Of a stretch of 64,000 nt of DNA, positions 1 through 64,000 are shown piece after piece. Where the stretch lies: contig NZ_CP023540.1 in NCBI RefSeq assembly GCF_003692615.1, positions 124,001-188,000 of the forward strand, in the 5' to 3' direction. The position numbers were made by a program, and so were the translations under genes. How positions within the stretch are numbered: position 1 is the stretch's first letter; each line of letters starts with the position of its first letter. A model generated the notes under the pieces. It searched no databases and had not been told where the DNA came from. It saw only the letters and a program-made list of their open reading frames with translations. This stretch comes from Chryseobacterium sp. 6424. Its GTDB lineage: Bacteria; Bacteroidota; Bacteroidia; Flavobacteriales; Weeksellaceae.

Positions 1-595
1 TCCTGCAAAACGCGCCGGGAACGAGTTCGTGTTCCAGATGATGGCGTTAACCAACATCGAAATCCTCAACGCTTACGAAGTGAAAAAAATAGTGACGGCC
101 TGCCCGCACTGTTTTAATACCATCAAGAATGAATATCCCAATCTGGGCGGACATTATGAAGTGATTCATCACACACAGTTCCTGAAGCAATTGATGGAAG
201 AAGGTCGCCTGAAGGTAGAAGGCGGTAGCTTCAAAGGGAAAAAAATTACCTTCCACGACCCTTGTTATCTTGGTCGCGGTAACGGCGAATATGAAGCCCC
301 AAGAATGCTTCTCGAAAAACTGGATGCCGAACTTGTCGAGATGAAACGCTGTAAGACCAACGGACTGTGCTGTGGTGCTGGCGGCGCGCAAATGTTTAAA
401 GAACCGGAAAAAGGGCATAAAGACATCAATGTGGAACGTACCGAAGAAGCCCTGACGGAAAATCCGAACGTTATTGCGACCGGTTGCCCATTCTGTATGA
501 CCATGATGACCGACGGTGTAAAACATTTCAATAAAAATACAGAAGTTGCCGTTAAAGATATAGCGGAACTATTAGCAGAAGCCGAAGATTTGTAA
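1..595 (+). CDS. (Fe-S)-binding CCG-domain protein, 5' end cut off by the window
   Basis: C-terminal part of a protein of the heterodisulfide-reductase/LutA-type cysteine-rich (CCG) family. The open frame runs back to base 2 without a start codon, so the gene begins outside the window; the GTG at 29 is internal. A CPHC motif (end of a first CCG domain) is followed by DPCYLGR, CCGAGG and GCPFC, which together make one full CCG domain. In this family these cysteines bind an Fe-S cluster and serve electron transfer to a partner dehydrogenase; the partner is not visible. The stop overlaps the start of the next small gene by one base (TAATG), so translational coupling is likely. Confidence 0.85.
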   Translation, partial: PAKRAGNEFVFQMMALTNIEILNAYEVKKIVTACPHCFNTIKNEYPNLGGHYEVIHHTQFLKQLMEEGRLKVEGGSFKGKKITFHDPCYLGRGNGEYEAPRMLLEKLDAELVEMKRCKTNGLCCGAGGAQMFKEPEKGHKDINVERTEEALTENPNVIATGCPFCMTMMTDGVKHFNKNTEVAVKDIAELLAEAEDL

Positions 596-771
596 TGAAC
601 AAATACCATTTTATAATCATTGCAGGTCTCTTTCTATTGATTATGAATATTTGGTCGGCAGACTTCCTAATTGATAAAATAAACTACTGGGCTATCAGCA
701 GTAACATATTACTGGTAATTTTAGGAATAATGGAATTAAGAAAGAAAAAGAATGAAAATAGAAGAATCTAA
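595..771 (+). CDS. small hydrophobic protein, 58 aa, function unknown
   Basis: A short gene whose ATG overlaps the stop of the upstream Fe-S protein (TAATG) and whose last 20 bases overlap the next gene. The translation begins MNKYHFIIIAGLFLLIMN. It has a first hydrophobic helix at about residues 4-20, a second at about residues 32-47, and a basic tail (RKKKNENRR), so it looks like a two-helix inner-membrane protein. The overlaps on both sides strongly suggest a real translated member of this operon. I do not recognise the family. Confidence 0.7.
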   Translation: MNKYHFIIIAGLFLLIMNIWSADFLIDKINYWAISSNILLVILGIMELRKKKNENRRI

Positions 772-1243
772 TATAGTTGAAACAAACGATTATCGCGTCA
801 TCATCTACCCGGCATCGCGACCTTTTACAGCTAAAGAAAGTAAAGTGATCACCGAGAAATTGTACGACTTCCTTTCCACTTGGGCTGCGCATGGCAAGCC
901 ACTTTCCTCAAGTTTCAAGATAGAGAAGAACCAGTTCATTGTCGTATGTGTAGATGAAGAGAAAGAGGTAGCTTCAGGATGTTCCATTGATGCTTTAGGC
1001 GCCATCATGCGCGAGATTGAGCAAGAGTTTAGCCTTGGCCTTTTTGACCGTATGAAAGCCAGTTTCGTAGAGAACGGAGAAGTGAAGACGATGAAACTAC
1101 AAGATTTCAAAAAAGGTTTGAAATCAGGTAAAATCCCAAAAAACATTGAGGTTTTTGATTTTTCAAAGAATACCTATATTGCCTTTTTAAGCGATTTCCT
1201 GCTTCCACTGAACCGCAGTTGGGCTGGGATATACGCAGAATAA
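752..1243 (+). CDS. conserved flavobacterial protein, often labelled 'ABC transporter ATPase'
   Basis: A 163-aa soluble protein starting MKIEESNIVETNDYRV. It has no Walker A, Walker B or ABC signature motif, so the label 'ABC transporter ATPase' that I recall for this family in related genomes is not supported by the sequence. It overlaps the preceding 58-aa gene by 20 bases and follows the CCG-domain protein, so the three form one operon closed by the terminator just downstream. The length matches the family as I remember it. Function unknown. Confidence 0.8.
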   Translation: MKIEESNIVETNDYRVIIYPASRPFTAKESKVITEKLYDFLSTWAAHGKPLSSSFKIEKNQFIVVCVDEEKEVASGCSIDALGAIMREIEQEFSLGLFDRMKASFVENGEVKTMKLQDFKKGLKSGKIPKNIEVFDFSKNTYIAFLSDFLLPLNRSWAGIYAE

Positions 1244-1265
1244 AGAAACTTACCGAAGAAATAAC

Positions 1266-1304
1266 AGCCCTTTTAAAGTATGAAGCTTTAAAAGGGCTTT
1301 TTAT
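1266..1304 (+). terminator. intrinsic terminator of the Fe-S protein operon
   Basis: A perfect 13-bp stem (AGCCCTTTTAAAG, 1266-1278, with its complement 1286-1298), a 7-nt loop and a run of T from 1298. It lies 22 bases after the stop at 1243. Confidence 0.85.
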
Positions 1305-1307
1305 TGC

Positions 1308-1315
1308 TATTTTTG
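1308..1315 (+). promoter_or_regulatory. -7 promoter box (TATTTTTG) just before a glycosyltransferase
   Basis: Exact match to the Bacteroidetes -7 consensus TAnnTTTG, six bases before the ATG at 1322. A transcript starting at the usual distance would begin at or next to the start codon. No convincing TTG -33 element is seen. The upstream terminator implies that a new transcript begins here. Confidence 0.55.
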
Positions 1316-1321
1316 TACAGG

Positions 1322-2452
1322 ATGCAGAAAATTCTATTTCTTACCACCGCGCACACTTACCAAGATGACAGGATTTTTTTTCATCAGGCAAAAGAATTGG
1401 CTGCCCATGGGTTTACAGTGAAAATATGTAGCCTTTCATCAGAGTTTCAGGGTGAATCGGATGGTATTTTAATCGAGTCTTATGATATTCTGCACCAGTC
1501 GCCGCATGTTAAGAAAAGCGTTTTTCAAAGGATCTGTGCGGCTTTCGTACCAGATCTTGTTATCGCTTCCGAACCTTTAGCCGTTATTTCGGTAGCGAAA
1601 TATTGTAAACAACATCACATCAAGCTGATATATGATGTGACTGAATGGTATCCTTCCAAGCGGATGCTGGCTCCGTACCGGTCTTTTTTAAAGGTTTTTC
1701 AATTCTTCAAATTTTTAAATATTCAGCTTTACGCAGGATTCCTGAGCAGCCATTTTATATTTGGTGAGCAGACGAAAATGTTTCCGTTGTCATCATTTTT
1801 CTTCTTTAAGTCACATATCATTCTTCCTTACTATCCTTCACAGGAATATGTAAGACCGGCAGTTAAGGAATTGAATACTAATCAGTTAAAGCTTTGTTAT
1901 ACAGGCGTTTTTTCTAAAGAGAAAGGTATTGGTAATTTCCTGAAAGCCGCGGATTGTTTACAGAAGGAGAAACCAGAACTTCAGTTGTCGCTCCTGTTGA
2001 TTGGTGGTACAAGAGATGAGAAGGAGACAGAATATTTCAATCAACTTCTTACGGGTTATCAGTTTGATCATGTTAAAATTCAAAAACCAGTCTCGTTCTC
2101 AACATTTGCCGATTCTTATGCCGAAGCCGATATCTGTTTTGACCTTAGAGAGAAAAATATAGAGAACGACCATTGTCTGCCGATTAAGCTCTTCTATTAT
2201 GCGGCATCGGGCAAGCCGGTCATTTATACGAATCTTAAAGCCATAAGGCAGCACCTAGATGTGGAGCAGTTCGGTTATTTGGTTCCGCCGGAAGATGCAT
2301 GGTTGATTGCACGTAAGGTTGCAGCTTATCTTGATGATCCTGCATTGTATGCCGAACATGCGAATAATGCGCGGCGGCTTTTCCAGGAAAAGTATAATTG
2401 GGAATCAATCAGTGATGGATTTGTAAAATTCATTAAAAACGCATTGCCGTGA
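1322..2452 (+). CDS. glycosyltransferase, GT-B fold (GT4-like)
   Basis: A 376-aa protein, probably transferring a sugar during surface polysaccharide synthesis. The start is ATG 1322 (MQKILFLTTAHTYQDDRI); the frame is open upstream from a TTG at 1304 inside the promoter. The N-terminal half resembles the acceptor domain of GT-B enzymes. The C-terminal half has LCYTGVFSKEKGIGNFLKA and CLPIKLFYYAASGKPVIYTN, typical of the nucleotide-sugar domain of GT4 proteins. It lies one base from a Wzx-like flippase gene, so the two are probably co-transcribed. Sugar and linkage cannot be deduced. Confidence 0.82.
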   Translation: MQKILFLTTAHTYQDDRIFFHQAKELAAHGFTVKICSLSSEFQGESDGILIESYDILHQSPHVKKSVFQRICAAFVPDLVIASEPLAVISVAKYCKQHHIKLIYDVTEWYPSKRMLAPYRSFLKVFQFFKFLNIQLYAGFLSSHFIFGEQTKMFPLSSFFFFKSHIILPYYPSQEYVRPAVKELNTNQLKLCYTGVFSKEKGIGNFLKAADCLQKEKPELQLSLLLIGGTRDEKETEYFNQLLTGYQFDHVKIQKPVSFSTFADSYAEADICFDLREKNIENDHCLPIKLFYYAASGKPVIYTNLKAIRQHLDVEQFGYLVPPEDAWLIARKVAAYLDDPALYAEHANNARRLFQEKYNWESISDGFVKFIKNALP

Positions 2453-2453
2453 A

Positions 2454-3704
2454 ATGAAGGTGATTTTACAGACTTTTCTCACACGTTTTTTAATCTTAGG
2501 CCTTAATTTCGGGTTGCTAATTCTTACAACAAATCTTTGGGGCATGGAAGGTAAAGGCATGATTTCGCTACTGATTGCGGACCTGGCGATCGTCACATTT
2601 CTGAATAATATACTTTCCGGCAGCAGCGTATCTTATTACGCCTCGAAGTTTGATGAGATACAAATAGTTTCCGCAGCTTATCTTTGGTCTTTGGTTATTG
2701 GTTTTGTAGCCCCTTTGTTGATCAGTCTCGCCCATCCGGTGGAGTATCTGGGATATTTGGTCGCGCTTTCGGTTATGTTTTCTCTGCTTTCTGCGAATAT
2801 TAATCTGTTCGTTGGTAGAAATGATATCAAGAACTATAATATCTACCTGAGTGGCCAGCAGGCTGTACACATCATCTTAATCCTATTTGTGGTGTACGGA
2901 CTGCGCATGAAGTCAGTAGATGTATATTTCATGACGCTCTTCTTATGTTATGCCGTTCTTTTTATCCTGAGTTTCCTGAGGCTTATTAAAACATTCGGGG
3001 ACAGAAGTGCCTTATTTAGCTGGCGTTTGTTTCAAAAGATGTTTAATTACGGATGGAAAATACAGATCAGTGCGTTTCTACAATTCCTGAATAACCGTTT
3101 GTCTTTTTATTTTTTAGAGTTTTTCCGTGGTATTGCCAGTGTGGGCATCTTTGCGGTGGGTGTCGCGGTTTCGGAGGCGGTCTTGGCCATCAGCAGAAGT
3201 TTATCTGTGATTTTATATTCCGATTTGGTAAGCAGTACCGCCCATGACCACGCCATTGAAAAAACCAAGATTTCACTCAAGATCAGTTTCTTGATTAGCT
3301 CCGTTTTCTTACTGTTTTTAGTAGCAGTGCCGGGATTCGTCTATGAGTTCATTTTTGGTAAAGATTTCTCGCAGACGCGGATCATCGTTTTATTATTATC
3401 TCCGGGGATTTTGGCCATGGCTGTAAGTAACATCATAGGGCACTATTTTGCGGGTATCAATAAACTTGGGATTTTGAATATGAAGTCGGTTGTAGGCTTT
3501 GTTTGTACCGTCGCGCTATCATTATATGCGGTACCGAAATGGGGCATCTATGGTGCCTGCACTGTCACTTCGCTTTCTTATTTATTTTCTTCAGGCTTGC
3601 TTTTTTATTATTTTTATCAGCGTACACCGTTTTCAGTTAGGGATTTTTTGCTTACAAAAACCGAAGTACGAAAATTGTACAGCAAATTAAGGCAAGCTAA
3701 ATAA
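2454..3704 (+). CDS. polysaccharide flippase (Wzx-like, MOP superfamily)
   Basis: A 416-aa polytopic membrane protein with roughly a dozen hydrophobic helices across its whole length. It begins MKVILQTFLTRFLILGLNFG, the pattern of the first helix of O-antigen/teichoic acid flippases, and carries the family-like stretch WGMEGKGMISLL soon after. It would move lipid-linked oligosaccharide across the inner membrane. One base separates it from the upstream glycosyltransferase. No polymerase lies beside it; an EpsG-type polymerase is found at the far end of the window, so these two genes may be an outlier of that system or a separate one. Confidence 0.82.
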   Translation: MKVILQTFLTRFLILGLNFGLLILTTNLWGMEGKGMISLLIADLAIVTFLNNILSGSSVSYYASKFDEIQIVSAAYLWSLVIGFVAPLLISLAHPVEYLGYLVALSVMFSLLSANINLFVGRNDIKNYNIYLSGQQAVHIILILFVVYGLRMKSVDVYFMTLFLCYAVLFILSFLRLIKTFGDRSALFSWRLFQKMFNYGWKIQISAFLQFLNNRLSFYFLEFFRGIASVGIFAVGVAVSEAVLAISRSLSVILYSDLVSSTAHDHAIEKTKISLKISFLISSVFLLFLVAVPGFVYEFIFGKDFSQTRIIVLLLSPGILAMAVSNIIGHYFAGINKLGILNMKSVVGFVCTVALSLYAVPKWGIYGACTVTSLSYLFSSGLLFYYFYQRTPFSVRDFLLTKTEVRKLYSKLRQAK

Positions 3705-3719
3705 TTGCGGCAGAAATTC

Positions 3720-3727
3720 TATCTTTG
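3720..3727 (+). promoter_or_regulatory. -7 promoter box (TATCTTTG) before a lipoprotein gene
   Basis: Exact TAnnTTTG match five bases before the ATG at 3733, again placing the probable transcription start at the start codon. The -33 element is not convincing. Confidence 0.5.
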
Positions 3728-3732
3728 TAATT

Positions 3733-4230
3733 ATGAAAAACGGGCTTTTTCTTTTATTTTTCGTGCTTTTCCTCGCATCATCTTGTAGAAATGATGAGCA
3801 GGAGGTACAACAGATTGATCAGGTCTTGCGTCTTTATATCGATTCTGCGGGCCGAGACATGCTGAACAGCAATATCACCGGCACTTACCGGAATATACGC
3901 CTGAATGATGTATATGGCATCACCGATACCGCACCCGTAAGTTTCCTACTTAAAAAAGATTCTGATACGCTCAATTATTTGGTATATATTGCTGGTGCGC
4001 GGCGGATAGGCATCGATTCCGCAGGGACAACTAAAACTTATGAATCTAAAATTGCGCTGACATTCGACCGCAAAATCAATGATTCTACATCCTTCGCGGT
4101 AAATGATACCATGACGATACGATATTCCTGGACGCCCGAACTTTTTCAGATTTCGAAGGTTTGGTATAATAATGCGGATGTTTTCACTAAAAATGCCGGC
4201 CAGCCCAACATCATTAAAATAAAAAAATAG
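3733..4230 (+). CDS. lipoprotein of unknown function
   Basis: A 165-aa protein with a lipoprotein signal: hydrophobic stretch LFLLFFVLFLASSC with lipobox ASSC, Cys at about residue 18. The mature part is polar, with alternating hydrophobic residues suggesting beta structure, and no motif I recognise. It sits between a flippase gene and serS and has its own -7 box, so it is probably a single transcription unit or read into serS. Confidence 0.75.
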   Translation: MKNGLFLLFFVLFLASSCRNDEQEVQQIDQVLRLYIDSAGRDMLNSNITGTYRNIRLNDVYGITDTAPVSFLLKKDSDTLNYLVYIAGARRIGIDSAGTTKTYESKIALTFDRKINDSTSFAVNDTMTIRYSWTPELFQISKVWYNNADVFTKNAGQPNIIKIKK

Positions 4231-4250
4231 TCAGTCCCTACTCAAAATTG

Positions 4251-4258
4251 TAAATTTG
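4251..4258 (+). promoter_or_regulatory. -7 promoter box (TAAATTTG) upstream of serS
   Basis: Exact TAnnTTTG match 47 bases before the serS ATG, in the intergenic gap. A TTG triplet is directly adjacent but too close to be the -33 element. Confidence 0.45.
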
Positions 4259-4305
4259 TAAACATTGGGACTCTAAGACCTCAATATTACTTTAATAATA
4301 AATAC

Positions 4306-5574
4306 ATGCTACAGGTTAATTTTCTGCGCGAAGAACGCGAACGTGTTTTAGAAGGTTTAAATAAAAGGAATTTTAAGCAGCTACAATTGGTAGATGACGC
4401 CATTGAAGCGGATGACCAAAGAAAAAAATATCAATTTGAATTGGACCGTAACCTTTCTGAAATGAACAGAATATCCAAAGAGATTGGTATTCTGATGAAA
4501 GAAGGAAAAAAACAGGAGGCAGAAAACGCCAAAACCCAAACAGCCGAATTTAAGCAAAACTCACAGGAACTGCAGCAAAAACTGAAAGAAGCAGAGGCGC
4601 GACTGCTCGAAATCCTTTATCAAATCCCCAATATCCCTTATAAGCAAGTTGTGGCGGGCACTTCTGCTGAAGATAATGAAATCGTTTATCAATCCCATGA
4701 TGTTGAAGGTCTTGGTGAAGGTGCGGCACCGCACTGGGAACTTGCCAAAAAATACAACCTTATAGATTTTGAGCTCGGTGTAAAGATTGCCGGTGCTGGT
4801 TTCCCTGTATACTTCGGGAAAGGCGCTCGCCTGCAGAGGGCTTTGGTGCAGTATTTCCTCGATAAGAATACAGAAGCCGGGTATATAGAAGTCAATCCGC
4901 CTCATGTAGTAAATGAAGCCTCTGGCTACGGTACTGGCCAGCTTCCGGATAAGGAAGGGCAGATGTATTTTGTGAATGAAGATAATCTTTACCTAATCCC
5001 GACAGCCGAAGTCCCAGTGACCAATCTTTACCGCGATGTATTGCTGGATGAGAAGGAACTGCCGATTAAAAACACGGCTTTTTCACAGTGTTACCGCAGG
5101 GAAGCTGGTAGTTACGGCGCCCATGTACGAGGCCTGAACCGCCTTCATCAGTTTGAAAAGGTAGAAATCGTAAGGCTTGAAAAGCCTGAGAACTCCTATG
5201 AAGCGCTTGAAGAAATGGTGGCGCATGTCAAATCAATTCTGGAAGATCTTGAGTTACCGTTTCGGATCTTAAGACTTTGCGGTGGTGATATGGGTTTCAC
5301 TTCATCCATGACTTATGACTTTGAAGTTTGGAGCGCTGCACAAGAAAAATGGCTTGAGGTTTCTTCGGTGTCTAATTTTGAGACCTTCCAGGCGAACCGA
5401 TTGAAATGCAGATTCAAAGGAGAAGGCAAAACGCAGTTGGTACACACGCTGAACGGTTCTGCCATGGCTTTACCAAGAATTATGGCCGCACTGCTTGAAA
5501 ATAATCAAACAGGAGACGGTATAAAAATTCCAGCAAAAATCGCGGAATATACGCGTTTTGATGTGATTGATTAA
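4306..5574 (+). CDS. serS: seryl-tRNA synthetase
   Basis: A 422-aa class II aminoacyl-tRNA synthetase that charges tRNA-Ser. The N-terminal 110 residues form the charged tRNA-binding coiled coil (MLQVNFLREERERVLEGLNK onward). The catalytic domain follows, with motif 2 (FSQCYRREAGSYG) and motif 3 (LNGSAMALPRIMAALLEN). Length is normal for bacterial SerRS. A strong terminator follows 17 bases after the stop. Confidence 0.98.
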   Translation: MLQVNFLREERERVLEGLNKRNFKQLQLVDDAIEADDQRKKYQFELDRNLSEMNRISKEIGILMKEGKKQEAENAKTQTAEFKQNSQELQQKLKEAEARLLEILYQIPNIPYKQVVAGTSAEDNEIVYQSHDVEGLGEGAAPHWELAKKYNLIDFELGVKIAGAGFPVYFGKGARLQRALVQYFLDKNTEAGYIEVNPPHVVNEASGYGTGQLPDKEGQMYFVNEDNLYLIPTAEVPVTNLYRDVLLDEKELPIKNTAFSQCYRREAGSYGAHVRGLNRLHQFEKVEIVRLEKPENSYEALEEMVAHVKSILEDLELPFRILRLCGGDMGFTSSMTYDFEVWSAAQEKWLEVSSVSNFETFQANRLKCRFKGEGKTQLVHTLNGSAMALPRIMAALLENNQTGDGIKIPAKIAEYTRFDVID

Positions 5575-5591
5575 TTAGAAAAATATGAATA

Positions 5592-5626
5592 AGCCCGTCT
5601 TACAAATCGCGAAGACGGGCTTTTTA
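5592..5626 (+). terminator. intrinsic terminator of serS
   Basis: Perfect 10-bp stem AGCCCGTCTT (5592-5601) with AAGACGGGCT (5612-5621), a 10-nt loop, then a T run. Confidence 0.88.
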
Positions 5627-5649
5627 ATTCTTTTTAGAGAGGTGATGAC

Positions 5650-5682
5650 AGCGTTGTTAGGGCTTTAAGCCCTAACAACGCT
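5650..5682. repeat. 33-bp perfect palindrome between convergent genes
   Basis: Two 16-bp arms (AGCGTTGTTAGGGCTT at 5650-5665 and its exact reverse complement at 5667-5682) around a single T. It lies between serS and a convergent lipoprotein gene and has no T run on either strand, so it is not a typical intrinsic terminator. It resembles short dispersed palindromes (REP-like elements), but only one copy was noticed in this window. Confidence 0.75.
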
Positions 5683-5690
5683 AAAGCGTA

Positions 5691-6491
5691 TTATTTAGTT
5701 GTCACTGTAATGAATTTGTCTTTATGGGTAAGGCTTTTACCTTCGTTAAGCAAATCCTGAGTTCGTACGTTAATTTGCAGTGTTTTATCATCAATCTGTT
5801 TCACGAAATCGTGTTTGCCTGTGATGGTAGCAATAGGTTGCTGAAATTTTATCGTATTGGTGAAATTCATGTTGAACATCTTCATCATGCCCAGCATTCC
5901 CTGTGCCATTTGCCGCCCATATGCTTCTGCGGAATCGCTTTTTGTTTTCGGTGCCGTATTATTTTCAGGACTTTTTTTAGCCATTTCGGTCAGGAATTCG
6001 GTTGCATTGAATTTCTCCGTATCAATCGTTAATGTTTTTCCGTTCCAGGTAGCGATGTTTTGTATCTGTAAGTTCTTCAGTTGTTTGTTCTGTGACAGCA
6101 AGGTGGCAATTTCGCCGGGCAGTAGCCTGTCGTATTTCATGGAGAGTCCGTACACCTGGCCTTTCTCCTTATTTAGTTTCAGGAACATTTTCTTCAGCAC
6201 TTTTACAGAATCCTGGTGCAAAGTAATCTTCCCATCTTTCTGTAAATCGTAGAGGCTTTTCCATTGTGTAGTAAGATTGCCCAAAGTTTTAGCTTGTGGT
6301 ATCGCTTGGTTTTTGTTATTCAACATATTCAGCATGCCGAGGGCGCTCTGGTCCATCAGAATATTAGATTCCATGCTAGTCGAGGCATCTTTATAATAAG
6401 AGGTTTCGGTATTTACGGAACATGCTTGTAGCGCAAAAATCCCAAGACCGCAAGCCCAAATTTTTAGTGTTGACATAGGCGATTTTTGCAT
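5691..6491 (-). CDS. lipoprotein of unknown function
   Basis: A 266-aa secreted lipoprotein with signal segment ending in LQAC, Cys at about residue 24. A second ATG five codons in (6476) would give a tighter signal peptide and may be the true start. The mature protein has methionine- and asparagine-rich stretches and no catalytic motif I can name. It lies 54 bases downstream of the cco locus on the same strand, so read-through is possible, but its content gives no clear link to the oxidase. Confidence 0.72.
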   Translation of the reverse strand: MQKSPMSTLKIWACGLGIFALQACSVNTETSYYKDASTSMESNILMDQSALGMLNMLNNKNQAIPQAKTLGNLTTQWKSLYDLQKDGKITLHQDSVKVLKKMFLKLNKEKGQVYGLSMKYDRLLPGEIATLLSQNKQLKNLQIQNIATWNGKTLTIDTEKFNATEFLTEMAKKSPENNTAPKTKSDSAEAYGRQMAQGMLGMMKMFNMNFTNTIKFQQPIATITGKHDFVKQIDDKTLQINVRTQDLLNEGKSLTHKDKFITVTTK

Positions 6492-6545
6492 TTTAATTCA
6501 AAAGTTATACCTAAGTCGTTAGACTATCAAATGGAGGGAAAATGC

Positions 6546-7289
6546 TTAATGGCAATTCTCGTGGTTACCGTGATGGTGTTCGTGGGTATCATGGTGGTTG
6601 ACCTGCAAGACTTCTTTCTTTGGTGAAAGGTAAGGGATACCAATTTCCAAACCGCGTACAACAAATAACCCACCCAGAATCAGCATCATGGCAGGGACAA
6701 ATTTTAAAATTTTAATTCTGAAAGCGGTTGTCATCAGATTTCCGAGCAACACGATGAAAAACATGAATGGAAGCGTGCCCAATCCAAATAATCCCATGAA
6801 TGTGGCGCTTTGCCAGATGCCGCCAGCGGCTAAACTCGCGGTAAGTGCCATATATACCATACCGCACGGTAGGAAACCATTGAGGATCCCGGTGGTAAAG
6901 CGCGATCGGTAATCTGCTTTTTGTAGCAGTTTGCCTAAATTCATTTTAATTTTCAGCAAGAATTTTGAGAAGAAAGGGATTTTTGAGGCAAAATCTTTTC
7001 CACCAAACGAAAATACAGCCATGAGTATGAGGGTGATGCCTACAAAAACAGTAAGATACTGCTGGAAGCCCGCCATCTGGAAGCCTTCACCAATGATGCC
7101 AAGTATGGCACCCAAAAATGCATAAGTGAAAATCCTGCCGAACTGATAGGTAAGGTTTTGCAGGTAATAATTTGCGGCCTGTTTTTTCGTAAGGCCCATA
7201 GAAAGTGCGATAGGGCCACACATGCCGATACAGTGGAAGCCGGAAGCAAATCCTAAGGCAAGCGCAGAAAAAACCAATGCTATTTCCAT
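6546..7289 (-). CDS. sulfite exporter TauE/SafE-like (DsbD_2-type) membrane protein of the cco locus
   Basis: A 247-aa membrane protein with about six helices, beginning MEIALVFSALALGFASGFHC and carrying GMCGPIALSMG, typical of the TauE/SafE-like proteins encoded in cbb3 clusters. The last 20 residues are very His-rich (HHDTHEHHHGNHENCH), which suggests metal, probably copper, binding. It overlaps ccoH by 10 bases, so the two are translationally coupled. I infer a role in copper or thiol supply for oxidase assembly; the exact substrate is not shown. Confidence 0.85.
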   Translation of the reverse strand: MEIALVFSALALGFASGFHCIGMCGPIALSMGLTKKQAANYYLQNLTYQFGRIFTYAFLGAILGIIGEGFQMAGFQQYLTVFVGITLILMAVFSFGGKDFASKIPFFSKFLLKIKMNLGKLLQKADYRSRFTTGILNGFLPCGMVYMALTASLAAGGIWQSATFMGLFGLGTLPFMFFIVLLGNLMTTAFRIKILKFVPAMMLILGGLFVVRGLEIGIPYLSPKKEVLQVNHHDTHEHHHGNHENCH

Positions 7290-7735
7290 AGAACGTCGTA
7301 ATCCACCTGATAAGGTTTATTGTCTTTCTGCCATTTTAATTTCAGCGTGTAAGAGCCGGCCATAATTACTTTTGAAGGTATGGTAAATTGCCCGTTTCCG
7401 TTCAGGTTTACTTCTTTTTTAACATCAAGGTTAGAGTCATCTGTACGGAACAGGTTAAATTCTACCTGAGTGGTTTCTGGCTTGATGTTTTGAGGGAATG
7501 TAATGGTAATCCCCGCTTTGTTCTGTTCATAAGAAGGTTTTTCCGGCAGATTTTCCGCATTGTTTTTTGCATCAATGGTTTCCTGATAGACTAGTTCTTC
7601 TTGATAATAATTGTCTGATATTAGTTCAGAATTTTTCATACCGTTAGAGAATACGAATATCAAAAACAGGATGAATGCGATAAAGGAGCCGAGAGCCAAA
7701 ACGATACCGTGTCCCCAGCTAAAATTTTTAAGCAT
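7280..7735 (-). CDS. ccoH: cbb3 oxidase assembly protein CcoH/FixH
   Basis: A 151-aa protein with one N-terminal membrane helix (about residues 8-30) and a periplasmic FixH-type domain rich in beta strands. FixH/CcoH proteins stabilise the cbb3 oxidase and interact with the CcoI copper pump. The gene lies five bases downstream of ccoG and overlaps the TauE/SafE-like gene, a typical Bacteroidetes arrangement. Confidence 0.88.
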   Translation of the reverse strand: MLKNFSWGHGIVLALGSFIAFILFLIFVFSNGMKNSELISDNYYQEELVYQETIDAKNNAENLPEKPSYEQNKAGITITFPQNIKPETTQVEFNLFRTDDSNLDVKKEVNLNGNGQFTIPSKVIMAGSYTLKLKWQKDNKPYQVDYDVLWK

Positions 7736-7740
7736 ATTTA

Positions 7741-9189
7741 TTAGAATTGTAATTTGAAGGGGCCTTCGAAGTATGTATCGAAAGAATCCAACAGTTCACC
7801 TTTTTGGTTATAAACGCCAATTGTTACATTTTGTTTTGAAAGTTTGATTTCATTTTCCGGGAAACTGATATTCACCGTACCTTTCGTCATCTGGTCTTTC
7901 TTCAGTAGGATTTTATTGGTCCCGCTTAAGGTAATTTGTCCGTGCGCCGGGGAAATCACTTTAATGGTCACCAACTGATCCTCATTGGATTTGTTTAAGA
8001 AGGTGTAATTATAAGTGTTATTTATCTCACCATCTCTCACGAAGAAAGTACTACCGGCTGGTTTTATGAATTTTGCTTCCATCGCGCCGCGGCTACTTAA
8101 CAGGAAGCCCAGGAAGCCTACCAATAACAGAAGCACCACAGAGTATGCCTTCATTCTGCCGGTAAAGCGGAACGTATCCTCTTTCTCTATCTCATCTTCT
8201 GTCGCATAGCGGATAAGACCAGTGGGGAGACCAACTTTTACCATTACCTCATCACACGCGTCGATACAGGCGGTACAGTTCACACACTCCAATTGTTGGC
8301 CATCACGGATGTCGATACCTGTTGGGCAAACAACAACACATTGGTTACAGTCGATGCAATCGCCTTTTCCGGCAGCGCGGCGATCTTCACCTTTGCGCCA
8401 TTTCGAGCGGTTTTCCCCACGCTTGAAATCGTAATATACATTGATGGTCTGTTTGTCGATCAGTACGCCCTGAAGTCTGCCATAAGGACAAACAAGTGTA
8501 CACACCTGCTCGCGGAACCATGCAAACGTAAAATAGAATGCCGCTGTGAAGATGATCATCACCAGAAAACTCGTGAAGTTATTCAGCGGACCTTCTTTCA
8601 CCATATCAAAAACACCCTGATAACCGATGATGTACATAAACATCCAGTGGGTGATGATCAATGATATGATGATGAAGATAAACCACTTCAAGGAGCGCTT
8701 CCAGATCTTTTCAGCGTTCCATTCTTGTCGGTCAAGTTTCATCTGTTTATTCCGGTCTCCTTCGATAAGATAATCGATCTTTCTGAAGATCATTTCAAGA
8801 AAGATGGTCTGTGGGCAAATCCATCCACAGAAAATACGGCCAAAAACTACCGTGAATAGAATGATGAATACGATGGACGTAATGGCCCCTAACGCTAAAA
8901 TAAAAAAGTCTTGCAGGTAAAAAGGTTGTCCCGCGATGAAGAATTGCCTGTCAACTAAATTAATTAGCAGAAAAGGGTTTCCATTGATTTTAATAAAGGG
9001 TAAAACGAAGAATATTGCGAGCAATAACCAGGCAACTACAGTCCTATAGTTGGTATAGCGGCCTTTTGGCTTGCGGGGATATACCCACTTCCTTTTACCA
9101 GATTGGTCCATGGTACCTACAGAATCGCGAAAGGTTTCTGCTTCGATTACTTGCCCTTGTCCACCTCTGAAATTTTCATCTAACGACAT
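7741..9189 (-). CDS. ccoG: cytochrome c oxidase accessory protein CcoG (polyferredoxin)
   Basis: A 482-aa membrane ferredoxin. After a cytoplasmic leader come membrane helices with FCGWICPQT and CTLVCPYGRLQG. Two 4Fe-4S motifs follow (CIDCNQCVVVCP and CVNCTACIDAC), then a final helix and a periplasmic IgG-like domain. CcoG is a cupric reductase that provides Cu(I) for the CuB site of cbb3 oxidases. The upstream gap to ccoP holds a strong hairpin, so this gene and those after it may be expressed at a different level from ccoNOQP. Confidence 0.95.
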   Translation of the reverse strand: MSLDENFRGGQGQVIEAETFRDSVGTMDQSGKRKWVYPRKPKGRYTNYRTVVAWLLLAIFFVLPFIKINGNPFLLINLVDRQFFIAGQPFYLQDFFILALGAITSIVFIILFTVVFGRIFCGWICPQTIFLEMIFRKIDYLIEGDRNKQMKLDRQEWNAEKIWKRSLKWFIFIIISLIITHWMFMYIIGYQGVFDMVKEGPLNNFTSFLVMIIFTAAFYFTFAWFREQVCTLVCPYGRLQGVLIDKQTINVYYDFKRGENRSKWRKGEDRRAAGKGDCIDCNQCVVVCPTGIDIRDGQQLECVNCTACIDACDEVMVKVGLPTGLIRYATEDEIEKEDTFRFTGRMKAYSVVLLLLVGFLGFLLSSRGAMEAKFIKPAGSTFFVRDGEINNTYNYTFLNKSNEDQLVTIKVISPAHGQITLSGTNKILLKKDQMTKGTVNISFPENEIKLSKQNVTIGVYNQKGELLDSFDTYFEGPFKLQF

Positions 9190-9202
9190 ATTCTAACTCA
9201 TT

Positions 9203-9251
9203 TTAAAAACAAAAACATAATACACTATTTTTTACAATAGCGCATTATGTT
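9203..9251 (-). terminator. 16-bp hairpin with T run between ccoP and ccoG
   Basis: On the transcribed strand, arms 9251-9236 and 9229-9214 pair along all 16 positions (two as G-U) around a 6-nt loop. The next bases are TTTGTTTTTAAAA. This has the form of an intrinsic terminator and lies inside the cco gene string, so it is a candidate partial terminator or processing site. Confidence 0.75.
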
Positions 9252-9275
9252 CATAATTATATTTACTGGCTAAAA

Positions 9276-10154
9276 TTATTTTTCCCAAACCACAGGGTTC
9301 CCCTGCGGAGCCGCACCGCCATTTGCTGGCGTAACTGGCGGCTGTTCCTGGTTAATATGATAAACATAAGCTGCTACATTTTGTATATCAAACCCAGAAA
9401 GAACGTTGTTTTTACCGAAAGCCTGCATTGTAGGGTTGTTCTGGCTACCGTTCTCCACCATATGGAATACGTTTTTAAACAATGTTTTTTCAGGTTGGTT
9501 AATCCATGCATTATCGGTAAGGTTGGGACCGATACCACCTTTACCACCATCACCGTGACAAGATACACAGTTTGTTTTGAAGACCTCTTCACCAGCCGCT
9601 ATATTATCTGGCGAATATACAGCGTTTTCGATTGTTGGTGGCGGTGTGTTTTTTAAATATTCAGCGATATTTGCGGTCTGTGCTTTGTACTCTTCATCAT
9701 ATTCCACAATAGGATTCGCAAAATCACTGAATGAATAAGAGACTAAATATACCACACAATAGGCTACACCAAACCAGAAAAGGCCTAACCACCACTTCGG
9801 TAGCTGATTGTCAAGCTCCATGATGCCATCGAAACCGTGGTCGATAAGAATATCTTTTTCTTCCGTAGCCGACTGTTTTTTAAAGGCATCATTATATAGT
9901 GCTTTAAAGTAAGGGACTTTTTTAGCTTCCAGATACGCTTGTTTTTCCTCGTCGCTCAGGGTTTTGAATTTTGTGTTTTCTACCAAATCACCAATCGCGT
10001 TCTGTATCATGGCGATGATGGAAGCGATGATCACTGTTCCCCAGAAATATGGAGATAATAGGAAGGTTGAGTTCTGGATGAACATGTAGCAAAGTACCAT
10101 TAGGATTGCTACTATAATCAGGATGGTTATATAAACCGGGGTTCTCTGTTTCAT
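9276..10154 (-). CDS. ccoP: cbb3 oxidase subunit CcoP (single-heme form)
   Basis: A 292-aa membrane-bound cytochrome c. Two N-terminal hydrophobic segments precede a cytoplasmic stretch. A further membrane helix (LPKWWLGLFWFGVAYCVVYL) is followed by a periplasmic cytochrome domain with CVSCH at residues 196-200 and a candidate Met ligand in MQAFGKN. Proteobacterial CcoP carries two heme c groups; only one CxxCH is present here, as I expect for Bacteroidetes. It passes electrons to the CcoN catalytic subunit. It lies 19 bases downstream of ccoQ. Confidence 0.93.
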   Translation of the reverse strand: MKQRTPVYITILIIVAILMVLCYMFIQNSTFLLSPYFWGTVIIASIIAMIQNAIGDLVENTKFKTLSDEEKQAYLEAKKVPYFKALYNDAFKKQSATEEKDILIDHGFDGIMELDNQLPKWWLGLFWFGVAYCVVYLVSYSFSDFANPIVEYDEEYKAQTANIAEYLKNTPPPTIENAVYSPDNIAAGEEVFKTNCVSCHGDGGKGGIGPNLTDNAWINQPEKTLFKNVFHMVENGSQNNPTMQAFGKNNVLSGFDIQNVAAYVYHINQEQPPVTPANGGAAPQGNPVVWEK

Positions 10155-10173
10155 TGTGGAAATTAATTAGAAA

Positions 10174-10365
10174 TTAAGAGTTTTTATCTTCAATATCGTC
10201 ATCCAAAGGCGCATTAGCTTCTTCATCGTAATATTTTTTCGGTCGTGAAAAAACATAAAACGCAATCCCCAGAAAGCAAATCAGAAACAATAACAGCGCC
10301 AATGTCTGGTAAAGACCATTATTTTCTGAGTTCGATAAAATATCTTTTACGTTTTGAGGGATCAT
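10174..10365 (-). CDS. ccoQ: cbb3 oxidase subunit CcoQ-like, 63 aa
   Basis: A small single-helix protein (hydrophobic residues about 20-41, then SRPKKYYDEEANAPLDDD). Size, topology and position between ccoNO and ccoP match CcoQ, which stabilises the oxidase complex. The acidic tail varies between species. It begins 18 bases after the ccoNO stop. Confidence 0.85.
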   Translation of the reverse strand: MIPQNVKDILSNSENNGLYQTLALLLFLICFLGIAFYVFSRPKKYYDEEANAPLDDDIEDKNS

Positions 10366-10383
10366 GACGTACTTTTTTGATTA

Positions 10384-12675
10384 TTAGTTGGTACTTGCTG
10401 TTTTAATTTCAGTCGTTTTAATATCGGTACCCAATCGCTGTAGGTAAGCGATAAGTGCGATGATTTCCTTCTTTTCCAGTGGCGTGAAGTTAGCACCCTC
10501 GGCTGCTTTTCTGTCTTCGTAGGCTTTTTTCACGTCTGGTGCTTCTGCGTAGATCTGGCTAACCACAAGTTTTGCTTGGTTGTCTGCCCATTGGTCTGCA
10601 GAATCTATCTGAGCCTGGGTATAAGGAACATCAAAACTGTTCTTCATCAATTCTACCTTTGCCTTCATCTTGCTTCGGTCCAGGTCGTTAGCGATTAACC
10701 ATGGGTAACGTGGCATGATGGAACCTGCAGAAGTTACTCTTGGGTTTAGCATATGTTTATAGTGCCAAGAGCTTGGGTTTTTACCGCCTTGTCTGTGCAA
10801 ATCAGGTCCCGTTCTTTTAGATCCCCAGAGGAATGGTCGGTCATATACGAATTCGCCAGCTTTGGAGTATTGCCCGTTTTTACCGTTAAAACGTACAACT
10901 TCATCACGGAATGGACGAATCATCTGTGAGTGACAAGAGTTACAGCCTTCACGGATGTAGAGATCACGCCCTTCCAGTTCTAATGGTGAATAGGGCTTCA
11001 CAGCAGCGATTGTTGGTACATTTTCTTTAACTGCCAGGGTAGGTACAATTTCTATCAATCCACCGATAGCTACGGCAATGAATGAAAGGATACCCATTAC
11101 AAGCGGAGTTCTCTCCAACCAAAGGTGGTAACCTTCACCTTCTTTTCGCTTTTTACCTACGTTACCAAGTGCAGGAGCCTCTGCAGGTACTTCCTTCTGG
11201 AATGAGCCCTGCCGTACGGTTGCTACTACGTTTACAACCATTAAGATGGCTCCGGCGATGTATAATAATCCTCCTACGAAACGCATTTGATAGTAAGGAA
11301 TAATAGCGGTTACAGTATCCAACCAGTTTTTATACACCAAAGTACCGTCTGGATTAAACTGCTTCCACATTAAGCCTTGCGTGAAACCGGCGATGTATAA
11401 AGGCACCGCATAGAATATAATACCCAAAGTACCTAGCCAGAAGTGCCAGTTAGCCAATTTTACAGACCAAAGTTTGGTTCTCCACATAATTGGGAGTAAG
11501 TAATAAATCATACCGAAGGTCATAAAGCCATTCCAGCCTAATGCACCAATGTGTACGTGACCAATTACCCAGTCGGTAAAGTGACCAATTTTATTTAAAG
11601 TTTTTGTTGCTAAAAGTGGTCCCTCGAAGGTAGCCATACCGTAGCACGTAATAGCTACAACAAAGAATTTCAATACAGGGTTTTCGCGAACTTTATCCCA
11701 CGCCCCTCTAAGCGTAAGAAGACCGTTCAGCATCCCTCCCCAAGATGGTGCGATAAGCATGATAGAGAAACCTGTGCCCAAAGCCTGCGCCCAACCTGGA
11801 ATTGAAGTATACTGAAGGTGGTGAGGACCAGCCCAGATGTAAACAAAAATAAGTGACCAGAAGTGGATAATAGAAAGTTTATAAGAGAATACCGGGCGGT
11901 TTGCCGCTTTTGGAAGGAAGTAGTACATCAAACCAAGGATCGGTGTCGTAAGTACGAAAGCTACCGCGTTATGGCCATACCACCACTGTACCAGAGCGTC
12001 TTTTACCCCTGCGTAGGCAGAATAGGATTTCCAGCCGGTAAATGATAACGGCACCTCCAGGTTATTGAAGATGTGCAGCATCGCAATTGCCACCCAGGTA
12101 CCGATAAAGAACCATATGGCCACATACAGGTGACGCACACGTCTTCTCATGATGGTTCCGAACATGTTGATACCGAAGATCACCCAGATCACTGTAATCA
12201 AAATATCAATAGGCCACTCGTGCTCGGCATATTCCTTAGAAGTGTTGATACCCATGAGGAACGTAATCACTACAGCTACAATCATCAACTGCCAGCCCCA
12301 GAAGTGTATCCACGAAAGTGTATCGCTGAACATCCTGGTCTTAAGCAATCTTTGGATGGAATAGTAAGCCCCCGCAAAGAAACCGTTACAAACAAATGCG
12401 AAGATTACCGCACTGGTGTGCAGCATACGGATACGCCCAAAACCAAACGCACCCTGAGAGTTAATTAACCCCTGAAGATTCCCGCTTTGTAAACTCTTAA
12501 TGGTAGCATCATCGGTACCAAAAATAAACTCAGGAAGTTCGGGATAGAAAAGCATCAGTGCGGCGATAAGCCCCAGCAGAAAACCTACAAGGCCGAAAAC
12601 CACGGTCGCATAGAGGAACGCTCGCACAATATTATTGTCATAACTAAACTTTTGTGTTTCCATATTACTATTCAC
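10384..12675 (-). CDS. ccoNO: fused cbb3 oxidase subunits I and II (CcoN-CcoO)
   Basis: A 763-aa fusion. The N-terminal ~480 residues form the 12-helix catalytic heme-copper subunit, with His-rich motifs such as WWYGHNAVAFVL, AGPHHLQYTSIP and GHVHIGALGWNG. The C-terminal ~240 residues are CcoO, a membrane-anchored cytochrome c with CNSCH at 578-582. Together they reduce oxygen at low concentration and pump protons. Fusion of the two is usual in Bacteroidetes. A second ATG four codons in (METQKF, 12663) is an alternative start. The start overlaps ccoS by eight bases. Confidence 0.97.
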   Translation of the reverse strand: MNSNMETQKFSYDNNIVRAFLYATVVFGLVGFLLGLIAALMLFYPELPEFIFGTDDATIKSLQSGNLQGLINSQGAFGFGRIRMLHTSAVIFAFVCNGFFAGAYYSIQRLLKTRMFSDTLSWIHFWGWQLMIVAVVITFLMGINTSKEYAEHEWPIDILITVIWVIFGINMFGTIMRRRVRHLYVAIWFFIGTWVAIAMLHIFNNLEVPLSFTGWKSYSAYAGVKDALVQWWYGHNAVAFVLTTPILGLMYYFLPKAANRPVFSYKLSIIHFWSLIFVYIWAGPHHLQYTSIPGWAQALGTGFSIMLIAPSWGGMLNGLLTLRGAWDKVRENPVLKFFVVAITCYGMATFEGPLLATKTLNKIGHFTDWVIGHVHIGALGWNGFMTFGMIYYLLPIMWRTKLWSVKLANWHFWLGTLGIIFYAVPLYIAGFTQGLMWKQFNPDGTLVYKNWLDTVTAIIPYYQMRFVGGLLYIAGAILMVVNVVATVRQGSFQKEVPAEAPALGNVGKKRKEGEGYHLWLERTPLVMGILSFIAVAIGGLIEIVPTLAVKENVPTIAAVKPYSPLELEGRDLYIREGCNSCHSQMIRPFRDEVVRFNGKNGQYSKAGEFVYDRPFLWGSKRTGPDLHRQGGKNPSSWHYKHMLNPRVTSAGSIMPRYPWLIANDLDRSKMKAKVELMKNSFDVPYTQAQIDSADQWADNQAKLVVSQIYAEAPDVKKAYEDRKAAEGANFTPLEKKEIIALIAYLQRLGTDIKTTEIKTASTN

Positions 12676-12883
12676 TTATTTCTTCTGTATTTTTTATTTG
12701 TTTTTCAGTGTTTTTACTGTTGTCGGTTTCGGTTTCCTCCTTTATTTCAGAGTCGAGCAATATGCGTACGGCCGGCGATTCATCATCTTCAAACTGTCCC
12801 TTCCGGACACTCACTATAAAAATGACTAAGAAAATCACAGCTACGGAAACGCTGCATAGAATCATTAAATATAAAATATCCAT
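12668..12883 (-). CDS. ccoS: cbb3 oxidase maturation protein CcoS
   Basis: A 71-aa protein with one N-terminal helix (MDILYLMILCSVSVAVIFL) and the typical GQFEDDESPAVRIL segment of CcoS, followed by an acidic tail. CcoS is needed for cofactor insertion into the oxidase. The ATG at 12883 is chosen; the frame extends to a TTG at 12892, but that codon is part of the -7 promoter box. Confidence 0.9.
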   Translation of the reverse strand: MDILYLMILCSVSVAVIFLVIFIVSVRKGQFEDDESPAVRILLDSEIKEETETDNSKNTEKQIKNTEEISE

Positions 12884-12889
12884 TCCGTG

Positions 12890-12897
12890 CAAATTTA
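12890..12897 (-). promoter_or_regulatory. -7 promoter box (TAAATTTG) upstream of ccoS-ccoNOQP
   Basis: Exact TAnnTTTG match six bases before the ccoS ATG, within the 141-base gap after ccoI. A second TAAATTTG lies about 22 bases further upstream (12912-12919). The separate promoter suggests that ccoNOQP does not depend only on read-through from ccoI. Confidence 0.55.
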
Positions 12898-13024
12898 GGT
12901 AAAAACCGGTTCAAATTTAATTAAAAATTATGATAAACATCACCTAACGTTAACTGTATTTAACATAATTTAAAAAGCAGCGGTATTTAGTAATTGTATC
13001 TTCTTGATAATTAATAAGATATGG

Positions 13025-15418
13025 CTAATTTTTAATGAGTTTAAAATACTTTGTACTGCGCCACCAAGTCGCCACGGAAGTGAAGATCACCACACTGATG
13101 GAACTGATGGGCATGATGATGGCCGCAAACAGCGGAGACATATTCCCCGTCACGGCAAAACTGAGGCCTATGATGTTATAGAAGAAGCTGATGGCAAAAG
13201 TCATCTTTACAATCACCATGGAGTCTTTCGCGTAATTCAGGTAATGATCCAGCGAGGACAATCGCCCGCCCGCCATAATCACATCCGAAGAAGGTGTGAA
13301 AGAGTGTGTATCGTCGGCCACAGCAATCCCTACATTGCTTTGTTTCAGTGCGCCCGCGTCATTCAGGCCGTCGCCCAACATGGCTACTCTTTCATTTTGG
13401 TCTTGTAGATGCTTGATGTAATTCAGTTTGTCCTCAGGTGTTTGGCTAAACGCCATGCCGGTATATTGCGGGATGATCTCCTTCAATGGTTGTTCCTCCG
13501 AAGCGTTATCACCACTAAGAATATGCACCCGGTAATCGCGTAGCTTACCGAAAAGGCTTTTCAGGTTTTGTCGGTACTCATTTTTGAAGATGAATTTACC
13601 CAGCAATTCACCGTTTTTGTTTACGTAAACAGCGGTTTCCAGATTTACCGGCGTGCCGCCAGCCAGCTTTGCCGAACCCACTTTATACTTGGTCCCACGA
13701 ACTTCCGCTTCATAGCCTTTACCTGCGGTTTCGGTATATTGGGTGACCGGGAAATACTCATCATCCATCTCTATGTAGTCATACAAAGCCTTTGAAAGTG
13801 GGTGATTGGAGTTTTTTACCAGCGTTTTGATGTTTTTTAAGTCCTGCTCGGGAATTTCCTGACCTTCGTAAGTGATTTTAGCTTCCTTATTATGGGTGAT
13901 TGTGCCGGTTTTATCGAAAACAAGGGTGTTGATTTTCGAGAGTTTTTCAATCGTCAAAGTGTCTTTCACATAAAATTCATTCCGCCCCAGGATCCGCATC
14001 ACATGTCCGAATGTAAATGGTGCAGAAAGGGCCAAGGCACAAGGGCACGCAATGATGAGGATGGCAGCTACCACCTGGAACATTTTTTCAAAATCGTGCT
14101 GTCCCCAGTAAATCCCAGCTATCAGTGTAATGCCTAAGATAATGAAAGTGAAGTATTTGGATATTTTATTGGTGAGCGTATCAAGGCCGGTTTCATGTTT
14201 CTTGAAGGCTTCTTTGTTCCAGAGTTGCGTAAGGTAGCTTTGGTTCACGGTCTTTATCACTTCAAGTTCAAGTAGAGAACCTACCTGTTTTCCGCCCGCA
14301 AAAATCTTGTCGCCAGGCTTTTTTTGGATTGAAGCGCTTTCGCCGGTAATAAAACTGTTGTCAATATTACCTTCACCATTGATGAGGATGGCATCCACCG
14401 GTATGATTTCCTGGTTGCGCACCATGATGCGGTCGCCGATCTTGAGGTCAGAGAGTAAGATGTTCTGCTGTTTTCCGTTGAAATCTACTTTCGTAACGGC
14501 GATGGGATAGAAGGATTTGTAGTCGCGGTCATAGGACAAGGCGCTGTACGTCCTTTTCTGGAAGATTTTCCCCATCAGCATGAAGAACAGCAAGCCGCAA
14601 AGCGTATCGAAATATCCAGGACCATAATCTGTCAGTATTTCATAGATGCTGCGCCCGTACAGCATGATGATGCCCAGTACGATAGGCACGTCAATGTTTA
14701 CGACTTTATTCTTCAGGCCATACCAAGCCGATTCAAAATAACCCCAAGCCGAATAGAAAACTACGGGCGTCGCCAGGAAGAACATGATGAAGCGGAACAG
14801 ATGTTTGTACTTTTCCATCCACATATCCGTGGTGCCCATAAGTTGCTCGGCATATTCAGGGTAACTGAAGAACATGCCGTTTCCGAACGCAAAGCCTGCC
14901 ACCGCAAGTTTCAATATCAAAGAACGGTCGAATCGCTCTTCCTTCTGGTCGGCGGTTTCAAGATTAATAACCGGTTTATAGCCAAGATCGGTTAAGAATT
15001 TTGCGAGTTCGCTGAGTTTCAGTTCATGATGGTTAAAGGAGATCTGAACCGTCTTTCGGGTGAAGTTCACCTGGGAATAATTGATGTTTTTATTCAGCGT
15101 ATGCAGGCTTTCGAGCAGCCAGATACACGAAGAACAGTGAATGACAGGGATCTTGAAATTCACCAAAGAGGTGTTTCCTTCGGAAAAATTAGTGACTTTG
15201 TCGAAAATCTCAGGTGTGTCCAGATAATCGAACTGGGTGTTGTTGCCGTCATCAGGCCGGATGCCCGAGCGTTTGTTCAGTTCATAGAAATCGCCCAGAT
15301 TGTTCAGATTCAGGATTTCATATACAGATTTACATCCTGTGCAGCAAAACACCTTCTCATCGAACGAAATTCGTTCTTTATCGATGGTTTGGCCGCAATG
15401 GAAACAGTTTTCAGGCAT
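13025..15418 (-). CDS. ccoI: copper-translocating P-type ATPase CcoI/FixI
   Basis: A 797-aa P1B-type ATPase supplying copper for cbb3 assembly. It starts MPENCFHCGQTIDKERI, with a cysteine-rich N-terminal metal-binding domain (CFHCG, CCTGC) followed by an HMA-like domain with CSSCIW. Further along are the TGES actuator motif, the CPCALALSAP transmembrane metal site, DKTGTIT phosphorylation site and GDGLNDAGAL. The ATG at 15418 matches the conserved family start; an in-frame ATG at 15442 lies upstream and overlaps the promoter. It is divergent from a Crp/Fnr-family regulator. Confidence 0.95.
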   Translation of the reverse strand: MPENCFHCGQTIDKERISFDEKVFCCTGCKSVYEILNLNNLGDFYELNKRSGIRPDDGNNTQFDYLDTPEIFDKVTNFSEGNTSLVNFKIPVIHCSSCIWLLESLHTLNKNINYSQVNFTRKTVQISFNHHELKLSELAKFLTDLGYKPVINLETADQKEERFDRSLILKLAVAGFAFGNGMFFSYPEYAEQLMGTTDMWMEKYKHLFRFIMFFLATPVVFYSAWGYFESAWYGLKNKVVNIDVPIVLGIIMLYGRSIYEILTDYGPGYFDTLCGLLFFMLMGKIFQKRTYSALSYDRDYKSFYPIAVTKVDFNGKQQNILLSDLKIGDRIMVRNQEIIPVDAILINGEGNIDNSFITGESASIQKKPGDKIFAGGKQVGSLLELEVIKTVNQSYLTQLWNKEAFKKHETGLDTLTNKISKYFTFIILGITLIAGIYWGQHDFEKMFQVVAAILIIACPCALALSAPFTFGHVMRILGRNEFYVKDTLTIEKLSKINTLVFDKTGTITHNKEAKITYEGQEIPEQDLKNIKTLVKNSNHPLSKALYDYIEMDDEYFPVTQYTETAGKGYEAEVRGTKYKVGSAKLAGGTPVNLETAVYVNKNGELLGKFIFKNEYRQNLKSLFGKLRDYRVHILSGDNASEEQPLKEIIPQYTGMAFSQTPEDKLNYIKHLQDQNERVAMLGDGLNDAGALKQSNVGIAVADDTHSFTPSSDVIMAGGRLSSLDHYLNYAKDSMVIVKMTFAISFFYNIIGLSFAVTGNMSPLFAAIIMPISSISVVIFTSVATWWRSTKYFKLIKN

Positions 15419-15439
15419 TCTACTGGAAAAAATTGAATG

Positions 15440-15468
15440 CAAAATTATGATAAATAAATTTGTGCCAA
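15440..15468 (-). promoter_or_regulatory. promoter of ccoI (TTG-N18-TAATTTTG)
   Basis: On the minus strand, TTG at 15468-15466, an 18-base spacer and TAATTTTG at 15447-15440 match the Bacteroidetes promoter. The leader to the ccoI ATG is about 15-20 bases. It overlaps the divergent promoter of the regulator gene. Confidence 0.65.
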
Positions 15469-15490
15469 GGTTTTAAATACCCTATTTTTG
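15460..15490 (+). promoter_or_regulatory. promoter of the Crp/Fnr-type gene (TTG-N20-TATTTTTG)
   Basis: TTG at 15460-15462, a 20-base spacer and TATTTTTG at 15483-15490. It interleaves with the ccoI promoter on the other strand, so a protein bound here could affect both directions. No clear TTGAT-N4-ATCAA FNR site was seen. Confidence 0.65.
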
Positions 15491-15507
15491 CTGATAAATG
15501 TCATAAT

Positions 15508-16221
15508 ATGTCGCTGGAAAAACAAATGTTAATTGAAGATCGTCTGTTGAAAGTTTTTAATGATGAATCTTTTAAGCAAATGCTTTCCCCGGAAGATTAT
15601 ACGCACTATCTCTCGGTAAAACAAATCCTGAAATTCCATAAAGGAGAAACCATTTTTGAAGATGGCGGTACGCCAAACGGGGTGTATTTCCTGAACAAAG
15701 GGACCGCAAAACTCTCTAAACAGGGTTTTTATGGTAAAGAGCACATCCTTCGTTTTATTAAAGAAGGGGACTTGATTGGTTACCGCTCTTTGTTATGTGG
15801 CGAGCAATTTCAGGCAAAAGCCGAAGCCATGACGGATGTGGAAGCCACCTTCCTGCCATCGGATGTGTTTCTTCATCTGCTGGAAGTAGGCCCGGAACTC
15901 TCTTTCGTCATGCTACAGAAAATAGCCTATGAACTTGGCGAATCTTCTAATACCGTAACCTTTCTGGCGCAGAAAACAGTGCGTGAAAGACTTGCGGAAA
16001 TCCTTCTTCTCCTTGAACAGAAGTTGGGCACAGACCCGGAAGGTTTCATTAAAATTACCTTAACACGTGAAGAAATCGCGAATCTTGTAGGGACTGCTAC
16101 CGAAAGTGCTATCCGCCTGATTTCAGAATTTAAGAGCGACGGGCTTATTGAGGCCGACGGCAGAAACCTGAAAATCCTGAACCGCGACAAACTTATTAAA
16201 TTAGGTCACGTTACTTTATAA
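15508..16221 (+). CDS. Crp/Fnr-family transcription regulator
   Basis: A 237-aa regulator with an N-terminal cyclic-nucleotide-binding-type domain (FHKGETIFEDGGTPNGVYFL) and a C-terminal winged helix (LTREEIANLVGTATESAIRLISEF). It has only one cysteine (LLCGEQ), so it cannot bind an FNR-type 4Fe-4S cluster. The start is ATG 15508; an in-frame TTG at 15460 falls in the promoter. It is divergent from the cco locus, so control of the oxidase genes is plausible, but the signal is unknown. Confidence 0.92.
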   Translation: MSLEKQMLIEDRLLKVFNDESFKQMLSPEDYTHYLSVKQILKFHKGETIFEDGGTPNGVYFLNKGTAKLSKQGFYGKEHILRFIKEGDLIGYRSLLCGEQFQAKAEAMTDVEATFLPSDVFLHLLEVGPELSFVMLQKIAYELGESSNTVTFLAQKTVRERLAEILLLLEQKLGTDPEGFIKITLTREEIANLVGTATESAIRLISEFKSDGLIEADGRNLKILNRDKLIKLGHVTL

Positions 16222-16272
16222 GAGTTTTATTACCTTGCTGTTTTAAAATTCAACTCTTAAACGCTTACTATC

Positions 16273-17088
16273 ATGTCGGTACATTCTGAAATCAAGAAGA
16301 TCACTACGGAAACACTTCGTAAAATGAAGTTCGACGGTGAAAAAATCACCATGCTCACCGCATACGATTTTACTACCGCCAAAATGGTAGACGCGGGCGG
16401 GGTAGATTCCATCCTGATCGGTGATTCGGCTGCCAATGTGATGGCCGGTTTTGAGACTACGCTTCCCATTACGCTCGATCAGATGATTTACCACACCCAG
16501 TGTGTGGCGCGGGGAGTAACACGGGCGCTCATCGTAGCAGACCTGCCGTTCGGTACTTACCAGAGTAATTCTGAAAAAGCATTGGGATCCGCCGTGCGAA
16601 TGATGAAAGAAGGCGGTGCGCACGCGGTGAAGATTGAAGGTGGCGCGGAGATCGAAGATTCTATACGCAAGATTGTAAATGCCGGCATCCCTGTGATGGG
16701 CCATTTGGGATTGACGCCGCAGTCGATTTATCAGTTCGGTACTTACAAAGTGCGTGCAAAGGAAAATGCCGAGGCAGAAAAGCTGCTTGCCGATGCCAAA
16801 CTACTCGAAGAGTTGGGTTGTTTTGCTTTGGTTCTTGAGAAAATACCGGCGGAACTGGCCAAAATGGTGACAGAAAGTGTTTCCATACCCACCATCGGGA
16901 TCGGCGCAGGTGCAAACTGCGACGGACAAGTGCTGGTTTACCATGATATGGTGGGCATGAATAAAGGATTCGCGCCCAAATTCCTGCGCAGGTACCTGGA
17001 TTTATATACCGAAATTACCGGTGCTGTAACCCAATATGTGAAAGATGTGAAATCGGCAGATTTCCCTACCAAAAACGAAAGTTATTAA
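16273..17088 (+). CDS. panB: 3-methyl-2-oxobutanoate hydroxymethyltransferase
   Basis: A 271-aa PanB enzyme transferring a hydroxymethyl group from methylene-tetrahydrofolate to alpha-ketoisovalerate, the first step to pantothenate. Visible motifs are MLTAYDFTTAKMVDAGG, ILIGDSAANV, the metal and substrate region VKIEGG, and GIGAGANCDGQVLV near the C-terminus. Length is normal. It follows the Crp/Fnr gene by 51 bases and is followed after three bases by a small membrane protein. Confidence 0.97.
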   Translation: MSVHSEIKKITTETLRKMKFDGEKITMLTAYDFTTAKMVDAGGVDSILIGDSAANVMAGFETTLPITLDQMIYHTQCVARGVTRALIVADLPFGTYQSNSEKALGSAVRMMKEGGAHAVKIEGGAEIEDSIRKIVNAGIPVMGHLGLTPQSIYQFGTYKVRAKENAEAEKLLADAKLLEELGCFALVLEKIPAELAKMVTESVSIPTIGIGAGANCDGQVLVYHDMVGMNKGFAPKFLRRYLDLYTEITGAVTQYVKDVKSADFPTKNESY

Positions 17089-17091
17089 TAA

Positions 17092-17424
17092 ATGAATACA
17101 AATACCCAAACCATTCAGGGAGTGTTGTCAATTGCCGCGCTGATTTGCCTGTTAGTCGGTTTTTTCAACCTTTTTTCCCCTGAAATCAACGGGATACTTT
17201 ATCACCATGTTTTTTATGTGTTGATTGGTGCCAGCTTTTTCTTCCAGGCTCCCACGTTCACTAATAAAAACATGATTTACCCGATGTACGCGGCAGCAGT
17301 GCTATGTGTGGTAGGCGCGTTTTTACCGCAGGATTCTCAGTTTGCTTTTATTAAGACGATCGGGTTGTTCGCGGGCGTACTATTGTCTATCTTTAACAGG
17401 CCACGCCCGGTACGCAGAGCTTAA
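17092..17424 (+). CDS. small membrane protein of unknown function
   Basis: A 110-aa hydrophobic protein with four likely helices (about residues 11-29, 37-52, 59-77 and 83-101) and a basic tail (RPRPVRRA). It begins three bases after panB, so it is probably translated from the same transcript. Its stop overlaps the stop of the convergent heme-binding protein gene by four bases. No family recognised. Confidence 0.72.
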   Translation: MNTNTQTIQGVLSIAALICLLVGFFNLFSPEINGILYHHVFYVLIGASFFFQAPTFTNKNMIYPMYAAAVLCVVGAFLPQDSQFAFIKTIGLFAGVLLSIFNRPRPVRRA

Positions 17425-17879
17425 TAATCCCCGGATTTTGATATGCTTTCAAAATAATTTGCGAGCAGTTTTCTTTCATCTGAAGTAAGATTGGCTTCCG
17501 GATGCTGCGCGATGTAACCTGGCATCGGCATCGTATAATCCTTCACGGAGGTGATGGTATTCTTCAGCATGCTTTTCTTTAAATCAGTGTTATAAGTTCC
17601 CCAAACAGAAAAGTTCAGGTGTTCCCGCCCTTCACTAACGTGGTTTTTAATCGACCATGAAATTGGTGCTACATAAGCATAATCGGGATATACCGTTTCG
17701 TTTGAATGGCAGTCGTAACACGCTTTCTTCAATATTTTTTGAACAGCGGGTGGGGTATTTAACACGCTTACGAAATTCACTTTCTTATCTACCGGTGCGT
17801 TGGTACGGTCGATAGGGATAAACTGTATCAGTGCAATCACTATCAGGCCCCAGTAAAGAATGTTTTTAAAGATTTTCAT
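17421..17879 (-). CDS. heme-binding domain protein (single CxxCH)
   Basis: A 152-aa protein with an N-terminal membrane helix and one heme c motif (CYDCHSNET, about residue 54), followed by PISWSIKNHVSEGREHLNFS and the tail LTSDERKLLANYF. These match the Bacteroidetes 'heme-binding domain' (Haem_bd) family. It probably faces the periplasm. Its start lies four bases after the stop of an Ig-like lipoprotein gene, so the two form an operon. Redox partner unknown. Confidence 0.85.
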   Translation of the reverse strand: MKIFKNILYWGLIVIALIQFIPIDRTNAPVDKKVNFVSVLNTPPAVQKILKKACYDCHSNETVYPDYAYVAPISWSIKNHVSEGREHLNFSVWGTYNTDLKKSMLKNTITSVKDYTMPMPGYIAQHPEANLTSDERKLLANYFESISKSGDY

Positions 17880-17883
17880 TGTT

Positions 17884-19542
17884 TTATCGGTTGTCTGAAG
17901 TTGCAGTGGCCGGCTGTTTAGCGATTTCAGTATTTTTCAGGTCCCAACTTTCACGGATTTCCCATAGTGGGCGTACATCCACAGTTTTGTGATACAGATA
18001 AACTTCTTCCGCAAAGGTTCCGCTGGCTAAGTCCGCAGCTTCCCACAGGCCATTCTCATTACTGTCAACCAACAGTCTGGCCCTATATCTCCCAGGTTTT
18101 AATGCGGTGAATATCTGTTGGTTACCGGAACTGTATACGGAATACGCGATAGTGTTGTTCTCAGTCAATAATTGCAGCCAATATTTGTTTTGGGGCGCAT
18201 TTTCGAGCGTGAGGATGAAGGAGCCGTAATTTTCTGTTCTGTCGGTTTCGAAATCGAAACGATATGACTTGGTGATGGTTTCATAGAATGAAGAAACGGT
18301 TTCGCGCGGTACGGTAAGCGAATATTTCTTTCCTTCCTTAAAATCAGACGTGATGTGTATTTCATACGGGTTACGCGCCGAAATTCTTGCTGTAAAAGGT
18401 TGTTGGGTGCTGTCGGAAACCAAGGTCCATTTCTGTGGGTCGATGGTATCGATGGCATAGTTCGAACTGATCGCAAAATCATTTCCCGGAGGCAACATAT
18501 TTCCTTTAGCGTTAGATACAATCATTTCATTCTTCGTGTTGTACCGGTAAAAAGTCGAAACAGTGTCTTGCGTTACTCCGTTATCGTAACTGAAACGCAG
18601 GTTTTCACTGGCAGTGATCCCGATATTGCTTTTTTCAGCATCAAACCAGATGTTTACAGAGTCAGATTTTGGGCGGTGGGTGATCTTATAATCCTGAAGT
18701 TTCTCGTTCAGCGAAGCCACTTTCACACGATCGGGATTTCCCTCAAAAATCATTAAAATGCCACCCGGGGTTTCTTTCATTTCTACATAACGGACGCTCT
18801 TACGCGAAGGGTAGAGGGTTATATTCAGCCCTGAGATACTTTTATCAAGTGTAATAGGCTCGCGGCTGAAACCTACATTTTCGTTTCCGGGATCGTATAC
18901 GGAATTGGAGTTGCTGTCTTCAAAGGCTAAAATCCGGTAATTTCCTGGTGAAAGATAATTCAGTTCATAGTAACCGTCTGGGTCGGCTTTGGTGATGTAA
19001 TAGGGTTTCTGGCGGTAATTTAAAGAATCCTGATCGCGGTAAAGGCCAACAACCAAATTACGCTCATCCTTACTGTTCGTGGAGTTTTCAAAGATTGTTT
19101 TCAGTTCGCCACTGATGTAAAGTTCATCAATTTTTTCACCCGTAGAAAAGGCAAAATTGTAATACCGAAGCGGATTTCCTTCATTATTATCCTGTATCGC
19201 GTTGCCGAAATTGAAGTTATATGTGGTATTGGCTTTCAGCGTATCATCCCATTTGATCAGCAAATATCTGTTAGGCGTGCCGGATGGGATAATCTTCGTC
19301 ATCTTCTGCAAAGGCGGCGAAATAATCAACTGCCTATTGATATCCTTCAAGGTAATGTATTCATCAAAATCTATCCGAAGTTCCCGGATATCGAGGGGTA
19401 CATTTACACGCGGAGTATCAATATTACTGCCCGTTACTTGCGGTGCCAGCGTGTCTCTATCACCTCCTACGGGCGAACCTACGCGGGCACAAGCCTGCAG
19501 CAGCAATGTAAATATGAACAGATAAAAGAGCTTCCTCATCAC
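17884..19542 (-). CDS. Ig-like (Big_5/SbsA-type) domain lipoprotein
   Basis: A 552-aa protein with a lipoprotein signal (LFTLLLQAC by codon 18). The N-terminal part has the Big_5 pattern (GSNIDTPRVNVPLDIRELRI, FDEYITLKDINRQL, then FNFGNAIQDNNEGN and FAFSTG). Later comes a carboxypeptidase-regulatory-like stretch (YYELNYLSPGNYRILAFEDS). Probably a surface or periplasmic structural protein; no enzyme motif is seen. An alternative start lies one codon in. Confidence 0.8.
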   Translation of the reverse strand: MMRKLFYLFIFTLLLQACARVGSPVGGDRDTLAPQVTGSNIDTPRVNVPLDIRELRIDFDEYITLKDINRQLIISPPLQKMTKIIPSGTPNRYLLIKWDDTLKANTTYNFNFGNAIQDNNEGNPLRYYNFAFSTGEKIDELYISGELKTIFENSTNSKDERNLVVGLYRDQDSLNYRQKPYYITKADPDGYYELNYLSPGNYRILAFEDSNSNSVYDPGNENVGFSREPITLDKSISGLNITLYPSRKSVRYVEMKETPGGILMIFEGNPDRVKVASLNEKLQDYKITHRPKSDSVNIWFDAEKSNIGITASENLRFSYDNGVTQDTVSTFYRYNTKNEMIVSNAKGNMLPPGNDFAISSNYAIDTIDPQKWTLVSDSTQQPFTARISARNPYEIHITSDFKEGKKYSLTVPRETVSSFYETITKSYRFDFETDRTENYGSFILTLENAPQNKYWLQLLTENNTIAYSVYSSGNQQIFTALKPGRYRARLLVDSNENGLWEAADLASGTFAEEVYLYHKTVDVRPLWEIRESWDLKNTEIAKQPATATSDNR

Positions 19543-19566
19543 GAATTTTGCACAAAATTAATAAAA

Positions 19567-20844
19567 TTATTCGCTGTAGCTTTCCACGGCAGCAGCCGGA
19601 TGACTCCCAGAAGCTTCCTTCGCATGTCCGCTGTCGCTGATGATCTTCTGGAGTTTCGCTTTTTCCGGCGGGAAATCCTCAAACAAACCAGAAAGCGCCA
19701 TTGATGAATATACACGTTGAGAATATTTGTTACCGATCGCAATAATGGTGACATTTGACTTCAGCAAATGTGCAAAGACCGAATTGGTCCCGTGCCACCA
19801 GCCGTTGTGATACGTCAGTTTTTCACCATTATCGAAAATCTTCATCCGGAAACCTATTCCGTAGTTATTTACCCCCGGTCTTTCATTGCTGTAAGGCTCG
19901 AAAATCAGGTTATGAAGGTCAAGATCAAGGAACTGTTTGGCGTAGAGCGCTTTAGAGAAGTTCAATAAATCGCGTGGTGTAGTGTACACGTTTTTATCTC
20001 CATAAATAGCATCCAAATGATCATAAGGATATACTTTAGGACCGTTTTGAAAGAAAGATTTTGCGGCAGAGAGGGTGTCTTTTTCCTGAAAGATATAAGT
20101 ATGCTTCATCTTCAGTGGCCGGAAAACCATTTGCTGCATCGCCTCCGGGAAAGGTGTCGCGGTCACTTTCTCGATGATTAAAGCCAATAGCACGTAATTG
20201 GTATTGCAATACATGAAGCCGGTGTCGGTATTGCGCGCAAGTTCGGGCTTGTATTTGATTAAGAAATGCAGGATGTCTTGATTTGACAGAAATTTCTTGT
20301 CAAGCTCAGCAGGTCTGGGTTGTATCTTTTCTATGAAATACTCGTATTTCGGTAAGCCGCTGCGCTGGGTAAGCAGCGTAAAAACAGTGACTTTCGGGTA
20401 CGGAAAACCTGGGAATATCTTTGTAAGTGGTTCGTGGAGATTAAGTTTGCCAGCTTCTACCAACTTCATCGTAGCCATCGCCGTAATGGATTTCGAGATG
20501 GATGCTACGTGCAACGCCACGGTATCGTTAATAGGGTTTTGCTGAAAATCCTGGCTGTATCCGCGGTAGCCTTCATAGAGGATTTGGTCGCCTTTTGCGA
20601 CTAAAAAGCCGCCCCACAAATCGCCTTTCACCCATACTTTTTCATAATATCGGTCTATCACCTCCACAATAGAGTCTTTATTCTTCAGCCGGTTATCGCG
20701 TCTTTTGAAAATCTCATCCAGATCTATCCCCCCAAAATTAGGCAGTGAGGTTGCTGGCGTCTCTGGTTCGCTGTTTGCTTTGGTGCAGCTGCTTAGGGTA
20801 AAAATGCTCAGGAGGATGAATACAATCCTGCGAAGTATGACCAT
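19567..20844 (-). CDS. serine hydrolase, class C beta-lactamase-like lipoprotein
   Basis: A 425-aa protein with lipoprotein signal (IFTLSSC) and a serine beta-lactamase/penicillin-binding fold. The catalytic SxxK is in HVASISKSITAMA, the YxN motif in FMYCNTNYVLLA, and an HNG segment near residue 340 (LTYHNGWWHGTN) occupies the place of KTG. Such proteins act as D-amino-acid peptidases or esterases; substrate unknown, and antibiotic resistance is not implied. The C-terminus is Ser/Ala-rich. Confidence 0.85.
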   Translation of the reverse strand: MVILRRIVFILLSIFTLSSCTKANSEPETPATSLPNFGGIDLDEIFKRRDNRLKNKDSIVEVIDRYYEKVWVKGDLWGGFLVAKGDQILYEGYRGYSQDFQQNPINDTVALHVASISKSITAMATMKLVEAGKLNLHEPLTKIFPGFPYPKVTVFTLLTQRSGLPKYEYFIEKIQPRPAELDKKFLSNQDILHFLIKYKPELARNTDTGFMYCNTNYVLLALIIEKVTATPFPEAMQQMVFRPLKMKHTYIFQEKDTLSAAKSFFQNGPKVYPYDHLDAIYGDKNVYTTPRDLLNFSKALYAKQFLDLDLHNLIFEPYSNERPGVNNYGIGFRMKIFDNGEKLTYHNGWWHGTNSVFAHLLKSNVTIIAIGNKYSQRVYSSMALSGLFEDFPPEKAKLQKIISDSGHAKEASGSHPAAAVESYSE

Positions 20845-20926
20845 GTGTGATAGTTAAAGACAAAAAAGTTCCGCAAGATAAGGGATTTCCCTACAAAATA
20901 GATAAGGCAGCGGTCATAAAGATTTG

Positions 20927-21862
20927 TTAAGAACCGCCGAACTGTGCCAGAATCTTATCTACGATTACCTGTGCAAGTTTCTCTTTGCTCTGTATCGTCC
21001 AGCCTGCAATGTGCGGCGTAACAATCACTTTCTCAGAGTTTAAAAGATACTTCAGGTCTTCATTTACGTGCTCGATGTTTTCAAATGAAGGTTTCTCGAA
21101 TTCCAGTACATCCAGGCAGGCACCTTTTATTTTCCCGTTTTCCAGTGCGTTTTTCAGTGCGGCTGTTTTCACATGTTTCCCGCGGGCGGTGTTGATCAGG
21201 TAGAAGTTTTTTTTCATTGCTGAAATAAACGCTTCGTCAATTAAATGATGGCTTTCTGGCGTTTCCGGCAAATGAAGGCTGATGATTTCTGCCTCTTGCT
21301 GAAGTGTCTCTAATGAAACCTGTGTGGCAAACGCATCGGAAAGATCTGGCAGTACATCATGAAAGATCACTTTCACACCAAAACCTGAGAGCCGCCGTGC
21401 AACAGCTTTCCCCATATTTCCGTAACCAATGATGCCAAAGGTTTTGCCTAACAGTTCGTCGCCGCGGTTTTCCTCGCGCTTCCAGATGCCATGTTTCACT
21501 TCCTGCGCTGCAATGAAAAGGCGATGCATCAAAATCAGCAACATACCCACTACATGCTCTGCCACCGAGTCCCGATTGCCTTCAGGTGAGTTTATGAGGC
21601 CGATGTTGAGTTCCTTGGCCAGATCAACATCAATATTTTCCATGCCGGCGCCAACGCGTGCGACAAATTTTAGATTTTTACCTTTCAGAAGCAAACTTTT
21701 GTCGATAGGGATGCGACTTCGCAGGATGATGCCATCAAATTGACCTATTTTTTGAAGAATATCTTCGTAGCTTGAGGTGGTGTCTTCTTCTATCGAAAAG
21801 CCTTTCGCCGAAAGCTGTTCTGTAATAAGCGGATGATTTTTATCGAGTTGTAGGATTTTCAT
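20927..21862 (-). CDS. D-2-hydroxyacid dehydrogenase (phosphoglycerate dehydrogenase-like)
   Basis: A 311-aa NAD-dependent dehydrogenase. The Rossmann motif is GIIGYGNMG. The catalytic Arg lies in NTARGKHV, the Glu in DVLEFEKPS and the His in TPHIAGWT. It lacks the C-terminal ACT domain of many SerA enzymes, so it may be a 3-phosphoglycerate dehydrogenase of the short type or another D-2-hydroxyacid dehydrogenase. Its ATG overlaps the upstream thioesterase stop by one base (TGATG), so the two are coupled. Confidence 0.88.
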   Translation of the reverse strand: MKILQLDKNHPLITEQLSAKGFSIEEDTTSSYEDILQKIGQFDGIILRSRIPIDKSLLLKGKNLKFVARVGAGMENIDVDLAKELNIGLINSPEGNRDSVAEHVVGMLLILMHRLFIAAQEVKHGIWKREENRGDELLGKTFGIIGYGNMGKAVARRLSGFGVKVIFHDVLPDLSDAFATQVSLETLQQEAEIISLHLPETPESHHLIDEAFISAMKKNFYLINTARGKHVKTAALKNALENGKIKGACLDVLEFEKPSFENIEHVNEDLKYLLNSEKVIVTPHIAGWTIQSKEKLAQVIVDKILAQFGGS

Positions 21863-22380
21863 CAGCTATCCTGAAAAAGTTTCTTCAGTTCAATGGATTC
21901 TGTGGGTTTCATTCGGCCTGATAAGATCAGTGAAAGTTCCTTACGGCGCTGTGCTGCTGCGTAACGGCTGTGTTCAAGCTCGGTTTCAGGCTCAATTTTT
22001 GGGATTGGGATGGGCCGGTTAAATTCATCAACAGCTACAAACGTATAGATGCCTTCGTTGGTATGGATTTTCTTCTGATTAATTGGGTCATCCAGCCAAA
22101 CATCCACATAAATTTCCATAGAAGTTGAAAATGCCCGCGAAACCTTCGATTCCAGCACTACAATGCCGCCCTCTGGAATGGGATGGTTGAAGGAAACATG
22201 GTTTACCGAAGCCGTAACTACACGGCGTTCGCAATGGCGGGCTGCAGAAATAGAGGCGCAACGGTCCATTTTCGCAAGAAGTTCGCCACCGAAGAGATTC
22301 CTGAGGGAGTTGGTTTCGTTTGGCAGAACGATATTGGTCATCACCGTTAGCGATTCTGAGGCTTTTTTAATTTTTTCCAT
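21862..22380 (-). CDS. acyl-CoA thioesterase (hotdog fold, YciA/ACOT type)
   Basis: A 172-aa hotdog-fold enzyme that hydrolyses acyl-CoA. NETNSLRNLFGGELLAKMD contains the conserved N...GG region of this subfamily, followed by TASVNHVSFNHPIPEGG. Its first 34 bases overlap the end of the upstream HU-like gene in another frame, and its end overlaps the dehydrogenase start by one base. The three genes therefore read as one tight operon, although their functions are not obviously connected. Confidence 0.88.
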   Translation of the reverse strand: MEKIKKASESLTVMTNIVLPNETNSLRNLFGGELLAKMDRCASISAARHCERRVVTASVNHVSFNHPIPEGGIVVLESKVSRAFSTSMEIYVDVWLDDPINQKKIHTNEGIYTFVAVDEFNRPIPIPKIEPETELEHSRYAAAQRRKELSLILSGRMKPTESIELKKLFQDS

Positions 22381-23069
22381 GTATGTGAGGTGGTTTTTAC
22401 GGCGGCTAAAGTATCCGTCTTTAATGTATCTGAAATTACCTGCACCGTGGCAGTGTCTTTCTTTATGATTGTTTGCTTTTTTGGTTGGGGTGCAGCCGGT
22501 TTCTCTTTAAGTAGGGATTTCTTCCCGAATATAAGTTCAGGCTGTGTCGCTGCAAAATACCCAAGAACGCCGACAATCATTAATAATGGGAGTAACCAAT
22601 TAAGCGTTCTCCCGAAGCGGTAAGGTTTTTTTTCTGTCGGAACAGCGCGCGATTTCTTGATGTCCGATATTTTAATTTCTTCCAGACCGTAGAAATCGGG
22701 GGCGAGATTTTCTAACCGAAGCCCAGAAAAGTACGGTTGGCTGCCATCTGTCCTGAAAGTGCCGAGGCCTTCCAGGGAAAGTGCACCTTCTTTTTCGATG
22801 GTGGCGTTCCAGTAACTTACTTCCTGCTGAATGTCAGCTTGCGCATCGTTTACGGGAATGTTTTTTTCCTGAGCTAAATAATGTGCGAAAGTATCATCCG
22901 CTATATTCGGGTGTGGGTCGAACGCCACTTCTTTGCCCGGCGGAAGGATTCGGTTAGTGGTACTTTCGACCACCGCGTTGGTGTTTTTCAGATAGAATAT
23001 ACCGAAGTTCTCAACAGAAACTTTGCCGTGTTTTTTCAGGAAATTGAACAGATGCGCAGAAAAATTCAT
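22347..23069 (-). CDS. HU-CCDC81-like membrane protein
   Basis: A 240-aa protein starting MNFSAHLFNFLKKHGKVSVE, with two short HU-like modules (about residues 1-60 and 61-130; GKVSVENFGIFYL and GALSLEGLGTFRT). Then comes a basic stretch, one membrane helix (LNWLLPLLMIVGVLGYFAA) and a Lys/Thr-rich tail. This matches the flavobacterial 'HU domain' family thought to link the cell envelope with DNA or peptidoglycan. The ATG at 23069 lies five bases after a promoter box; the longer frame to 23111 would cross the promoter. Confidence 0.8.
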   Translation of the reverse strand: MNFSAHLFNFLKKHGKVSVENFGIFYLKNTNAVVESTTNRILPPGKEVAFDPHPNIADDTFAHYLAQEKNIPVNDAQADIQQEVSYWNATIEKEGALSLEGLGTFRTDGSQPYFSGLRLENLAPDFYGLEEIKISDIKKSRAVPTEKKPYRFGRTLNWLLPLLMIVGVLGYFAATQPELIFGKKSLLKEKPAAPQPKKQTIIKKDTATVQVISDTLKTDTLAAVKTTSHTWKKLKKPQNR

Positions 23070-23074
23070 GATGG

Positions 23075-23105
23075 CAAATTTATGTTTTTTGACTGACTTA
23101 ATCAA
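23075..23105 (-). promoter_or_regulatory. promoter of the HU-like operon (TTG-N20-TAAATTTG)
   Basis: On the minus strand TTG at 23105-23103, a 20-base spacer and TAAATTTG at 23082-23075, five bases before the ATG at 23069. Both elements fit the Bacteroidetes consensus, and the implied transcript starts at the start codon. Confidence 0.7.
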
Positions 23106-23136
23106 AAACAAAAAAGACCGCTGTAGCAGCAGTCTT
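23105..23136 (-). terminator. intrinsic terminator of the T9SS cargo gene
   Basis: On the minus strand AAGACTGCTG pairs with CAGCGGTCTT (one G-U) around a 3-nt loop, followed by TTTTTGTTTTT. The T run touches the -33 element of the next promoter. Confidence 0.85.
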
Positions 23137-23157
23137 CATAAGGTTATGGGATAAAAA

Positions 23158-23838
23158 TTATCGTGCAAATTTCACTATTTCGGTTGTCTTGCCGGTTATC
23201 TTGACCAAATAGATGCCGTGTTTGGATACGTTCAGGTCAATCGCGTTTCCATCAGCGGACGTTTTGATGGTATGTACCAACTTGCCGGACATTTCATACA
23301 CTGTAATCTCTATACTACCTTTATGGGAAGTGTAAAGTTTGCCGTTGATGACCGTAGATTTTTTTGTAGTCATACCATCAGCAGTGGCCAAGGAGGAGAG
23401 GGTAGTAGGAGTAAAACCGAAGTTGGCAGCCATGAGGTCTGCAGATTGGTTGGTTGCGCCATTCTGTTGATTCTTGAAGACAAACCCCAGGTTAGTGATG
23501 CTAGTACCCGTAGGGAAAACCTTATTACCATTGGTGAAGGCTTTAGTACTAAGGTTTATGGTACCTACATACGCAGAGGCCGCGGCGTCCCAGTTCATCG
23601 TAACATTAGAGTTAGACCAAGCATCTTCGTACAATGTGCCTGTGCTGTTGCTGTTAGCGGGACTCCATACGTGTACCCAGAAAGTGGGTGCCTCGAAACC
23701 GGGGCTGTAGATGCTATAATCGTTATTTGCGCCGTAAGTTAGCTTTACTACGCCGGGTGAGGTTACCTGTACTACCAACTGCGCAGAAAGAAGCGCCGCG
23801 GTGAAAATGGAAAATGCCAGGGAATAGAATTTTTTCAT
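23158..23838 (-). CDS. secreted protein with T9SS type A sorting domain
   Basis: A 226-aa protein with a Sec signal peptide (FYSLAFSIFTAALLSAQ). A beta-rich middle part carries FWVHVWSP and other Trp/Asn-rich segments. The C-terminal ~65 residues are the type IX sorting domain (ITVYEMSGKLVHTIKTSADG, then DLNVSKHGIYLVKITG and VKFAR). The protein should be exported through the T9SS to the cell surface. It has its own terminator. The mature domain is not one I can name. Confidence 0.85.
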   Translation of the reverse strand: MKKFYSLAFSIFTAALLSAQLVVQVTSPGVVKLTYGANNDYSIYSPGFEAPTFWVHVWSPANSNSTGTLYEDAWSNSNVTMNWDAAASAYVGTINLSTKAFTNGNKVFPTGTSITNLGFVFKNQQNGATNQSADLMAANFGFTPTTLSSLATADGMTTKKSTVINGKLYTSHKGSIEITVYEMSGKLVHTIKTSADGNAIDLNVSKHGIYLVKITGKTTEIVKFAR

Positions 23839-23902
23839 GTGTATATGTTTTAATTATCACCAAAATAATTAAAATATTATCTCAGCACATCATTCCATTG
23901 AT

Positions 23903-26032
23903 TTATTTATAATTACTCCCCAGGATATGTACGCTTACCCCAAAAAGAAAATTAGTACCAGCCTGGGAAAAATATACCGGACCATCATACACATATCCAT
24001 TGTTAATGTATTTTTGGTTTAAAATGTTATTAATTAGAAGTTTAAAATCAATTACGGTGCGTTTAAACGGTACGCTGTATTTCATGTTTAGATCAGTCAG
24101 GAAATAATCATCAAGCCGAAAGTCTGGGTTGTTGGTGTTGTCTAAAAACTGTCTCCCAATATATTGATTATTAAGTGATAAGCTCAATTTATTGTTTGGT
24201 GTGAAATTCACCGATAAATTCGCGATGGTAGCCGGTGAAAATGAGATCGGGGTGTCGCCTACCTCTACAATGCCTTCATCCGTCTCATAGCGGAAGTTGA
24301 TGTTTTCATTTTTACTTAAAGTCAGGTTTCCGGAAATATTCCATTTAGCGGAAAGTTTCGCCAACGCACCCAGTTCTAGCCCCAGACGGTAACTGCGCCC
24401 GGAGTTCACGCGGATGAATTCGCCGATATTGTTAATTTGCCCGCTCAGCACAAGTTGATTTGCGTAATTCATGTAGTAAATGTTTCCGGTAAATGAGAAG
24501 TCGCCCATGCGTTTCTCGATCCCCGCCTCGAAATCATATAATTTTTCGGCCTCAGTCTCAGGGTTGGCAAAAAGATCATCGCGGTTGGGTTCGCGGTGTG
24601 CCACAGCGGCAGAAATAAAGATCTTACCGGCTTCAATCTTATAGTTAATGCCTGCTTTCGGGTTGAAAAAAGTCCATTTCTTATCTAAATTTTGGCCTTC
24701 ATCATCGCCTTGGAGCAAGATCTTCGTGTTGTATGAAATGTTTCGGAGTTGTAAATCCCCGAAAAACTCAAAACGGTTTTTTGTAACGATAAATTTCGCA
24801 AATCCCGCCGCTTCATTTTTCAGCGAATTGTTTCTGTAATATTCATGTTCATCGATTTGTGGGAAATACACGCCCGTCACATTTCCAAAATGACGCCCAT
24901 AATATTGATTACCAACCAATCCGAAATTCAAATCCAAGTTTTCAAATTTCCCGTATAAAGTTGAAACTACTCCATAAAAATCATTATCTAACCATTTTTT
25001 TCTGATGAAATCGCTTCTTTTAATCTCGGTACCGGTTTGGAAAATATTGGGAAGATTGTATTTTGAAAATTTAGCATCTTGCTTATAATTTTCGTAATAA
25101 CCTTTGCCTTTGGTGTAGTGGAAAGTGGTTTCCATATTCCAACGGTCGTTCAGTTCCTGTTCCCACAAAAGCTGATAATGATTTTGTCGGTAATTATCGG
25201 TTTCATTATCATAAAAACCAATAATATTTTCCCAGTTCGCATCATAGATCGCCCCGGAATAGTTGAATTTTGGGTTGGTTTCCCAAGTTGCTTTATCGAT
25301 TCCGTTCCAGGCTTGGTATGTTTTTTCTTTGCCTCCAAACGCCATCAAACGGATTTTGGTTCTGTTTTCTTCAAAAAGCGCGGTAAAGTTGTAAGAATTA
25401 AGATCAGAAAAAGCCCGGTCGATATATCCGTCAGAATGAATGTGGGTATAACGCCCCATCAATGACAGCCGGTCTTTCCAGAATTTACCGGAACCGATTT
25501 CGGCGGAGTATTTATAGGTGTTAAACGATCCGTAGCTGTTGTCGGATTTTATATAAAACTTCTCCTCCGGATTTTTAGAAATCACGTTGACACTCGCGCC
25601 AAAGGCAGAAACTCCGTTAGAAGATGTCCCTACACCGCGCTGAATGATGATTTGTGAAGCCGAACTGGTGAGATCCGGAACATTTACGAAAAAAGTTCCC
25701 TGGGATTCCGAATCATTGTACGGAATGCCGTTCATCATTACATTGATGCCGTTTCCACCCACGCCGCGTATGCGCAAACCTGTGTATCCTATGCCGTTAC
25801 CCGCATCTGAGGTAGAAATTACAGAGGTCTGGTTTTTTAATAAAATGGGTAGGTCCTGGCCTAGATTCCTGTTGCCGAGGTCTTTTTCAACGTTGATGAT
25901 TTCTTTGGAAACCGGTAATCTTCGGGTGAAATTCACGCTTTCGATTTCATGAATTTTCAACGTGTCCTGCGCTTGCGTCTGCGCCAGATAGAGTGGCCCT
26001 GCGAAAAGGCCTAAAATAAAAAATCCTTTCAT
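23903..26032 (-). CDS. TonB-dependent outer-membrane receptor, probably for thiamine or a precursor
   Basis: A 709-aa receptor. A signal peptide (FFILGLFAGPLYLAQTQA) is followed by the plug domain (LRIRGVGGNGINVMMNGIPYN; IIIQRGVGTSSNGVSAFGAS) and a 22-strand-type barrel, ending with an aromatic-rich last strand. A TPP riboswitch lies directly upstream in the same orientation, which points to thiamine or a thiamine precursor as the ligand; this inference rests on the regulation, not on residues in the barrel. Confidence 0.93.
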   Translation of the reverse strand: MKGFFILGLFAGPLYLAQTQAQDTLKIHEIESVNFTRRLPVSKEIINVEKDLGNRNLGQDLPILLKNQTSVISTSDAGNGIGYTGLRIRGVGGNGINVMMNGIPYNDSESQGTFFVNVPDLTSSASQIIIQRGVGTSSNGVSAFGASVNVISKNPEEKFYIKSDNSYGSFNTYKYSAEIGSGKFWKDRLSLMGRYTHIHSDGYIDRAFSDLNSYNFTALFEENRTKIRLMAFGGKEKTYQAWNGIDKATWETNPKFNYSGAIYDANWENIIGFYDNETDNYRQNHYQLLWEQELNDRWNMETTFHYTKGKGYYENYKQDAKFSKYNLPNIFQTGTEIKRSDFIRKKWLDNDFYGVVSTLYGKFENLDLNFGLVGNQYYGRHFGNVTGVYFPQIDEHEYYRNNSLKNEAAGFAKFIVTKNRFEFFGDLQLRNISYNTKILLQGDDEGQNLDKKWTFFNPKAGINYKIEAGKIFISAAVAHREPNRDDLFANPETEAEKLYDFEAGIEKRMGDFSFTGNIYYMNYANQLVLSGQINNIGEFIRVNSGRSYRLGLELGALAKLSAKWNISGNLTLSKNENINFRYETDEGIVEVGDTPISFSPATIANLSVNFTPNNKLSLSLNNQYIGRQFLDNTNNPDFRLDDYFLTDLNMKYSVPFKRTVIDFKLLINNILNQKYINNGYVYDGPVYFSQAGTNFLFGVSVHILGSNYK

Positions 26033-26140
26033 TCTTTTAATTTTTTTTAATATTAATTGAATAAAAGGGGCGATTAAAAAGTATGACCTTTTTTAATTTA
26101 ACAATGCCACAACATTGGTAAACGACATATCGGTACACTT

Positions 26141-26216
26141 ACAAAGTTCCCTAAACAGCATTACCTGTTCCAGGTTCATTGGGTATAATCTCAGCTTTTT
26201 ACAGCACCCCTTTAGT
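26141..26216 (-). promoter_or_regulatory. TPP (thiamine pyrophosphate) riboswitch
   Basis: Read on the minus strand, the conserved TPP aptamer segments appear in order: GGGGTGCT, GCTGAGA, ACCC, TGAACCTGG, CAGGTAATGCTG and TAGGGAA. An outer P1 stem is formed by TAAAG (26214-26210) and CTTTG (26146-26142). It lies about 110 bases before the TonB receptor gene. The segment between contains an AT-rich inverted repeat (TTAAAAAAGGT...ACTTTTTAA) that may be the expression platform. Confidence 0.93.
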
Positions 26217-26244
26217 TTCAGGCCACGAATTTAATGATAATTTC

Positions 26245-26997
26245 TTAATAACCTTTATTATTTTCATCCACGAAATAATAGTGGGTCCCGTCTTTAGTCA
26301 CCTCAAAAAGTTTAGCCAGCTTCCAGCTGAAATTTCTTTTGATATCGCTGTATTCAAAAGGGATGATGATGTTGTTGCGCACATCGATCACACCAAAACG
26401 GTTATTTTTCGATGCGATGATCATCGGGTTCTGTAGGTCGTCACCTTCCAGAATGTGCAGATAATCGTATTGCGGATAAATGGTGAACTGCCGGTAATCG
26501 CCCGGATTCTCGAACTTTGAGTCTTCAATGACGCCGTACATATTGTTCATCACATAGCCATGGAATAACTGGCTTTTAAATTCTGGGCTGCATTTGCCTA
26601 GATCGCTGTTTTTAAACTGATAGACGCGTGTGCCGGCTTCATTGATGCGGTAATCAATACCATTCAGCCTTACGGATGCGTATTTGTTGGTACCGAATTT
26701 CTGGATTTTAATATTTGGTGAATGAAGTAGATTACAATCCTCAGCAAAGAAGCCTACATTGCTGTAAATGTGCGGGATCACGACTTTTCCGGTTTGGTTG
26801 ATAAAACCGAACTTCCCCTTGCTTTTCTGTGGGATAAGTGCTGGGATATTATCATTAATTTTTAATAAATCTTTTACAGGTGCCGTTCTTACAGCCGGTT
26901 TCTGTATGTTATTATTTGAATTTTTGCTTTGGGCAGTACCAAAAACACAAACCAGACTGAATAGGCAGATGAGCAACTTCATAAGAATCGATTTCAA
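26245..26997 (-). CDS. secreted WG-repeat protein
   Basis: A 250-aa protein with a signal peptide (LLICLFSLVCVFGTAQS) and WG-type beta repeats, the clearest being KGKFGFINQTGKVVIPHIY (about residues 60-78) and NRFGVIDVRNNIIIPFEYSD near residue 205. WG repeats form beta structures of unclear role. A second ATG five codons in (26982) is an alternative start. It ends just upstream of the TPP riboswitch on the same strand. Confidence 0.82.
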   Translation of the reverse strand: MKSILMKLLICLFSLVCVFGTAQSKNSNNNIQKPAVRTAPVKDLLKINDNIPALIPQKSKGKFGFINQTGKVVIPHIYSNVGFFAEDCNLLHSPNIKIQKFGTNKYASVRLNGIDYRINEAGTRVYQFKNSDLGKCSPEFKSQLFHGYVMNNMYGVIEDSKFENPGDYRQFTIYPQYDYLHILEGDDLQNPMIIASKNNRFGVIDVRNNIIIPFEYSDIKRNFSWKLAKLFEVTKDGTHYYFVDENNKGY

Positions 26998-27021
26998 AAA
27001 ATGATGTGCAAAATTAAGGTT

Positions 27022-27399
27022 TTAAAAATTGCGGAGTACACCGAACGCCACGATGATAACAAACAAGAGTAAAAGCGTTTTCCATCCTGTAAGTAATGCA
27101 TGCATTTTTGGGAATTTTCGCTTTAACGTTCCATAACTGAATAGATATAACGCAAAAAAATACGGTATTGCGATGACCAACAGCGCATTATAAACAAAAG
27201 CTTCCCGGATATGCAGGTGAAGCAAGGCATGTAAGGCACGCTGCGCCCCACAGCCTGGGCATTGATAACCGGTCACTGCTAAAAAAGGACACGCCGGAAA
27301 AAAACCAGTGGAGGGATCGAAAATGAAATACACCGCGATGACTAGCGTGATTGCGATAATCCCCATCCATTGGTTTGCAGTGAAAAAACAACTTTTCAT
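27022..27399 (-). CDS. DUF2752 membrane protein
   Basis: A 125-aa protein with about three membrane helices and the DUF2752 signature CPGCGAQRALHALLHL after the first helix, preceded by FFPACPFLAVTGYQ. Function unknown. It lies 24 bases upstream of the WG-repeat gene on the same strand, so they may be co-transcribed. Confidence 0.85.
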   Translation of the reverse strand: MKSCFFTANQWMGIIAITLVIAVYFIFDPSTGFFPACPFLAVTGYQCPGCGAQRALHALLHLHIREAFVYNALLVIAIPYFFALYLFSYGTLKRKFPKMHALLTGWKTLLLLFVIIVAFGVLRNF

Positions 27400-27529
27400 G
27401 CCAGAAAAATAATCAATTAAAACATAACCCTAGTATTCCGTAGAAATCACCCCTGAAATCATAGATTTATACCATCGCATTTATAACGATTCTAAATGAT
27501 TAAAGTCATATTTGAAAGTAAAAAATTTG

Positions 27530-27537
27530 TAAATTTG
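27530..27537 (+). promoter_or_regulatory. -7 promoter box (TAAATTTG) upstream of aconitase
   Basis: Exact TAnnTTTG match 33 bases before the ATG at 27571. A TTG at 27512-27514 is 15 bases away, slightly short for a -33 element. Confidence 0.5.
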
Positions 27538-27570
27538 AGTTCTCAAAAAAAATCAAAAAAAATTATAGAT

Positions 27571-29847
27571 ATGATATTCGATTTTGATATGATCAAAGCG
27601 GTATATGAACGCTACCCCGAAAGAATCGCGAAAGCACGCGAAGTAGTGGGCAAGCCGCTTACCTTATCCGAAAAAATTCTTTACACCCACCTTTGGGAAG
27701 GCAATGCTACACAAGCACACGAACGTGGAAGTTCTTATGTAGATTTCGCGCCAGACCGTGTAGCGATGCAAGATGCTACCGCGCAGATGGCACTATTGCA
27801 GTTTATGCAGGCCGGCAAACCGAAAGTGGCCGTGCCTTCCACCGCGCACGCCGATCACCTTATCCAGGCACGTGTAGGCGCAGAGGCAGATTTACAGGAA
27901 GGGATCAATAAAAATTCAGAAGTATTCAACTTCCTGAGTTCCGTTTGTGATAAATACGGTATCGGTTTCTGGAAGCCGGGCGCCGGGATTATTCACCAGG
28001 TAGTACTCGAAAATTATGCTTTCCCCGGCGGAATGATGATTGGTACCGACTCTCATACTGTAAACGCAGGTGGATTAGGGATGGTAGCCATCGGTGTTGG
28101 CGGTGCTGATGCTGTGGACGTAATGGCTGGTATGGCTTGGGAACTTAAGATGCCAAAACTGATTGGTGTTAAATTAACCGGTAAACTTAACGGTTGGACT
28201 TCCGCTAAAGATGTCATCCTAAAAGTAGCCGGAATCCTAACCGTAAAAGGCGGGACTGGCTGCATCGTAGAATATTTTGGTGAAGGCGCAGAAAGCCTTT
28301 CCGCTACCGGCAAAGGAACCATCTGTAACATGGGTGCAGAGATTGGCGCCACTACTTCTACCTTCGGTTACGACGACTCTATGAGAAGATATTTGGCTGC
28401 CACCGGAAGACAAGCCGTAGTGGACGAAGCGGATAAGATTGCGGAACACTTAACAGGTGATGCCGAAGTTTACGCTAACCCAGAACTATACTTCGACCAA
28501 GTAATTGAAATAAACCTTGATGAGCTTGCGCCACACCTTAACGGCCCTTTCACACCGGATTTGGCTACGCCAGTTTCCGAGTTCAGAGAGAAGGCAGAAG
28601 CTAACGGCTGGCCACTTGATGTAGAGTGGGCACTGATCGGTTCTTGTACCAATTCTTCCTATGAAGATTTATCCAGAGCCGCTTCCATTGTAGAAGATGC
28701 CGTAGCTAAAGGCGTGAAGCCAAAAGCGATTCTGGGGATTAACCCAGGGTCTGAGCAAGTGAAATATACAGCTGAGCGTGACGGATTTTTAGATTCCTTC
28801 AGAAAATTTGAATCAGCCAGAATCTTTACCAATGCCTGCGGACCATGTATCGGCCAGTGGGACCGTGAAGGTGCTGAAAAAGGCGAGAAAAACTCCATCA
28901 TCCACTCCTTCAACAGAAACTTCGCGAAAAGAGCTGATGGTAACCCGAATACGCACGCTTTCGTAGCTTCGCCAGAAATGGTAGCCGCAGTTGCCATATC
29001 CGGGCGTTTGGATTTCAACCCGATTACTGATACCTTGACCAACCAGAACGGTGAGCAGATCAAACTTGATGAGCCAAAAGGTTTTGAATTACCTCCACGG
29101 GGCTTTGATGTAGATGATAACGGCTATCAGGCACCTTCTGAAGACGGGTCTCAAGTTCAGGTAGTGGTAAATCCTGATTCGGACAGACTTCAGTTGCTTG
29201 AACCATTCCAACCATGGGACGGTCAAAATATTTCCGGAGCCAAACTTTTAATCAAAGCATTCGGGAAATGTACTACCGACCATATTTCGATGGCAGGCCC
29301 ATGGCTGAAATACCGAGGTCACCTTGACAATATTTCTAACAATATGTTAATTGGCGCCATCAATGCCTATAACATGGAAACCAATAAAGTAAAAAATACT
29401 TTAACAGGTGAATATGATGAGGTACCGAATGTGGCCAGAGCATACAAAGCAGCCGGAATTGCTTCTGTAGTAGTGGGTGACCAGAACTACGGTGAAGGTT
29501 CATCACGTGAACATGCCGCAATGGAGCCAAGACATCTAGGTGTTCGTGCGGTTTTGGTAAAATCATTCGCGAGAATCCACGAAACCAACCTTAAGAAGCA
29601 GGGAATGTTAGGACTTACTTTCAATAACCCTGATGATTATGATAAAATCTTCGAAGATGACACCATCAACTTCCTGGATCTGGACCAGTTTGCACCCGGC
29701 AAACCTCTGACGCTGGAGTTTGTACATGCAGACGGTACTAAAGATTTAGTTCTTGCGAACCACACGTATAATGAGCAGCAAATTGGCTGGTTCCGTGCAG
29801 GTTCTGCGTTGAATCTTATCGCAGAGGAAGCGAAGAAGAATGGGTAA
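27571..29847 (+). CDS. acn: aconitate hydratase (mitochondrial-type)
   Basis: A 758-aa TCA-cycle enzyme interconverting citrate and isocitrate through a 4Fe-4S cluster. The cluster cysteines are in [11 protein letters not shown] and [15 protein letters not shown]. Substrate motifs include [13 protein letters not shown], and the C-terminal swivel domain has [15 protein letters not shown]. The start [19 protein letters not shown] fits the family; the frame extends upstream to 27496 through the promoter region, so the longer version is rejected. A terminator follows. Confidence 0.96.
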
Positions 29848-29866
29848 TGCCATGCAATTGATAACT

Positions 29867-29896
29867 AAACCGCTCATTTACTAGGCGGTTTTTTTG
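29867..29896 (+). terminator. intrinsic terminator of aconitase
   Basis: 7-bp stem AAACCGC (29867-29873) with GCGGTTT (29885-29891), an 11-nt loop, then seven T in a row. Confidence 0.82.
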
Positions 29897-29966
29897 TGTA
29901 TCTGTAACAAAGTGGAAGTTTGGTGGTCTTATTAGGATAATCATTTAGCAATTTATCTTTTTATCA

Positions 29967-32129
29967 ATGAAAAAATCACTCGTAATTCTTTCTACCATTA
30001 CCTTTTTAAATTCTTATGCACAGGAGAAACCCAAAACAGACAGAGAAACCAATATTGAAGGAGTTACCGTAGTTAAAGCTAAGAAAACCGTCGAACAGAA
30101 AGCGGACCGTACCATTTTCGATTTCTCGGAGCAGCCACAACTGAACTCCGGGTCGCTGATGGAAGGTGTGAAGAAACTTCCGGGCCTTGTGGTAACAGAT
30201 CTTGCTGGAATGATGTATCAGGGCAAGATCCTCGATGTTTATATGGATGGCCGCCCACTGAATATCACTTCAAACGAGCTGAACGGTTTTTTGGAAGGTA
30301 TGCCCGCCAACTCCGTGGAGCGTATCGAGATCATCACACAGCCGGGCGCAGAGTTTCCGGCGACTTCGGGTGGTGCGATCTTAAACATCATTACTTCGAA
30401 AACCGCCAGAAATTACCTTTCGGCCACTTACTCGGGGAACTACAGTTTTACCAATTATGACAAATATAGAAACCGCACCAATAATTCATTAAGTTTAAAT
30501 GCAAAGAACAGGTATTTCGGCTGGCAGCTCAATATAGGCCAAAGCTATCGTGAGAACCTGATGTCTGCGACTATTGACGATCTTTCTACAACGCGAACTG
30601 ATGGCCGCCGCCGCGGCTATTTTGCCAAAGCTGCCATGACTTTTGATATCTCGTCAGACCGTCTTTTGCTGAACTATGATATCTACCACAACAATAACGA
30701 TAACTTTACATCCAGTACCGGGCGCTATTTCGGCACACCTTTCCAGACCGAAGACGATGCGAACACCTTTAATGTCCGTCATGAAGCCGTAGCCACTTAC
30801 CAAAAAAGGTTCGCTGATAAGAATAAAAAACTGGATTTTAAGTATAACCTAAGCAATTCGTCGTCAGAGTTTGAGCAAATCAATCGCCTGCAGGATGTTG
30901 CGGTACTGCAGAATAATTCTGAAATGAACGTTTCGACTTTTAAAGTAGATTATTCACAACCGCTGAACATTCTGGATGAAGGCAAGATCAGTTTCGGTGG
31001 GTTGTTCGATATTCAGAATTTCACTACCGAAAGCGAAGGCATTACCAATCTCGACTACGAACGGCAAACGGCGTCCACGTATCTGGAGTTTCAGACAAAA
31101 CTCAAAAAATTCGATTTCATTTTAGGTACGAGAGCTGAAAATTATGATATTTCCGGCATCTCCCGAGCTTACGACAATGGCGGAAATCTGGTGGAAAAGG
31201 ATTTGATTCCGTTCAACAAATTCCAGTTCTTCCCGAACGCGAGCGTACAGTATAATTTTATCCCTAAAGTGTATTTCGCGCTTAATTATAACAGGAAAAT
31301 TACGCTTCCAAGCATCTCGGCGCTGAATCCGAACAACAGCGTTTACCAGAACGGAAACACTGTCACCACAGGAAACCCGAATCTGCAACCCACAATCTTC
31401 GACAATTATGAAGTGAAAGTTTCGATGTTCGATTACGCGTTTATCGGCTACAGCGTCAGCAATGCGAAGAACCAGGTGATGCAGCTTGTGACGCGCGAAA
31501 AGGTGACAGATCCTGTGACGGGCCTTGAAAATGAATTCATCAGAAACCGCCAGGAAAACATCTCGGAACTCACCGTGCACAATTTCAATGTCGGTTTGCC
31601 GATTCCTTTGATGATCTTTTCGACGCCATTAAAGGAGATCATGAACTTCAATTTCAATCCTGATAAGATCAATTTCATATACGTGTATGCGGCTTACCAA
31701 AAGCATGTTCTGCCCGATGTGGACACGAAAGGATTCCTGATGCTGAATCTCAATTCGCAGTTCATCTTACCTAAAGATGTCAAACTTTCCATCAATTATT
31801 TCCTGATCCCGCGCAATGCGAATTACTATTATTTCCAGACGGTGAATCCTGTCGGGAACAATGTTGATGTTACGCTTTCGAAGAAATTCATGAAAGACCG
31901 GTTGAGCGTATCCCTATTTGCAAATGATATTCTGAACGGACAGCAAATGTCTTTCCGCTCGGTCGCAGCCCAGCCAAATGTGGTTTTGATGAATAAATTT
32001 GACAGCAGGAACTTCGGATTTTCAGTCAATTATAAAATCCCGACCAGAAACAAACTGGCAAAAGAAGCGCCGAACATGCTGAATCAGGAGAAAAAAGATG
32101 ACGGCGGCCTGCTCAATCAAATGCCGTAA
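29967..32129 (+). CDS. outer-membrane beta-barrel family protein (TonB-receptor-like)
   Basis: A 720-aa outer-membrane protein. Signal peptide LVILSTITFLNSYAQ, then a TonB-plug-like domain (LMEGVKKLPGLVVT; VYMDGRPLNITSNELNGFL; VERIEIITQPGAEF) and a long barrel with many aromatic-ended strands. It lacks an N-terminal carboxypeptidase-like domain. This family is widespread in flavobacteria and its ligands are mostly unknown; no riboswitch or substrate-binding neighbour gives a clue here. Confidence 0.88.
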   Translation: MKKSLVILSTITFLNSYAQEKPKTDRETNIEGVTVVKAKKTVEQKADRTIFDFSEQPQLNSGSLMEGVKKLPGLVVTDLAGMMYQGKILDVYMDGRPLNITSNELNGFLEGMPANSVERIEIITQPGAEFPATSGGAILNIITSKTARNYLSATYSGNYSFTNYDKYRNRTNNSLSLNAKNRYFGWQLNIGQSYRENLMSATIDDLSTTRTDGRRRGYFAKAAMTFDISSDRLLLNYDIYHNNNDNFTSSTGRYFGTPFQTEDDANTFNVRHEAVATYQKRFADKNKKLDFKYNLSNSSSEFEQINRLQDVAVLQNNSEMNVSTFKVDYSQPLNILDEGKISFGGLFDIQNFTTESEGITNLDYERQTASTYLEFQTKLKKFDFILGTRAENYDISGISRAYDNGGNLVEKDLIPFNKFQFFPNASVQYNFIPKVYFALNYNRKITLPSISALNPNNSVYQNGNTVTTGNPNLQPTIFDNYEVKVSMFDYAFIGYSVSNAKNQVMQLVTREKVTDPVTGLENEFIRNRQENISELTVHNFNVGLPIPLMIFSTPLKEIMNFNFNPDKINFIYVYAAYQKHVLPDVDTKGFLMLNLNSQFILPKDVKLSINYFLIPRNANYYYFQTVNPVGNNVDVTLSKKFMKDRLSVSLFANDILNGQQMSFRSVAAQPNVVLMNKFDSRNFGFSVNYKIPTRNKLAKEAPNMLNQEKKDDGGLLNQMP

Positions 32130-32206
32130 TTTGTATGAGTTAAATCGTGGAGCTGTGCACGGTCGATGACTTGCGATAAATTCAGCCTTTATCGAAACTT
32201 AGAAAC

Positions 32207-32238
32207 AGCCATGCAAATTTTGTGTGGCTTTTATTTTT
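32207..32238 (+). terminator. terminator after the outer-membrane barrel gene
   Basis: 9-bp stem AGCCATGCA (32207-32215) with TGTGTGGCT (32221-32229), including two G-U pairs, a 5-nt loop and a T-rich tail. Confidence 0.7.
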
Positions 32239-32267
32239 AGATAGGATGTTACTCAATCATTTTAAAT

Positions 32268-32300
32268 AAAAAAAATGCCCAAGGGAACCCCATGGACATT
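32268..32300 (-). terminator. terminator of the secreted C1q/TNF-like gene
   Basis: On the minus strand AATGTCCA pairs with TGGGCATT (one G-U) followed by a long T run. It lies 23 bases after the stop at 32323. Confidence 0.78.
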
Positions 32301-32322
32301 TTGTTAAAACAAAGGTTATTTT

Positions 32323-33087
32323 TTAGTTCGTACTTATTAGCGCAATGTTAAGAGACGCATCAGACAGCGTTGCTTGTTCGCCATCCGAATAGATGTACAG
32401 GCGGAGTACGTCGCCTTTATTGAAATAGGCTACCCTTTTGTAAAGCATGGTCCACCTCTTGGTGCCAGTCTGAAGGGTGTAGTTTGTCTGCCAAATCCCC
32501 TCAGGCGTATCAACATTAGAAGTGTGAACTGCCTGGAAAATGTTTCTCTGGGCACTGCCGTCGGTAAGTCTGACGGTCGATTTTATCAGATAAGTACCGT
32601 TTACAGGTACGGTGTATGTATTTGCAGTACTGTTCCACGTGCCATTGCCAATGTTTTTAGTAACATTTGGCAACGGAACGGTATTGAACGCACCTGCAGC
32701 AATAGTTGCGGCAGTATTACCTCCGTTGCCGGTACCTAATGAAGCTGTAAATATCACAGAGCCGGCTTTTGGCTCCAAAGATTTCCAAACGGTTCCATCA
32801 AAATAATAATATCCTTTCGTAATTACCTGCGAAGTCGGCGTAGTGGTAGCGCCTGCGGCATCGGTTACATAAACTATCGCGCCGGTCTGGTTGGTTCCGT
32901 AGCTTGTCTTGGCATTTAGTTGCGCGAGCGTAATTCGTGGTGCGATGATTCCGTCTGGTAAGGTAGCAGTCGTAGGAGCGCCTACGATGTCAAGGGTAGA
33001 TTTAGGATCTTGCGTGTTGATGCCTACATTTTGTGCATTTACCCATCCTATGCAGAATACAGTTAGGTAAAGAAATTTTTTTTTCAT
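32323..33087 (-). CDS. secreted protein with GINT-type N-terminus and C1q/TNF-like C-terminus
   Basis: A 254-aa exported protein (signal FLYLTVFCIGWVNA). The mature N-terminus, QNVGINTQDPKSTLDIVG, is the pattern common to flavobacterial fibre-like surface proteins. The C-terminal ~140 residues look like a C1q/TNF-type jelly roll (FNTVPLPNV, TYTVPVNGTYLIKSTV, FNKGDVLRLYIYSDG). It may form trimers at the surface. No T9SS sorting domain was seen, so its export route is unclear. Monocistronic, with its own terminator. Confidence 0.75.
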   Translation of the reverse strand: MKKKFLYLTVFCIGWVNAQNVGINTQDPKSTLDIVGAPTTATLPDGIIAPRITLAQLNAKTSYGTNQTGAIVYVTDAAGATTTPTSQVITKGYYYFDGTVWKSLEPKAGSVIFTASLGTGNGGNTAATIAAGAFNTVPLPNVTKNIGNGTWNSTANTYTVPVNGTYLIKSTVRLTDGSAQRNIFQAVHTSNVDTPEGIWQTNYTLQTGTKRWTMLYKRVAYFNKGDVLRLYIYSDGEQATLSDASLNIALISTN

Positions 33088-33176
33088 GTTTAAAAAGTTT
33101 GTTTTTCCTGCAATATATCACAATAAATCAATTTATCTTAATCTTTCTTTAAAATTTTGCATCTTTTTGTACAAAG

Positions 33177-33881
33177 TTATTCTCCCTGAGCAATACGCTC
33201 GCAGGCTAGCCAAACACTATCGTTCTGGGGAACGGGTGCAATAATCTCGATGCTTTCTTTAGTCACAGGATGCACGAACTGAAGCTTCCTGGCATGCAGA
33301 TGAATTCCACCGTCAGGATTTGAACGTGCAGCGCCATACTTCAGGTCGCCTTTGATGGGCACACCGATTTTTGAAAGTTGCGCGCGGATCTGGTGATGCC
33401 TGCCGGTCTCCAGATCGATTTCGAGCAGTTGGAAATTATCGAGTTGTTTAAGGATCTGATAGTTCAGGACAGATTCCTTCGCATTGTCGGTAGGTTTTAT
33501 GAAAACCGTGGCCTTATTCGTCTTTTCGTTTTTTTGCAGGTAATGCACAAGCCTTCCGCTGGCGGGAATCTCATTTTTACTAACCACGGCCCAGTAAGTT
33601 TTCTGGATTTCGCGGTTTTTCACCATCTGCGTGAGCCGCGTCAGTGCCTTAGAGGTTTTAGCATAAATCACAAGTCCGGAAGTCGGGCGGTCAATCCGAT
33701 GAACAAGGCCCAGGAAAACATTTCCGGGTTTCTGATCCCTTTTTTTGATATGATTCTTGATGAGATCAAGCAAAGACTCATCGCCGGTTTTATCTCCCTG
33801 CACCAACTGGCCCGCTTTTTTGTTGATAATCAGCAGGTGATTGTCTTCGTAAATGATTTGGGAGGCGATTGTGTGATTCAT
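33177..33881 (-). CDS. RluA-family pseudouridine synthase
   Basis: A 234-aa enzyme of the RluA family with the catalytic motif GLVHRIDRPTSGLVIYAK (Asp in RID) and the later GRHHQIRAQLSKIGVPIKGD. It has no S4 domain at the N-terminus, as in short RluA/TruC-type members, so the target (rRNA or tRNA) cannot be assigned. It is third in a xerD - nudix - pseudouridine synthase string and also has its own -7 box. Confidence 0.92.
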   Translation of the reverse strand: MNHTIASQIIYEDNHLLIINKKAGQLVQGDKTGDESLLDLIKNHIKKRDQKPGNVFLGLVHRIDRPTSGLVIYAKTSKALTRLTQMVKNREIQKTYWAVVSKNEIPASGRLVHYLQKNEKTNKATVFIKPTDNAKESVLNYQILKQLDNFQLLEIDLETGRHHQIRAQLSKIGVPIKGDLKYGAARSNPDGGIHLHARKLQFVHPVTKESIEIIAPVPQNDSVWLACERIAQGE

Positions 33882-33885
33882 AATG

Positions 33886-33893
33886 CAAAAATA
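33886..33893 (-). promoter_or_regulatory. -7 promoter box (TATTTTTG) four bases before the pseudouridine synthase ATG
   Basis: Exact TAnnTTTG match in the 26-base gap after the nudix gene. It predicts a transcript starting at or just inside the start codon, in addition to read-through from xerD. Confidence 0.45.
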
Positions 33894-33907
33894 CGCCTTT
33901 CATCAGG

Positions 33908-34438
33908 TTATTGCCTTGTCTTTCTCCGGTTTTGAAGATATTCTTGAAAGAAAGTTTGCTGAGATTCAAAGGCGAGTTCTTTAATGGACAAATCTTCAGG
34001 TTTAAGCCAGAGGACTTCTGTGATTTCTGATTCCTCCAGCGTCAAGGCTGCTTTCTCAGCTATTTCAGTGCTGAAAAACAAATCTAACGTGTTGTAAACG
34101 ATGTCTTTATATTCGTAAATATTAGGCAGGCTTTTTAAGTATTTAAATTTTTCTGGCCTGATTTTTATTCTAAGTTCCTCCTGGATTTCGCGGCTGCAGG
34201 TTTCCTCGGCGCTTTCTTTAGGATCGGTAAATCCGCCCGGCAAATCTAGTTTCCCTTTTTTAGGTTCCTGATTTCTTCTGGTGAGCAGGATTTCGTCTCC
34301 ACAGGATATAATGACCGCTACGGCGCCGGCTACATTATGGTACAATACGTAATCGCAGTTCCGGCACGACCATTTTGATACACCGTCCCACAGCAGGCTT
34401 TGTCTGCCGCATTTTGCACAGTAAGTAAGATTATTCAT
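33908..34438 (-). CDS. NUDIX hydrolase with N-terminal zinc ribbon
   Basis: A 176-aa pyrophosphohydrolase. Two CxxC pairs (CAKCG and CRNC) near the N-terminus form a zinc ribbon. The nudix box is seen as GGFTDPKESAEETCSREIQ followed by EEL, matching G-x5-E-x7-REUxEE. This resembles NudC-like or ADP-ribose-type enzymes, but the substrate is not determinable. It overlaps xerD by eight bases, indicating coupled translation. Confidence 0.9.
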   Translation of the reverse strand: MNNLTYCAKCGRQSLLWDGVSKWSCRNCDYVLYHNVAGAVAVIISCGDEILLTRRNQEPKKGKLDLPGGFTDPKESAEETCSREIQEELRIKIRPEKFKYLKSLPNIYEYKDIVYNTLDLFFSTEIAEKAALTLEESEITEVLWLKPEDLSIKELAFESQQTFFQEYLQNRRKTRQ

Positions 34439-35345
34439 AAACTTTGTTGCGCGGATGGAAGTTCAGGATCACATCCCGAAGTTCTTCGTTTTTCAGATGC
34501 GTGTATATTTCGGTAGTGGTAATGCTTGAGTGGCCCAACATTTCCTGGATATAGCGTAAGTCCGCGCCATTTTGCAAAAGATGAGTGGCAAATGAATGCC
34601 GGAAGGTATGTGGCGAGATTTTCTTATTGATGCCAGCTTTTTCCGTCAGTTCCTTTATGATGATAAAGACAATGACGCGGGACATGGCGGAGCCGCGACT
34701 GTTCAAAAACAGGATGTCTTCACACTTTTTGTTGATTTTATATTTCGATCTTACCTCAGTGATGTAGGTTTTAATAAGTTCTGCGGTATATGCGGCTAAA
34801 GGCACGAACCTGCTTTTATCCCCTTTCCCGTCGACTTTCAGATAGGATTCGCGGAAATTGATGTTTGAAATCTTAAGGTCGATGAGTTCAGAAACGCGCA
34901 GGCCACAACCATATAAGACCTCGATCATACATTGGTTTCTGCGTCCTAAATCGGTGGAGATATTGATGGCCTTTATGATTTTTTCCACATCATCGAAGCT
35001 TAACGTATCTGGCAGGTATAACCCCAGTTTGGGACTTTCAAGAAGGGTGGTGGGATTGTCTTCGCGGGCTTCGTCTTCTACCAGATATTTAAAGAAAGCT
35101 TTAATGGAGGATATCCACCGTGCCTGCGAGCGTTCACTGAATTTTTGTTTCGACAGCTGGAAGAGATATTCCTGTATATGTTCGTAAGTGATTTCAAGTG
35201 GGCCAGTGTTGTCGATCATCACCTCGGCGTAGTCGCGCAGTTTACGGATGTCCCGCAGATAGGCATCAAGGGTGTTGTCAGAAAAATTCCGTTCAAATTT
35301 CAGGAAGTTTTCAAAGTCTTTTATTTTTTCATCCCAGGTAATCAT
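34431..35345 (-). CDS. xerD: tyrosine recombinase XerD
   Basis: A 304-aa site-specific recombinase that resolves chromosome dimers with XerC at dif. The N-terminal SAM-like DNA-binding domain is followed by the catalytic domain with the Arg in GCGLRVSELIDL, the HxxR in SPHTFRHSFATHLLQ, the last His in LGHSSITTTEIY and the nucleophilic Tyr in that same segment. Length is typical. Context of housekeeping genes, with no integron or phage features, supports XerD rather than an element integrase. Confidence 0.93.
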   Translation of the reverse strand: MITWDEKIKDFENFLKFERNFSDNTLDAYLRDIRKLRDYAEVMIDNTGPLEITYEHIQEYLFQLSKQKFSERSQARWISSIKAFFKYLVEDEAREDNPTTLLESPKLGLYLPDTLSFDDVEKIIKAINISTDLGRRNQCMIEVLYGCGLRVSELIDLKISNINFRESYLKVDGKGDKSRFVPLAAYTAELIKTYITEVRSKYKINKKCEDILFLNSRGSAMSRVIVFIIIKELTEKAGINKKISPHTFRHSFATHLLQNGADLRYIQEMLGHSSITTTEIYTHLKNEELRDVILNFHPRNKVYE

Positions 35346-35364
35346 GGCTTTGTGTTTTTCTTGG

Positions 35365-35790
35365 TTAAAGTAATTGGTCCGCCGAAATCTTTAATATCCT
35401 GATGCCGTGATTCTTCAGGAATTCGATACCTGAATTATCCGAATAATCATCAATGTACACAATCTTCTTTATCCCAGCCTGCAACGCGAGTTTACTGCAT
35501 TCCTTGCATGGCGAAAGGGTAAGATATAGTGTAGCGTCTTTAGCGGATTGGGTAGAGCCGGCAAGCTTCAGTATAGCGTTAGCCTCTGCATGCAGCACAT
35601 ACCAGTGGGTTTTACCGGTGCCATCTTCACAACAGTTTTCAAAACCAGAGGGCGTACCATTGTATCCATCGGAAATGATCATGCGGTCTTTTACGATTAA
35701 TGCGCCTACTTTTTTTCTTTTGCAGTGAGAAAGTTTGGCCCATTCCGTGGCCATTTTCAGGTAGGCCAAGTCAAATTTTGTAGGTTCCAA
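35365..35790 (-). CDS. deoxycytidylate (dCMP) deaminase family protein
   Basis: A 141-aa zinc-dependent deaminase. The active-site HAEAN (catalytic Glu, zinc His) and PCKEC (two zinc Cys) are intact, with the dCMP-deaminase-like segment NGTPSGFENCCED upstream. It converts dCMP to dUMP for thymidylate synthesis. It lies 19 bases upstream of xerD and 19 bases downstream of a crotonase gene on the same strand, so all may share a transcript. Confidence 0.9.
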   Translation of the reverse strand: MEPTKFDLAYLKMATEWAKLSHCKRKKVGALIVKDRMIISDGYNGTPSGFENCCEDGTGKTHWYVLHAEANAILKLAGSTQSAKDATLYLTLSPCKECSKLALQAGIKKIVYIDDYSDNSGIEFLKNHGIRILKISADQLL

Positions 35791-35809
35791 ATAAAATTGC
35801 TTACTTATA

Positions 35810-36577
35810 TTAAAATGAAGGTTTTCTTTTTTCCAGAAAAGCGGCTACGCCTTCCTTCTTATCATTCATTTCGAAGAGTTCACCGAAGGATTTAATTTCT
35901 GTTTCAAAACCTTGTGCTGTATCATATTGGTTAATCGCAGCGATGGCTTTTGAAATGCCCATTGGCGAGTTTTGTGAAATAGCGAGTGCCAATTCTTTTG
36001 ATTTATCCAGAAGTTCTGCCTGACTAAAAACTTCGTTTACGAGCCCGATCTCTTTCGCACGTGCAGCCGGAATCATTTTGGCGGAGCATATCATTTCGTT
36101 GGCCAATCCTTTGCCTACCAGTTTCGGCAAACGCTGGGTGCCCCCATAACCAGGGATAAGGCCAAGTGTTACTTCCGGAAGTCCCAGTTTTGCGTTATCA
36201 GACGCATATCGGATATGACAGGCCATCGCCAACTCGAGTCCGCCGCCTAATGCGAAGCCGTTTATTGCAGCGATTACGGGTTTGCGAAGGTTTTCTATTT
36301 TATTGAAAAGGATGTTTTGTCCGTTTCGGGCCAGTTCTTCGGCTGCCGCGGTACCATAATCCGAAAATTCTTTGATGTCAGCACCTGCGACGAAAGATTT
36401 TTCCCCATGACCTATGAGGATGATGCAGCGTATCTCTGTATCGGTCTCTAAAGTTTCAAAAGCATGGCTTAATTCGCGGATGGTTTCTGCGTTCAATGCA
36501 TTAAGGCTTTGCGGTCGGTTGATGATGACTGTAGCAATTTTCTGCTCTTTCTCTATCAGGATGTTGTTGTAATTCAT
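35810..36577 (-). CDS. enoyl-CoA hydratase/isomerase (crotonase) family protein
   Basis: A 255-aa crotonase-fold enzyme. The start is ATG 36577 (MNYNNILIEKEQ); the frame extends to 36613 without support. Oxyanion-hole segments are SFVAGADIKEF and FALGGGLELAMA. Both catalytic Glu residues of hydratases are present (GLELA and LPEVTLG). It probably hydrates short-chain enoyl-CoA in fatty- or amino-acid breakdown; no other beta-oxidation gene is adjacent. Confidence 0.9.
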   Translation of the reverse strand: MNYNNILIEKEQKIATVIINRPQSLNALNAETIRELSHAFETLETDTEIRCIILIGHGEKSFVAGADIKEFSDYGTAAAEELARNGQNILFNKIENLRKPVIAAINGFALGGGLELAMACHIRYASDNAKLGLPEVTLGLIPGYGGTQRLPKLVGKGLANEMICSAKMIPAARAKEIGLVNEVFSQAELLDKSKELALAISQNSPMGISKAIAAINQYDTAQGFETEIKSFGELFEMNDKKEGVAAFLEKRKPSF

Positions 36578-36637
36578 ATTCGTTAAGAAATATTCAATTT
36601 TGCAAATTAGCAATTTTTTTCCACTTTGGGTGTTTAC

Positions 36638-37987
36638 TTATAACTGATTCATGGTATGGCTCATCATATTTGCATCAATATTCACCTGTAGTCCCATGGC
36701 GATCTTCATACCCAACTCGATATTGGCTCTGAAAAAATGACATAACTGGCGGTTGATGATTGAGTGTTTTTCGGGGCCACTCACCTGTTTCATAGATTTT
36801 ATAATGTTTTCCACTAATATGGCGCGTGTTTCATCGGTAAGCGCTTTGGTGTAAAATAGGCCGGGTTGGGTGTAATGATCGTCCTCATGGTCATAACTGG
36901 TGAAAGTAGTTAACGCAGCATGTGAGATTTCGCTGGCGAAATATGATGGTTGTATGTAAGGATTTCTGTTGACCTGTAGTTGTTCTGCGTGCAGGCCGGT
37001 GCGGTTCTGGTGGGCATCTGTATAAGCGAAAATACGCGTTTGTAGCATCTTATCCGGTGAAAATCCGATACCCGGAACAATCGTGCCCGGTGAAAAAGTA
37101 GCTTGTTCTACATGAGAGAAATAATCCTCGGGGATTTTATTCAGTTCAAGATCGCCCACTTCGATGAGCGGGAAATCATCTTGCAGCCAAACCTTGGTGA
37201 CATCAAAGGGGTTCCAGCGATATCCATTGGCCTCTTCCATGGTCATTATTTGTATAAACAGGGTCCATCTGGGATAATTCGCGGTATCAACAGCATGTAC
37301 CAGGTCTTGCTGGGCAAAGTCTGTTTTATCAACTTCAGCACCGGTAAAATTTTTGGTCCCTTGCTTTGGTTTAAAATGGAATTTAACCCAAAAGCGTTCA
37401 CCTGCAGCATTTATAAAGGCATAAGTGTGGGTGCCGTAACCATTCATGTGGCGATAACCAAAGGGAATCCCGCGATCCGATGAATTTATGAGCAGTTGAT
37501 GGAGCGATTCTGGATGGGTGCTGTAGAAGTTCCAACGTGCGGTTTCGCTTTTAAGGTTTGTGCGAGGATCACGGCTGTGCGACTGCATGAAGGCCGCGAA
37601 GTTTGAAGGTTCTTTTACATAAAAAACTGGGCTGCTGCTGCCTACCAAATCCCAATTGCCTTCTTCTGTATAAAATTTCAGGGAGAAACCGCGGATGTCG
37701 CGTTCGGTATCAGCGCTGCCTTTTTCTGCCAACATGGTAGAGAAACGTGCGAATATTTTGGTTTCTTTCCCTATTTCAGAAAAGAGTTTGGCGCTTGTAT
37801 ATTTCTTTAGGTCCTGGGTTACGGTAAATTTGCCGTAAGCACCGCTGCCTTTGGTACTCAGGTAACGCCCGGGAGACTTTTTTTGTATCTGTTTCACGAG
37901 GTGGTTTTGCATATATGCCTGATGTAGCGGCTGGTTATTGGGTGCGTCAGTAGGATTTATAGGGGTTTTGAATTGGTTATGATCCAT
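36638..37987 (-). CDS. catalase-like heme protein lacking the distal His and Asn
   Basis: A 449-aa member of the monofunctional catalase fold (GNWDLVGSSSPVFYV, SRDPRTNLKSETARWNFYS, SDRGIPFGYRHMNGYG). The proximal heme ligand region is intact: Arg318 and Tyr322 in RIFAYTDAH. The catalytic distal His, normally in RVVHAKGAGAYG, is Ser44 (RYLSTKGSGAYG), and the distal Asn, normally GNNTP, is Ser117/118 (GSSSP). The N-terminal arm is also divergent. It may bind heme but should be a poor catalase. The start is ATG 37987; the frame extends to a TTG at 38008 inside the promoter. Divergent from oxyR. Confidence 0.88.
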   Translation of the reverse strand: MDHNQFKTPINPTDAPNNQPLHQAYMQNHLVKQIQKKSPGRYLSTKGSGAYGKFTVTQDLKKYTSAKLFSEIGKETKIFARFSTMLAEKGSADTERDIRGFSLKFYTEEGNWDLVGSSSPVFYVKEPSNFAAFMQSHSRDPRTNLKSETARWNFYSTHPESLHQLLINSSDRGIPFGYRHMNGYGTHTYAFINAAGERFWVKFHFKPKQGTKNFTGAEVDKTDFAQQDLVHAVDTANYPRWTLFIQIMTMEEANGYRWNPFDVTKVWLQDDFPLIEVGDLELNKIPEDYFSHVEQATFSPGTIVPGIGFSPDKMLQTRIFAYTDAHQNRTGLHAEQLQVNRNPYIQPSYFASEISHAALTTFTSYDHEDDHYTQPGLFYTKALTDETRAILVENIIKSMKQVSGPEKHSIINRQLCHFFRANIELGMKIAMGLQVNIDANMMSHTMNQL

Positions 37988-38005
37988 AACAGTAGAATTA
38001 TCGAA

Positions 38006-38013
38006 CAAATTTA
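38006..38013 (-). promoter_or_regulatory. -7 promoter box (TAAATTTG) of the catalase-like gene
   Basis: Exact TAnnTTTG match, 18 bases before ATG 37987. No TTG at the right distance upstream, which could mean that an activator such as the adjacent OxyR is required. Confidence 0.55.
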
Positions 38014-38040
38014 ATTAATTGTAACAGAATAACATCCGCT

Positions 38041-38073
38041 TTGGATTTAAAATAGATAAAACACTTAAATTTG
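38041..38073 (+). promoter_or_regulatory. promoter of oxyR (TTG-N22-TAAATTTG)
   Basis: TTG at 38041-38043, a 22-base spacer and TAAATTTG at 38066-38073, with a 20-base leader to the oxyR ATG. It is divergent from the catalase-like promoter, leaving a ~27-base region between them for a shared operator. Confidence 0.65.
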
Positions 38074-38093
38074 CCATAGATAAACTTAATTAA

Positions 38094-39038
38094 ATGAATA
38101 TTCAGCAATTAGAATATCTTATCGCGGTGGATAAGTATAAGCATTTCGGCAAGGCCGCCCAATCGTGTTTCATTACGCAGCCTACGCTGAGCGCGATGAT
38201 ACAGAAGTTCGAGGATGAACTTGATGTGAAGGTGTTCGACCGCACCACACACCCAATTCGTACCACTGATGTAGGTATTCAGTTGATTGAGAAGGCGCGC
38301 CAGGTGATAGATGCTGTAAATGATCTGAAGAACCAAGCCAGCTTGCTGAATAACGTACTGGCAGGAAAACTTAATTTAGGCATCATTCCTACGACTTCAA
38401 GTTATATTTTGCCGGAAGAGATCTTCTCTTTCCTTCAGGAGAATACCAAAATCGAACTGAGCGTAAAGGAAATGACTACCGATAACATCATTAAGGCGCT
38501 GAAATCGGGGGAACTGGACGCCGGGATCATCTCTACGCCTTACGATGCGGCTTCAGAGTTTTATCAGCAGTTTCTGTTTAATGAAGAGTTGATGATTTAC
38601 TCTTCCGAAAAAGTCTCTAAAGATACTTTTGTACTACCGGAGGATGTTGACAGCACGAAAGTGTGGCTTTTAGAGGAAGGTAACTGCCTGCGTACCCAGT
38701 TTGAAAACATCTGTATGCTGAAGGAAAATTCGCTAAAACCTAAAAACCTCGATTTCTTGGCTTCTAACATCAATACCTTGATACAAATGGTGGACAAGGT
38801 AGGGGGACTTACCATCATCCCGGAGTTGGCCGTTCCGCAGCTTTCAGCCCAGCAGAAGGAAAAGATAATGCGTTTCCGGAAGCCTTTTCCGTTCCGCGAG
38901 ATCAGCATGATTTACTATAAGCCAACTTACAAGCAGAAAATCCTGGATGAAATGGCCGCTTCTATTAAAAAATCCCTCAAAGGAAAACTTAATTACGATA
39001 AAAGCCCGGAAGATTACACAGGGGTAAAACCGCAGTAG
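38094..39038 (+). CDS. oxyR: OxyR-type LysR-family peroxide regulator
   Basis: A 314-aa LysR-type regulator. The N-terminal winged helix is MNIQQLEYLIAVDKYKHFGK followed by CFITQPTLSAMIQKFEDEL. The effector domain carries GNCLRTQFENIC with Cys198 and Cys207, the same spacing as the redox pair C199/C208 of E. coli OxyR. It should activate peroxide-defence genes upon disulfide formation. The adjacent divergent gene is catalase-like, which fits, although that protein lacks catalytic residues. Confidence 0.92.
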   Translation: MNIQQLEYLIAVDKYKHFGKAAQSCFITQPTLSAMIQKFEDELDVKVFDRTTHPIRTTDVGIQLIEKARQVIDAVNDLKNQASLLNNVLAGKLNLGIIPTTSSYILPEEIFSFLQENTKIELSVKEMTTDNIIKALKSGELDAGIISTPYDAASEFYQQFLFNEELMIYSSEKVSKDTFVLPEDVDSTKVWLLEEGNCLRTQFENICMLKENSLKPKNLDFLASNINTLIQMVDKVGGLTIIPELAVPQLSAQQKEKIMRFRKPFPFREISMIYYKPTYKQKILDEMAASIKKSLKGKLNYDKSPEDYTGVKPQ

Positions 39039-39056
39039 TGGAATTGCAAAATAATT

Positions 39057-39086
39057 TTGCGGTTAATGAAATACTCTGTAAATTTG
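39057..39086 (+). promoter_or_regulatory. promoter of metK (TTG-N19-TAAATTTG)
   Basis: TTG at 39057-39059, a 19-base spacer and TAAATTTG at 39079-39086, fully matching the Bacteroidetes consensus. The expected transcription start (about 39091-39094) falls directly before the riboswitch-like element. The TTG lies in a 15-nt palindrome (39046-39060). Confidence 0.7.
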
Positions 39087-39096
39087 CGGACTAATC

Positions 39097-39148
39097 ATGA
39101 GGAAAAATTTGAGCTGATTGCAACCTCGCTAAAAAATGCTAAAACAGA
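39097..39148 (+). promoter_or_regulatory. probable SAM-II riboswitch in the metK leader
   Basis: The leader folds as an H-type pseudoknot like SAM-II. P1 is GAGG (39099-39102) with CCTC (39124-39127). A 21-nt loop contains AATTT and ends in TTGCAA-like GATTGCAA. Pseudoknot helix: CTG (39114-39116) with CAG (39145-39147), and GCA (39120-39122) with TGC (39137-39139). The 3' part AAAAAATGCTAAAA matches the conserved SAM-II tail. Position before metK, whose product is SAM, supports the call. It ends 67 bases before the metK ATG. Confidence 0.65.
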
Positions 39149-39215
39149 TTTTCTATTTTAGTTTCTTTTGTGCCTCAGCTTTCCTTTATTTTTAACTAAA
39201 AAAAACAAAAGAAAT

Positions 39216-40496
39216 ATGTCCTATTTATTTACGTCCGAATCGGTTTCCGAAGGACATCCGGATAAAATTGCTGACCAGATTTCCGATGCGCTGATAGATC
39301 ATTTCCTGGCCTACGACCCACAATCGAAAGTAGCCTGCGAAACCCTGGTGACCACAGGTCAGGTAGTGCTTGCCGGTGAAGTAAAATCAGATGCTTACCT
39401 GGATGTTCAGGATATTGCCCGTAAAGTCATCAACGAAATTGGCTATACCAAAGGCGAATATATGTTTAATGGAGATTCGTGTGGCGTAATTTCCGCTATT
39501 CATGAGCAAAGCCCGGATATCAATCAGGGGGTGGACCGTGTAGATGAAAATGCCGATTTCGAAACCAAGGCCAACGCGCAAGGTGCCGGTGACCAAGGCA
39601 TGATGTTCGGTTATGCTACCAATGAGACGGATAATTATATGCCGCTGGCACTGGATCTGGCACACACCATCCTACGGGAGCTTTCCAAATTACGCCGTGA
39701 GAATGAAGCGATACAATATCTTCGACCTGACGCGAAATCACAGGTGACTATTGAATATTCTGATGATCATAAACCGATCAGGATAGATTCTATCGTGGTT
39801 TCTACCCAACATGATGAGTTCGGCAGCGAGCAGGCCATGCTTGAGAAAATTAAAAAAGACATCATCGATATCTTGATCCCGAAAGTTCGGGCAGCACAAA
39901 AACCTGAGATACAGGCACTCTTTAATGATCAGATCAAGTACCATATCAACCCGACCGGCAAATTCGTAATCGGTGGGCCACATGGCGATACCGGTCTTAC
40001 CGGCAGAAAAATCATCGTTGACACTTACGGTGGTAAAGGAGCCCACGGTGGTGGCGCCTTTTCGGGGAAAGACCCATCAAAGGTTGACCGCAGCGCAGCC
40101 TACGCTACACGCCATATCGCAAAAAATCTGGTCGCGGCAGGCGTGGCAGATGAGGTGTTGGTACAGGTTTCTTACGCGATTGGTGTGGCAGAACCCTGCG
40201 GGCTTTTCGTGACGACCTACGGAACTTCAAAAGTAAACCTTACCGATGGTGAAATCGCCGAAAAATTGAAAACGATTTTCGATTTGCGACCTTATGCCAT
40301 TGAACAGAATTTGAAACTCAGGAACCCTATTTATCAGGAGACAGCTTCTTATGGGCATATGGGCCGTAATTATTATGTAGCCGATAAAACATTTAATATC
40401 GGTAAGCACAATCAAAAAACCGTCAAGGACCTGGAGTTCTTCACATGGGAGAAACTCGACCGTGTAGATGATATCAAACAGGCTTTCGCATTATAA
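39216..40496 (+). CDS. metK: S-adenosylmethionine synthetase
   Basis: A 426-aa enzyme making SAM from methionine and [23 protein letters not shown] contains the first conserved motif; [12 protein letters not shown] is the ATP-binding motif and [19 protein letters not shown] the phosphate-binding loop. The start is ATG 39216; the upstream frame from 39168 belongs to the leader. Its leader carries a probable SAM-II riboswitch. A strong terminator follows. Confidence 0.97.
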
Positions 40497-40505
40497 TGAA
40501 AAACC

Positions 40506-40539
40506 AACTGCTTTATCAAAAGGTAAAGCAGTTTTTTTT
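40506..40539 (+). terminator. intrinsic terminator of metK
   Basis: Perfect 10-bp stem AACTGCTTTA (40506-40515) with TAAAGCAGTT (40524-40533), 8-nt loop, then eight T. Confidence 0.9.
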
Positions 40540-40568
40540 AACTTTACCACCAATTCTTAATCTAACTT

Positions 40569-41057
40569 ATGAAGAACATTATTGCAGTTTTGGCGTTTAT
40601 GATGTTGTGTTTCAGTAATTTGAGCAAGGCGCAGCTTACCGTGCACAAGTTGGTACATGCAGGATATGCTTACCAGAACATGAGTTTTGGCGAAGTGGGC
40701 GGCAGGTTACTTTTTTTAAAGACAGATGATGTAGTATATCGGCTGGGTGCAGCCGCATTGATGGGTTCTTCTAACGGCGAATTTGCCATCTTGCCAAAAC
40801 TACAGGGGGACATCCTGCTGAATTTTGAAAGAAATGTAGATCTTTATCATTCCTATTATTTTTTGGCCGGCACGGAGGTGACTACCAAATATATCGCTCC
40901 AAAGATAGGGGTTACGCTACTCGGGCTGATAGACCTTACGGGCGGTTATGCATTTTCTTTCGATAAACAAGGGATCAATGGTAAAGAACTGAAAGGCTTC
41001 AATTTTAATTTCACCATCAATTTACCGTTGGTGATGCTACAGGACCTGGCAGAGTAA
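40569..41057 (+). CDS. secreted protein of unknown function
   Basis: A 162-aa protein with a signal peptide (IIAVLAFMMLCFSNLSKAQ). The mature part alternates short beta strands and Gly (FGEVGGRLLFL, YRLGAAALMG, YFLAGTEVTTKYIAPKIGV, LTGGYAFSF), suggesting a small outer-membrane barrel of about eight strands. No family recognised and no operon partner; metK upstream is closed by a terminator. Confidence 0.72.
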   Translation: MKNIIAVLAFMMLCFSNLSKAQLTVHKLVHAGYAYQNMSFGEVGGRLLFLKTDDVVYRLGAAALMGSSNGEFAILPKLQGDILLNFERNVDLYHSYYFLAGTEVTTKYIAPKIGVTLLGLIDLTGGYAFSFDKQGINGKELKGFNFNFTINLPLVMLQDLAE

Positions 41058-41226
41058 TATATTTATATGAAATATTTATAAATATTAACAAAGTATTAAC
41101 TTTTTGCTTAATTTTACAATCGTTAAATCAATCGCTATCGGATAAAACTTTTACTTCTTACTTAATACTTACAATCAACACCGGCCCGCGCCGGAACACC
41201 GTTTTGGGTTAAAACAGAAGAAAGTC

Positions 41227-41817
41227 ATGAACACACAACCAGATAGCCGGTTGATCTCCGAATACCGAAGTGGCAGCGAAAAAGCCCTCGCCATACTCAT
41301 TGAGAGACACCAAAAAGACCTTTTCTCTTTCATCTTCTATAAATTGATGGATGAAGATTTGGCGAACGACATATTTCAGGATACCTTCATGAAGATTATC
41401 GTTACGCTGAAGGAAGGGCGTTATAACGAAGAAGGCAAATTCATCCTATGGGCAAAAAGAATCGCCCATAACCTTATTATAGACCATTTCAGGCTAAAAG
41501 CCAAGCAGGTCAAAGTCTCCGAAACATCTTATGAGAACGATGAATTCTCTATTTTCGATTTACTTGCAGGCAAAGAAGAAAATATTGAAGAAAGGCTGAT
41601 TAGCCAACAAATAAAGGATGACCTTACAAGGATGTTGGTGTATCTGCCAGAGAACCAGCAAGAAGTCATCAAACTCCGCTTTTTCGATGGGCTAAGTTTC
41701 AAGGAAATTGCAGATCATACCGGAAGCAGTATCAATACCACTTTGGGCCGCGTGCGCTACGCCCTCATCAACCTACGCAAGATCATGGAAGAACACCGCA
41801 TAATTTTAACGCGGTAA
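41227..41817 (+). CDS. ECF-type RNA polymerase sigma factor
   Basis: A 196-aa sigma-70 family protein with region 2 (LIERHQKDLFSFIFYKLMDE, DIFQDTFMKII, FILWAKRIAHNLIIDHFR) and region 4 (LPENQQEVIKLRFFDGLSFK, then EIADHTGSSINTTLGRVRYA). No anti-sigma factor with a membrane helix is adjacent; instead a 44-aa basic protein follows after 48 bases. The 169-base upstream region holds a GC-rich hairpin (CCGGC at 41181, GCCGG at 41190). Its signal and regulon are unknown. Confidence 0.93.
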   Translation: MNTQPDSRLISEYRSGSEKALAILIERHQKDLFSFIFYKLMDEDLANDIFQDTFMKIIVTLKEGRYNEEGKFILWAKRIAHNLIIDHFRLKAKQVKVSETSYENDEFSIFDLLAGKEENIEERLISQQIKDDLTRMLVYLPENQQEVIKLRFFDGLSFKEIADHTGSSINTTLGRVRYALINLRKIMEEHRIILTR

Positions 41818-41865
41818 TAATATTTTAAAGGTTTTTTCGTTTTTTAGGTAAATGACACATTGCCT

Positions 41866-42000
41866 ATGAAAAAAAATGACACCTTAAACGAAAAACTTTT
41901 GAAACCCAAAAAGCAAACCGTTGATTTCCTGCTTCGTTTCTCAAAAAGCATCGCAATCCTCAAAACGCCCTATAAGAGCGAGGTGATTGCGAAGAACTAA
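41866..42000 (+). CDS. 44-aa basic protein downstream of the ECF sigma gene
   Basis: A short gene translating to MKKNDTLNEKLLKPKKQTVD... and ending SEVIAKN, with about 12 Lys/Arg and no membrane helix; a predicted amphipathic segment FLLRFSKSIAIL lies in the middle. It follows the sigma factor by 48 bases with no terminator between, and ends 28 bases before the next gene. The coding-like composition and position suggest a real small protein, perhaps acting with the sigma factor, but nothing in the sequence proves this. Confidence 0.6.
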   Translation: MKKNDTLNEKLLKPKKQTVDFLLRFSKSIAILKTPYKSEVIAKN

Positions 42001-42013
42001 AATTTAAATTCCC

Positions 42014-42021
42014 TAAATTTG
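42014..42021 (+). promoter_or_regulatory. -7 promoter box (TAAATTTG) before the HAD gene
   Basis: Exact TAnnTTTG match six bases before ATG 42028. A TTG at 41987-41989 lies 24 bases upstream, at the long edge of the usual spacing. Confidence 0.55.
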
Positions 42022-42027
42022 TGCTGT

Positions 42028-42723
42028 ATGAAAATTCAGCACATTTTTTTTGACCTCGATAATACCCTTTGGGACCACCGCCGGAACGCTTATCTTACCC
42101 TAAAAGACATCTATAAAAGAGAAGACGTATATAAAAAATACAGCTTGCCCTTCGAAGAGTTCCATAAAGAATATTTTACCATAAACGAACGGCTTTGGGA
42201 GCAGATCCGCGATGGCGAAATTGATAAAGAATACCTGCGCGCGCACCGCTTTTACGATTCGCTACTTTTCTTTGGGATTGATGACCAGGCGCTCGCCGAC
42301 ACCTTTGAACGTAATTTTCTTGATGAGATACTTAATTATAATGACCTGGTAGATGGCGCCTTCCAGTTGTTGGAATATCTTTCGGCCAAAGGTTACACAC
42401 TGCACATCCTTTCCAACGGTTTCGAGGAAGTGACGTACAGGAAATGCGAACTTTCTGGCATTAAGAATTACTTCCAGACCATTACCAGCGCAGATGAAAT
42501 AAATGTTCGGAAACCAAACCCCGAAATCTACGATTATGCCTTAAAGAAAGCCGGCGCAATAAAAGGAGAGAGCATGATGATTGGTGATGACTGGATCGCC
42601 GATATAGAAGGCGCGAAATCCTTCGGTTTGCAGGTTATTTTCTTCGATGTATTTCAAGATAATTATGAGGCTGAAGACGTGCAGGTAATAAAACATCTGA
42701 CTGAAATTAAGCACTTGCTCTAA
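42028..42723 (+). CDS. HAD-family hydrolase, YjjG-type nucleotidase
   Basis: A 231-aa haloacid dehalogenase-superfamily phosphatase. Motif I is FFDLDNTLWD (nucleophile and acid Asp), motif II the Ser/Thr of ILSNGF, and motif III/IV the Lys of VRKPNPEIY with GDDWIADIEGA. The sequence resembles noncanonical pyrimidine nucleotidases (YjjG), which clear damaged nucleotides. The start is ATG 42028; an in-frame ATG at 42019 is inside the promoter. Confidence 0.9.
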   Translation: MKIQHIFFDLDNTLWDHRRNAYLTLKDIYKREDVYKKYSLPFEEFHKEYFTINERLWEQIRDGEIDKEYLRAHRFYDSLLFFGIDDQALADTFERNFLDEILNYNDLVDGAFQLLEYLSAKGYTLHILSNGFEEVTYRKCELSGIKNYFQTITSADEINVRKPNPEIYDYALKKAGAIKGESMMIGDDWIADIEGAKSFGLQVIFFDVFQDNYEAEDVQVIKHLTEIKHLL

Positions 42724-42734
42724 TGAACGGATAA

Positions 42735-42776
42735 AAAACGTCCGCACGTTTTACTAAAAACATACGGACGTTTTAC
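42735..42776. terminator. hairpin 1 between convergent HAD and trpS genes
   Basis: Perfect 10-bp arms AAAACGTCCG (42735-42744) and CGGACGTTTT (42765-42774) around a 20-nt loop. T runs follow on both strands (four on plus, six on minus), so it could end transcripts from either side. Confidence 0.7.
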
Positions 42777-42790
42777 CAAAAACATATGTA
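42747..42790. repeat. two tandem 22-bp direct repeats
   Basis: Units 42747-42768 and 42769-42790 both begin CGTTTTAC and continue with AAAAACATA; they match at 19 of 22 positions. Partial, more diverged copies flank them on both sides. The repeats overlap the two hairpins. Confidence 0.7.
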
Positions 42791-42817
42791 CGTTTCATGA
42801 AACGTACGTATGTTTTT
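42778..42817. terminator. 40-bp near-perfect palindrome, probable bidirectional terminator of trpS and the HAD gene
   Basis: Arms 42778-42797 and 42798-42817 pair at 20 positions with one G-T/A-C exception, centred on CATG. T runs at both ends (AAAAACATA...TATGTTTTT) let it act as an intrinsic terminator in both directions. It lies 25 bases after the trpS stop. Confidence 0.72.
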
Positions 42818-42841
42818 ATATACCCTTGCGAAGCCCCATGT

Positions 42842-43810
42842 TCAGACGCCTAAGCTGGCCCTCACACGTGCCAGTGTTTTGGCTGCAATTTCCCTGGTTT
42901 TTTCGGCGCCCTGTTGCAGTTTAGCCTCTAGTTCGGGCAGGTTTTCCAGATAATAGGTATAGCTTTCGCGCTCTTTTTTAAACTTATCTAAAATCAAATT
43001 CAGCAGTTCAGTTTTCGCGTGGCCATAGCCAAAGTTTCCGGCAAGATACTTCTGTTCAAGCTCTTTCGTTTGCTCCGCGGAAGCGATAAGTTTGTATATC
43101 GCGAAAACTTTGTCGGTTGCAGGATCTTTGGGTTCTTCCAGGCTCTTAGAATCTGTCTCGATGCTCATGATCTGTTTTTTCAGCTGTTTTTCCGGCAGAA
43201 AAATGTTGATGATGTTGCCTCTTGACTTCGACATTTTATTTCCGTCCGTACCAGGAACATATTTCGTGTCTTCCTGCAGCTCAGCATTCGGTAACACAAA
43301 TACCTCACCCATCTGATGATTGAAGCGGGCGCCCATGTCTCTTGCCATTTCCAGGTGCTGAAGTTGGTCTTTGCCCACTGGCACCACTTCGGCATCGTAA
43401 AGCAAAATATCAGCGGCCATCAGTACCGGATAGGTGAAAAGCCCGGCATTTACATCTTCTAAACGGTCGGCTTTATCTTTAAAGGAATGCGCGAGGGTAA
43501 GCCTTTGATAGGGGAAAAAACATGAAAGATACCATGAAAGTTCGCATACCTCCGGGATGTCGCTTTGCCTGTAGAAAAATGTTTTTTCTGTATCAAGACC
43601 GCAGGCAAGCCAGGCCGCTGCGATTTCGTAGGTGTTTTGTTTAAGTTCTTCGGCGTTCTTAATCTGTGTTAAAGAATGCAGATTGGCGATGAAGAGGAAA
43701 GATTCGTTCTCGGTTTTTTTAGAAAGTTCAATGGCGGGGATGATGGCGCCCAGCAGGTTGCCTAAATGTGGTGTGCCTGTAGACTGTATGCCTGTAAGTA
43801 TTCTTGACAT
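42842..43810 (-). CDS. trpS: tryptophanyl-tRNA synthetase
   Basis: A 322-aa class I synthetase charging tRNA-Trp. The HIGH-type motif is STGTPHLGNLLGAI and the KMSKS-type motif is GNKMSKSRGNII. Start MSRILTGIQSTGTPHLG is the usual one for bacterial TrpRS. Length is normal. It has its own -7 box and ends at the palindromic terminator shared with the convergent HAD gene. Confidence 0.97.
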   Translation of the reverse strand: MSRILTGIQSTGTPHLGNLLGAIIPAIELSKKTENESFLFIANLHSLTQIKNAEELKQNTYEIAAAWLACGLDTEKTFFYRQSDIPEVCELSWYLSCFFPYQRLTLAHSFKDKADRLEDVNAGLFTYPVLMAADILLYDAEVVPVGKDQLQHLEMARDMGARFNHQMGEVFVLPNAELQEDTKYVPGTDGNKMSKSRGNIINIFLPEKQLKKQIMSIETDSKSLEEPKDPATDKVFAIYKLIASAEQTKELEQKYLAGNFGYGHAKTELLNLILDKFKKERESYTYYLENLPELEAKLQQGAEKTREIAAKTLARVRASLGV

Positions 43811-43846
43811 ATATGTTGTAATAAGTTTGTAAACCAGCGGTAATCA

Positions 43847-43854
43847 CAAAAATA
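43847..43854 (-). promoter_or_regulatory. -7 promoter box (TATTTTTG) upstream of trpS
   Basis: Exact TAnnTTTG match on the minus strand, 36 bases before the ATG. No T-box or tryptophan leader peptide is seen in the short leader. Confidence 0.5.
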
Positions 43855-43871
43855 AGCAATTATTCAGCGAA

Positions 43872-43900
43872 TGAAAAATCCCCGGGTGATTTCGGGGATT
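43872..43900 (-). terminator. terminator of lspA
   Basis: On the minus strand AATCCCCG...CGGGGATT-type arms (43900-43893 and 43884-43877, 8 bp) with an 8-nt loop and a TTTTTC tail, 12 bases after the lspA stop. Confidence 0.8.
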
Positions 43901-43912
43901 GGTAAGTGATTT

Positions 43913-44554
43913 TTATAGATCGAACCCTTCCGGGAACGCTTTTTTGCGAAAGATTAACAGCAGTAGCCCCCCAACGGTAATGGCAGAATCTGCAATGTTA
44001 AAAATGTATCTAAAGAACTCAACATGTTTGCCACCAATGATCGGCCAGCTTTCGGGTACCCACCAATCTACCAGCGGGAAGTGCAGCATATCGACCACGC
44101 AGCCCTTCATGAAGTGCGAATATCCCTCGCCGAAAGGTACTACTTTAGATATCCCACCATAATCAATCCAGCGGTTTACTGATTCGTCGTACATGGTGCC
44201 GCTGTCAAAAATAAGTCCGTAAAACATTCCGTCGATAAGATTTCCGATGGCACCCGCGAAAATCATGGCCATTGGGATCAGCAGGTAATTGCTATGGATA
44301 CCTTCTTTGAGCCACTTCCGGAAGAGATAGATCATCCCGCCAATAAGGAAGATCCTGAGGATTACCAACGCATACTTACCTAAAAGGCCCCCGAAATGCA
44401 GGCCATAAGCCATGCCAGGATTCTCTACAAAGGTGAGCTTAAAGCCCGGTAATACATCCACGCTTTCGCCAAGGTGGAAGTTGGTTTTAATGTAAAATTT
44501 AGACAATTGATCGGCCAACAGAATGATGAAGGTAATAAGTGCGATCTTCTTCAT
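43913..44554 (-). CDS. lspA: lipoprotein signal peptidase (signal peptidase II)
   Basis: A 213-aa inner-membrane aspartic protease that cleaves lipoprotein signal peptides. Four helices are visible. The catalytic Asp residues are in GNLIDGMFYGLIFDSG and YIFNIADSAITVGG. It is longer than the ~160-aa E. coli enzyme because of an insertion between these motifs, as usual in Bacteroidetes. Its start overlaps the preceding 61-aa gene by one base. Confidence 0.94.
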   Translation of the reverse strand: MKKIALITFIILLADQLSKFYIKTNFHLGESVDVLPGFKLTFVENPGMAYGLHFGGLLGKYALVILRIFLIGGMIYLFRKWLKEGIHSNYLLIPMAMIFAGAIGNLIDGMFYGLIFDSGTMYDESVNRWIDYGGISKVVPFGEGYSHFMKGCVVDMLHFPLVDWWVPESWPIIGGKHVEFFRYIFNIADSAITVGGLLLLIFRKKAFPEGFDL

Positions 44555-44739
44555 TACTGTTCGTTCTTGGGTTTGTCTTTGTGGTTTTTAGGTGTTTTGG
44601 GAGCGGTGCGCGGTGCGCTGCTCTGGCTTTTGGTATTTCTGGTGTGAAATTTTTCGTACCGTATTCCCATATCTTTCATCACGCTTTTCAGCGCGTTCAG
44701 TTCCATCTGGTTTTTGGGATGAACGATTAATGATTCCAT
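44554..44739 (-). CDS. small DUF2683-like protein, 61 aa
   Basis: A 61-aa protein starting MESLIVHPKNQMELNALKSV, the typical opening of the DUF2683 family common in Bacteroidetes, followed by a Lys/Pro/Ala-rich tail. It overlaps one base with the gene on each side, so it is translated with its neighbours. Function unknown; antitoxin-like roles have been suggested for similar short proteins, but no toxin partner is seen here. Confidence 0.75.
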   Translation of the reverse strand: MESLIVHPKNQMELNALKSVMKDMGIRYEKFHTRNTKSQSSAPRTAPKTPKNHKDKPKNEQ

Positions 44740-44984
44740 TATTTAATTTTTTTTGAGAGTTCTTCGAGGCGTTTTTTGTCTTTCGGCGTTAGGTCGTCCG
44801 TGCCATTTTCGCTCATTTTTCCTAACAGTCGGTCAATTTCGAGTTCTCTTTCCCTTCTTTCAGCGTTAAACTGATCGTCGGGACTCACGTACTTTTTCAC
44901 CGTTCCGGAAGTACTCCGTCGGATACGTTTTCTAAAGAAAAGAAAAATGATAGCGACTGCCGCAAGGATGAGAATGGCCTCCAA
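44739..44984 (-). CDS. small membrane-anchored protein, 81 aa
   Basis: An N-terminal helix (AILILAAVAIIFLFF) is followed by a basic stretch (RKRIRRS) and a charged soluble tail (ERRERELEIDRLLGKMSENG, then LTPKDKKRLEELSKK), resembling the tail seen after flavobacterial rhomboid-type proteins. Part of the DksA-like to lspA gene string; overlaps the next gene by one base. Function unknown. Confidence 0.75.
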   Translation of the reverse strand: MEAILILAAVAIIFLFFRKRIRRSTSGTVKKYVSPDDQFNAERRERELEIDRLLGKMSENGTDDLTPKDKKRLEELSKKIK

Positions 44985-45009
44985 AACTGCCTGTCTTTTT
45001 TAATTAAAT

Positions 45010-45050
45010 AGGTTTATAATGCGGTTGATTGTCAGTTGCATCATAAACCT
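45010..45050. repeat. inverted repeat between the DksA-like gene and the 81-aa gene
   Basis: AGGTTTAT (45010-45017) pairs with ATAAACCT (45043-45050), and inside it ATGC (45019-45022) with GCAT (45038-45041), one mismatch between. No T run follows on the minus strand, so this is more likely an RNA-processing or attenuation hairpin than a terminator. Confidence 0.5.
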
Positions 45051-45071
45051 AATAAATTTTTTGTGAGGATA

Positions 45072-45452
45072 TTAGCGTTGCAGATTTTTCGCCTCAATGC
45101 TTAGGGTAGCGTGTGGTACAGCCCTCAGTCGGTCTTTACCGATCAGTTTACCAGTTACACGGCAAATTCCGTAGGTTTTGTTTTCAATACGGATCAGGGC
45201 GTTCTTAAGGTCGCGCACGAACTTTTCCTGGCGTCCGGCAAGGATTGCATTCTGTTCCTTGCTTAAGGTTTCTGCGCCTTCCTCGAATGCTTTGAAGGTG
45301 GGCGAAGTATCATCAGTACCGTTGTTTTGGTCGTTGATGAAGCTTTCGCGGATCAGCATGAGGTCTTTTTCTGCTTTATCTATTTTTTGTTGAATCAGTT
45401 CTTTGAACTCTTTCAAATCAGCGTCACTGTAGCGTTGTCTTTCTTCTGCCAT
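45072..45452 (-). CDS. TraR/DksA-family regulator without the zinc cysteines
   Basis: A 126-aa DksA-like protein. A coiled-coil region (LKEFKELIQQKIDKAEKDLM) is followed by the globular C-terminal part YGICRVTGKLIGKDRLRAVP and ATLSIEAKN. DksA proteins normally have a four-Cys zinc finger (CxxCG...CxxC); here only one Cys remains (GIC). This variant is typical of Bacteroidetes genes beside ileS and lspA. It probably binds the RNA polymerase secondary channel. Confidence 0.88.
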   Translation of the reverse strand: MAEERQRYSDADLKEFKELIQQKIDKAEKDLMLIRESFINDQNNGTDDTSPTFKAFEEGAETLSKEQNAILAGRQEKFVRDLKNALIRIENKTYGICRVTGKLIGKDRLRAVPHATLSIEAKNLQR

Positions 45453-45485
45453 AATACTTGAATTTAGGTCATGAGTTAATTTGAT

Positions 45486-45514
45486 AACAGGTTATTCATT
45501 ATTACTAACCTATT
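45486..45514. repeat. inverted repeat between ileS and the DksA-like gene
   Basis: AACAGGTTA (45486-45494) pairs with TAACCTATT (45506-45514) at eight of nine positions (G-U at the ninth on the minus strand), loop 11. It lies just after the ileS stop but without a T run. Confidence 0.4.
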
Positions 45515-45523
45515 CCCGCATCA

Positions 45524-48500
45524 TCACATTTTGTTAATATTTACCTTGAATTTCTTTTCATCAATTTCTATTTCGTCAAAAATTGAGAGTGAATTTACAA
45601 TTTCTATTTTATCCGACAATACTTCTTCCGAAATATATGCTTTGTTCGCCAGCAACTCATTTTCAAAGGGCGAACGCGGTTCTATTTCAATTGAAATTCT
45701 ATCGGTTAACTCGAAATTTTTGTCTTTCCTTAAATTCTGAATTCTGTTTACAAATTCGCGCGCGATTCCTTCAGATTTTAATTCTTCCGTCAGTGTCAAA
45801 TCTAATGCCACAGTTGTTTTTCCTTCGCTGGCGACCGTCCATCCGGGGATATCTTTAGTTAAAATCTCCACATCGGCGAGCGTTATTTCGTGTCCGCCAA
45901 TGGTCATTTTGCCTTCTTTTTCAAAATCCGCGATCTGTTCGGAAGTCATCGAAGTGATTTCGGCACCCACCGTTTTCATATCTTTCCCGAGCTTCGACCC
46001 TAAAGTTTTAAAATTGGGTTTGATCTGTTTTACAATAAGATGCGAGGCTTCATCCGCGTTGATCAGCTGAAGTTCCTTCACGTTTACTTCCTGTTTTATA
46101 AGGTCTGAAACTGCTTTGATCTGCGCTTCCGTTTTAGCGTCAAGTACCGGAATCATCACCTTCTGTAGTGGCTGGCGGACTTTGATGTTTTCTTTTTTTC
46201 TTAAAGAGAAAACCATCGATGTAATCTGCTGTGCCAAATGCGTTTTTTCAACCAGATCCTGGTCGATAAGTGCTTCATCGGCTTGTGGGAAATCTGTTAA
46301 ATGTACAGATTCAGCCTCATCTTTACCGGTGATTTTGTTCAGGTCCTGATAAAGCTGATCCATGAAGAAAGGCGCGATAGGAGCCGCAATTTTTGCTACA
46401 GTTTCCAGGCAAGTGTAGAGCGTTTGGTAGGCCGAAATCTTGTCATCGGTGTAATCTCCCTTCCAGAATCGCCTTCTGCAAAGCCTTACGTACCAGTTAC
46501 TTAAATTGTCATTAACGAAATTATTGATGGCGCGCACTACTTTCGTTGGCTCGTAATCATTGTAAAATTCGGTGACATCTTTTACCAAAAGATTCAGTTC
46601 CGAAAGGATCCAGCGGTCGATTTCCGGCCGGTTTTCAATGTCTTTTTCGGAATAATTAAATCCGTCAACATTGGCGTACAACGCAAAGAACGAGTACGTA
46701 TTATAAAGTGTCCCGAAGAATTTCCGGCGTACTTCATCGATTCCTTCCACATCAAACTTGAGGTTTTCCCACGGGTTTGCGTTTGAAATCATGTACCAGC
46801 GCGTAGCATCAGGACCGTATTTCTTTAAAGTTTCAAACGGGTCAACGGCATTGCCGAGTCTTTTCGACATTTTCTGGCCGTTTTTGTCCAGAACCAAACC
46901 GTTCGACATTACATTTTTATAGGCAACAGAATCGAAGACTGCGGTACCAATCGCATGCAGCGTATAGAACCAACCTCTGGTCTGATCAACGCCTTCCGCG
47001 ATAAAATCTGCCGGGAAAGCTTTGTTTTGATCGATCAACTCCTTGTTTTCGAACGGATAATGCAGCTGCGCATAAGGCATCGAACCCGAATCAAACCAAA
47101 CATCGATAAGGTCACTTTCACGTTTCATTGGCTTTCCGGAAGGTGAAACCAAAGTGATTCCGTCCACAATATTTTTGTGTAGATCTATTTTTGCGTAGTT
47201 TTCTTTCGACATGTTTCCGATTTCGAATCCTTTGAATGGATTTTCAGTCATGAAACCAGCGTCAATCGATTTCTGAATTTCAGTCATCAATTCTTCCACA
47301 GAACCGATAATGATTTCTTCTTTTAAATCTTCGGTACGCCAAATCGGCAAAGGGATTCCCCAATATCTTGAGCGCGAAAGATTCCAGTCGTTTACGTTTT
47401 CGAGCCAGTTGGCAAAACGTCCTTCACCGGTAGATTTCGGTTTCCAGTTGATGGTTTCGTTGAGTTCTACCAGACGGTTCTTTACCGCGGTCATTTTTAC
47501 AAACCAAGAATCCAACGGATAATAGAGCACAGGTTTATCGGTCCTCCAGCAATGCGGATAGCTGTGGACGTATTTTTCTACTTTAAAAGCTTTATTTTCA
47601 GTCTTTAAAAGTATCGCAAGTTCCACATCCCAGGATTTCTCTGGAGCGGTTCCTTTGTCGTAATATTCGTTTTTAATGTATTTTCCGGCGAAAAGTTCAG
47701 GCGTATTTCCACCTGAAATAAATCTTCCCTGAAGATCAACCAAAGGCACAAGGTTGCCGTTCGCATCTTTTACCAACATTGGCGGAATGTCGTTTTCTTT
47801 GCCCACGCGCGCGTCATCTGCACCGAAAGTTGGCGCGATGTGGACGATCCCCGTTCCGTCTTCTGTCGTGACAAAATCGCCGATGATGACTCTGAAAGCA
47901 TTTTCGGGATTTTCCGCAGGTGAAAACCACGGAATTAATTGCTCGTATTCTGTTCCGGCTAAATCTTCGCCGGTAAATTCAGCAAGAATTTGATAAGGAA
48001 TTACTTTGGTTTCGGAAGTATAATTAGCGAAATCTTCGCTTGTTGCTTCTGCGTATTTCTTACCAAAGTTCTTCTGAACCAATGCTTTAGCTAAGATAAT
48101 ATTGATTGGCTCAAAAGTGTATTGATTGAAAGTTTTAACCAACACATATTCAATGTCTTTCCCAACCGCAAGCGCAGTGTTCGAAGGTAATGTCCACGGA
48201 GTAGTGGTCCATGCCAGAATGTGAATTGGCTCTTGATTCTTGGTTCTTGTTTCTTGGTTCTCGTTATCAAATTCCGCCCAATGCAGTGCGCCGCCGCAAG
48301 TCGCGCCAGCGATTTGGTCTGTATCAATCGTGCTTTCAGGCTTATTTAAACCAAATTTTTCCGCTGCTTTTGCAGACAATGTTTTGACCTTGAACTGCGC
48401 AACCACCGTTGTGTCCGAAACATCGCGGTACGTTCCCGGCTGGTTCAGTTCGTGTGAACTTAAACCCGTGCCTGCTTTCGGTGAATAGGGCTGGATGGTG

Positions 48501-49030
48501 TACCCTTTATAAAGCAGGTTTTTATCGTAAAGCTGCTTCAGAAGCCACCAAACGGTTTCCATGTATTTGGGTTCGTAGGTGATGTAGGGATCATCAAGAT
48601 CAACCCAATAACCGATCTTTTCGGTAAGGTCATTCCAAACATCAGTGTAGCGCATCACCGCATTGCGGCACGCCTGGTTGTATTCTTCCACCGAAATCTT
48701 CGTCCCGATGTCTTCTTTAGTAATTCCAAGTTCCTTTTCAACGCCGAGTTCTATTGGTAAGCCGTGCGTATCCCAGCCCGCTTTTCGGAAAACCTGCTTT
48801 CCGTTTTGGGTTTGGTAGCGGCAGAAGATATCCTTCAGCGCGCGCGCCATCACGTGGTGGATGCCGGGCATCCCGTTCGCTGAGGGCGGACCTTCATAGA
48901 AAACATACTCCGGCTGGCCCTGGCGGATCTCAACCGATTTTTTAAAGGTTTGATTGGTGTTCCAAAACTGCGAAACATTTTCTGCAACCGCAGTGAGATC
49001 CAGGTTTTTATATTCGTTAAACTTCTTCAT
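45524..49030 (-). CDS. ileS: isoleucyl-tRNA synthetase (long, eukaryote-like type)
   Basis: A 1168-aa class I synthetase. The HIGH-type motif is in PPSANGMPGIHHVMARAL and the KMSKS motif in KNGQKMSKRLGNAV. A long editing domain (CP1) lies between and a large C-terminal part follows KMSKS. The length and the missing C-terminal zinc finger of E. coli-type IleRS point to the type 2 (eukaryote-like) form, known from the family to be less sensitive to mupirocin. A 35-bp heptamer repeat is inserted in the coding sequence near residues 257-268. Confidence 0.96.
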   Translation of the reverse strand: MKKFNEYKNLDLTAVAENVSQFWNTNQTFKKSVEIRQGQPEYVFYEGPPSANGMPGIHHVMARALKDIFCRYQTQNGKQVFRKAGWDTHGLPIELGVEKELGITKEDIGTKISVEEYNQACRNAVMRYTDVWNDLTEKIGYWVDLDDPYITYEPKYMETVWWLLKQLYDKNLLYKGYTIQPYSPKAGTGLSSHELNQPGTYRDVSDTTVVAQFKVKTLSAKAAEKFGLNKPESTIDTDQIAGATCGGALHWAEFDNENQETRTKNQEPIHILAWTTTPWTLPSNTALAVGKDIEYVLVKTFNQYTFEPINIILAKALVQKNFGKKYAEATSEDFANYTSETKVIPYQILAEFTGEDLAGTEYEQLIPWFSPAENPENAFRVIIGDFVTTEDGTGIVHIAPTFGADDARVGKENDIPPMLVKDANGNLVPLVDLQGRFISGGNTPELFAGKYIKNEYYDKGTAPEKSWDVELAILLKTENKAFKVEKYVHSYPHCWRTDKPVLYYPLDSWFVKMTAVKNRLVELNETINWKPKSTGEGRFANWLENVNDWNLSRSRYWGIPLPIWRTEDLKEEIIIGSVEELMTEIQKSIDAGFMTENPFKGFEIGNMSKENYAKIDLHKNIVDGITLVSPSGKPMKRESDLIDVWFDSGSMPYAQLHYPFENKELIDQNKAFPADFIAEGVDQTRGWFYTLHAIGTAVFDSVAYKNVMSNGLVLDKNGQKMSKRLGNAVDPFETLKKYGPDATRWYMISNANPWENLKFDVEGIDEVRRKFFGTLYNTYSFFALYANVDGFNYSEKDIENRPEIDRWILSELNLLVKDVTEFYNDYEPTKVVRAINNFVNDNLSNWYVRLCRRRFWKGDYTDDKISAYQTLYTCLETVAKIAAPIAPFFMDQLYQDLNKITGKDEAESVHLTDFPQADEALIDQDLVEKTHLAQQITSMVFSLRKKENIKVRQPLQKVMIPVLDAKTEAQIKAVSDLIKQEVNVKELQLINADEASHLIVKQIKPNFKTLGSKLGKDMKTVGAEITSMTSEQIADFEKEGKMTIGGHEITLADVEILTKDIPGWTVASEGKTTVALDLTLTEELKSEGIAREFVNRIQNLRKDKNFELTDRISIEIEPRSPFENELLANKAYISEEVLSDKIEIVNSLSIFDEIEIDEKKFKVNINKM
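48228..48262. repeat. five tandem heptamers inside ileS
   Basis: On the plus strand the units are GGCTCTT, GATTCTT, GGTTCTT, GTTTCTT and GGTTCTC, a period-7 repeat of consensus GGTTCTT. Read in ileS they encode a low-complexity stretch with NQETRTKNQEP. Five units of 7 bases are 35 bases, so any copy-number change not divisible by three would break the frame. Confidence 0.8.
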
Positions 49031-49064
49031 TTACAGCGAGTTCAAATAGAATGATCCTAATTAA

Positions 49065-50567
49065 TTAAGTTTGCGAATATAAGGATTTTTTCGGTGATTC
49101 GAGTGGTGTTTGTGATGGATTTATGTGCCGTGGAAGGGTGATGAGGACTTGTGTCCCTGCTGGTTTGCCATGCGTGTACAAGTCGGTATAATTAACGGAG
49201 AATGGTTGTGGCTTGAAGTAATTGCCTAACATCTCGCAGGCGATATCTACCCCAAAAGATTTGGTTGGCGTATTGCCGGATGACTTTAATAATGCGGCTT
49301 TTTCTCTGCCGATACCGTTATCGGAAATCATAATCTTTATCAGGTCGTTTTCCGGATAAATTTGCAGACTGATTTTTTTGTCCTCTACCAAGGCGATGCC
49401 GTGCAGGATGGCGTTTTCGATAAAAGGTTGAAGAACCAAAGGTGGTAGTTTGACTTCTTCCGGGTTGATGGCCGGGTTGATGCTGATATCGAACAGGATG
49501 TCGGTAAACCGCAGATTCTCAATGTCCACATATAATTGCAGGGTATGCAATTCCTGGGAAAGCGTGAAATCCTTCATCTTCGAGGCGATAAGGATCGTCC
49601 GCATGATTTTAGAAAACTTCGTAAGGTAATTTACAGCCTTATCGGTATCATTTTCTAGGATGCAATATTTAATGGAATTCAATGCGTTGAAGATGAAATG
49701 CGGATTCATCTGGCTTTGCAGAACGGCAAGCTTCAGGTCGCTGATTTCCTGTAGATATTTAATCTGTTCATTTTGTACTTTTAACCTCTTCTCGTTATCA
49801 CTGTTTATCTTTTCCTTCAGGCTTTCGTTCTTCTGTAGCTCTGCGACCAAATCTTTCTGGTAAGCGATCTTTTGGTCATGGGTGATCTTTTGTTTGTGGC
49901 CTAAAGCAAGAGAAAAAGCCATATTTTCCACAAAAAGACCGATGAAATAAATGAAATCGCCCATTTTCCTGCTAAGGTTGAGCCATGGCAACTCACGGAT
50001 TTGCTGAATGCCGATTACCGAACACACGAAAAGCACCAGGCCGCCGAAAACAATATAGTGCTTGAGGTTGTTTTTAAGTTTGGTAAGCAGATAAAAAGAC
50101 AGTGCGGTGTGTGCGGTGATAATTGCAATAAATATGTTTTTAAAGTCATAAATCACATCAATTCCTGCGATGCTATACAATCCTAAAGCTGTAAAAGCCA
50201 ATAAGACAAGCACCGCGGGCGGATAAACAATGATACGGTACCAGCCGATGTTCGCATTTCTGATATTCAGGAAATCAGCGAAAAAGAAAAAATAAATACA
50301 GTTAAAGACAATGGTAAACACCACTTTAGAATATTGGCCGATCCCCAGCATCGAGGCGGCGGTGGCTATAAAACCACTTTCAGCTACCGGGATATATGCC
50401 AGCAGTGAAAAAAATGTGTAAGAACTGTAGAGGAGGTAAGTGCGGTTCCGGTTCTGGAAGAATATCGCCAAATGAAACACCGTAAGCAAAAACAGGCCGC
50501 CAAGCACCACATACAGAATACTGCTGTAGGCATCGCGCTCTATGATAGCCTCAAATAAATTTGGCAT
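49065..50567 (-). CDS. LytS/YehU-type sensor histidine kinase
   Basis: A 500-aa membrane kinase. The N-terminal half has seven helices of the 7TMR-DISM type. A coiled coil (residues ~225-265) precedes the His_kinase domain with the phospho-acceptor in QMNPHFIFNALNSIKY and the ATP-binding N-box region (PPLVLQPFIENAILHG; SDNGIG). Such kinases normally pair with LytTR-type response regulators; none is next to this gene. The C-terminal ~20 residues are Ser/Pro-rich. Confidence 0.92.
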   Translation of the reverse strand: MPNLFEAIIERDAYSSILYVVLGGLFLLTVFHLAIFFQNRNRTYLLYSSYTFFSLLAYIPVAESGFIATAASMLGIGQYSKVVFTIVFNCIYFFFFADFLNIRNANIGWYRIIVYPPAVLVLLAFTALGLYSIAGIDVIYDFKNIFIAIITAHTALSFYLLTKLKNNLKHYIVFGGLVLFVCSVIGIQQIRELPWLNLSRKMGDFIYFIGLFVENMAFSLALGHKQKITHDQKIAYQKDLVAELQKNESLKEKINSDNEKRLKVQNEQIKYLQEISDLKLAVLQSQMNPHFIFNALNSIKYCILENDTDKAVNYLTKFSKIMRTILIASKMKDFTLSQELHTLQLYVDIENLRFTDILFDISINPAINPEEVKLPPLVLQPFIENAILHGIALVEDKKISLQIYPENDLIKIMISDNGIGREKAALLKSSGNTPTKSFGVDIACEMLGNYFKPQPFSVNYTDLYTHGKPAGTQVLITLPRHINPSQTPLESPKKSLYSQT

Positions 50568-50728
50568 TGGTTTTATTTAGGTAAATGTACATCTTTTATT
50601 TTTTAGAAGATATATAAGGAAAGGTAACTTGCGGAGAATTAGCGTTAAAACCAGTTTCTGCAAGGATTTTCGGGATAGGCGTGGAGCTCATGCGGAAGCC
50701 CCGTACCGAAGCTTTAAAAAAAAACTTC

Positions 50729-50736
50729 TACTTTTG
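50729..50736 (+). promoter_or_regulatory. -7 promoter box (TACTTTTG) upstream of topA
   Basis: Exact TAnnTTTG match 14 bases before the topA ATG. Confidence 0.5.
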
Positions 50737-50750
50737 CAAAAATTTACTAA

Positions 50751-52637
50751 ATGGCAAAAAATCTCGTAATTGTAGAGTCTCCAGCTAAGGCGAAGACCAT
50801 TCAGAAGTACCTTGGGAAGGATTTCGAGGTAAAGTCCAGTTTCGGGCACATCCGCGATTTGCCAAAGAAGGGGATGGGGATCAACCTCGAGACTTTTACG
50901 CCCGATTACGAGGTGTCCGCAGATAAAAAGAAGCTGGTTACCGAACTGAAAGCCGCGGTAAAGAAAGCCGATACAGTATGGCTGGCCTCCGATGAGGACC
51001 GCGAGGGAGAAGCCATTGCTTGGCATCTGGCGCAGGAACTGAAACTTGATGAAAAACAGACAAAAAGAATCGTTTTTCATGAGATTACAAAAAATGCCAT
51101 CTTAAAAGCCATTGAGAATCCACGGAATATAGACCAGAATTTAGTAAACGCACAACAGGCAAGGCGGGTGTTGGATAGGATTGTAGGTTTCGAAATGTCG
51201 CCTGTGCTTTGGAAGAAAGTGAAAACAGGACTTTCCGCAGGCCGTGTACAATCCGTAGCGGTAAGGCTGGTGGTAGAACGAGAGCATGAGATCCGTGATT
51301 TCCAGCCGAAGTCATCATTCCGTGTGGAAGGGACTTTCATTAATAGTCAAAAACAACAAATCGCCGCCAAACTTAAAAAAGATTTTGCTGTGGAAACCGA
51401 GGCTGATGCCTTCCTGAAATCCGCACAAGGGAAAGACTTCCAAGTACTTCGTGTAGAAACCAAACCCGGCACCAGGTCAGCTTCCGCACCATTTACAACA
51501 TCTACCCTGCAGCAGGAGGCCAGTAACCGCTTGGGATATGGCGTTACCACTACCATGCGTGTCGCGCAACGGCTGTATGAAGAAGGTTACATTACTTATA
51601 TGAGAACCGACTCTGTAAATCTTTCCCAAGAAGCCATCAACGGAGCGAAAGCACAAATCATCTCAGAATATGGTGAAGCATATTCAAAACCAAGAAACTA
51701 TACCACCAAATCCGCTTCAGCACAGGAAGCGCACGAAGCCATACGACCTACAGATTTTTCTGTTAAAAACATTGGTGACGTACAACTGAATAAGCTTTAT
51801 CAACTTATTTATAAACGAACACTCGCCTCTCAGATGGCGAATGCGCAAATTGAGAAGACTGTGATAGAGATTGGTCATCCACAACTTCCCCAGCATTTTG
51901 AAGCCCAAGGGGAAGTGCTGGTTTTTGATGGTTTCTTAAAAGCATACGGCATCCTTAAAAATGAAGAAGAGAGCGATGAAATTACTGATAAACTACTGCC
52001 AAAAGTAGAAGTAGGCGAAACACTGAACTATAAGGAAATTCTTGCTACAGAGAAGTTTACCCGCCCGCCCGCAAGATATACTGAAGCCGCTTTGGTGAAA
52101 AAACTTGAAGAACTCGGGATTGGCAGACCTTCCACATATGCACCAACCATACAGACGATCCAGAACCGAGCGTATGTTGATAAACGTGAAGTGATACCTC
52201 AGGAGCGCGAAATCCTGAAAATCACACTTGGTAAAAACGGCATCAGCAAACAGGTGCTCACCGAAAAATACGGAGGCGATAAAAATAAATTCCTACCCAC
52301 CGATATCGGCGAAGTCGTAAACGATTTTTTAACCAGCAATTTTGCGGAAATCCTAGATTATGGCTTTACGGCAAAAGTAGAGCAGGATTTTGATGAGATA
52401 GCAAGCGGCGACGAAAAATGGAAAGAAGTGCTGCAAGGTTTCTATAAAGATTTTCATCCGAAGATTGAGCATGTAGAAGAAAACGCAGACCGCGCGAATG
52501 GCGAGCGTATTTTGGGTATAGATCCCAAATCTGGCAAAAATGTTATCGTACGGATCGGTCGGTTTGGGCCGATGGTGCAAATTGGCGAACAGGATGATGA
52601 GGAAAAACCTGTTTTGCGAGTGTTCCACCGTCGATGA
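50751..52637 (+). CDS. topA: DNA topoisomerase I, N-terminal part of a frameshifted gene
   Basis: Residues 1-628 of a type IA topoisomerase that relaxes negative supercoils. The Toprim domain starts LVIVESPAKAKTIQKYLGKD; the catalytic Tyr is Tyr283 in YITYMRTDS. It reads normally to EEKPV, then ends in LRVFHRR and a stop. One extra T in the T4 run at 52612-52615 would restore the frame and give VFASVPPSMNIATITL, which joins smoothly to the next segment. The gene is essential in most bacteria, so a sequencing indel is more likely than a true mutation. Confidence 0.93.
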   Translation: MAKNLVIVESPAKAKTIQKYLGKDFEVKSSFGHIRDLPKKGMGINLETFTPDYEVSADKKKLVTELKAAVKKADTVWLASDEDREGEAIAWHLAQELKLDEKQTKRIVFHEITKNAILKAIENPRNIDQNLVNAQQARRVLDRIVGFEMSPVLWKKVKTGLSAGRVQSVAVRLVVEREHEIRDFQPKSSFRVEGTFINSQKQQIAAKLKKDFAVETEADAFLKSAQGKDFQVLRVETKPGTRSASAPFTTSTLQQEASNRLGYGVTTTMRVAQRLYEEGYITYMRTDSVNLSQEAINGAKAQIISEYGEAYSKPRNYTTKSASAQEAHEAIRPTDFSVKNIGDVQLNKLYQLIYKRTLASQMANAQIEKTVIEIGHPQLPQHFEAQGEVLVFDGFLKAYGILKNEEESDEITDKLLPKVEVGETLNYKEILATEKFTRPPARYTEAALVKKLEELGIGRPSTYAPTIQTIQNRAYVDKREVIPQEREILKITLGKNGISKQVLTEKYGGDKNKFLPTDIGEVVNDFLTSNFAEILDYGFTAKVEQDFDEIASGDEKWKEVLQGFYKDFHPKIEHVEENADRANGERILGIDPKSGKNVIVRIGRFGPMVQIGEQDDEEKPVLRVFHRR

Positions 52638-53308
52638 ATATTGCCACCATTACACTCGAAGACGCGTTGGAGCTTTTCAAAGTACCTTTCGACCTGCAAG
52701 AATTCGAGGGGCAACCGGTTTCTGTAGGTGTCGGCCGATTCGGGCCCTATGTAAAATGGGGCGAAACCTTCATAAGCATCCCAAAAGGGGAAGATCCTTT
52801 ATCTGTCACCCAGGAAAGGGCGGAAGAAATCATCCGTGAGAAACAGGCCGCCGACGCGCCTATCGCTACGTATAAAGGCGAACCGGTAACAAAAGGGACC
52901 GGTAGGTTCGGGCCTTTCATTAAATATCAGTCGCTTTTCATCAATGTGCCGAAACGATACGATTTTGACCATCTTTCACAGAGCGACATCAATGAACTTA
53001 TTGATGCGAAACTCGAAAAAGAAGCCAACAGGTACATCCGCCAGTGGGAAGACGAAAAAATTTCTATCGAAAATGGGCGCTGGGGACCTTTCATCAAATT
53101 CGGCAAAACAATGTTTAAAATACCGAAGAACAAGAAAGATGAAAAATATACCGCTGAAGAACTTGCGGAAGTAAGTTTAGAAGAGGTGAAAAAGTGGATC
53201 ACCGCACAGGATAAAAACGCCTTCAAAGAAAAACCGAAGAAAAAACCCGCTGTTAAGAAAGCCGCAGCTAAAAAACCGGCCGCTAAAAAGCCAGCAGCAA
53301 AAAAATAA
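52634..53308 (+). CDS. topA: DNA topoisomerase I, C-terminal part after the frameshift
   Basis: The remaining ~224 residues of TopA, with the C-terminal repeat modules (VGRFGPYVKWGETFISIPKG, GTGRFGPFIKYQSLFINVP, NGRWGPFIKFGKTMF) and a Lys/Ala/Pro-rich tail (KKPAAKKPAAKK) that probably contacts DNA. The frame is open upstream of ATG 52634 to the shift near 52615, so the ATG is internal to the original gene. The combined length, about 850 aa, fits flavobacterial TopA. Confidence 0.9.
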   Translation: MNIATITLEDALELFKVPFDLQEFEGQPVSVGVGRFGPYVKWGETFISIPKGEDPLSVTQERAEEIIREKQAADAPIATYKGEPVTKGTGRFGPFIKYQSLFINVPKRYDFDHLSQSDINELIDAKLEKEANRYIRQWEDEKISIENGRWGPFIKFGKTMFKIPKNKKDEKYTAEELAEVSLEEVKKWITAQDKNAFKEKPKKKPAVKKAAAKKPAAKKPAAKK

Positions 53309-53315
53309 AAACCTA

Positions 53316-53343
53316 ACGCCTCCTTTACAGAGGCGTATTTTTT
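53316..53343 (+). terminator. intrinsic terminator of topA
   Basis: 7-bp stem ACGCCTC (53316-53322) with GAGGCGT (53330-53336), then ATTTTTT. Confidence 0.82.
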
Positions 53344-53463
53344 GTGCAGTTCTTCAACGGATTGCGCTTTCTGATAATTTTTTCGTGATGAAACTCACAT
53401 TTTTCTTTTTTTAATTGAATTTTTAATTACATTTAAAAAAAATATGATCTACAATATTATTAT

Positions 53464-53481
53464 GTTAAACATATGTTTAAC
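53464..53481. promoter_or_regulatory. 18-bp perfect palindrome, possible operator
   Basis: GTTAAACATATGTTTAAC equals its own reverse complement, the form of a dimeric repressor site. It lies about 270 bases before the -7 box, too far for simple promoter occlusion, and could also be chance in AT-rich sequence. Confidence 0.35.
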
Positions 53482-53736
53482 CTATGGTTGTAGCACGAGG
53501 TATTTTGTACATTTTCCATGTTAAAAAGTGATTTTATTAAAGAAAATTATAAATTTAAATTTTAATTATGCCGAAAAATATTTTCTTTATTAAATTGCTC
53601 TAAAGTATTTACTGGCGGTCGTTTGTATTAATTTACAAGCAGTTGTAAAAAATATAAACAGGATGATTTTGTCGTATTTAGTAAAAAAAATTTACTGAAA
53701 ATTATCATTACATGTAAAATATTTGGTGAATATGTA

Positions 53737-53744
53737 TATATTTG
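53737..53744 (+). promoter_or_regulatory. -7 promoter box (TATATTTG) of the T9SS surface protein
   Basis: Exact TAnnTTTG match. It would give a leader of about 105 bases, unusually long for this window. Confidence 0.5.
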
Positions 53745-53757
53745 TCCCCACACACAG

Positions 53758-53787
53758 ATGAAAAAAATTAAAAACACAAACTCTTAG
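53758..53787 (+). CDS. possible nine-codon leader peptide
   Basis: ATG followed by eight sense codons and TAG (MKKIKNTNS) directly after the predicted transcription start. Whether it is translated is unknown; it could couple translation to expression of the large gene or be chance in A-rich sequence. Confidence 0.2.
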   Translation: MKKIKNTNS

Positions 53788-53856
53788 TTTTTAAGAAAAA
53801 CAACACAAAAGATGTAAAAAAAATTTCCAACAATTACGTTTGAAAATTTTTTTATC

Positions 53857-56800
53857 ATGACAAAAATTCATCTGTTAGCATTTTGCCTTTTGGCAAATTT
53901 GGCATATACACAAAAGTTAAATTATACCAAAGCTCCCAACAGTTATATTTATGATGTAGAGCAGGCCACAATCAATAATTACAGTGGTCTTTACATCCCT
54001 GTTAAAAAAGCTTACGATATGTGGGCTCAGTATGAGTATCTGAAGACTTCAGGTGCTTCAACCCCCATACCACCGGGGCAACAATCGGCTACGCTTCACT
54101 GGGAAGATGTTCCGGGGTTGGTGCAATCAGTCAGCATCGAGCCGGGCGCTACACCTTCAGATGCAAAGATCAAAGTACAGATACAAAAAGGCAGGGGCAA
54201 AGGAAACGCCGTGGTGGCCTTTAAAGTAGATGGTGTTATTTACTGGAGCTGGCACGTGTGGGTAACCGATAATCCTACAAACGGAGTTAATTACGGACAT
54301 GGCACTGAAACCGACATCAATGGTAACCCAGTCGCTATCACTTATATGGACCGTAACCTGGGGGCGGTGTCTTATGATTTTTTAGGGCACGACTGGCACA
54401 AATCCGGTGGTTTGATGTACGAATGGGGACGTAAGGATCCATTCCCGCCGCTTATCTATAAAGATGCCCAGTATTATGCGGTTTCCGGTGAGGTGGGCGA
54501 GCTGAAACACCCGCAAGTAGATCCGGTAAATACAATCCCTGTGAAGGTTCGTCCTTATAATGAGATTGAAAAGAACATGAAGTATTCGGTTAATAATCCG
54601 ATGACGTACATTATCAATACGGATACGGGTGGTAACTGGTTTTCGAGCAGCCGGTATAAAGTCCCTGGCGCTAGTCCTTCTTATGTGACATGGGATCTTT
54701 GGTCTGATAATGCCAAAGGCGCGAACAGTAACGGCAACAGCTCTAATGCCGCTTTAAGTAAAGAAAGCCTTTCGTATGAACTGAAATCCGAACTTGATCC
54801 CTGCCCAAGCGGCTGGCGAATTCCCTCTTACTACGGTCGGGAAACACAGAACAACAATCTGGCATTTTTCGGTAAGAAAGGAGATTGGAACAATGCGGAT
54901 ACCAATGTAAATAACCGTCAACTGTTTCCGGATGCGGTAAATCCACACCTGAACGGTATTAAAGTATATCCAGGCCTAGGTATGGATTTCGGGGAGGCTA
55001 ACGGCGGAGAACGTAACATAGGCCTGCTGCCAGTTCCTGGCGCTTATGTATATTATCCAAATTCAGTATCTCCTAATGCGCCGGTTGGGGTGATGTTTCA
55101 GGACAATGCGGCAAACGGTGGATGGTGGAGCTCAACTTATGCGTATGACGGAGCCAGAATTTTCTCAATGATTTCAGATCCGCACCGCAACAGTACGAGT
55201 GTGGGATTACATGCTGTTTTTAATAACCAAACCAACCCAACACGCTCTGGAAATGCAGTAAGATGTATGAAAGATCCCAACTTAGCATTAATTGGTGATT
55301 TTTCGACTGAATACATCACCGCTAATCAAAAAGTTGATGTAGAAGGATTGAATAACCCGAACTCTTATATCATTACCAATCAAACCATGCTGGCGATTCC
55401 TGTGAATAAAGCTTTTGCAGTGTACAGCCAAGTGCTTACCGATGGTGAAAAGCTGCCAGTAACCAATTTGGTAGCCCGCGTTTTATGGACAACCGATCCT
55501 GGGTTGGTGAAAAGTGTAAGTATCATGAAACACACTACGGAACTTCAGAGATCCTTCATTACCGTTTCATTAAACCCACAGATCAAAGGAAATGCGGTAA
55601 TCTCTCTACATCAAAACAGTATTGAGGATCCTGTGTTGTGGAGCTGGCACCTCTGGTCTGCCGAGGAAGATCCTACCAAAAATACCATTTCCTATACCAC
55701 GGAAACTCCTTTGCCGGTACAGTACAATTTCATAAATGCTACGCAAAGCAAACTTCCGCCGCTTACCACTGTTTTTATGGACCGTAACTTAGGCGCCATC
55801 TCTGCTGATATTGAAAGTGGCAAAGCCAACGGATTACATTACCAGTGGGGCAGAAAAGATCCCATCCCAAATTTCGTTGCCGGAAATTCCTCACGCATAT
55901 TTATCGGTGTAGGCAATAATCCTGCTTTTCCGCCTGTTGCGGGTGGCGCCAACAACCCTTTGGCAGAAATTAACGGGACTACTTACGATAACACATTCAC
56001 TGTGCCATATAATATTTATAGTGTGCCTAACTCGGGCGTGAATAAAAATATGCTGTATGCTGTACAGAATCCGCTTAAATTCATGTACCGTCCGGGCACG
56101 GGGAATATATATGATGGTGGTAACCATTATGCCAATGACCTGACAAAAGTCCGTGACTGGGTGTCGGACGAGAAGGGTAAAGCAGCGGAGCGCTGGGGCC
56201 ACGGCGGCAAGAAATCGCCCTTCGACCCGTGTCCTGAAGGTTGGCGCGTACCCGATGTTTCTCTGGTGAATCTTTACAATGGGTCTAAGGGATCATCGCC
56301 CTGGTACAATGGTTATCGGGCAGATGCTTATGGGAAACCCGGTGTCATTCAGGATCAGTGGCATAGTGTAGGCACTTACTATGGCGGTACTGCCCATACG
56401 AACGGTTGGAAGTTTGAAAATTCAACTTACAGCCACGGTCATTATCCGAATGATGGGATTCGTGGGGAACTTGGTGATGCCAAAATGACTTTGAACAGAT
56501 CAGGTGTGTGGACTGCCGCCATGGCTGATCTGGATACCGGTTTTGCCCTCGCCATTCAGTTTCAGGGAGATAAAATGCAGACCGGGACGGGCGTTTATCC
56601 TCAGGCTGGGCTTAGTGTAAGATGTGCCAAAGATGAGAAACGGCTGCTAGGCACCCCAGCGCAGGCTACCAAACCATATACGCCTACGCCATCTGTACCG
56701 AAAGCCACCCCTGTACAATCTGCACAGCTACAGGTATATCCAAATCCTTTTAGAGAGATTTTTAATATTACCCAAAACGCGAGTTATGAGATCTATGACT

Positions 56801-56937
56801 TCAGCGGGAAACTTTTGCAACAAGGGAAGTCAAATAACCAAAAAGTGAATGCCTCAGGATTACAGAAAGGAAATTATCTCCTAAAACTAACGCTGGAGGA
56901 TGGTACTGTAGCAAGTAAAAAACTCATTAAAGAATAA
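53857..56937 (+). CDS. large secreted protein: two FISUMP-like halves and a T9SS sorting domain
   Basis: A 1026-aa exported protein (signal HLLAFCLLANLAYTQ). It consists of two homologous halves of about 480 residues. Each has a WSWH(V/L)W segment, MDRNLGA, a WGRKDP motif, DPCP(S/E)GWR and a closing VRC(M/A)KD; these are features of FISUMP (Fibrobacter major paralogous) domains. The C-terminal ~75 residues form a type A sorting domain (LQVYPNPFREIFNITQN; IYDFSGKLLQQGKS; LKLTLEDGTVASKKLIKE). It is probably a surface adhesin. Internal duplication is clear; the ligand is unknown. Confidence 0.88.
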   Translation: MTKIHLLAFCLLANLAYTQKLNYTKAPNSYIYDVEQATINNYSGLYIPVKKAYDMWAQYEYLKTSGASTPIPPGQQSATLHWEDVPGLVQSVSIEPGATPSDAKIKVQIQKGRGKGNAVVAFKVDGVIYWSWHVWVTDNPTNGVNYGHGTETDINGNPVAITYMDRNLGAVSYDFLGHDWHKSGGLMYEWGRKDPFPPLIYKDAQYYAVSGEVGELKHPQVDPVNTIPVKVRPYNEIEKNMKYSVNNPMTYIINTDTGGNWFSSSRYKVPGASPSYVTWDLWSDNAKGANSNGNSSNAALSKESLSYELKSELDPCPSGWRIPSYYGRETQNNNLAFFGKKGDWNNADTNVNNRQLFPDAVNPHLNGIKVYPGLGMDFGEANGGERNIGLLPVPGAYVYYPNSVSPNAPVGVMFQDNAANGGWWSSTYAYDGARIFSMISDPHRNSTSVGLHAVFNNQTNPTRSGNAVRCMKDPNLALIGDFSTEYITANQKVDVEGLNNPNSYIITNQTMLAIPVNKAFAVYSQVLTDGEKLPVTNLVARVLWTTDPGLVKSVSIMKHTTELQRSFITVSLNPQIKGNAVISLHQNSIEDPVLWSWHLWSAEEDPTKNTISYTTETPLPVQYNFINATQSKLPPLTTVFMDRNLGAISADIESGKANGLHYQWGRKDPIPNFVAGNSSRIFIGVGNNPAFPPVAGGANNPLAEINGTTYDNTFTVPYNIYSVPNSGVNKNMLYAVQNPLKFMYRPGTGNIYDGGNHYANDLTKVRDWVSDEKGKAAERWGHGGKKSPFDPCPEGWRVPDVSLVNLYNGSKGSSPWYNGYRADAYGKPGVIQDQWHSVGTYYGGTAHTNGWKFENSTYSHGHYPNDGIRGELGDAKMTLNRSGVWTAAMADLDTGFALAIQFQGDKMQTGTGVYPQAGLSVRCAKDEKRLLGTPAQATKPYTPTPSVPKATPVQSAQLQVYPNPFREIFNITQNASYEIYDFSGKLLQQGKSNNQKVNASGLQKGNYLLKLTLEDGTVASKKLIKE

Positions 56938-56960
56938 TAGTTGATTTTTCATGTCAAAAG

Positions 56961-56993
56961 AACCGTTCGGAAGTATTTCTGGGCGGTTTTTTC
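56961..56993 (+). terminator. terminator of the T9SS surface protein
   Basis: 8-bp stem AACCGTTC (56961-56968) with GGGCGGTT (56981-56988), two G-U pairs, then a run of T. Confidence 0.75.
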
Positions 56994-57026
56994 GATTATT
57001 ACAAGAGTTTAGGTGGCTATTTTGTT

Positions 57027-57034
57027 TATTTTTG
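57027..57034 (+). promoter_or_regulatory. -7 promoter box (TATTTTTG) before the ureohydrolase-fold gene
   Basis: Exact TAnnTTTG match 26 bases before ATG 57061. Confidence 0.5.
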
Positions 57035-57060
57035 TCATCTCTATCATTAAAAAAATAATC

Positions 57061-58137
57061 ATGCATCTGGAAGACGTTTTGGTTCCCCCGGCAAAAATCA
57101 CCACCGAAAAATGGCAGCTTGGCAGTTTGGTTCATTCTGAAATTAAAGAAGGTGGCCTCGTACTTATTTTTTGTACAGATTACCGTGGCGCGGCGATTTC
57201 AGCAGCCATCAATGCAGATTTTACAGGTGTTCGGCAAGAGCTGTATCAATTATCAAAACTCGATTTTACTTTGCCGATTTGCGATTTAGGAGATCTGATT
57301 TCAGGGAAAACCATTCAGGACACGCATTATATTCTGGAAGAAATCGTAACCACGTGTCTTCAAAAGAACGCGCTGCCCATCATCATCGGTGGCAGTAACG
57401 AGCTGGCCTATCCGCTATATTCCGCGCTGAATGCCTACCGGAAAAACCTGCAATATACCCAGGTTTCAAATATCGTATCGCTGGGCGATCAGGGTGGGGA
57501 TGTCGATGAGCTCAACTTTCTTTCAAGAATCTTCAGTTCCAAACATTTCACGTTAAAAAATTACCATCATCTGGCATATCAAAAACACTTAAACGAAACG
57601 AATTCAGTAAAGCTGATGAAAGAAGTAGACTTTGAAGTGAAAAGATTGGCTGATATGATGAATACTACCGAACATACGGAGCCTTACTTCCGCCGAGCCG
57701 ATTTGGTGACGGTTAATTGTGACGCGGTAGAAAGTTTCAGTGAGCCATTTTCAGTACATCCGCAGGTTAATGGGCTCAACCGCCGCGAAATCTGCGCTTA
57801 CATGAAAGAAGCTGGCCTTAGCGACCGGCTGCTGGCTACAGGCATTTTTAATTATCATCCGACACAGAAAAACCAGCTCAATCAGCAGCTTCTGGCGCAA
57901 ATGATTTGGTATTTAGTGGAAGGAATCAATATCCAGCGGTCGCACCCGAAAGAAAGAAAGTATGAAACCTTTTGGGTGTTGGTGGAAGATGAGCAATATG
58001 CATTTCAGCGCGATACTTTTACCGGTTTGTGGTATTTCGGCGCTGATGAAAATCCTGAGAAGTTGATGCCGTGTGCGCCACAGGATTATGAAGCAGCGAA
58101 AAGAGGCAGGCTGAACGCGCGTTTCTTTAAAACATAA
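57061..58137 (+). CDS. ureohydrolase (arginase/formiminoglutamase)-fold protein with degenerate metal site
   Basis: A 358-aa protein of the arginase fold. The start is ATG 57061 (MHLEDVLVPPAKIT); the frame is open further upstream. Typical metal motifs are altered: GGDHS is GGSNE (110-114), DAHxD is replaced by a segment reading GDQGGDVDE (142-150), and SxDxD is VNCD (Asp221 kept). So several Mn ligands are missing, and activity as arginase or formiminoglutamase is doubtful. In related genomes this gene is often called formimidoylglutamase. It lies just before the polysaccharide operon but is not obviously part of it. Confidence 0.8.
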   Translation: MHLEDVLVPPAKITTEKWQLGSLVHSEIKEGGLVLIFCTDYRGAAISAAINADFTGVRQELYQLSKLDFTLPICDLGDLISGKTIQDTHYILEEIVTTCLQKNALPIIIGGSNELAYPLYSALNAYRKNLQYTQVSNIVSLGDQGGDVDELNFLSRIFSSKHFTLKNYHHLAYQKHLNETNSVKLMKEVDFEVKRLADMMNTTEHTEPYFRRADLVTVNCDAVESFSEPFSVHPQVNGLNRREICAYMKEAGLSDRLLATGIFNYHPTQKNQLNQQLLAQMIWYLVEGINIQRSHPKERKYETFWVLVEDEQYAFQRDTFTGLWYFGADENPEKLMPCAPQDYEAAKRGRLNARFFKT

Positions 58138-58158
58138 AATGCAGATAACTAACACAGA

Positions 58159-59694
58159 ATGATGAAATTTTTACTGCAAAAACGCCTGAATCCTGTTTTG
58201 CTTGTTTTGCTGGCTGTGGTCATTAAACTGCCGATGCTGTTGACGGGTTACATTCAGGAGGATGCGTTTATTACCTGGCGTGTGGCGCGTAACCTGCTGA
58301 CCGATGGTGTGATAGGTTTCAACGGTTTAGAGCGGATTTCGGCTTCTACCACCCATCTATATGTGTTGGTCTCAGCTTTTTTTCAGCTTATTTTCGGTAC
58401 CTACTTTATCTATCCTCTTTTGGTGTTCAGCAGTGCGCTTTTTGCTGTAGGAACATTGTGGCTTGCACGAATCCTTTTTACGGATAAGCCTTATAAGCAG
58501 GCATTGTTCGTTGTTTTTTTGAATATGATGCCGCCCGCGCTAGCCGCCTCAGAGTTGGGTATGGAGTATGGGATCTTGTTTTTTTTGTATTGCGGGTTAC
58601 TGTATTTCGGGCTTTACAGGCGTATGCGGTGGGCTTTTCTTATCTTCCCCATCCTGCTGCTCTGGACCCGGCTGGATGCCGCAGTATTTCTGGTAGTGGC
58701 TTTTTTGGCAGAACTGGCTATTTCAAGGAAAATTAATTATACCTATATATTAGGCGGTCTCATTGGTTTGGGGAGTGTGGTGGGTTTTAACTATGTTTAT
58801 TTCGGGGAGATTGTAAATCATACCATCACGGCGAAAAAAATCGCCTATAAAAACCTTATTTCCAACGATAGCCTGCAGTTTCTACTTTATCAATGGGCGT
58901 ATTATGGTGGGCTTATTAAAAAATACTCTTTGTTCACATTGGTGATCTTTGTGCTGTTTCTGCTGTTTTTGGGGTATGTTATTGCCAGGATCATCAGAAA
59001 GCGCGCCTTGGGGCGCACTGCGGCCATTATCCTGCTGGCGATCACTGGTTTTGCGCTGTTGAAAATCACGTTGTTTGCTTTCCTGAAAGCGTATTTCGAT
59101 TGGTATTACTGGCTGCCGCGGGTGTTTCTGTTTGTGGTGATGCTGTATTATTTAATAGAGTACCTGCCATTTACAGCACGAAAGAAAACTTTAATGATAG
59201 GTAGTGCCGCTGCGGTCTTATATCTGTTTCAGATGTTGCAGTCGTGGACGATCGGTTATATGGAAAAAAATCAGCGGTTTACGATTGCCTGGGAAATCAG
59301 TGAAGATACCTCCGGGCTTGCACATTCAATCCTACTTGAGCCGGCGGGCATCATTCCGTTCTATACCGAACTCTATACTTATGATGAAGTAGGGCTGGTG
59401 AATGCGAAAGTTACCGCGCAAATGATCGAAGATGAACAGTTTTGGTGGATCAACACGGTGAAAGCCTATCAGCCTGATTATCTGTTGACCGTAGGGCACA
59501 AAGCAGAGTCGGGGAGTGGTTATTACCGGCTTTCAGAAGAAGATAGACACTATTTTTCCCAGCATTATGAGTTGGTAAAAGCCTATCCGATTGCGAAGAT
59601 CCATCAGGGCGCGCCGCCGCTGCTCCGCTGGATTTACACGATACGGCCTTTGGGCAAAGATTATTATCTGTACAAGACCAAAACTGCCAGATGA
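58159..59694 (+). CDS. GT-C-type membrane glycosyltransferase-like protein
   Basis: A 511-aa polytopic protein with ten or more helices in the first ~380 residues and a soluble C-terminal domain. The first periplasmic loop has QEDAFITWRVARNLLTDG with an acidic pair, typical of GT-C lipid-linked sugar transferases, and LLLWTRLDAAVF follows. It would add a sugar on the periplasmic side. An alternative ATG lies one codon in. It is the first gene of a tight polysaccharide operon; its stop overlaps the next start. Confidence 0.78.
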   Translation: MMKFLLQKRLNPVLLVLLAVVIKLPMLLTGYIQEDAFITWRVARNLLTDGVIGFNGLERISASTTHLYVLVSAFFQLIFGTYFIYPLLVFSSALFAVGTLWLARILFTDKPYKQALFVVFLNMMPPALAASELGMEYGILFFLYCGLLYFGLYRRMRWAFLIFPILLLWTRLDAAVFLVVAFLAELAISRKINYTYILGGLIGLGSVVGFNYVYFGEIVNHTITAKKIAYKNLISNDSLQFLLYQWAYYGGLIKKYSLFTLVIFVLFLLFLGYVIARIIRKRALGRTAAIILLAITGFALLKITLFAFLKAYFDWYYWLPRVFLFVVMLYYLIEYLPFTARKKTLMIGSAAAVLYLFQMLQSWTIGYMEKNQRFTIAWEISEDTSGLAHSILLEPAGIIPFYTELYTYDEVGLVNAKVTAQMIEDEQFWWINTVKAYQPDYLLTVGHKAESGSGYYRLSEEDRHYFSQHYELVKAYPIAKIHQGAPPLLRWIYTIRPLGKDYYLYKTKTAR

Positions 59695-60692
59695 TGATAA
59701 AAGTTTCAGTTATTGTACCGGTTTATAACGTTGAAAAATACCTCAGGGGCTGCCTAGGTTCTTTAGTGGGGCAAACACTTCCTGGTCTTGAAGTTATTGT
59801 TGTAAACGACGGAAGTACCGATGGCTCACAGCAAATCATTGATGAGTTTGCCCAGAAATATCCTTTTATTAAATCTTTCGTTAAGGAAAATGGCGGCTTA
59901 AGTGATGCCCGGAATTTTGGCCTCCGTCATGCGGTGGGAGCGTATATAGGTTTTGTAGATTCGGATGATACGGTGGCAGCGCAGATGTTTGCTGAAATGT
60001 ACAGTTTGGCCGAAAGACACAATGCAGGAATGGTCATCTGTAACCTTCAGAAAGTTGATGAAACGGGAAAAGTACGGCAGAAACTTCCGCAAATACCTCA
60101 ACTGCCGGAGCGGGTTGTGCTGGAGGAGCATTTCTCAGCCTTTTCGGATCTTTCTTATTTTGCTTGTAATAAAATCTTCAGGAAAGACCTCTTCAATGGT
60201 AAAAAATTCAAAAAAGGAGTTCATTTCGAGGATATCCAACTAATCCCACAATTATTGCTACAATGCAAAACCATCGCGCATACCAATGAATATCTCTATA
60301 ATTACCTGGAACGGACAGATTCGATCACCAGGACACATACCGCCAAAGGGTTAGATATCCTTCATGCAGTAGAAGAGGTGACAGCAGCATTTGAGCGATC
60401 CAGGTACGCGCATAAGACCAGGGAGTTGCGAAATTTCCAGATACTGGAAGGTGTATATACATTCCTGGCTTATTTGGCCTTGGTAAAAGACGACGTCCTC
60501 TATCGGATGATGTCTGCAGAATTTAAGAAATACCGCACGAAATATGGTTTTTCATTTTTAGAAATATTGCGTTATCAGCGTTTTGAAAAGAATTATCTGT
60601 TATATTTGCCAACGAAGAAAAAAATTTATTACCTACTCTATTTCCTGAAGCAAGAAAAGCTGCTGCGGAAGTTATTGCGCCACCGTTCTTAG
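59691..60692 (+). CDS. family 2 glycosyltransferase
   Basis: A 333-aa GT-A fold enzyme. The opening is VSVIVPVYNVEKYLRGCLGS; the DXD-type motif is in GFVDSDDTV, and VNDGSTDGSQQI marks the nucleotide-sugar site. The C-terminal third is basic. It overlaps the GT-C gene by four bases (a second ATG at 59694 overlaps by one) and touches the polymerase gene start. It likely adds a sugar to the lipid-linked repeat unit. Confidence 0.92.
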   Translation: MMIKVSVIVPVYNVEKYLRGCLGSLVGQTLPGLEVIVVNDGSTDGSQQIIDEFAQKYPFIKSFVKENGGLSDARNFGLRHAVGAYIGFVDSDDTVAAQMFAEMYSLAERHNAGMVICNLQKVDETGKVRQKLPQIPQLPERVVLEEHFSAFSDLSYFACNKIFRKDLFNGKKFKKGVHFEDIQLIPQLLLQCKTIAHTNEYLYNYLERTDSITRTHTAKGLDILHAVEEVTAAFERSRYAHKTRELRNFQILEGVYTFLAYLALVKDDVLYRMMSAEFKKYRTKYGFSFLEILRYQRFEKNYLLYLPTKKKIYYLLYFLKQEKLLRKLLRHRS

Positions 60693-61823
60693 ATGCCCGT
60701 CCTGCACCCCATTTTTATGCTGATTTTTGTGTTTCTTGCAGTGGCGAGTTACATGGAAATCTTTAGGCTTGAAAAAAAACAGTCTGTATTCGTTTGGATA
60801 GCCGCCTTGCTGATTATTTTGGCGGTAGGATTACGGATTGATGTGGGGGCGGATTATCCGGTCTACCGGATGCTTTTTTCTGGCTTTGCGATTTATACGA
60901 CGTACGGCGATGTATTGGATAAGGCGCTCTTTCGCCCAAATACCGAAGAGATTGAATGGATTTTTGTACTCATCAACAAGTTGGTTTTCGATTTTGGTTT
61001 GCCTTTCTATATCGTGACATTGGTGATGGCGATGATTACGGTTTCGCTGAAGTTCACCACCATTTATAAAAATGTGGCTTTCCCTGCGCTGGCCATTATG
61101 TTTTACTTCATGCCTATCATGTTCTTTGAAGATTCCGGACAAATGCGGCAGGGGCTGGGGATTGCGGTGTGTGTGGCTTCGTTCAAATTCATTAAAGAGC
61201 GTAATCTGCCAATGTTTCTGCTTTGCATTTATATCGCCTTGGGTTTTCATAAAACGTCCATCGTCTTTCTACCAGCGTACTGGATCGTAAAAATCCCAAT
61301 GAATCAGAAGAGGATTTTCTGGGTGCTGATCATTGCCCTGATCGCTTCTCCGCTGGAGTTGTATCGCCTGGCGGATGGGTTCTTCAGTACTTTGGCGCCG
61401 CAAGATATTTCCGGTGCGTACAGCGGTTATGTAGATGACAAATACTATGGCGGGCAGGTAGAAACTGGCCTTAATGATCTTGTGAAACTTATTTTTATTG
61501 TAATTTTAATCCGCTATGATAAAGAAGGTTGCGATGAGGTTTGGTGGTACGAATACATGCGGAATTTAGCCGTATTCGGGTTGGCTTTGTTTTATTTCTT
61601 CCGGTCTAATGAGATTTTTGCGGTACGTTTACCGGGTGCGTATATGTTTTTCTTAACCATGTTTTGCCTTACCAATCTGGTATATGCGGTAAACGGGCGC
61701 GCGCGACAATTACTGTATTTCGGCTTTATGATATATTTTATAGCGATGTTTTTTTATTTTGGCAGCGGCAACGGACACCGTGGCGGTTTTACGACAGACC
61801 GTTATAAGAATGCAATCTGGTAA
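60693..61823 (+). CDS. EpsG-family polysaccharide polymerase (Wzy-like)
   Basis: A 376-aa membrane protein with about ten helices and the EpsG pattern VGLRIDVGADYPVYRMLF, followed by FFEDSGQMRQGLGIAVCVAS. These proteins polymerise repeat units of exopolysaccharide. It starts directly after the upstream stop. Together with the Wzx-like protein at the window start it could form a Wzx/Wzy system, but the two lie 58 kb apart. Confidence 0.85.
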   Translation: MPVLHPIFMLIFVFLAVASYMEIFRLEKKQSVFVWIAALLIILAVGLRIDVGADYPVYRMLFSGFAIYTTYGDVLDKALFRPNTEEIEWIFVLINKLVFDFGLPFYIVTLVMAMITVSLKFTTIYKNVAFPALAIMFYFMPIMFFEDSGQMRQGLGIAVCVASFKFIKERNLPMFLLCIYIALGFHKTSIVFLPAYWIVKIPMNQKRIFWVLIIALIASPLELYRLADGFFSTLAPQDISGAYSGYVDDKYYGGQVETGLNDLVKLIFIVILIRYDKEGCDEVWWYEYMRNLAVFGLALFYFFRSNEIFAVRLPGAYMFFLTMFCLTNLVYAVNGRARQLLYFGFMIYFIAMFFYFGSGNGHRGGFTTDRYKNAIW

Positions 61824-61826
61824 CTG

Positions 61827-62942
61827 ATGGAGCATATTAAAGATCTCATACCATTTACAAACGGGCAGTTTTACTTTAAACTGGCTTTTGGGATGGTATG
61901 CGCGTTTCTGCTGACTTTCTACACCATACCGGCCATCATAAAAATATCGCGGCGGAAGAATTTGATGGATGAGCCCGGCGTACGAAGCTCCCATTTACGT
62001 AAGATCCCTAATCTGGGCGGGATTGCCATCTTTTATTCTATTGGTGTATGTGCATCTATTTTTGCGTTCGAGCTTTTCGAGCTTTATAAATTTCTGTTTG
62101 CATCGCTTGTGATTCTGCTGTATATCGGCGTGATGGATGATATTGTAATCATGCGGGCTTATAAAAAACTTCTTGCGCAACTTATTGTAACCGCCTTGAT
62201 GGTAATTGGCTCCGATGTGCGGATCCGTAGTTTTTTCGGTCTTTTCGGGGTGTATGAACTTAATTATTTCCTTAGTTGTGGCATCAGTATCTTCACTTTT
62301 ATTGTGCTGATCAACGCTTTTAACTTAATTGATGGTATTGATGGGCTTGCGGGTGGATATTCCATTCTCTGCAGCGCGATGTTTGGCATCAGTTATTTCC
62401 GGTTGGGCGAATATAACTACCCATTGGTAATTCTTTCCGGGGTCATCATCGCATCGGTGAGTGGTTTTTTGTATTACAATCTTTCTAATTACCGTAATCT
62501 GAAGATTTTCATGGGCGATACCGGCTCTATGATCTTGGGTTTTTTACTGGCTTTCACAGCCATTTGTTTTATTGATATTTTTATTGATAAAAATCTGCCC
62601 GATGTGCCGCGTTATCATTTGAAATCAGCGCCCGCAATTGCTATGGCGATCCTTATTTTACCGATCACAGATACTCTTAATGTCTTTTTGGTGCGTGTTT
62701 GCAGTGGTAAATCTCCTTTTCTGGCAGACCGCAACCATATTCACCATTCGCTGCTCGATCTGGGGCTTACCCATCGCCGCAGTACCGTTTATATTTTAGT
62801 GTATTACCTTTTTATCGTGTCAGTTGCCTATTTTTTAAGACATATTGACGTGAATTTATTGCTGTCCGTAATCATGCTGTTGGGGTTTGCCGGCGCCTAT
62901 CTACCCAAAGCCCTTTTGTTAATGAAAAACAGAACCATTTAA
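61827..62942 (+). CDS. WecA/MraY-family undecaprenyl-phosphate sugar-phosphate transferase
   Basis: A 371-aa membrane enzyme that starts the lipid-linked repeat unit by transferring HexNAc-1-P. The conserved motifs are NAFNLIDGIDGLAGGYS, KIFMGDTGSMILGFLLA and DRNHIHHSLLDLGLTHR. About 11 helices are seen. The sugar is probably GlcNAc, but this family also includes other HexNAc transferases. It begins four bases after the polymerase gene. Confidence 0.93.
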   Translation: MEHIKDLIPFTNGQFYFKLAFGMVCAFLLTFYTIPAIIKISRRKNLMDEPGVRSSHLRKIPNLGGIAIFYSIGVCASIFAFELFELYKFLFASLVILLYIGVMDDIVIMRAYKKLLAQLIVTALMVIGSDVRIRSFFGLFGVYELNYFLSCGISIFTFIVLINAFNLIDGIDGLAGGYSILCSAMFGISYFRLGEYNYPLVILSGVIIASVSGFLYYNLSNYRNLKIFMGDTGSMILGFLLAFTAICFIDIFIDKNLPDVPRYHLKSAPAIAMAILILPITDTLNVFLVRVCSGKSPFLADRNHIHHSLLDLGLTHRRSTVYILVYYLFIVSVAYFLRHIDVNLLLSVIMLLGFAGAYLPKALLLMKNRTI

Positions 62943-62946
62943 TTGT

Positions 62947-62954
62947 TATTTTTG
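62947..62954 (+). promoter_or_regulatory. -7 promoter box (TATTTTTG) before the Wza-like gene
   Basis: Exact TAnnTTTG match 19 bases before ATG 62974. It may add a second start for the export genes inside the operon. Confidence 0.45.
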
Positions 62955-62973
62955 CACAAATTACCTTATTGAG

Positions 62974-63819
62974 ATGATGAAAAACCCTGCCAAGCTGCTG
63001 TATATTATACTCCCATTCCTACTCACTTCCTGTATCTCTACCAAAGATGTGCGGTACATGCAGCCCAACGAAACGCTGGTGATTGATGAAGAAGGGTTGA
63101 TCCCCTATAACATCCCCGTGTACAGGGTAACCAAAAATGACATCCTTACCCTGAATATCGTAACAACGCCCAAAGGTGATGCCGCACAGTTTTATTCTTC
63201 ACTTAATGCGCCTGCGGCGGCGGCAGTAGGTACTGCCAGTGGTAACGTGCAGGGCGGAAACCAGGGTGGTAACGCAACTTTTTATTTTAACGGGCTGAAA
63301 GTGGACTCCAAAGGTGACATCAACATCATGGGAATTGGCTACGTAAAGGCTGAGGGAAGGACGCTGGAAGATATTACCCAGGAAATACAAGGCCGGGTAA
63401 ATGAGAATTTTCTGGAAGGAAAATCAGAAGTCCGCCTCAATACCGATGGCATTACGTATTATATTTTGGGAGATGTAGAGACCATTGAAAACAGTGGCGA
63501 GAAAAAAGCCCATAAAAATACACTCACACTCACCGAAGCATTGGCCTTGAATGGCGGTTTGAACAGGACTGTAGACCGTACCAACATCCGCATCCACCGC
63601 AAGCTGCCCGAAGGAATAAAAATCGCGAGGCTGGATCTTACCCGCGAAGACTCCATGAACTCTCCGTATTATTGGATACAGAACGGCGACGAAATCTTCC
63701 TGAGTACCCGCTCGAAAAACCTGAACGGCCTTGGTAAAGACCCTATACAAACGCTTACTACCGGCGTCTCTGTACTTACCACCGCACTTTCAATCTATTT
63801 AATCTTAACGCGACTTTAA
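62974..63819 (+). CDS. polysaccharide export lipoprotein (Wza-like)
   Basis: A 281-aa outer-membrane export protein. Lipoprotein signal LLYIILPFLLTSC, then the Poly_export domain (IPVYRVTKNDILTLNIV) and an SLBB-type domain (ITYYILGDVETIENSGEKKA). The C-terminus holds a hydrophobic segment (LTTGVSVLTTALSIYLIL). It forms the export channel together with Wzc. Its stop overlaps the next start by one base (TAATG). Confidence 0.92.
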   Translation: MMKNPAKLLYIILPFLLTSCISTKDVRYMQPNETLVIDEEGLIPYNIPVYRVTKNDILTLNIVTTPKGDAAQFYSSLNAPAAAAVGTASGNVQGGNQGGNATFYFNGLKVDSKGDINIMGIGYVKAEGRTLEDITQEIQGRVNENFLEGKSEVRLNTDGITYYILGDVETIENSGEKKAHKNTLTLTEALALNGGLNRTVDRTNIRIHRKLPEGIKIARLDLTREDSMNSPYYWIQNGDEIFLSTRSKNLNGLGKDPIQTLTTGVSVLTTALSIYLILTRL

Positions 63820-64000
63820 TGATTCCCGCTAAAGAAAATACAGGTAAACAGAATTCAGCTCAAGCGGAAAAGTTTGGTAGTTTTGCTTTTTTTGATGTAG
63901 AGAGTTTCCTGCGCCGCGTTTTACGTAACTGGTATTGGTTTGTGCTCATGGCCGCCTTGGGATATGCCATTTCATGGGTGTACAGCAAGTATTATGCACA
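63819..64000 (+). CDS. Wzc-like chain-length regulator/tyrosine autokinase, cut off by the window
   Basis: The first 60 codons of a gene starting MIPAKENTGKQNSAQAEKFG, with VESFLRRVLRNWYWFVLMA and a first membrane helix, the typical beginning of a Wzz/Wzc co-polymerase in Bacteroidetes. The ATG overlaps the stop of the Wza-like gene. The remainder, including any kinase domain, is outside the window. Confidence 0.85.
   Translation, partial: MIPAKENTGKQNSAQAEKFGSFAFFDVESFLRRVLRNWYWFVLMAALGYAISWVYSKYYA

Follow-up and report, generated by a model that had tools for sequence, protein, structure and literature searches.

The gene that lies beside oxyR in the genome of Chryseobacterium sp. 6424 raises the question of what a catalase is once it has lost its distal histidine, a residue that is called essential. 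We consider it here for the window, by which we mean the whole stretch of 64,000 nucleotides that was analysed (contig NZ_CP023540.1, positions 124,001 to 188,000), from a genus that the accessible portion of PMC7660247 places in the Weeksellaceae. The sequence-only reading had described a catalase-fold protein with Ser at the positions of the distal His and Asn, with Arg318 and Tyr322 kept and with a remodelled N-terminal arm, and this description was borne out by Pfam and by alignment to solved catalases. The protein matches PF00199 above cut-off (444 bits) and PF06628 (51 bits), and scores a sub-threshold 288 bits against the NCBIfam model for HPII, the cut-off of which is 1102. In the alignment, the RxxHxKG of canonical catalases corresponds to R41-Y-L-S44-T-K-G and their VGNN to V-G-S117-S118, with Arg318 and Tyr322 intact. 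The distal position is preceded by 43 residues, compared to 53–59 in 32 canonical relatives, and a second shortening, missed in the earlier reading, is found between the proximal Tyr and a conserved TQ (53 residues versus 86–88 in canonical relatives). Proteins that share the loss of the distal His are termed His-less below, and the features of the window gene are as follows.

36638..37987, minus strand: katA-orthologous coding sequence for a 449-residue catalase-fold protein without the distal His and Asn, ATG at 37987 and stop at 36638 (Pfam, alignment, gene order)
37868..37987, minus strand: residues 1–40, the shortened N-terminal arm, from which the TxxxGxPxxxHxDSQTxGxRGPVLLQD of canonical relatives is gone
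37865..37867, minus strand: codon for Arg41, a heme propionate Arg, kept in 15/15 His-less proteins
37856..37858, minus strand: codon for Ser44, which replaces the essential distal His (alignment)
37745..37747, minus strand: codon for Arg81, a heme propionate Arg, kept in 15/15 His-less proteins
37733..37735, minus strand: codon for Met85, which replaces the main-channel Val, a position changed in 14/15 His-less proteins
37634..37639, minus strand: codons for Ser117-Ser118, which replace Asn-Asn, the first of these being the distal Asn (alignment)
37034..37036, minus strand: codon for Arg318, kept in 15/15 His-less proteins
37022..37024, minus strand: codon for Tyr322, the proximal heme ligand, kept in 15/15 His-less proteins
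37001..37003, minus strand: codon for Arg329, a heme propionate Arg, kept in 15/15 His-less proteins
36890..36967, minus strand: residues 341–366, the truncated wrapping-domain loop (alignment and segment lengths)

In BLC numbering we take Arg41 to be R72, Arg81 to be R112, the position of Met85 to be V116, Arg318 to be R354, Tyr322 to be Y358 and Arg329 to be R365. Compared to a clade-3 KatA, the window protein lacks the distal His (Ser44) and the distal Asn (Ser117), has the channel Val changed, and has both the N-terminal arm and the wrapping loop shortened; it retains the proximal Tyr322 with Arg318 and the propionate arginines Arg41, Arg81 and Arg329. The N-terminal arm of a catalase hooks into the wrapping loop, as described in the section of PMC9687031 available to us, and, judged by lengths, the arm-into-full-length-loop arrangement of clade-3 catalases is missing from the window protein. 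The AlphaFold model has pLDDT values below 50 at residues 20–45 and 323–332, which include heme-site stretches. By sequence, the window protein is a catalase orthologue, and by its active site it falls outside the definition of a catalase. An assembly or sequencing error is a very unlikely source of these residues, because the 98% identical protein P0002, from another source, has the same ones and because other assemblies also show a replacement of this His at the locus; independent assemblies thus agree.

The surroundings of the gene decide what it is by descent, and three further features are needed here.

38094..39038, plus strand: oxyR, encoding a LysR-type peroxide regulator with C-x8-C, divergent and starting 106 bp from the catalase-like gene
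38006..38013, minus strand: TAAATTTG, a -7-type promoter element upstream of the catalase-like gene, found as the exact octamer in 11/12 His-less and 28/30 canonical intergenic regions
38066..38073, plus strand: TAAATTTG, a -7-type promoter element upstream of oxyR (sequence motif)

We take TAAATTTG to be the Bacteroidota-type -7 promoter element. The window was compared with 19 regions of the same genus, which we take to be Kaistella (5 His-less, 14 canonical), and with one region of the same family. The order rluA-like gene, nudix, xerD, dCMP deaminase, enoyl-CoA hydratase, katA, divergent oxyR and metK is shared by the window and 19/19 Kaistella regions, in all of which the rluA-like pseudouridine synthase gene and the next four lie downstream of katA. 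The divergent oxyR stands 87–123 bp from katA in 29/29 canonical congeners, where, for the 15 outside the region comparison, the katA–oxyR pair was placed and not the whole region. The metK genes are 85–91% identical to that of the window in both the canonical and the His-less groups, whereas identity to the KatA of the canonical genome G010 is 86–91% for the 13 other canonical KatA proteins and 54–60% for the five His-less ones. The catalase-like gene is, by gene order, the katA orthologue of a Kaistella genome and not a separate family. Two other histories were considered and rejected. Against an old separate family speak the gene order, which is that of an orthologue, and the nearest relatives among the matches listed: behind four metagenomic proteins, these are KatA, from Kaistella or Chryseobacterium where named. 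Against the acquisition of a paralogue next to katA speaks that the 12 His-less stretches (4.5 to 64 kb) contain no catalase distal segment but the His-less one. The sequence-only reading had pointed out the oxyR neighbour and guessed at a heme sensor, a peroxygenase-like enzyme or a heme-storage protein. The divergent, intact oxyR is confirmed, but katA–oxyR is the locus of the whole genus, and the adjacency is therefore no evidence for a new sensor function; what the sequence shows in favour of a heme sensor or store is the heme-side residues. C-x8-C was found in OxyR at 41/43 loci scanned, the two misses being G322, whose frame was begun too far upstream so that the part scanned was displaced, and BP8.2, which is cut by a contig end.

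Among 36 Kaistella genomes searched, the window's own included, six carry a His-less KatA, 29 a KatA whose residues were read as canonical, and one, G004, a 99% complete congener, has nothing that matches the window protein at E ≤ 0.001. When the window protein was the query and the limit was E ≤ 1e-140, 10 of 320 genomes searched in the family had a match, all of them His-less when read, and two further His-less genomes of the family, BP8.2 (G272) and G324, were reached by other routes. There are thus at least 12 His-less genomes in the family at the katA locus, plus metagenomic relatives, a lower bound since only a minority of the 320 genomes was read. On a wider scale, 84,980 species, one genome each, were scanned with a DNA pattern for the catalase distal segment in which the His codon gives way to any codon with a first letter other than C; such a scan overlooks Gln, Pro, C-starting Leu and Arg codons, atypical flanks and records close to the genome of the window. 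It returned 68 stretches (69 frames), 10 of them catalase-like, with seven from Kaistella, Chryseobacterium and Bergeyella, all of one family, and three from Clostridia. Among 143 proteins in the matches listed from two protein searches, the window's own included, the His position holds Ser, Asn or Tyr in eight and His in 134, with one off-pattern. There is no clade as such defined by both serines, for which a check had been proposed: of the proteins whose residues were read, only the window protein, P0002 and P0003 combine Ser at the His position with Ser at the first Asn, and the other His-less relatives carry Asn, Tyr, Phe, Gly or Ala at the His position. A search of the open-access PMC subset, with subscription papers outside its reach, found no account of a natural distal-His-less catalase of this kind. 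In the genomes scanned with the pattern, natural loss of this residue is rare.

What the His-less proteins have lost, and what they have kept, was compared across 15 of them (those of the 12 genomes plus P0003–P0005) and 32 canonical proteins. The His position is occupied by Asn in five, Tyr in four, Ser in two, Phe in two, Gly in one and Ala in one, and the first Asn is retained in 7/15. The channel Val, presumably V116 in bovine numbering, is altered in 14/15, with Met, Phe or Leu in 12 of these 14. Six heme-side residues, R41, R81, S83 (which we take to be bovine Ser114), R318, Y322 and R329, are unchanged in 15/15. Of 222 columns invariant among the canonical proteins, 75 are kept by all 15 His-less ones, and the chance of six given columns all falling among these is 0.0013, a figure which is descriptive only because the six were picked for their structural role once earlier alignments had revealed them to be invariant. 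Between the proximal Tyr and the conserved TQ lie 86–88 residues in 32/32 canonical proteins versus 52–68 in 14/15 His-less ones, and the arm before the distal position measures 53–59 residues in the canonical proteins versus 35–53 in the 14 loop-shortened ones; in G013, G018 and G019 the arm still has 53 residues, with its sequence changed. G324 (L168:7225-8712) has Asn for His, and His for the Lys two residues on. Its KatA may represent an early or first step of conversion, because this distal segment is altered while the loop, the channel Val and the Asn pair are still canonical.

The earlier expectation that such a protein should not be an efficient catalase finds indirect support. E. coli HPII H128N is called an “inactive variant” in the consulted part of the review PMC9687031, and PDB entry 3hb6, which aligns to the window model, is titled ‘Inactive mutant H54F of Proteus mirabilis catalase’. 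Residue 44 lies opposite position 54 of 3hb6 in the sequence alignment range; the structural alignment starts at 42 versus 49, where the model is unreliable. Both mutants are altered at the same position as the window protein, and Phe and Asn also occur as natural replacements, while Ser, Tyr, Gly and Ala are without such a precedent here; H54F and H128N are, however, laboratory mutants of otherwise intact enzymes, whereas the natural His-less proteins have diverged throughout. A hidden replacement was sought by a column scan, in which no substitute His is gained consistently by the 15 His-less proteins compared to the 32 canonical ones. The column of residue 328, six after the proximal Tyr, has His in 10/15 versus 1/32 and Asn in the window protein. 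Three of the His-to-Asn proteins (L026, L024 and P0005) have a new His at window residue 86, beside the channel Val, which is seen in 0/32 canonical proteins and is Leu in the window.

Reported phenotypes bear on the same point. In the Bergeyella cardium genome QYCZ (L053/L146), the single PF00199 match is a His-to-Tyr KatA, and neither PF00141 (KatG-type) nor PF05067 (Mn-catalase) is matched. B. cardium strain HPQL, a different strain from the genome read here, is recorded as catalase-negative in the available text of PMC7017618; the portions of the two B. cardium papers that could be consulted disagree on the oxidase result. Bergeyella porcorum QD2021 is likewise reported not to produce catalase in an excerpt of PMC11181579. 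C. lacus is described as catalase-positive in the accessible part of PMC7064467, and its genome holds a second, canonical catalase besides the His-less KatA. From the inactive mutants, the lack of a consistent new His and the B. cardium phenotype we infer that His-less KatA proteins probably have no catalase activity. That they might still be working catalases, with another residue as the acid–base catalyst, we regard as very improbable: the heme-side residues, Asp97 and Phe122 are intact and 3/15 proteins gain the His at residue 86, but the window protein has Leu there and Asn at residue 328, the only column with a majority gain, and both the engineered mutants and B. cardium HPQL speak against it. 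The Pfam catalase model matches His-less proteins far above its cut-off, which makes it an annotation trap, and a genome-based ‘catalase-positive’ prediction is therefore probably wrong for species such as B. cardium.

How often the His was lost was addressed with two trees. On a tree of ten neighbouring genes (42 rows, 11/12 His-less genomes, BP8.2 and the out-of-family G039 being left out), the loss needs at least five changes. On the katA tree (47 rows, trait columns left out) two changes suffice, but this tree unites long branches, for which the tool flagged possible false joins. Vertical placement, examined with AU tests, received p values of 0.075, 0.062 and 0.032, the third weakly rejecting the grouping of G322 with its genus mates. 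When His-less lineages were placed singly among canonical sequences, the G013/G018/G019 group joined the lineages that are its sisters on the neighbour-gene tree, and G322 came out next to G323, a member of its own genus. The C. lacus pair took a place next to G323 too, which differs from its position on the neighbour-gene tree; the window's six-row group came out in a mixed group, with its two slowest rows alone going to G025/G021, and B. cardium had no clear placement. These placements were read without branch-support labels, which re-rooting may have moved. Separate origins are favoured for the G013/G018/G019 group and for G322, and we lean towards repeated loss of the His at one locus, a single origin with later recombination there being the less likely alternative.

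Considering what else protects these bacteria against peroxide, the window's genome (2.59 Mb, single contig) encodes three PF00199 proteins, namely the window protein and frames of 512 and 725 residues, both of which retain the distal His, as well as a KatG-like frame of 766 residues that PF00141 matches twice; PF05067 has no match in this genome. KatG-type frames with two peroxidase domains occur in 2/12 His-less genomes, the window's own (G000:C1:1389773-1391629) and G322 (G322:C1:1716507-1718375). In the 11 His-less genomes besides B. cardium, all other catalases read keep the His, with two each in the six Kaistella genomes and one each in the remaining five. An HPII-type catalase together with a further clade-3 one is present in 6/6 His-less versus 16/29 canonical Kaistella genomes (one-sided Fisher p = 0.046, uncorrected), and at least one of the two in 6/6 versus 28/29.

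Such redundancy is what would be expected if the window gene were a spare catalase in slow decay, in which selection on activity has lapsed, the distal site has drifted and the gene is heading for loss. This is the main rival to the reading that we prefer, and we think it unlikely, though well worth weighing. Besides the other His-bearing catalases in 11/12 His-less genomes and the excess of both types in Kaistella, it draws on the variation of the distal residue by lineage, on the congener G004 that is without any match to the window protein, and on substitution rates. Pairwise dN/dS, from our own Nei–Gojobori script, is 0.222 for His-less katA in G018/G019 (dS 0.06) and 0.132 in G257/G258 (dS 0.17), each from few changes and with dS saturated in the remaining four of the six His-less pairs, compared to 0.014–0.045 for canonical katA in 13/14 pairs, the fourteenth being saturated. 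In the same two His-less pairs, oxyR and metK give 0.02–0.05, whereas the values are 0.106 and 0.273 for enoyl-CoA hydratase, the second from a frame cut by a contig end, and 0.105 and 0.085 for the YjjG-like gene; because these last two genes are also raised, katA stands out less against them. Constraint on His-less katA is relaxed several-fold relative to canonical katA, yet is not gone, with dN/dS below 1.

The same data contain what slow decay explains poorly. No internal stop is reported in any His-less genome copy, despite branches of 0.3–1.1 changes per site for several and of 3.0 for BP8.2; the six heme-side residues are kept in 15/15, and so is the promoter octamer in nearly all intergenic regions; and B. 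cardium keeps the frame though it has no other match among three catalase families. Decay might look like the catalase-fold ORFs of Clostridia, far more remote proteins in which the distal His is also replaced (Phe in L108, Phe in L084 and Gly in L099/L128) and the proximal Tyr was not found either. These ORFs come from Lachnospiraceae RGIG4959 (L108), Blautia An249 (L084) and Oscillospiraceae SIG530 (L099 and L128, on different contigs), and by eye, in the pieces read, the position of the proximal Tyr holds Cys in L108 and Met in L099/L128, with no Tyr found in L084.

A third possibility is that of a new enzyme, a peroxidase, peroxygenase or hydroperoxide-transforming heme protein whose main channel has changed to admit other substrates. 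A known parallel is cAOS, the catalase-related allene oxide synthase, which shares the catalase core and the Tyr-ligated heme and is no scavenger of H2O2. It differs in keeping His67, Thr66 and Asn137, according to the consulted text of PMC5617202, where the window protein has L43-S44 and S117. The fungal chanoclavine synthase EasC (PDB 9jdb/9jdc), compared by overall identity, is remote at about 30%. A shared new active site would need a new distal residue conserved across lineages, and there is none; the replacements of V116 are mostly larger residues (Met, Phe or Leu in 12/14), and the flanking genes are ordinary housekeeping ones with no substrate pathway. Since the distal residue differs between lineages, a new enzyme is ranked below both a role independent of the distal site and slow decay, and we hold it to be improbable.

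On balance, we somewhat prefer the reading that the window gene, a katA orthologue, now encodes a heme-binding protein with no or almost no catalatic activity, kept for another role, possibly the buffering of heme. Against it weigh, among others, the lineage-specific distal residues, which fit drift equally well, the relaxed selection compared to canonical katA, and the difference in strain between the B. cardium genome and phenotype. If the dead heme-binding protein is what the residues suggest, heme b would be bound by Tyr322, polarised by Arg318 and clamped by Arg41, Arg81 and Arg329. Without a distal acid–base residue, the cleavage of peroxide would be too slow for a catalatic cycle and the distal site would be free to drift, and the shortened arm and loop would reduce arm exchange in the tetramer. 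Removal of peroxide would be left to the two other His-keeping catalases in the window's genome and in its five His-less Kaistella relatives. The role that we take to be most likely, and the least certain step of this reading, is a second function of KatA, for instance in binding or buffering heme, for which the barrel with its heme would be required and the chemistry of peroxide would not.

For the family as a whole, a more tentative proposal, which we put forward as possible, is that a second function of KatA in the Weeksellaceae depends on heme and has nothing to do with the removal of peroxide. At the ancestral oxyR locus, at least five lineages would then have given up the catalytic half of the protein while keeping the half that binds heme. 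An enzyme would in this view have become a heme-binding pseudoenzyme several times in parallel, with loss of the distal His and usually also of the channel Val and the interlocking loop. Repeated loss of the His while the heme-side residues and the frame stay intact would then offer a natural experiment on what catalases may do apart from peroxide.
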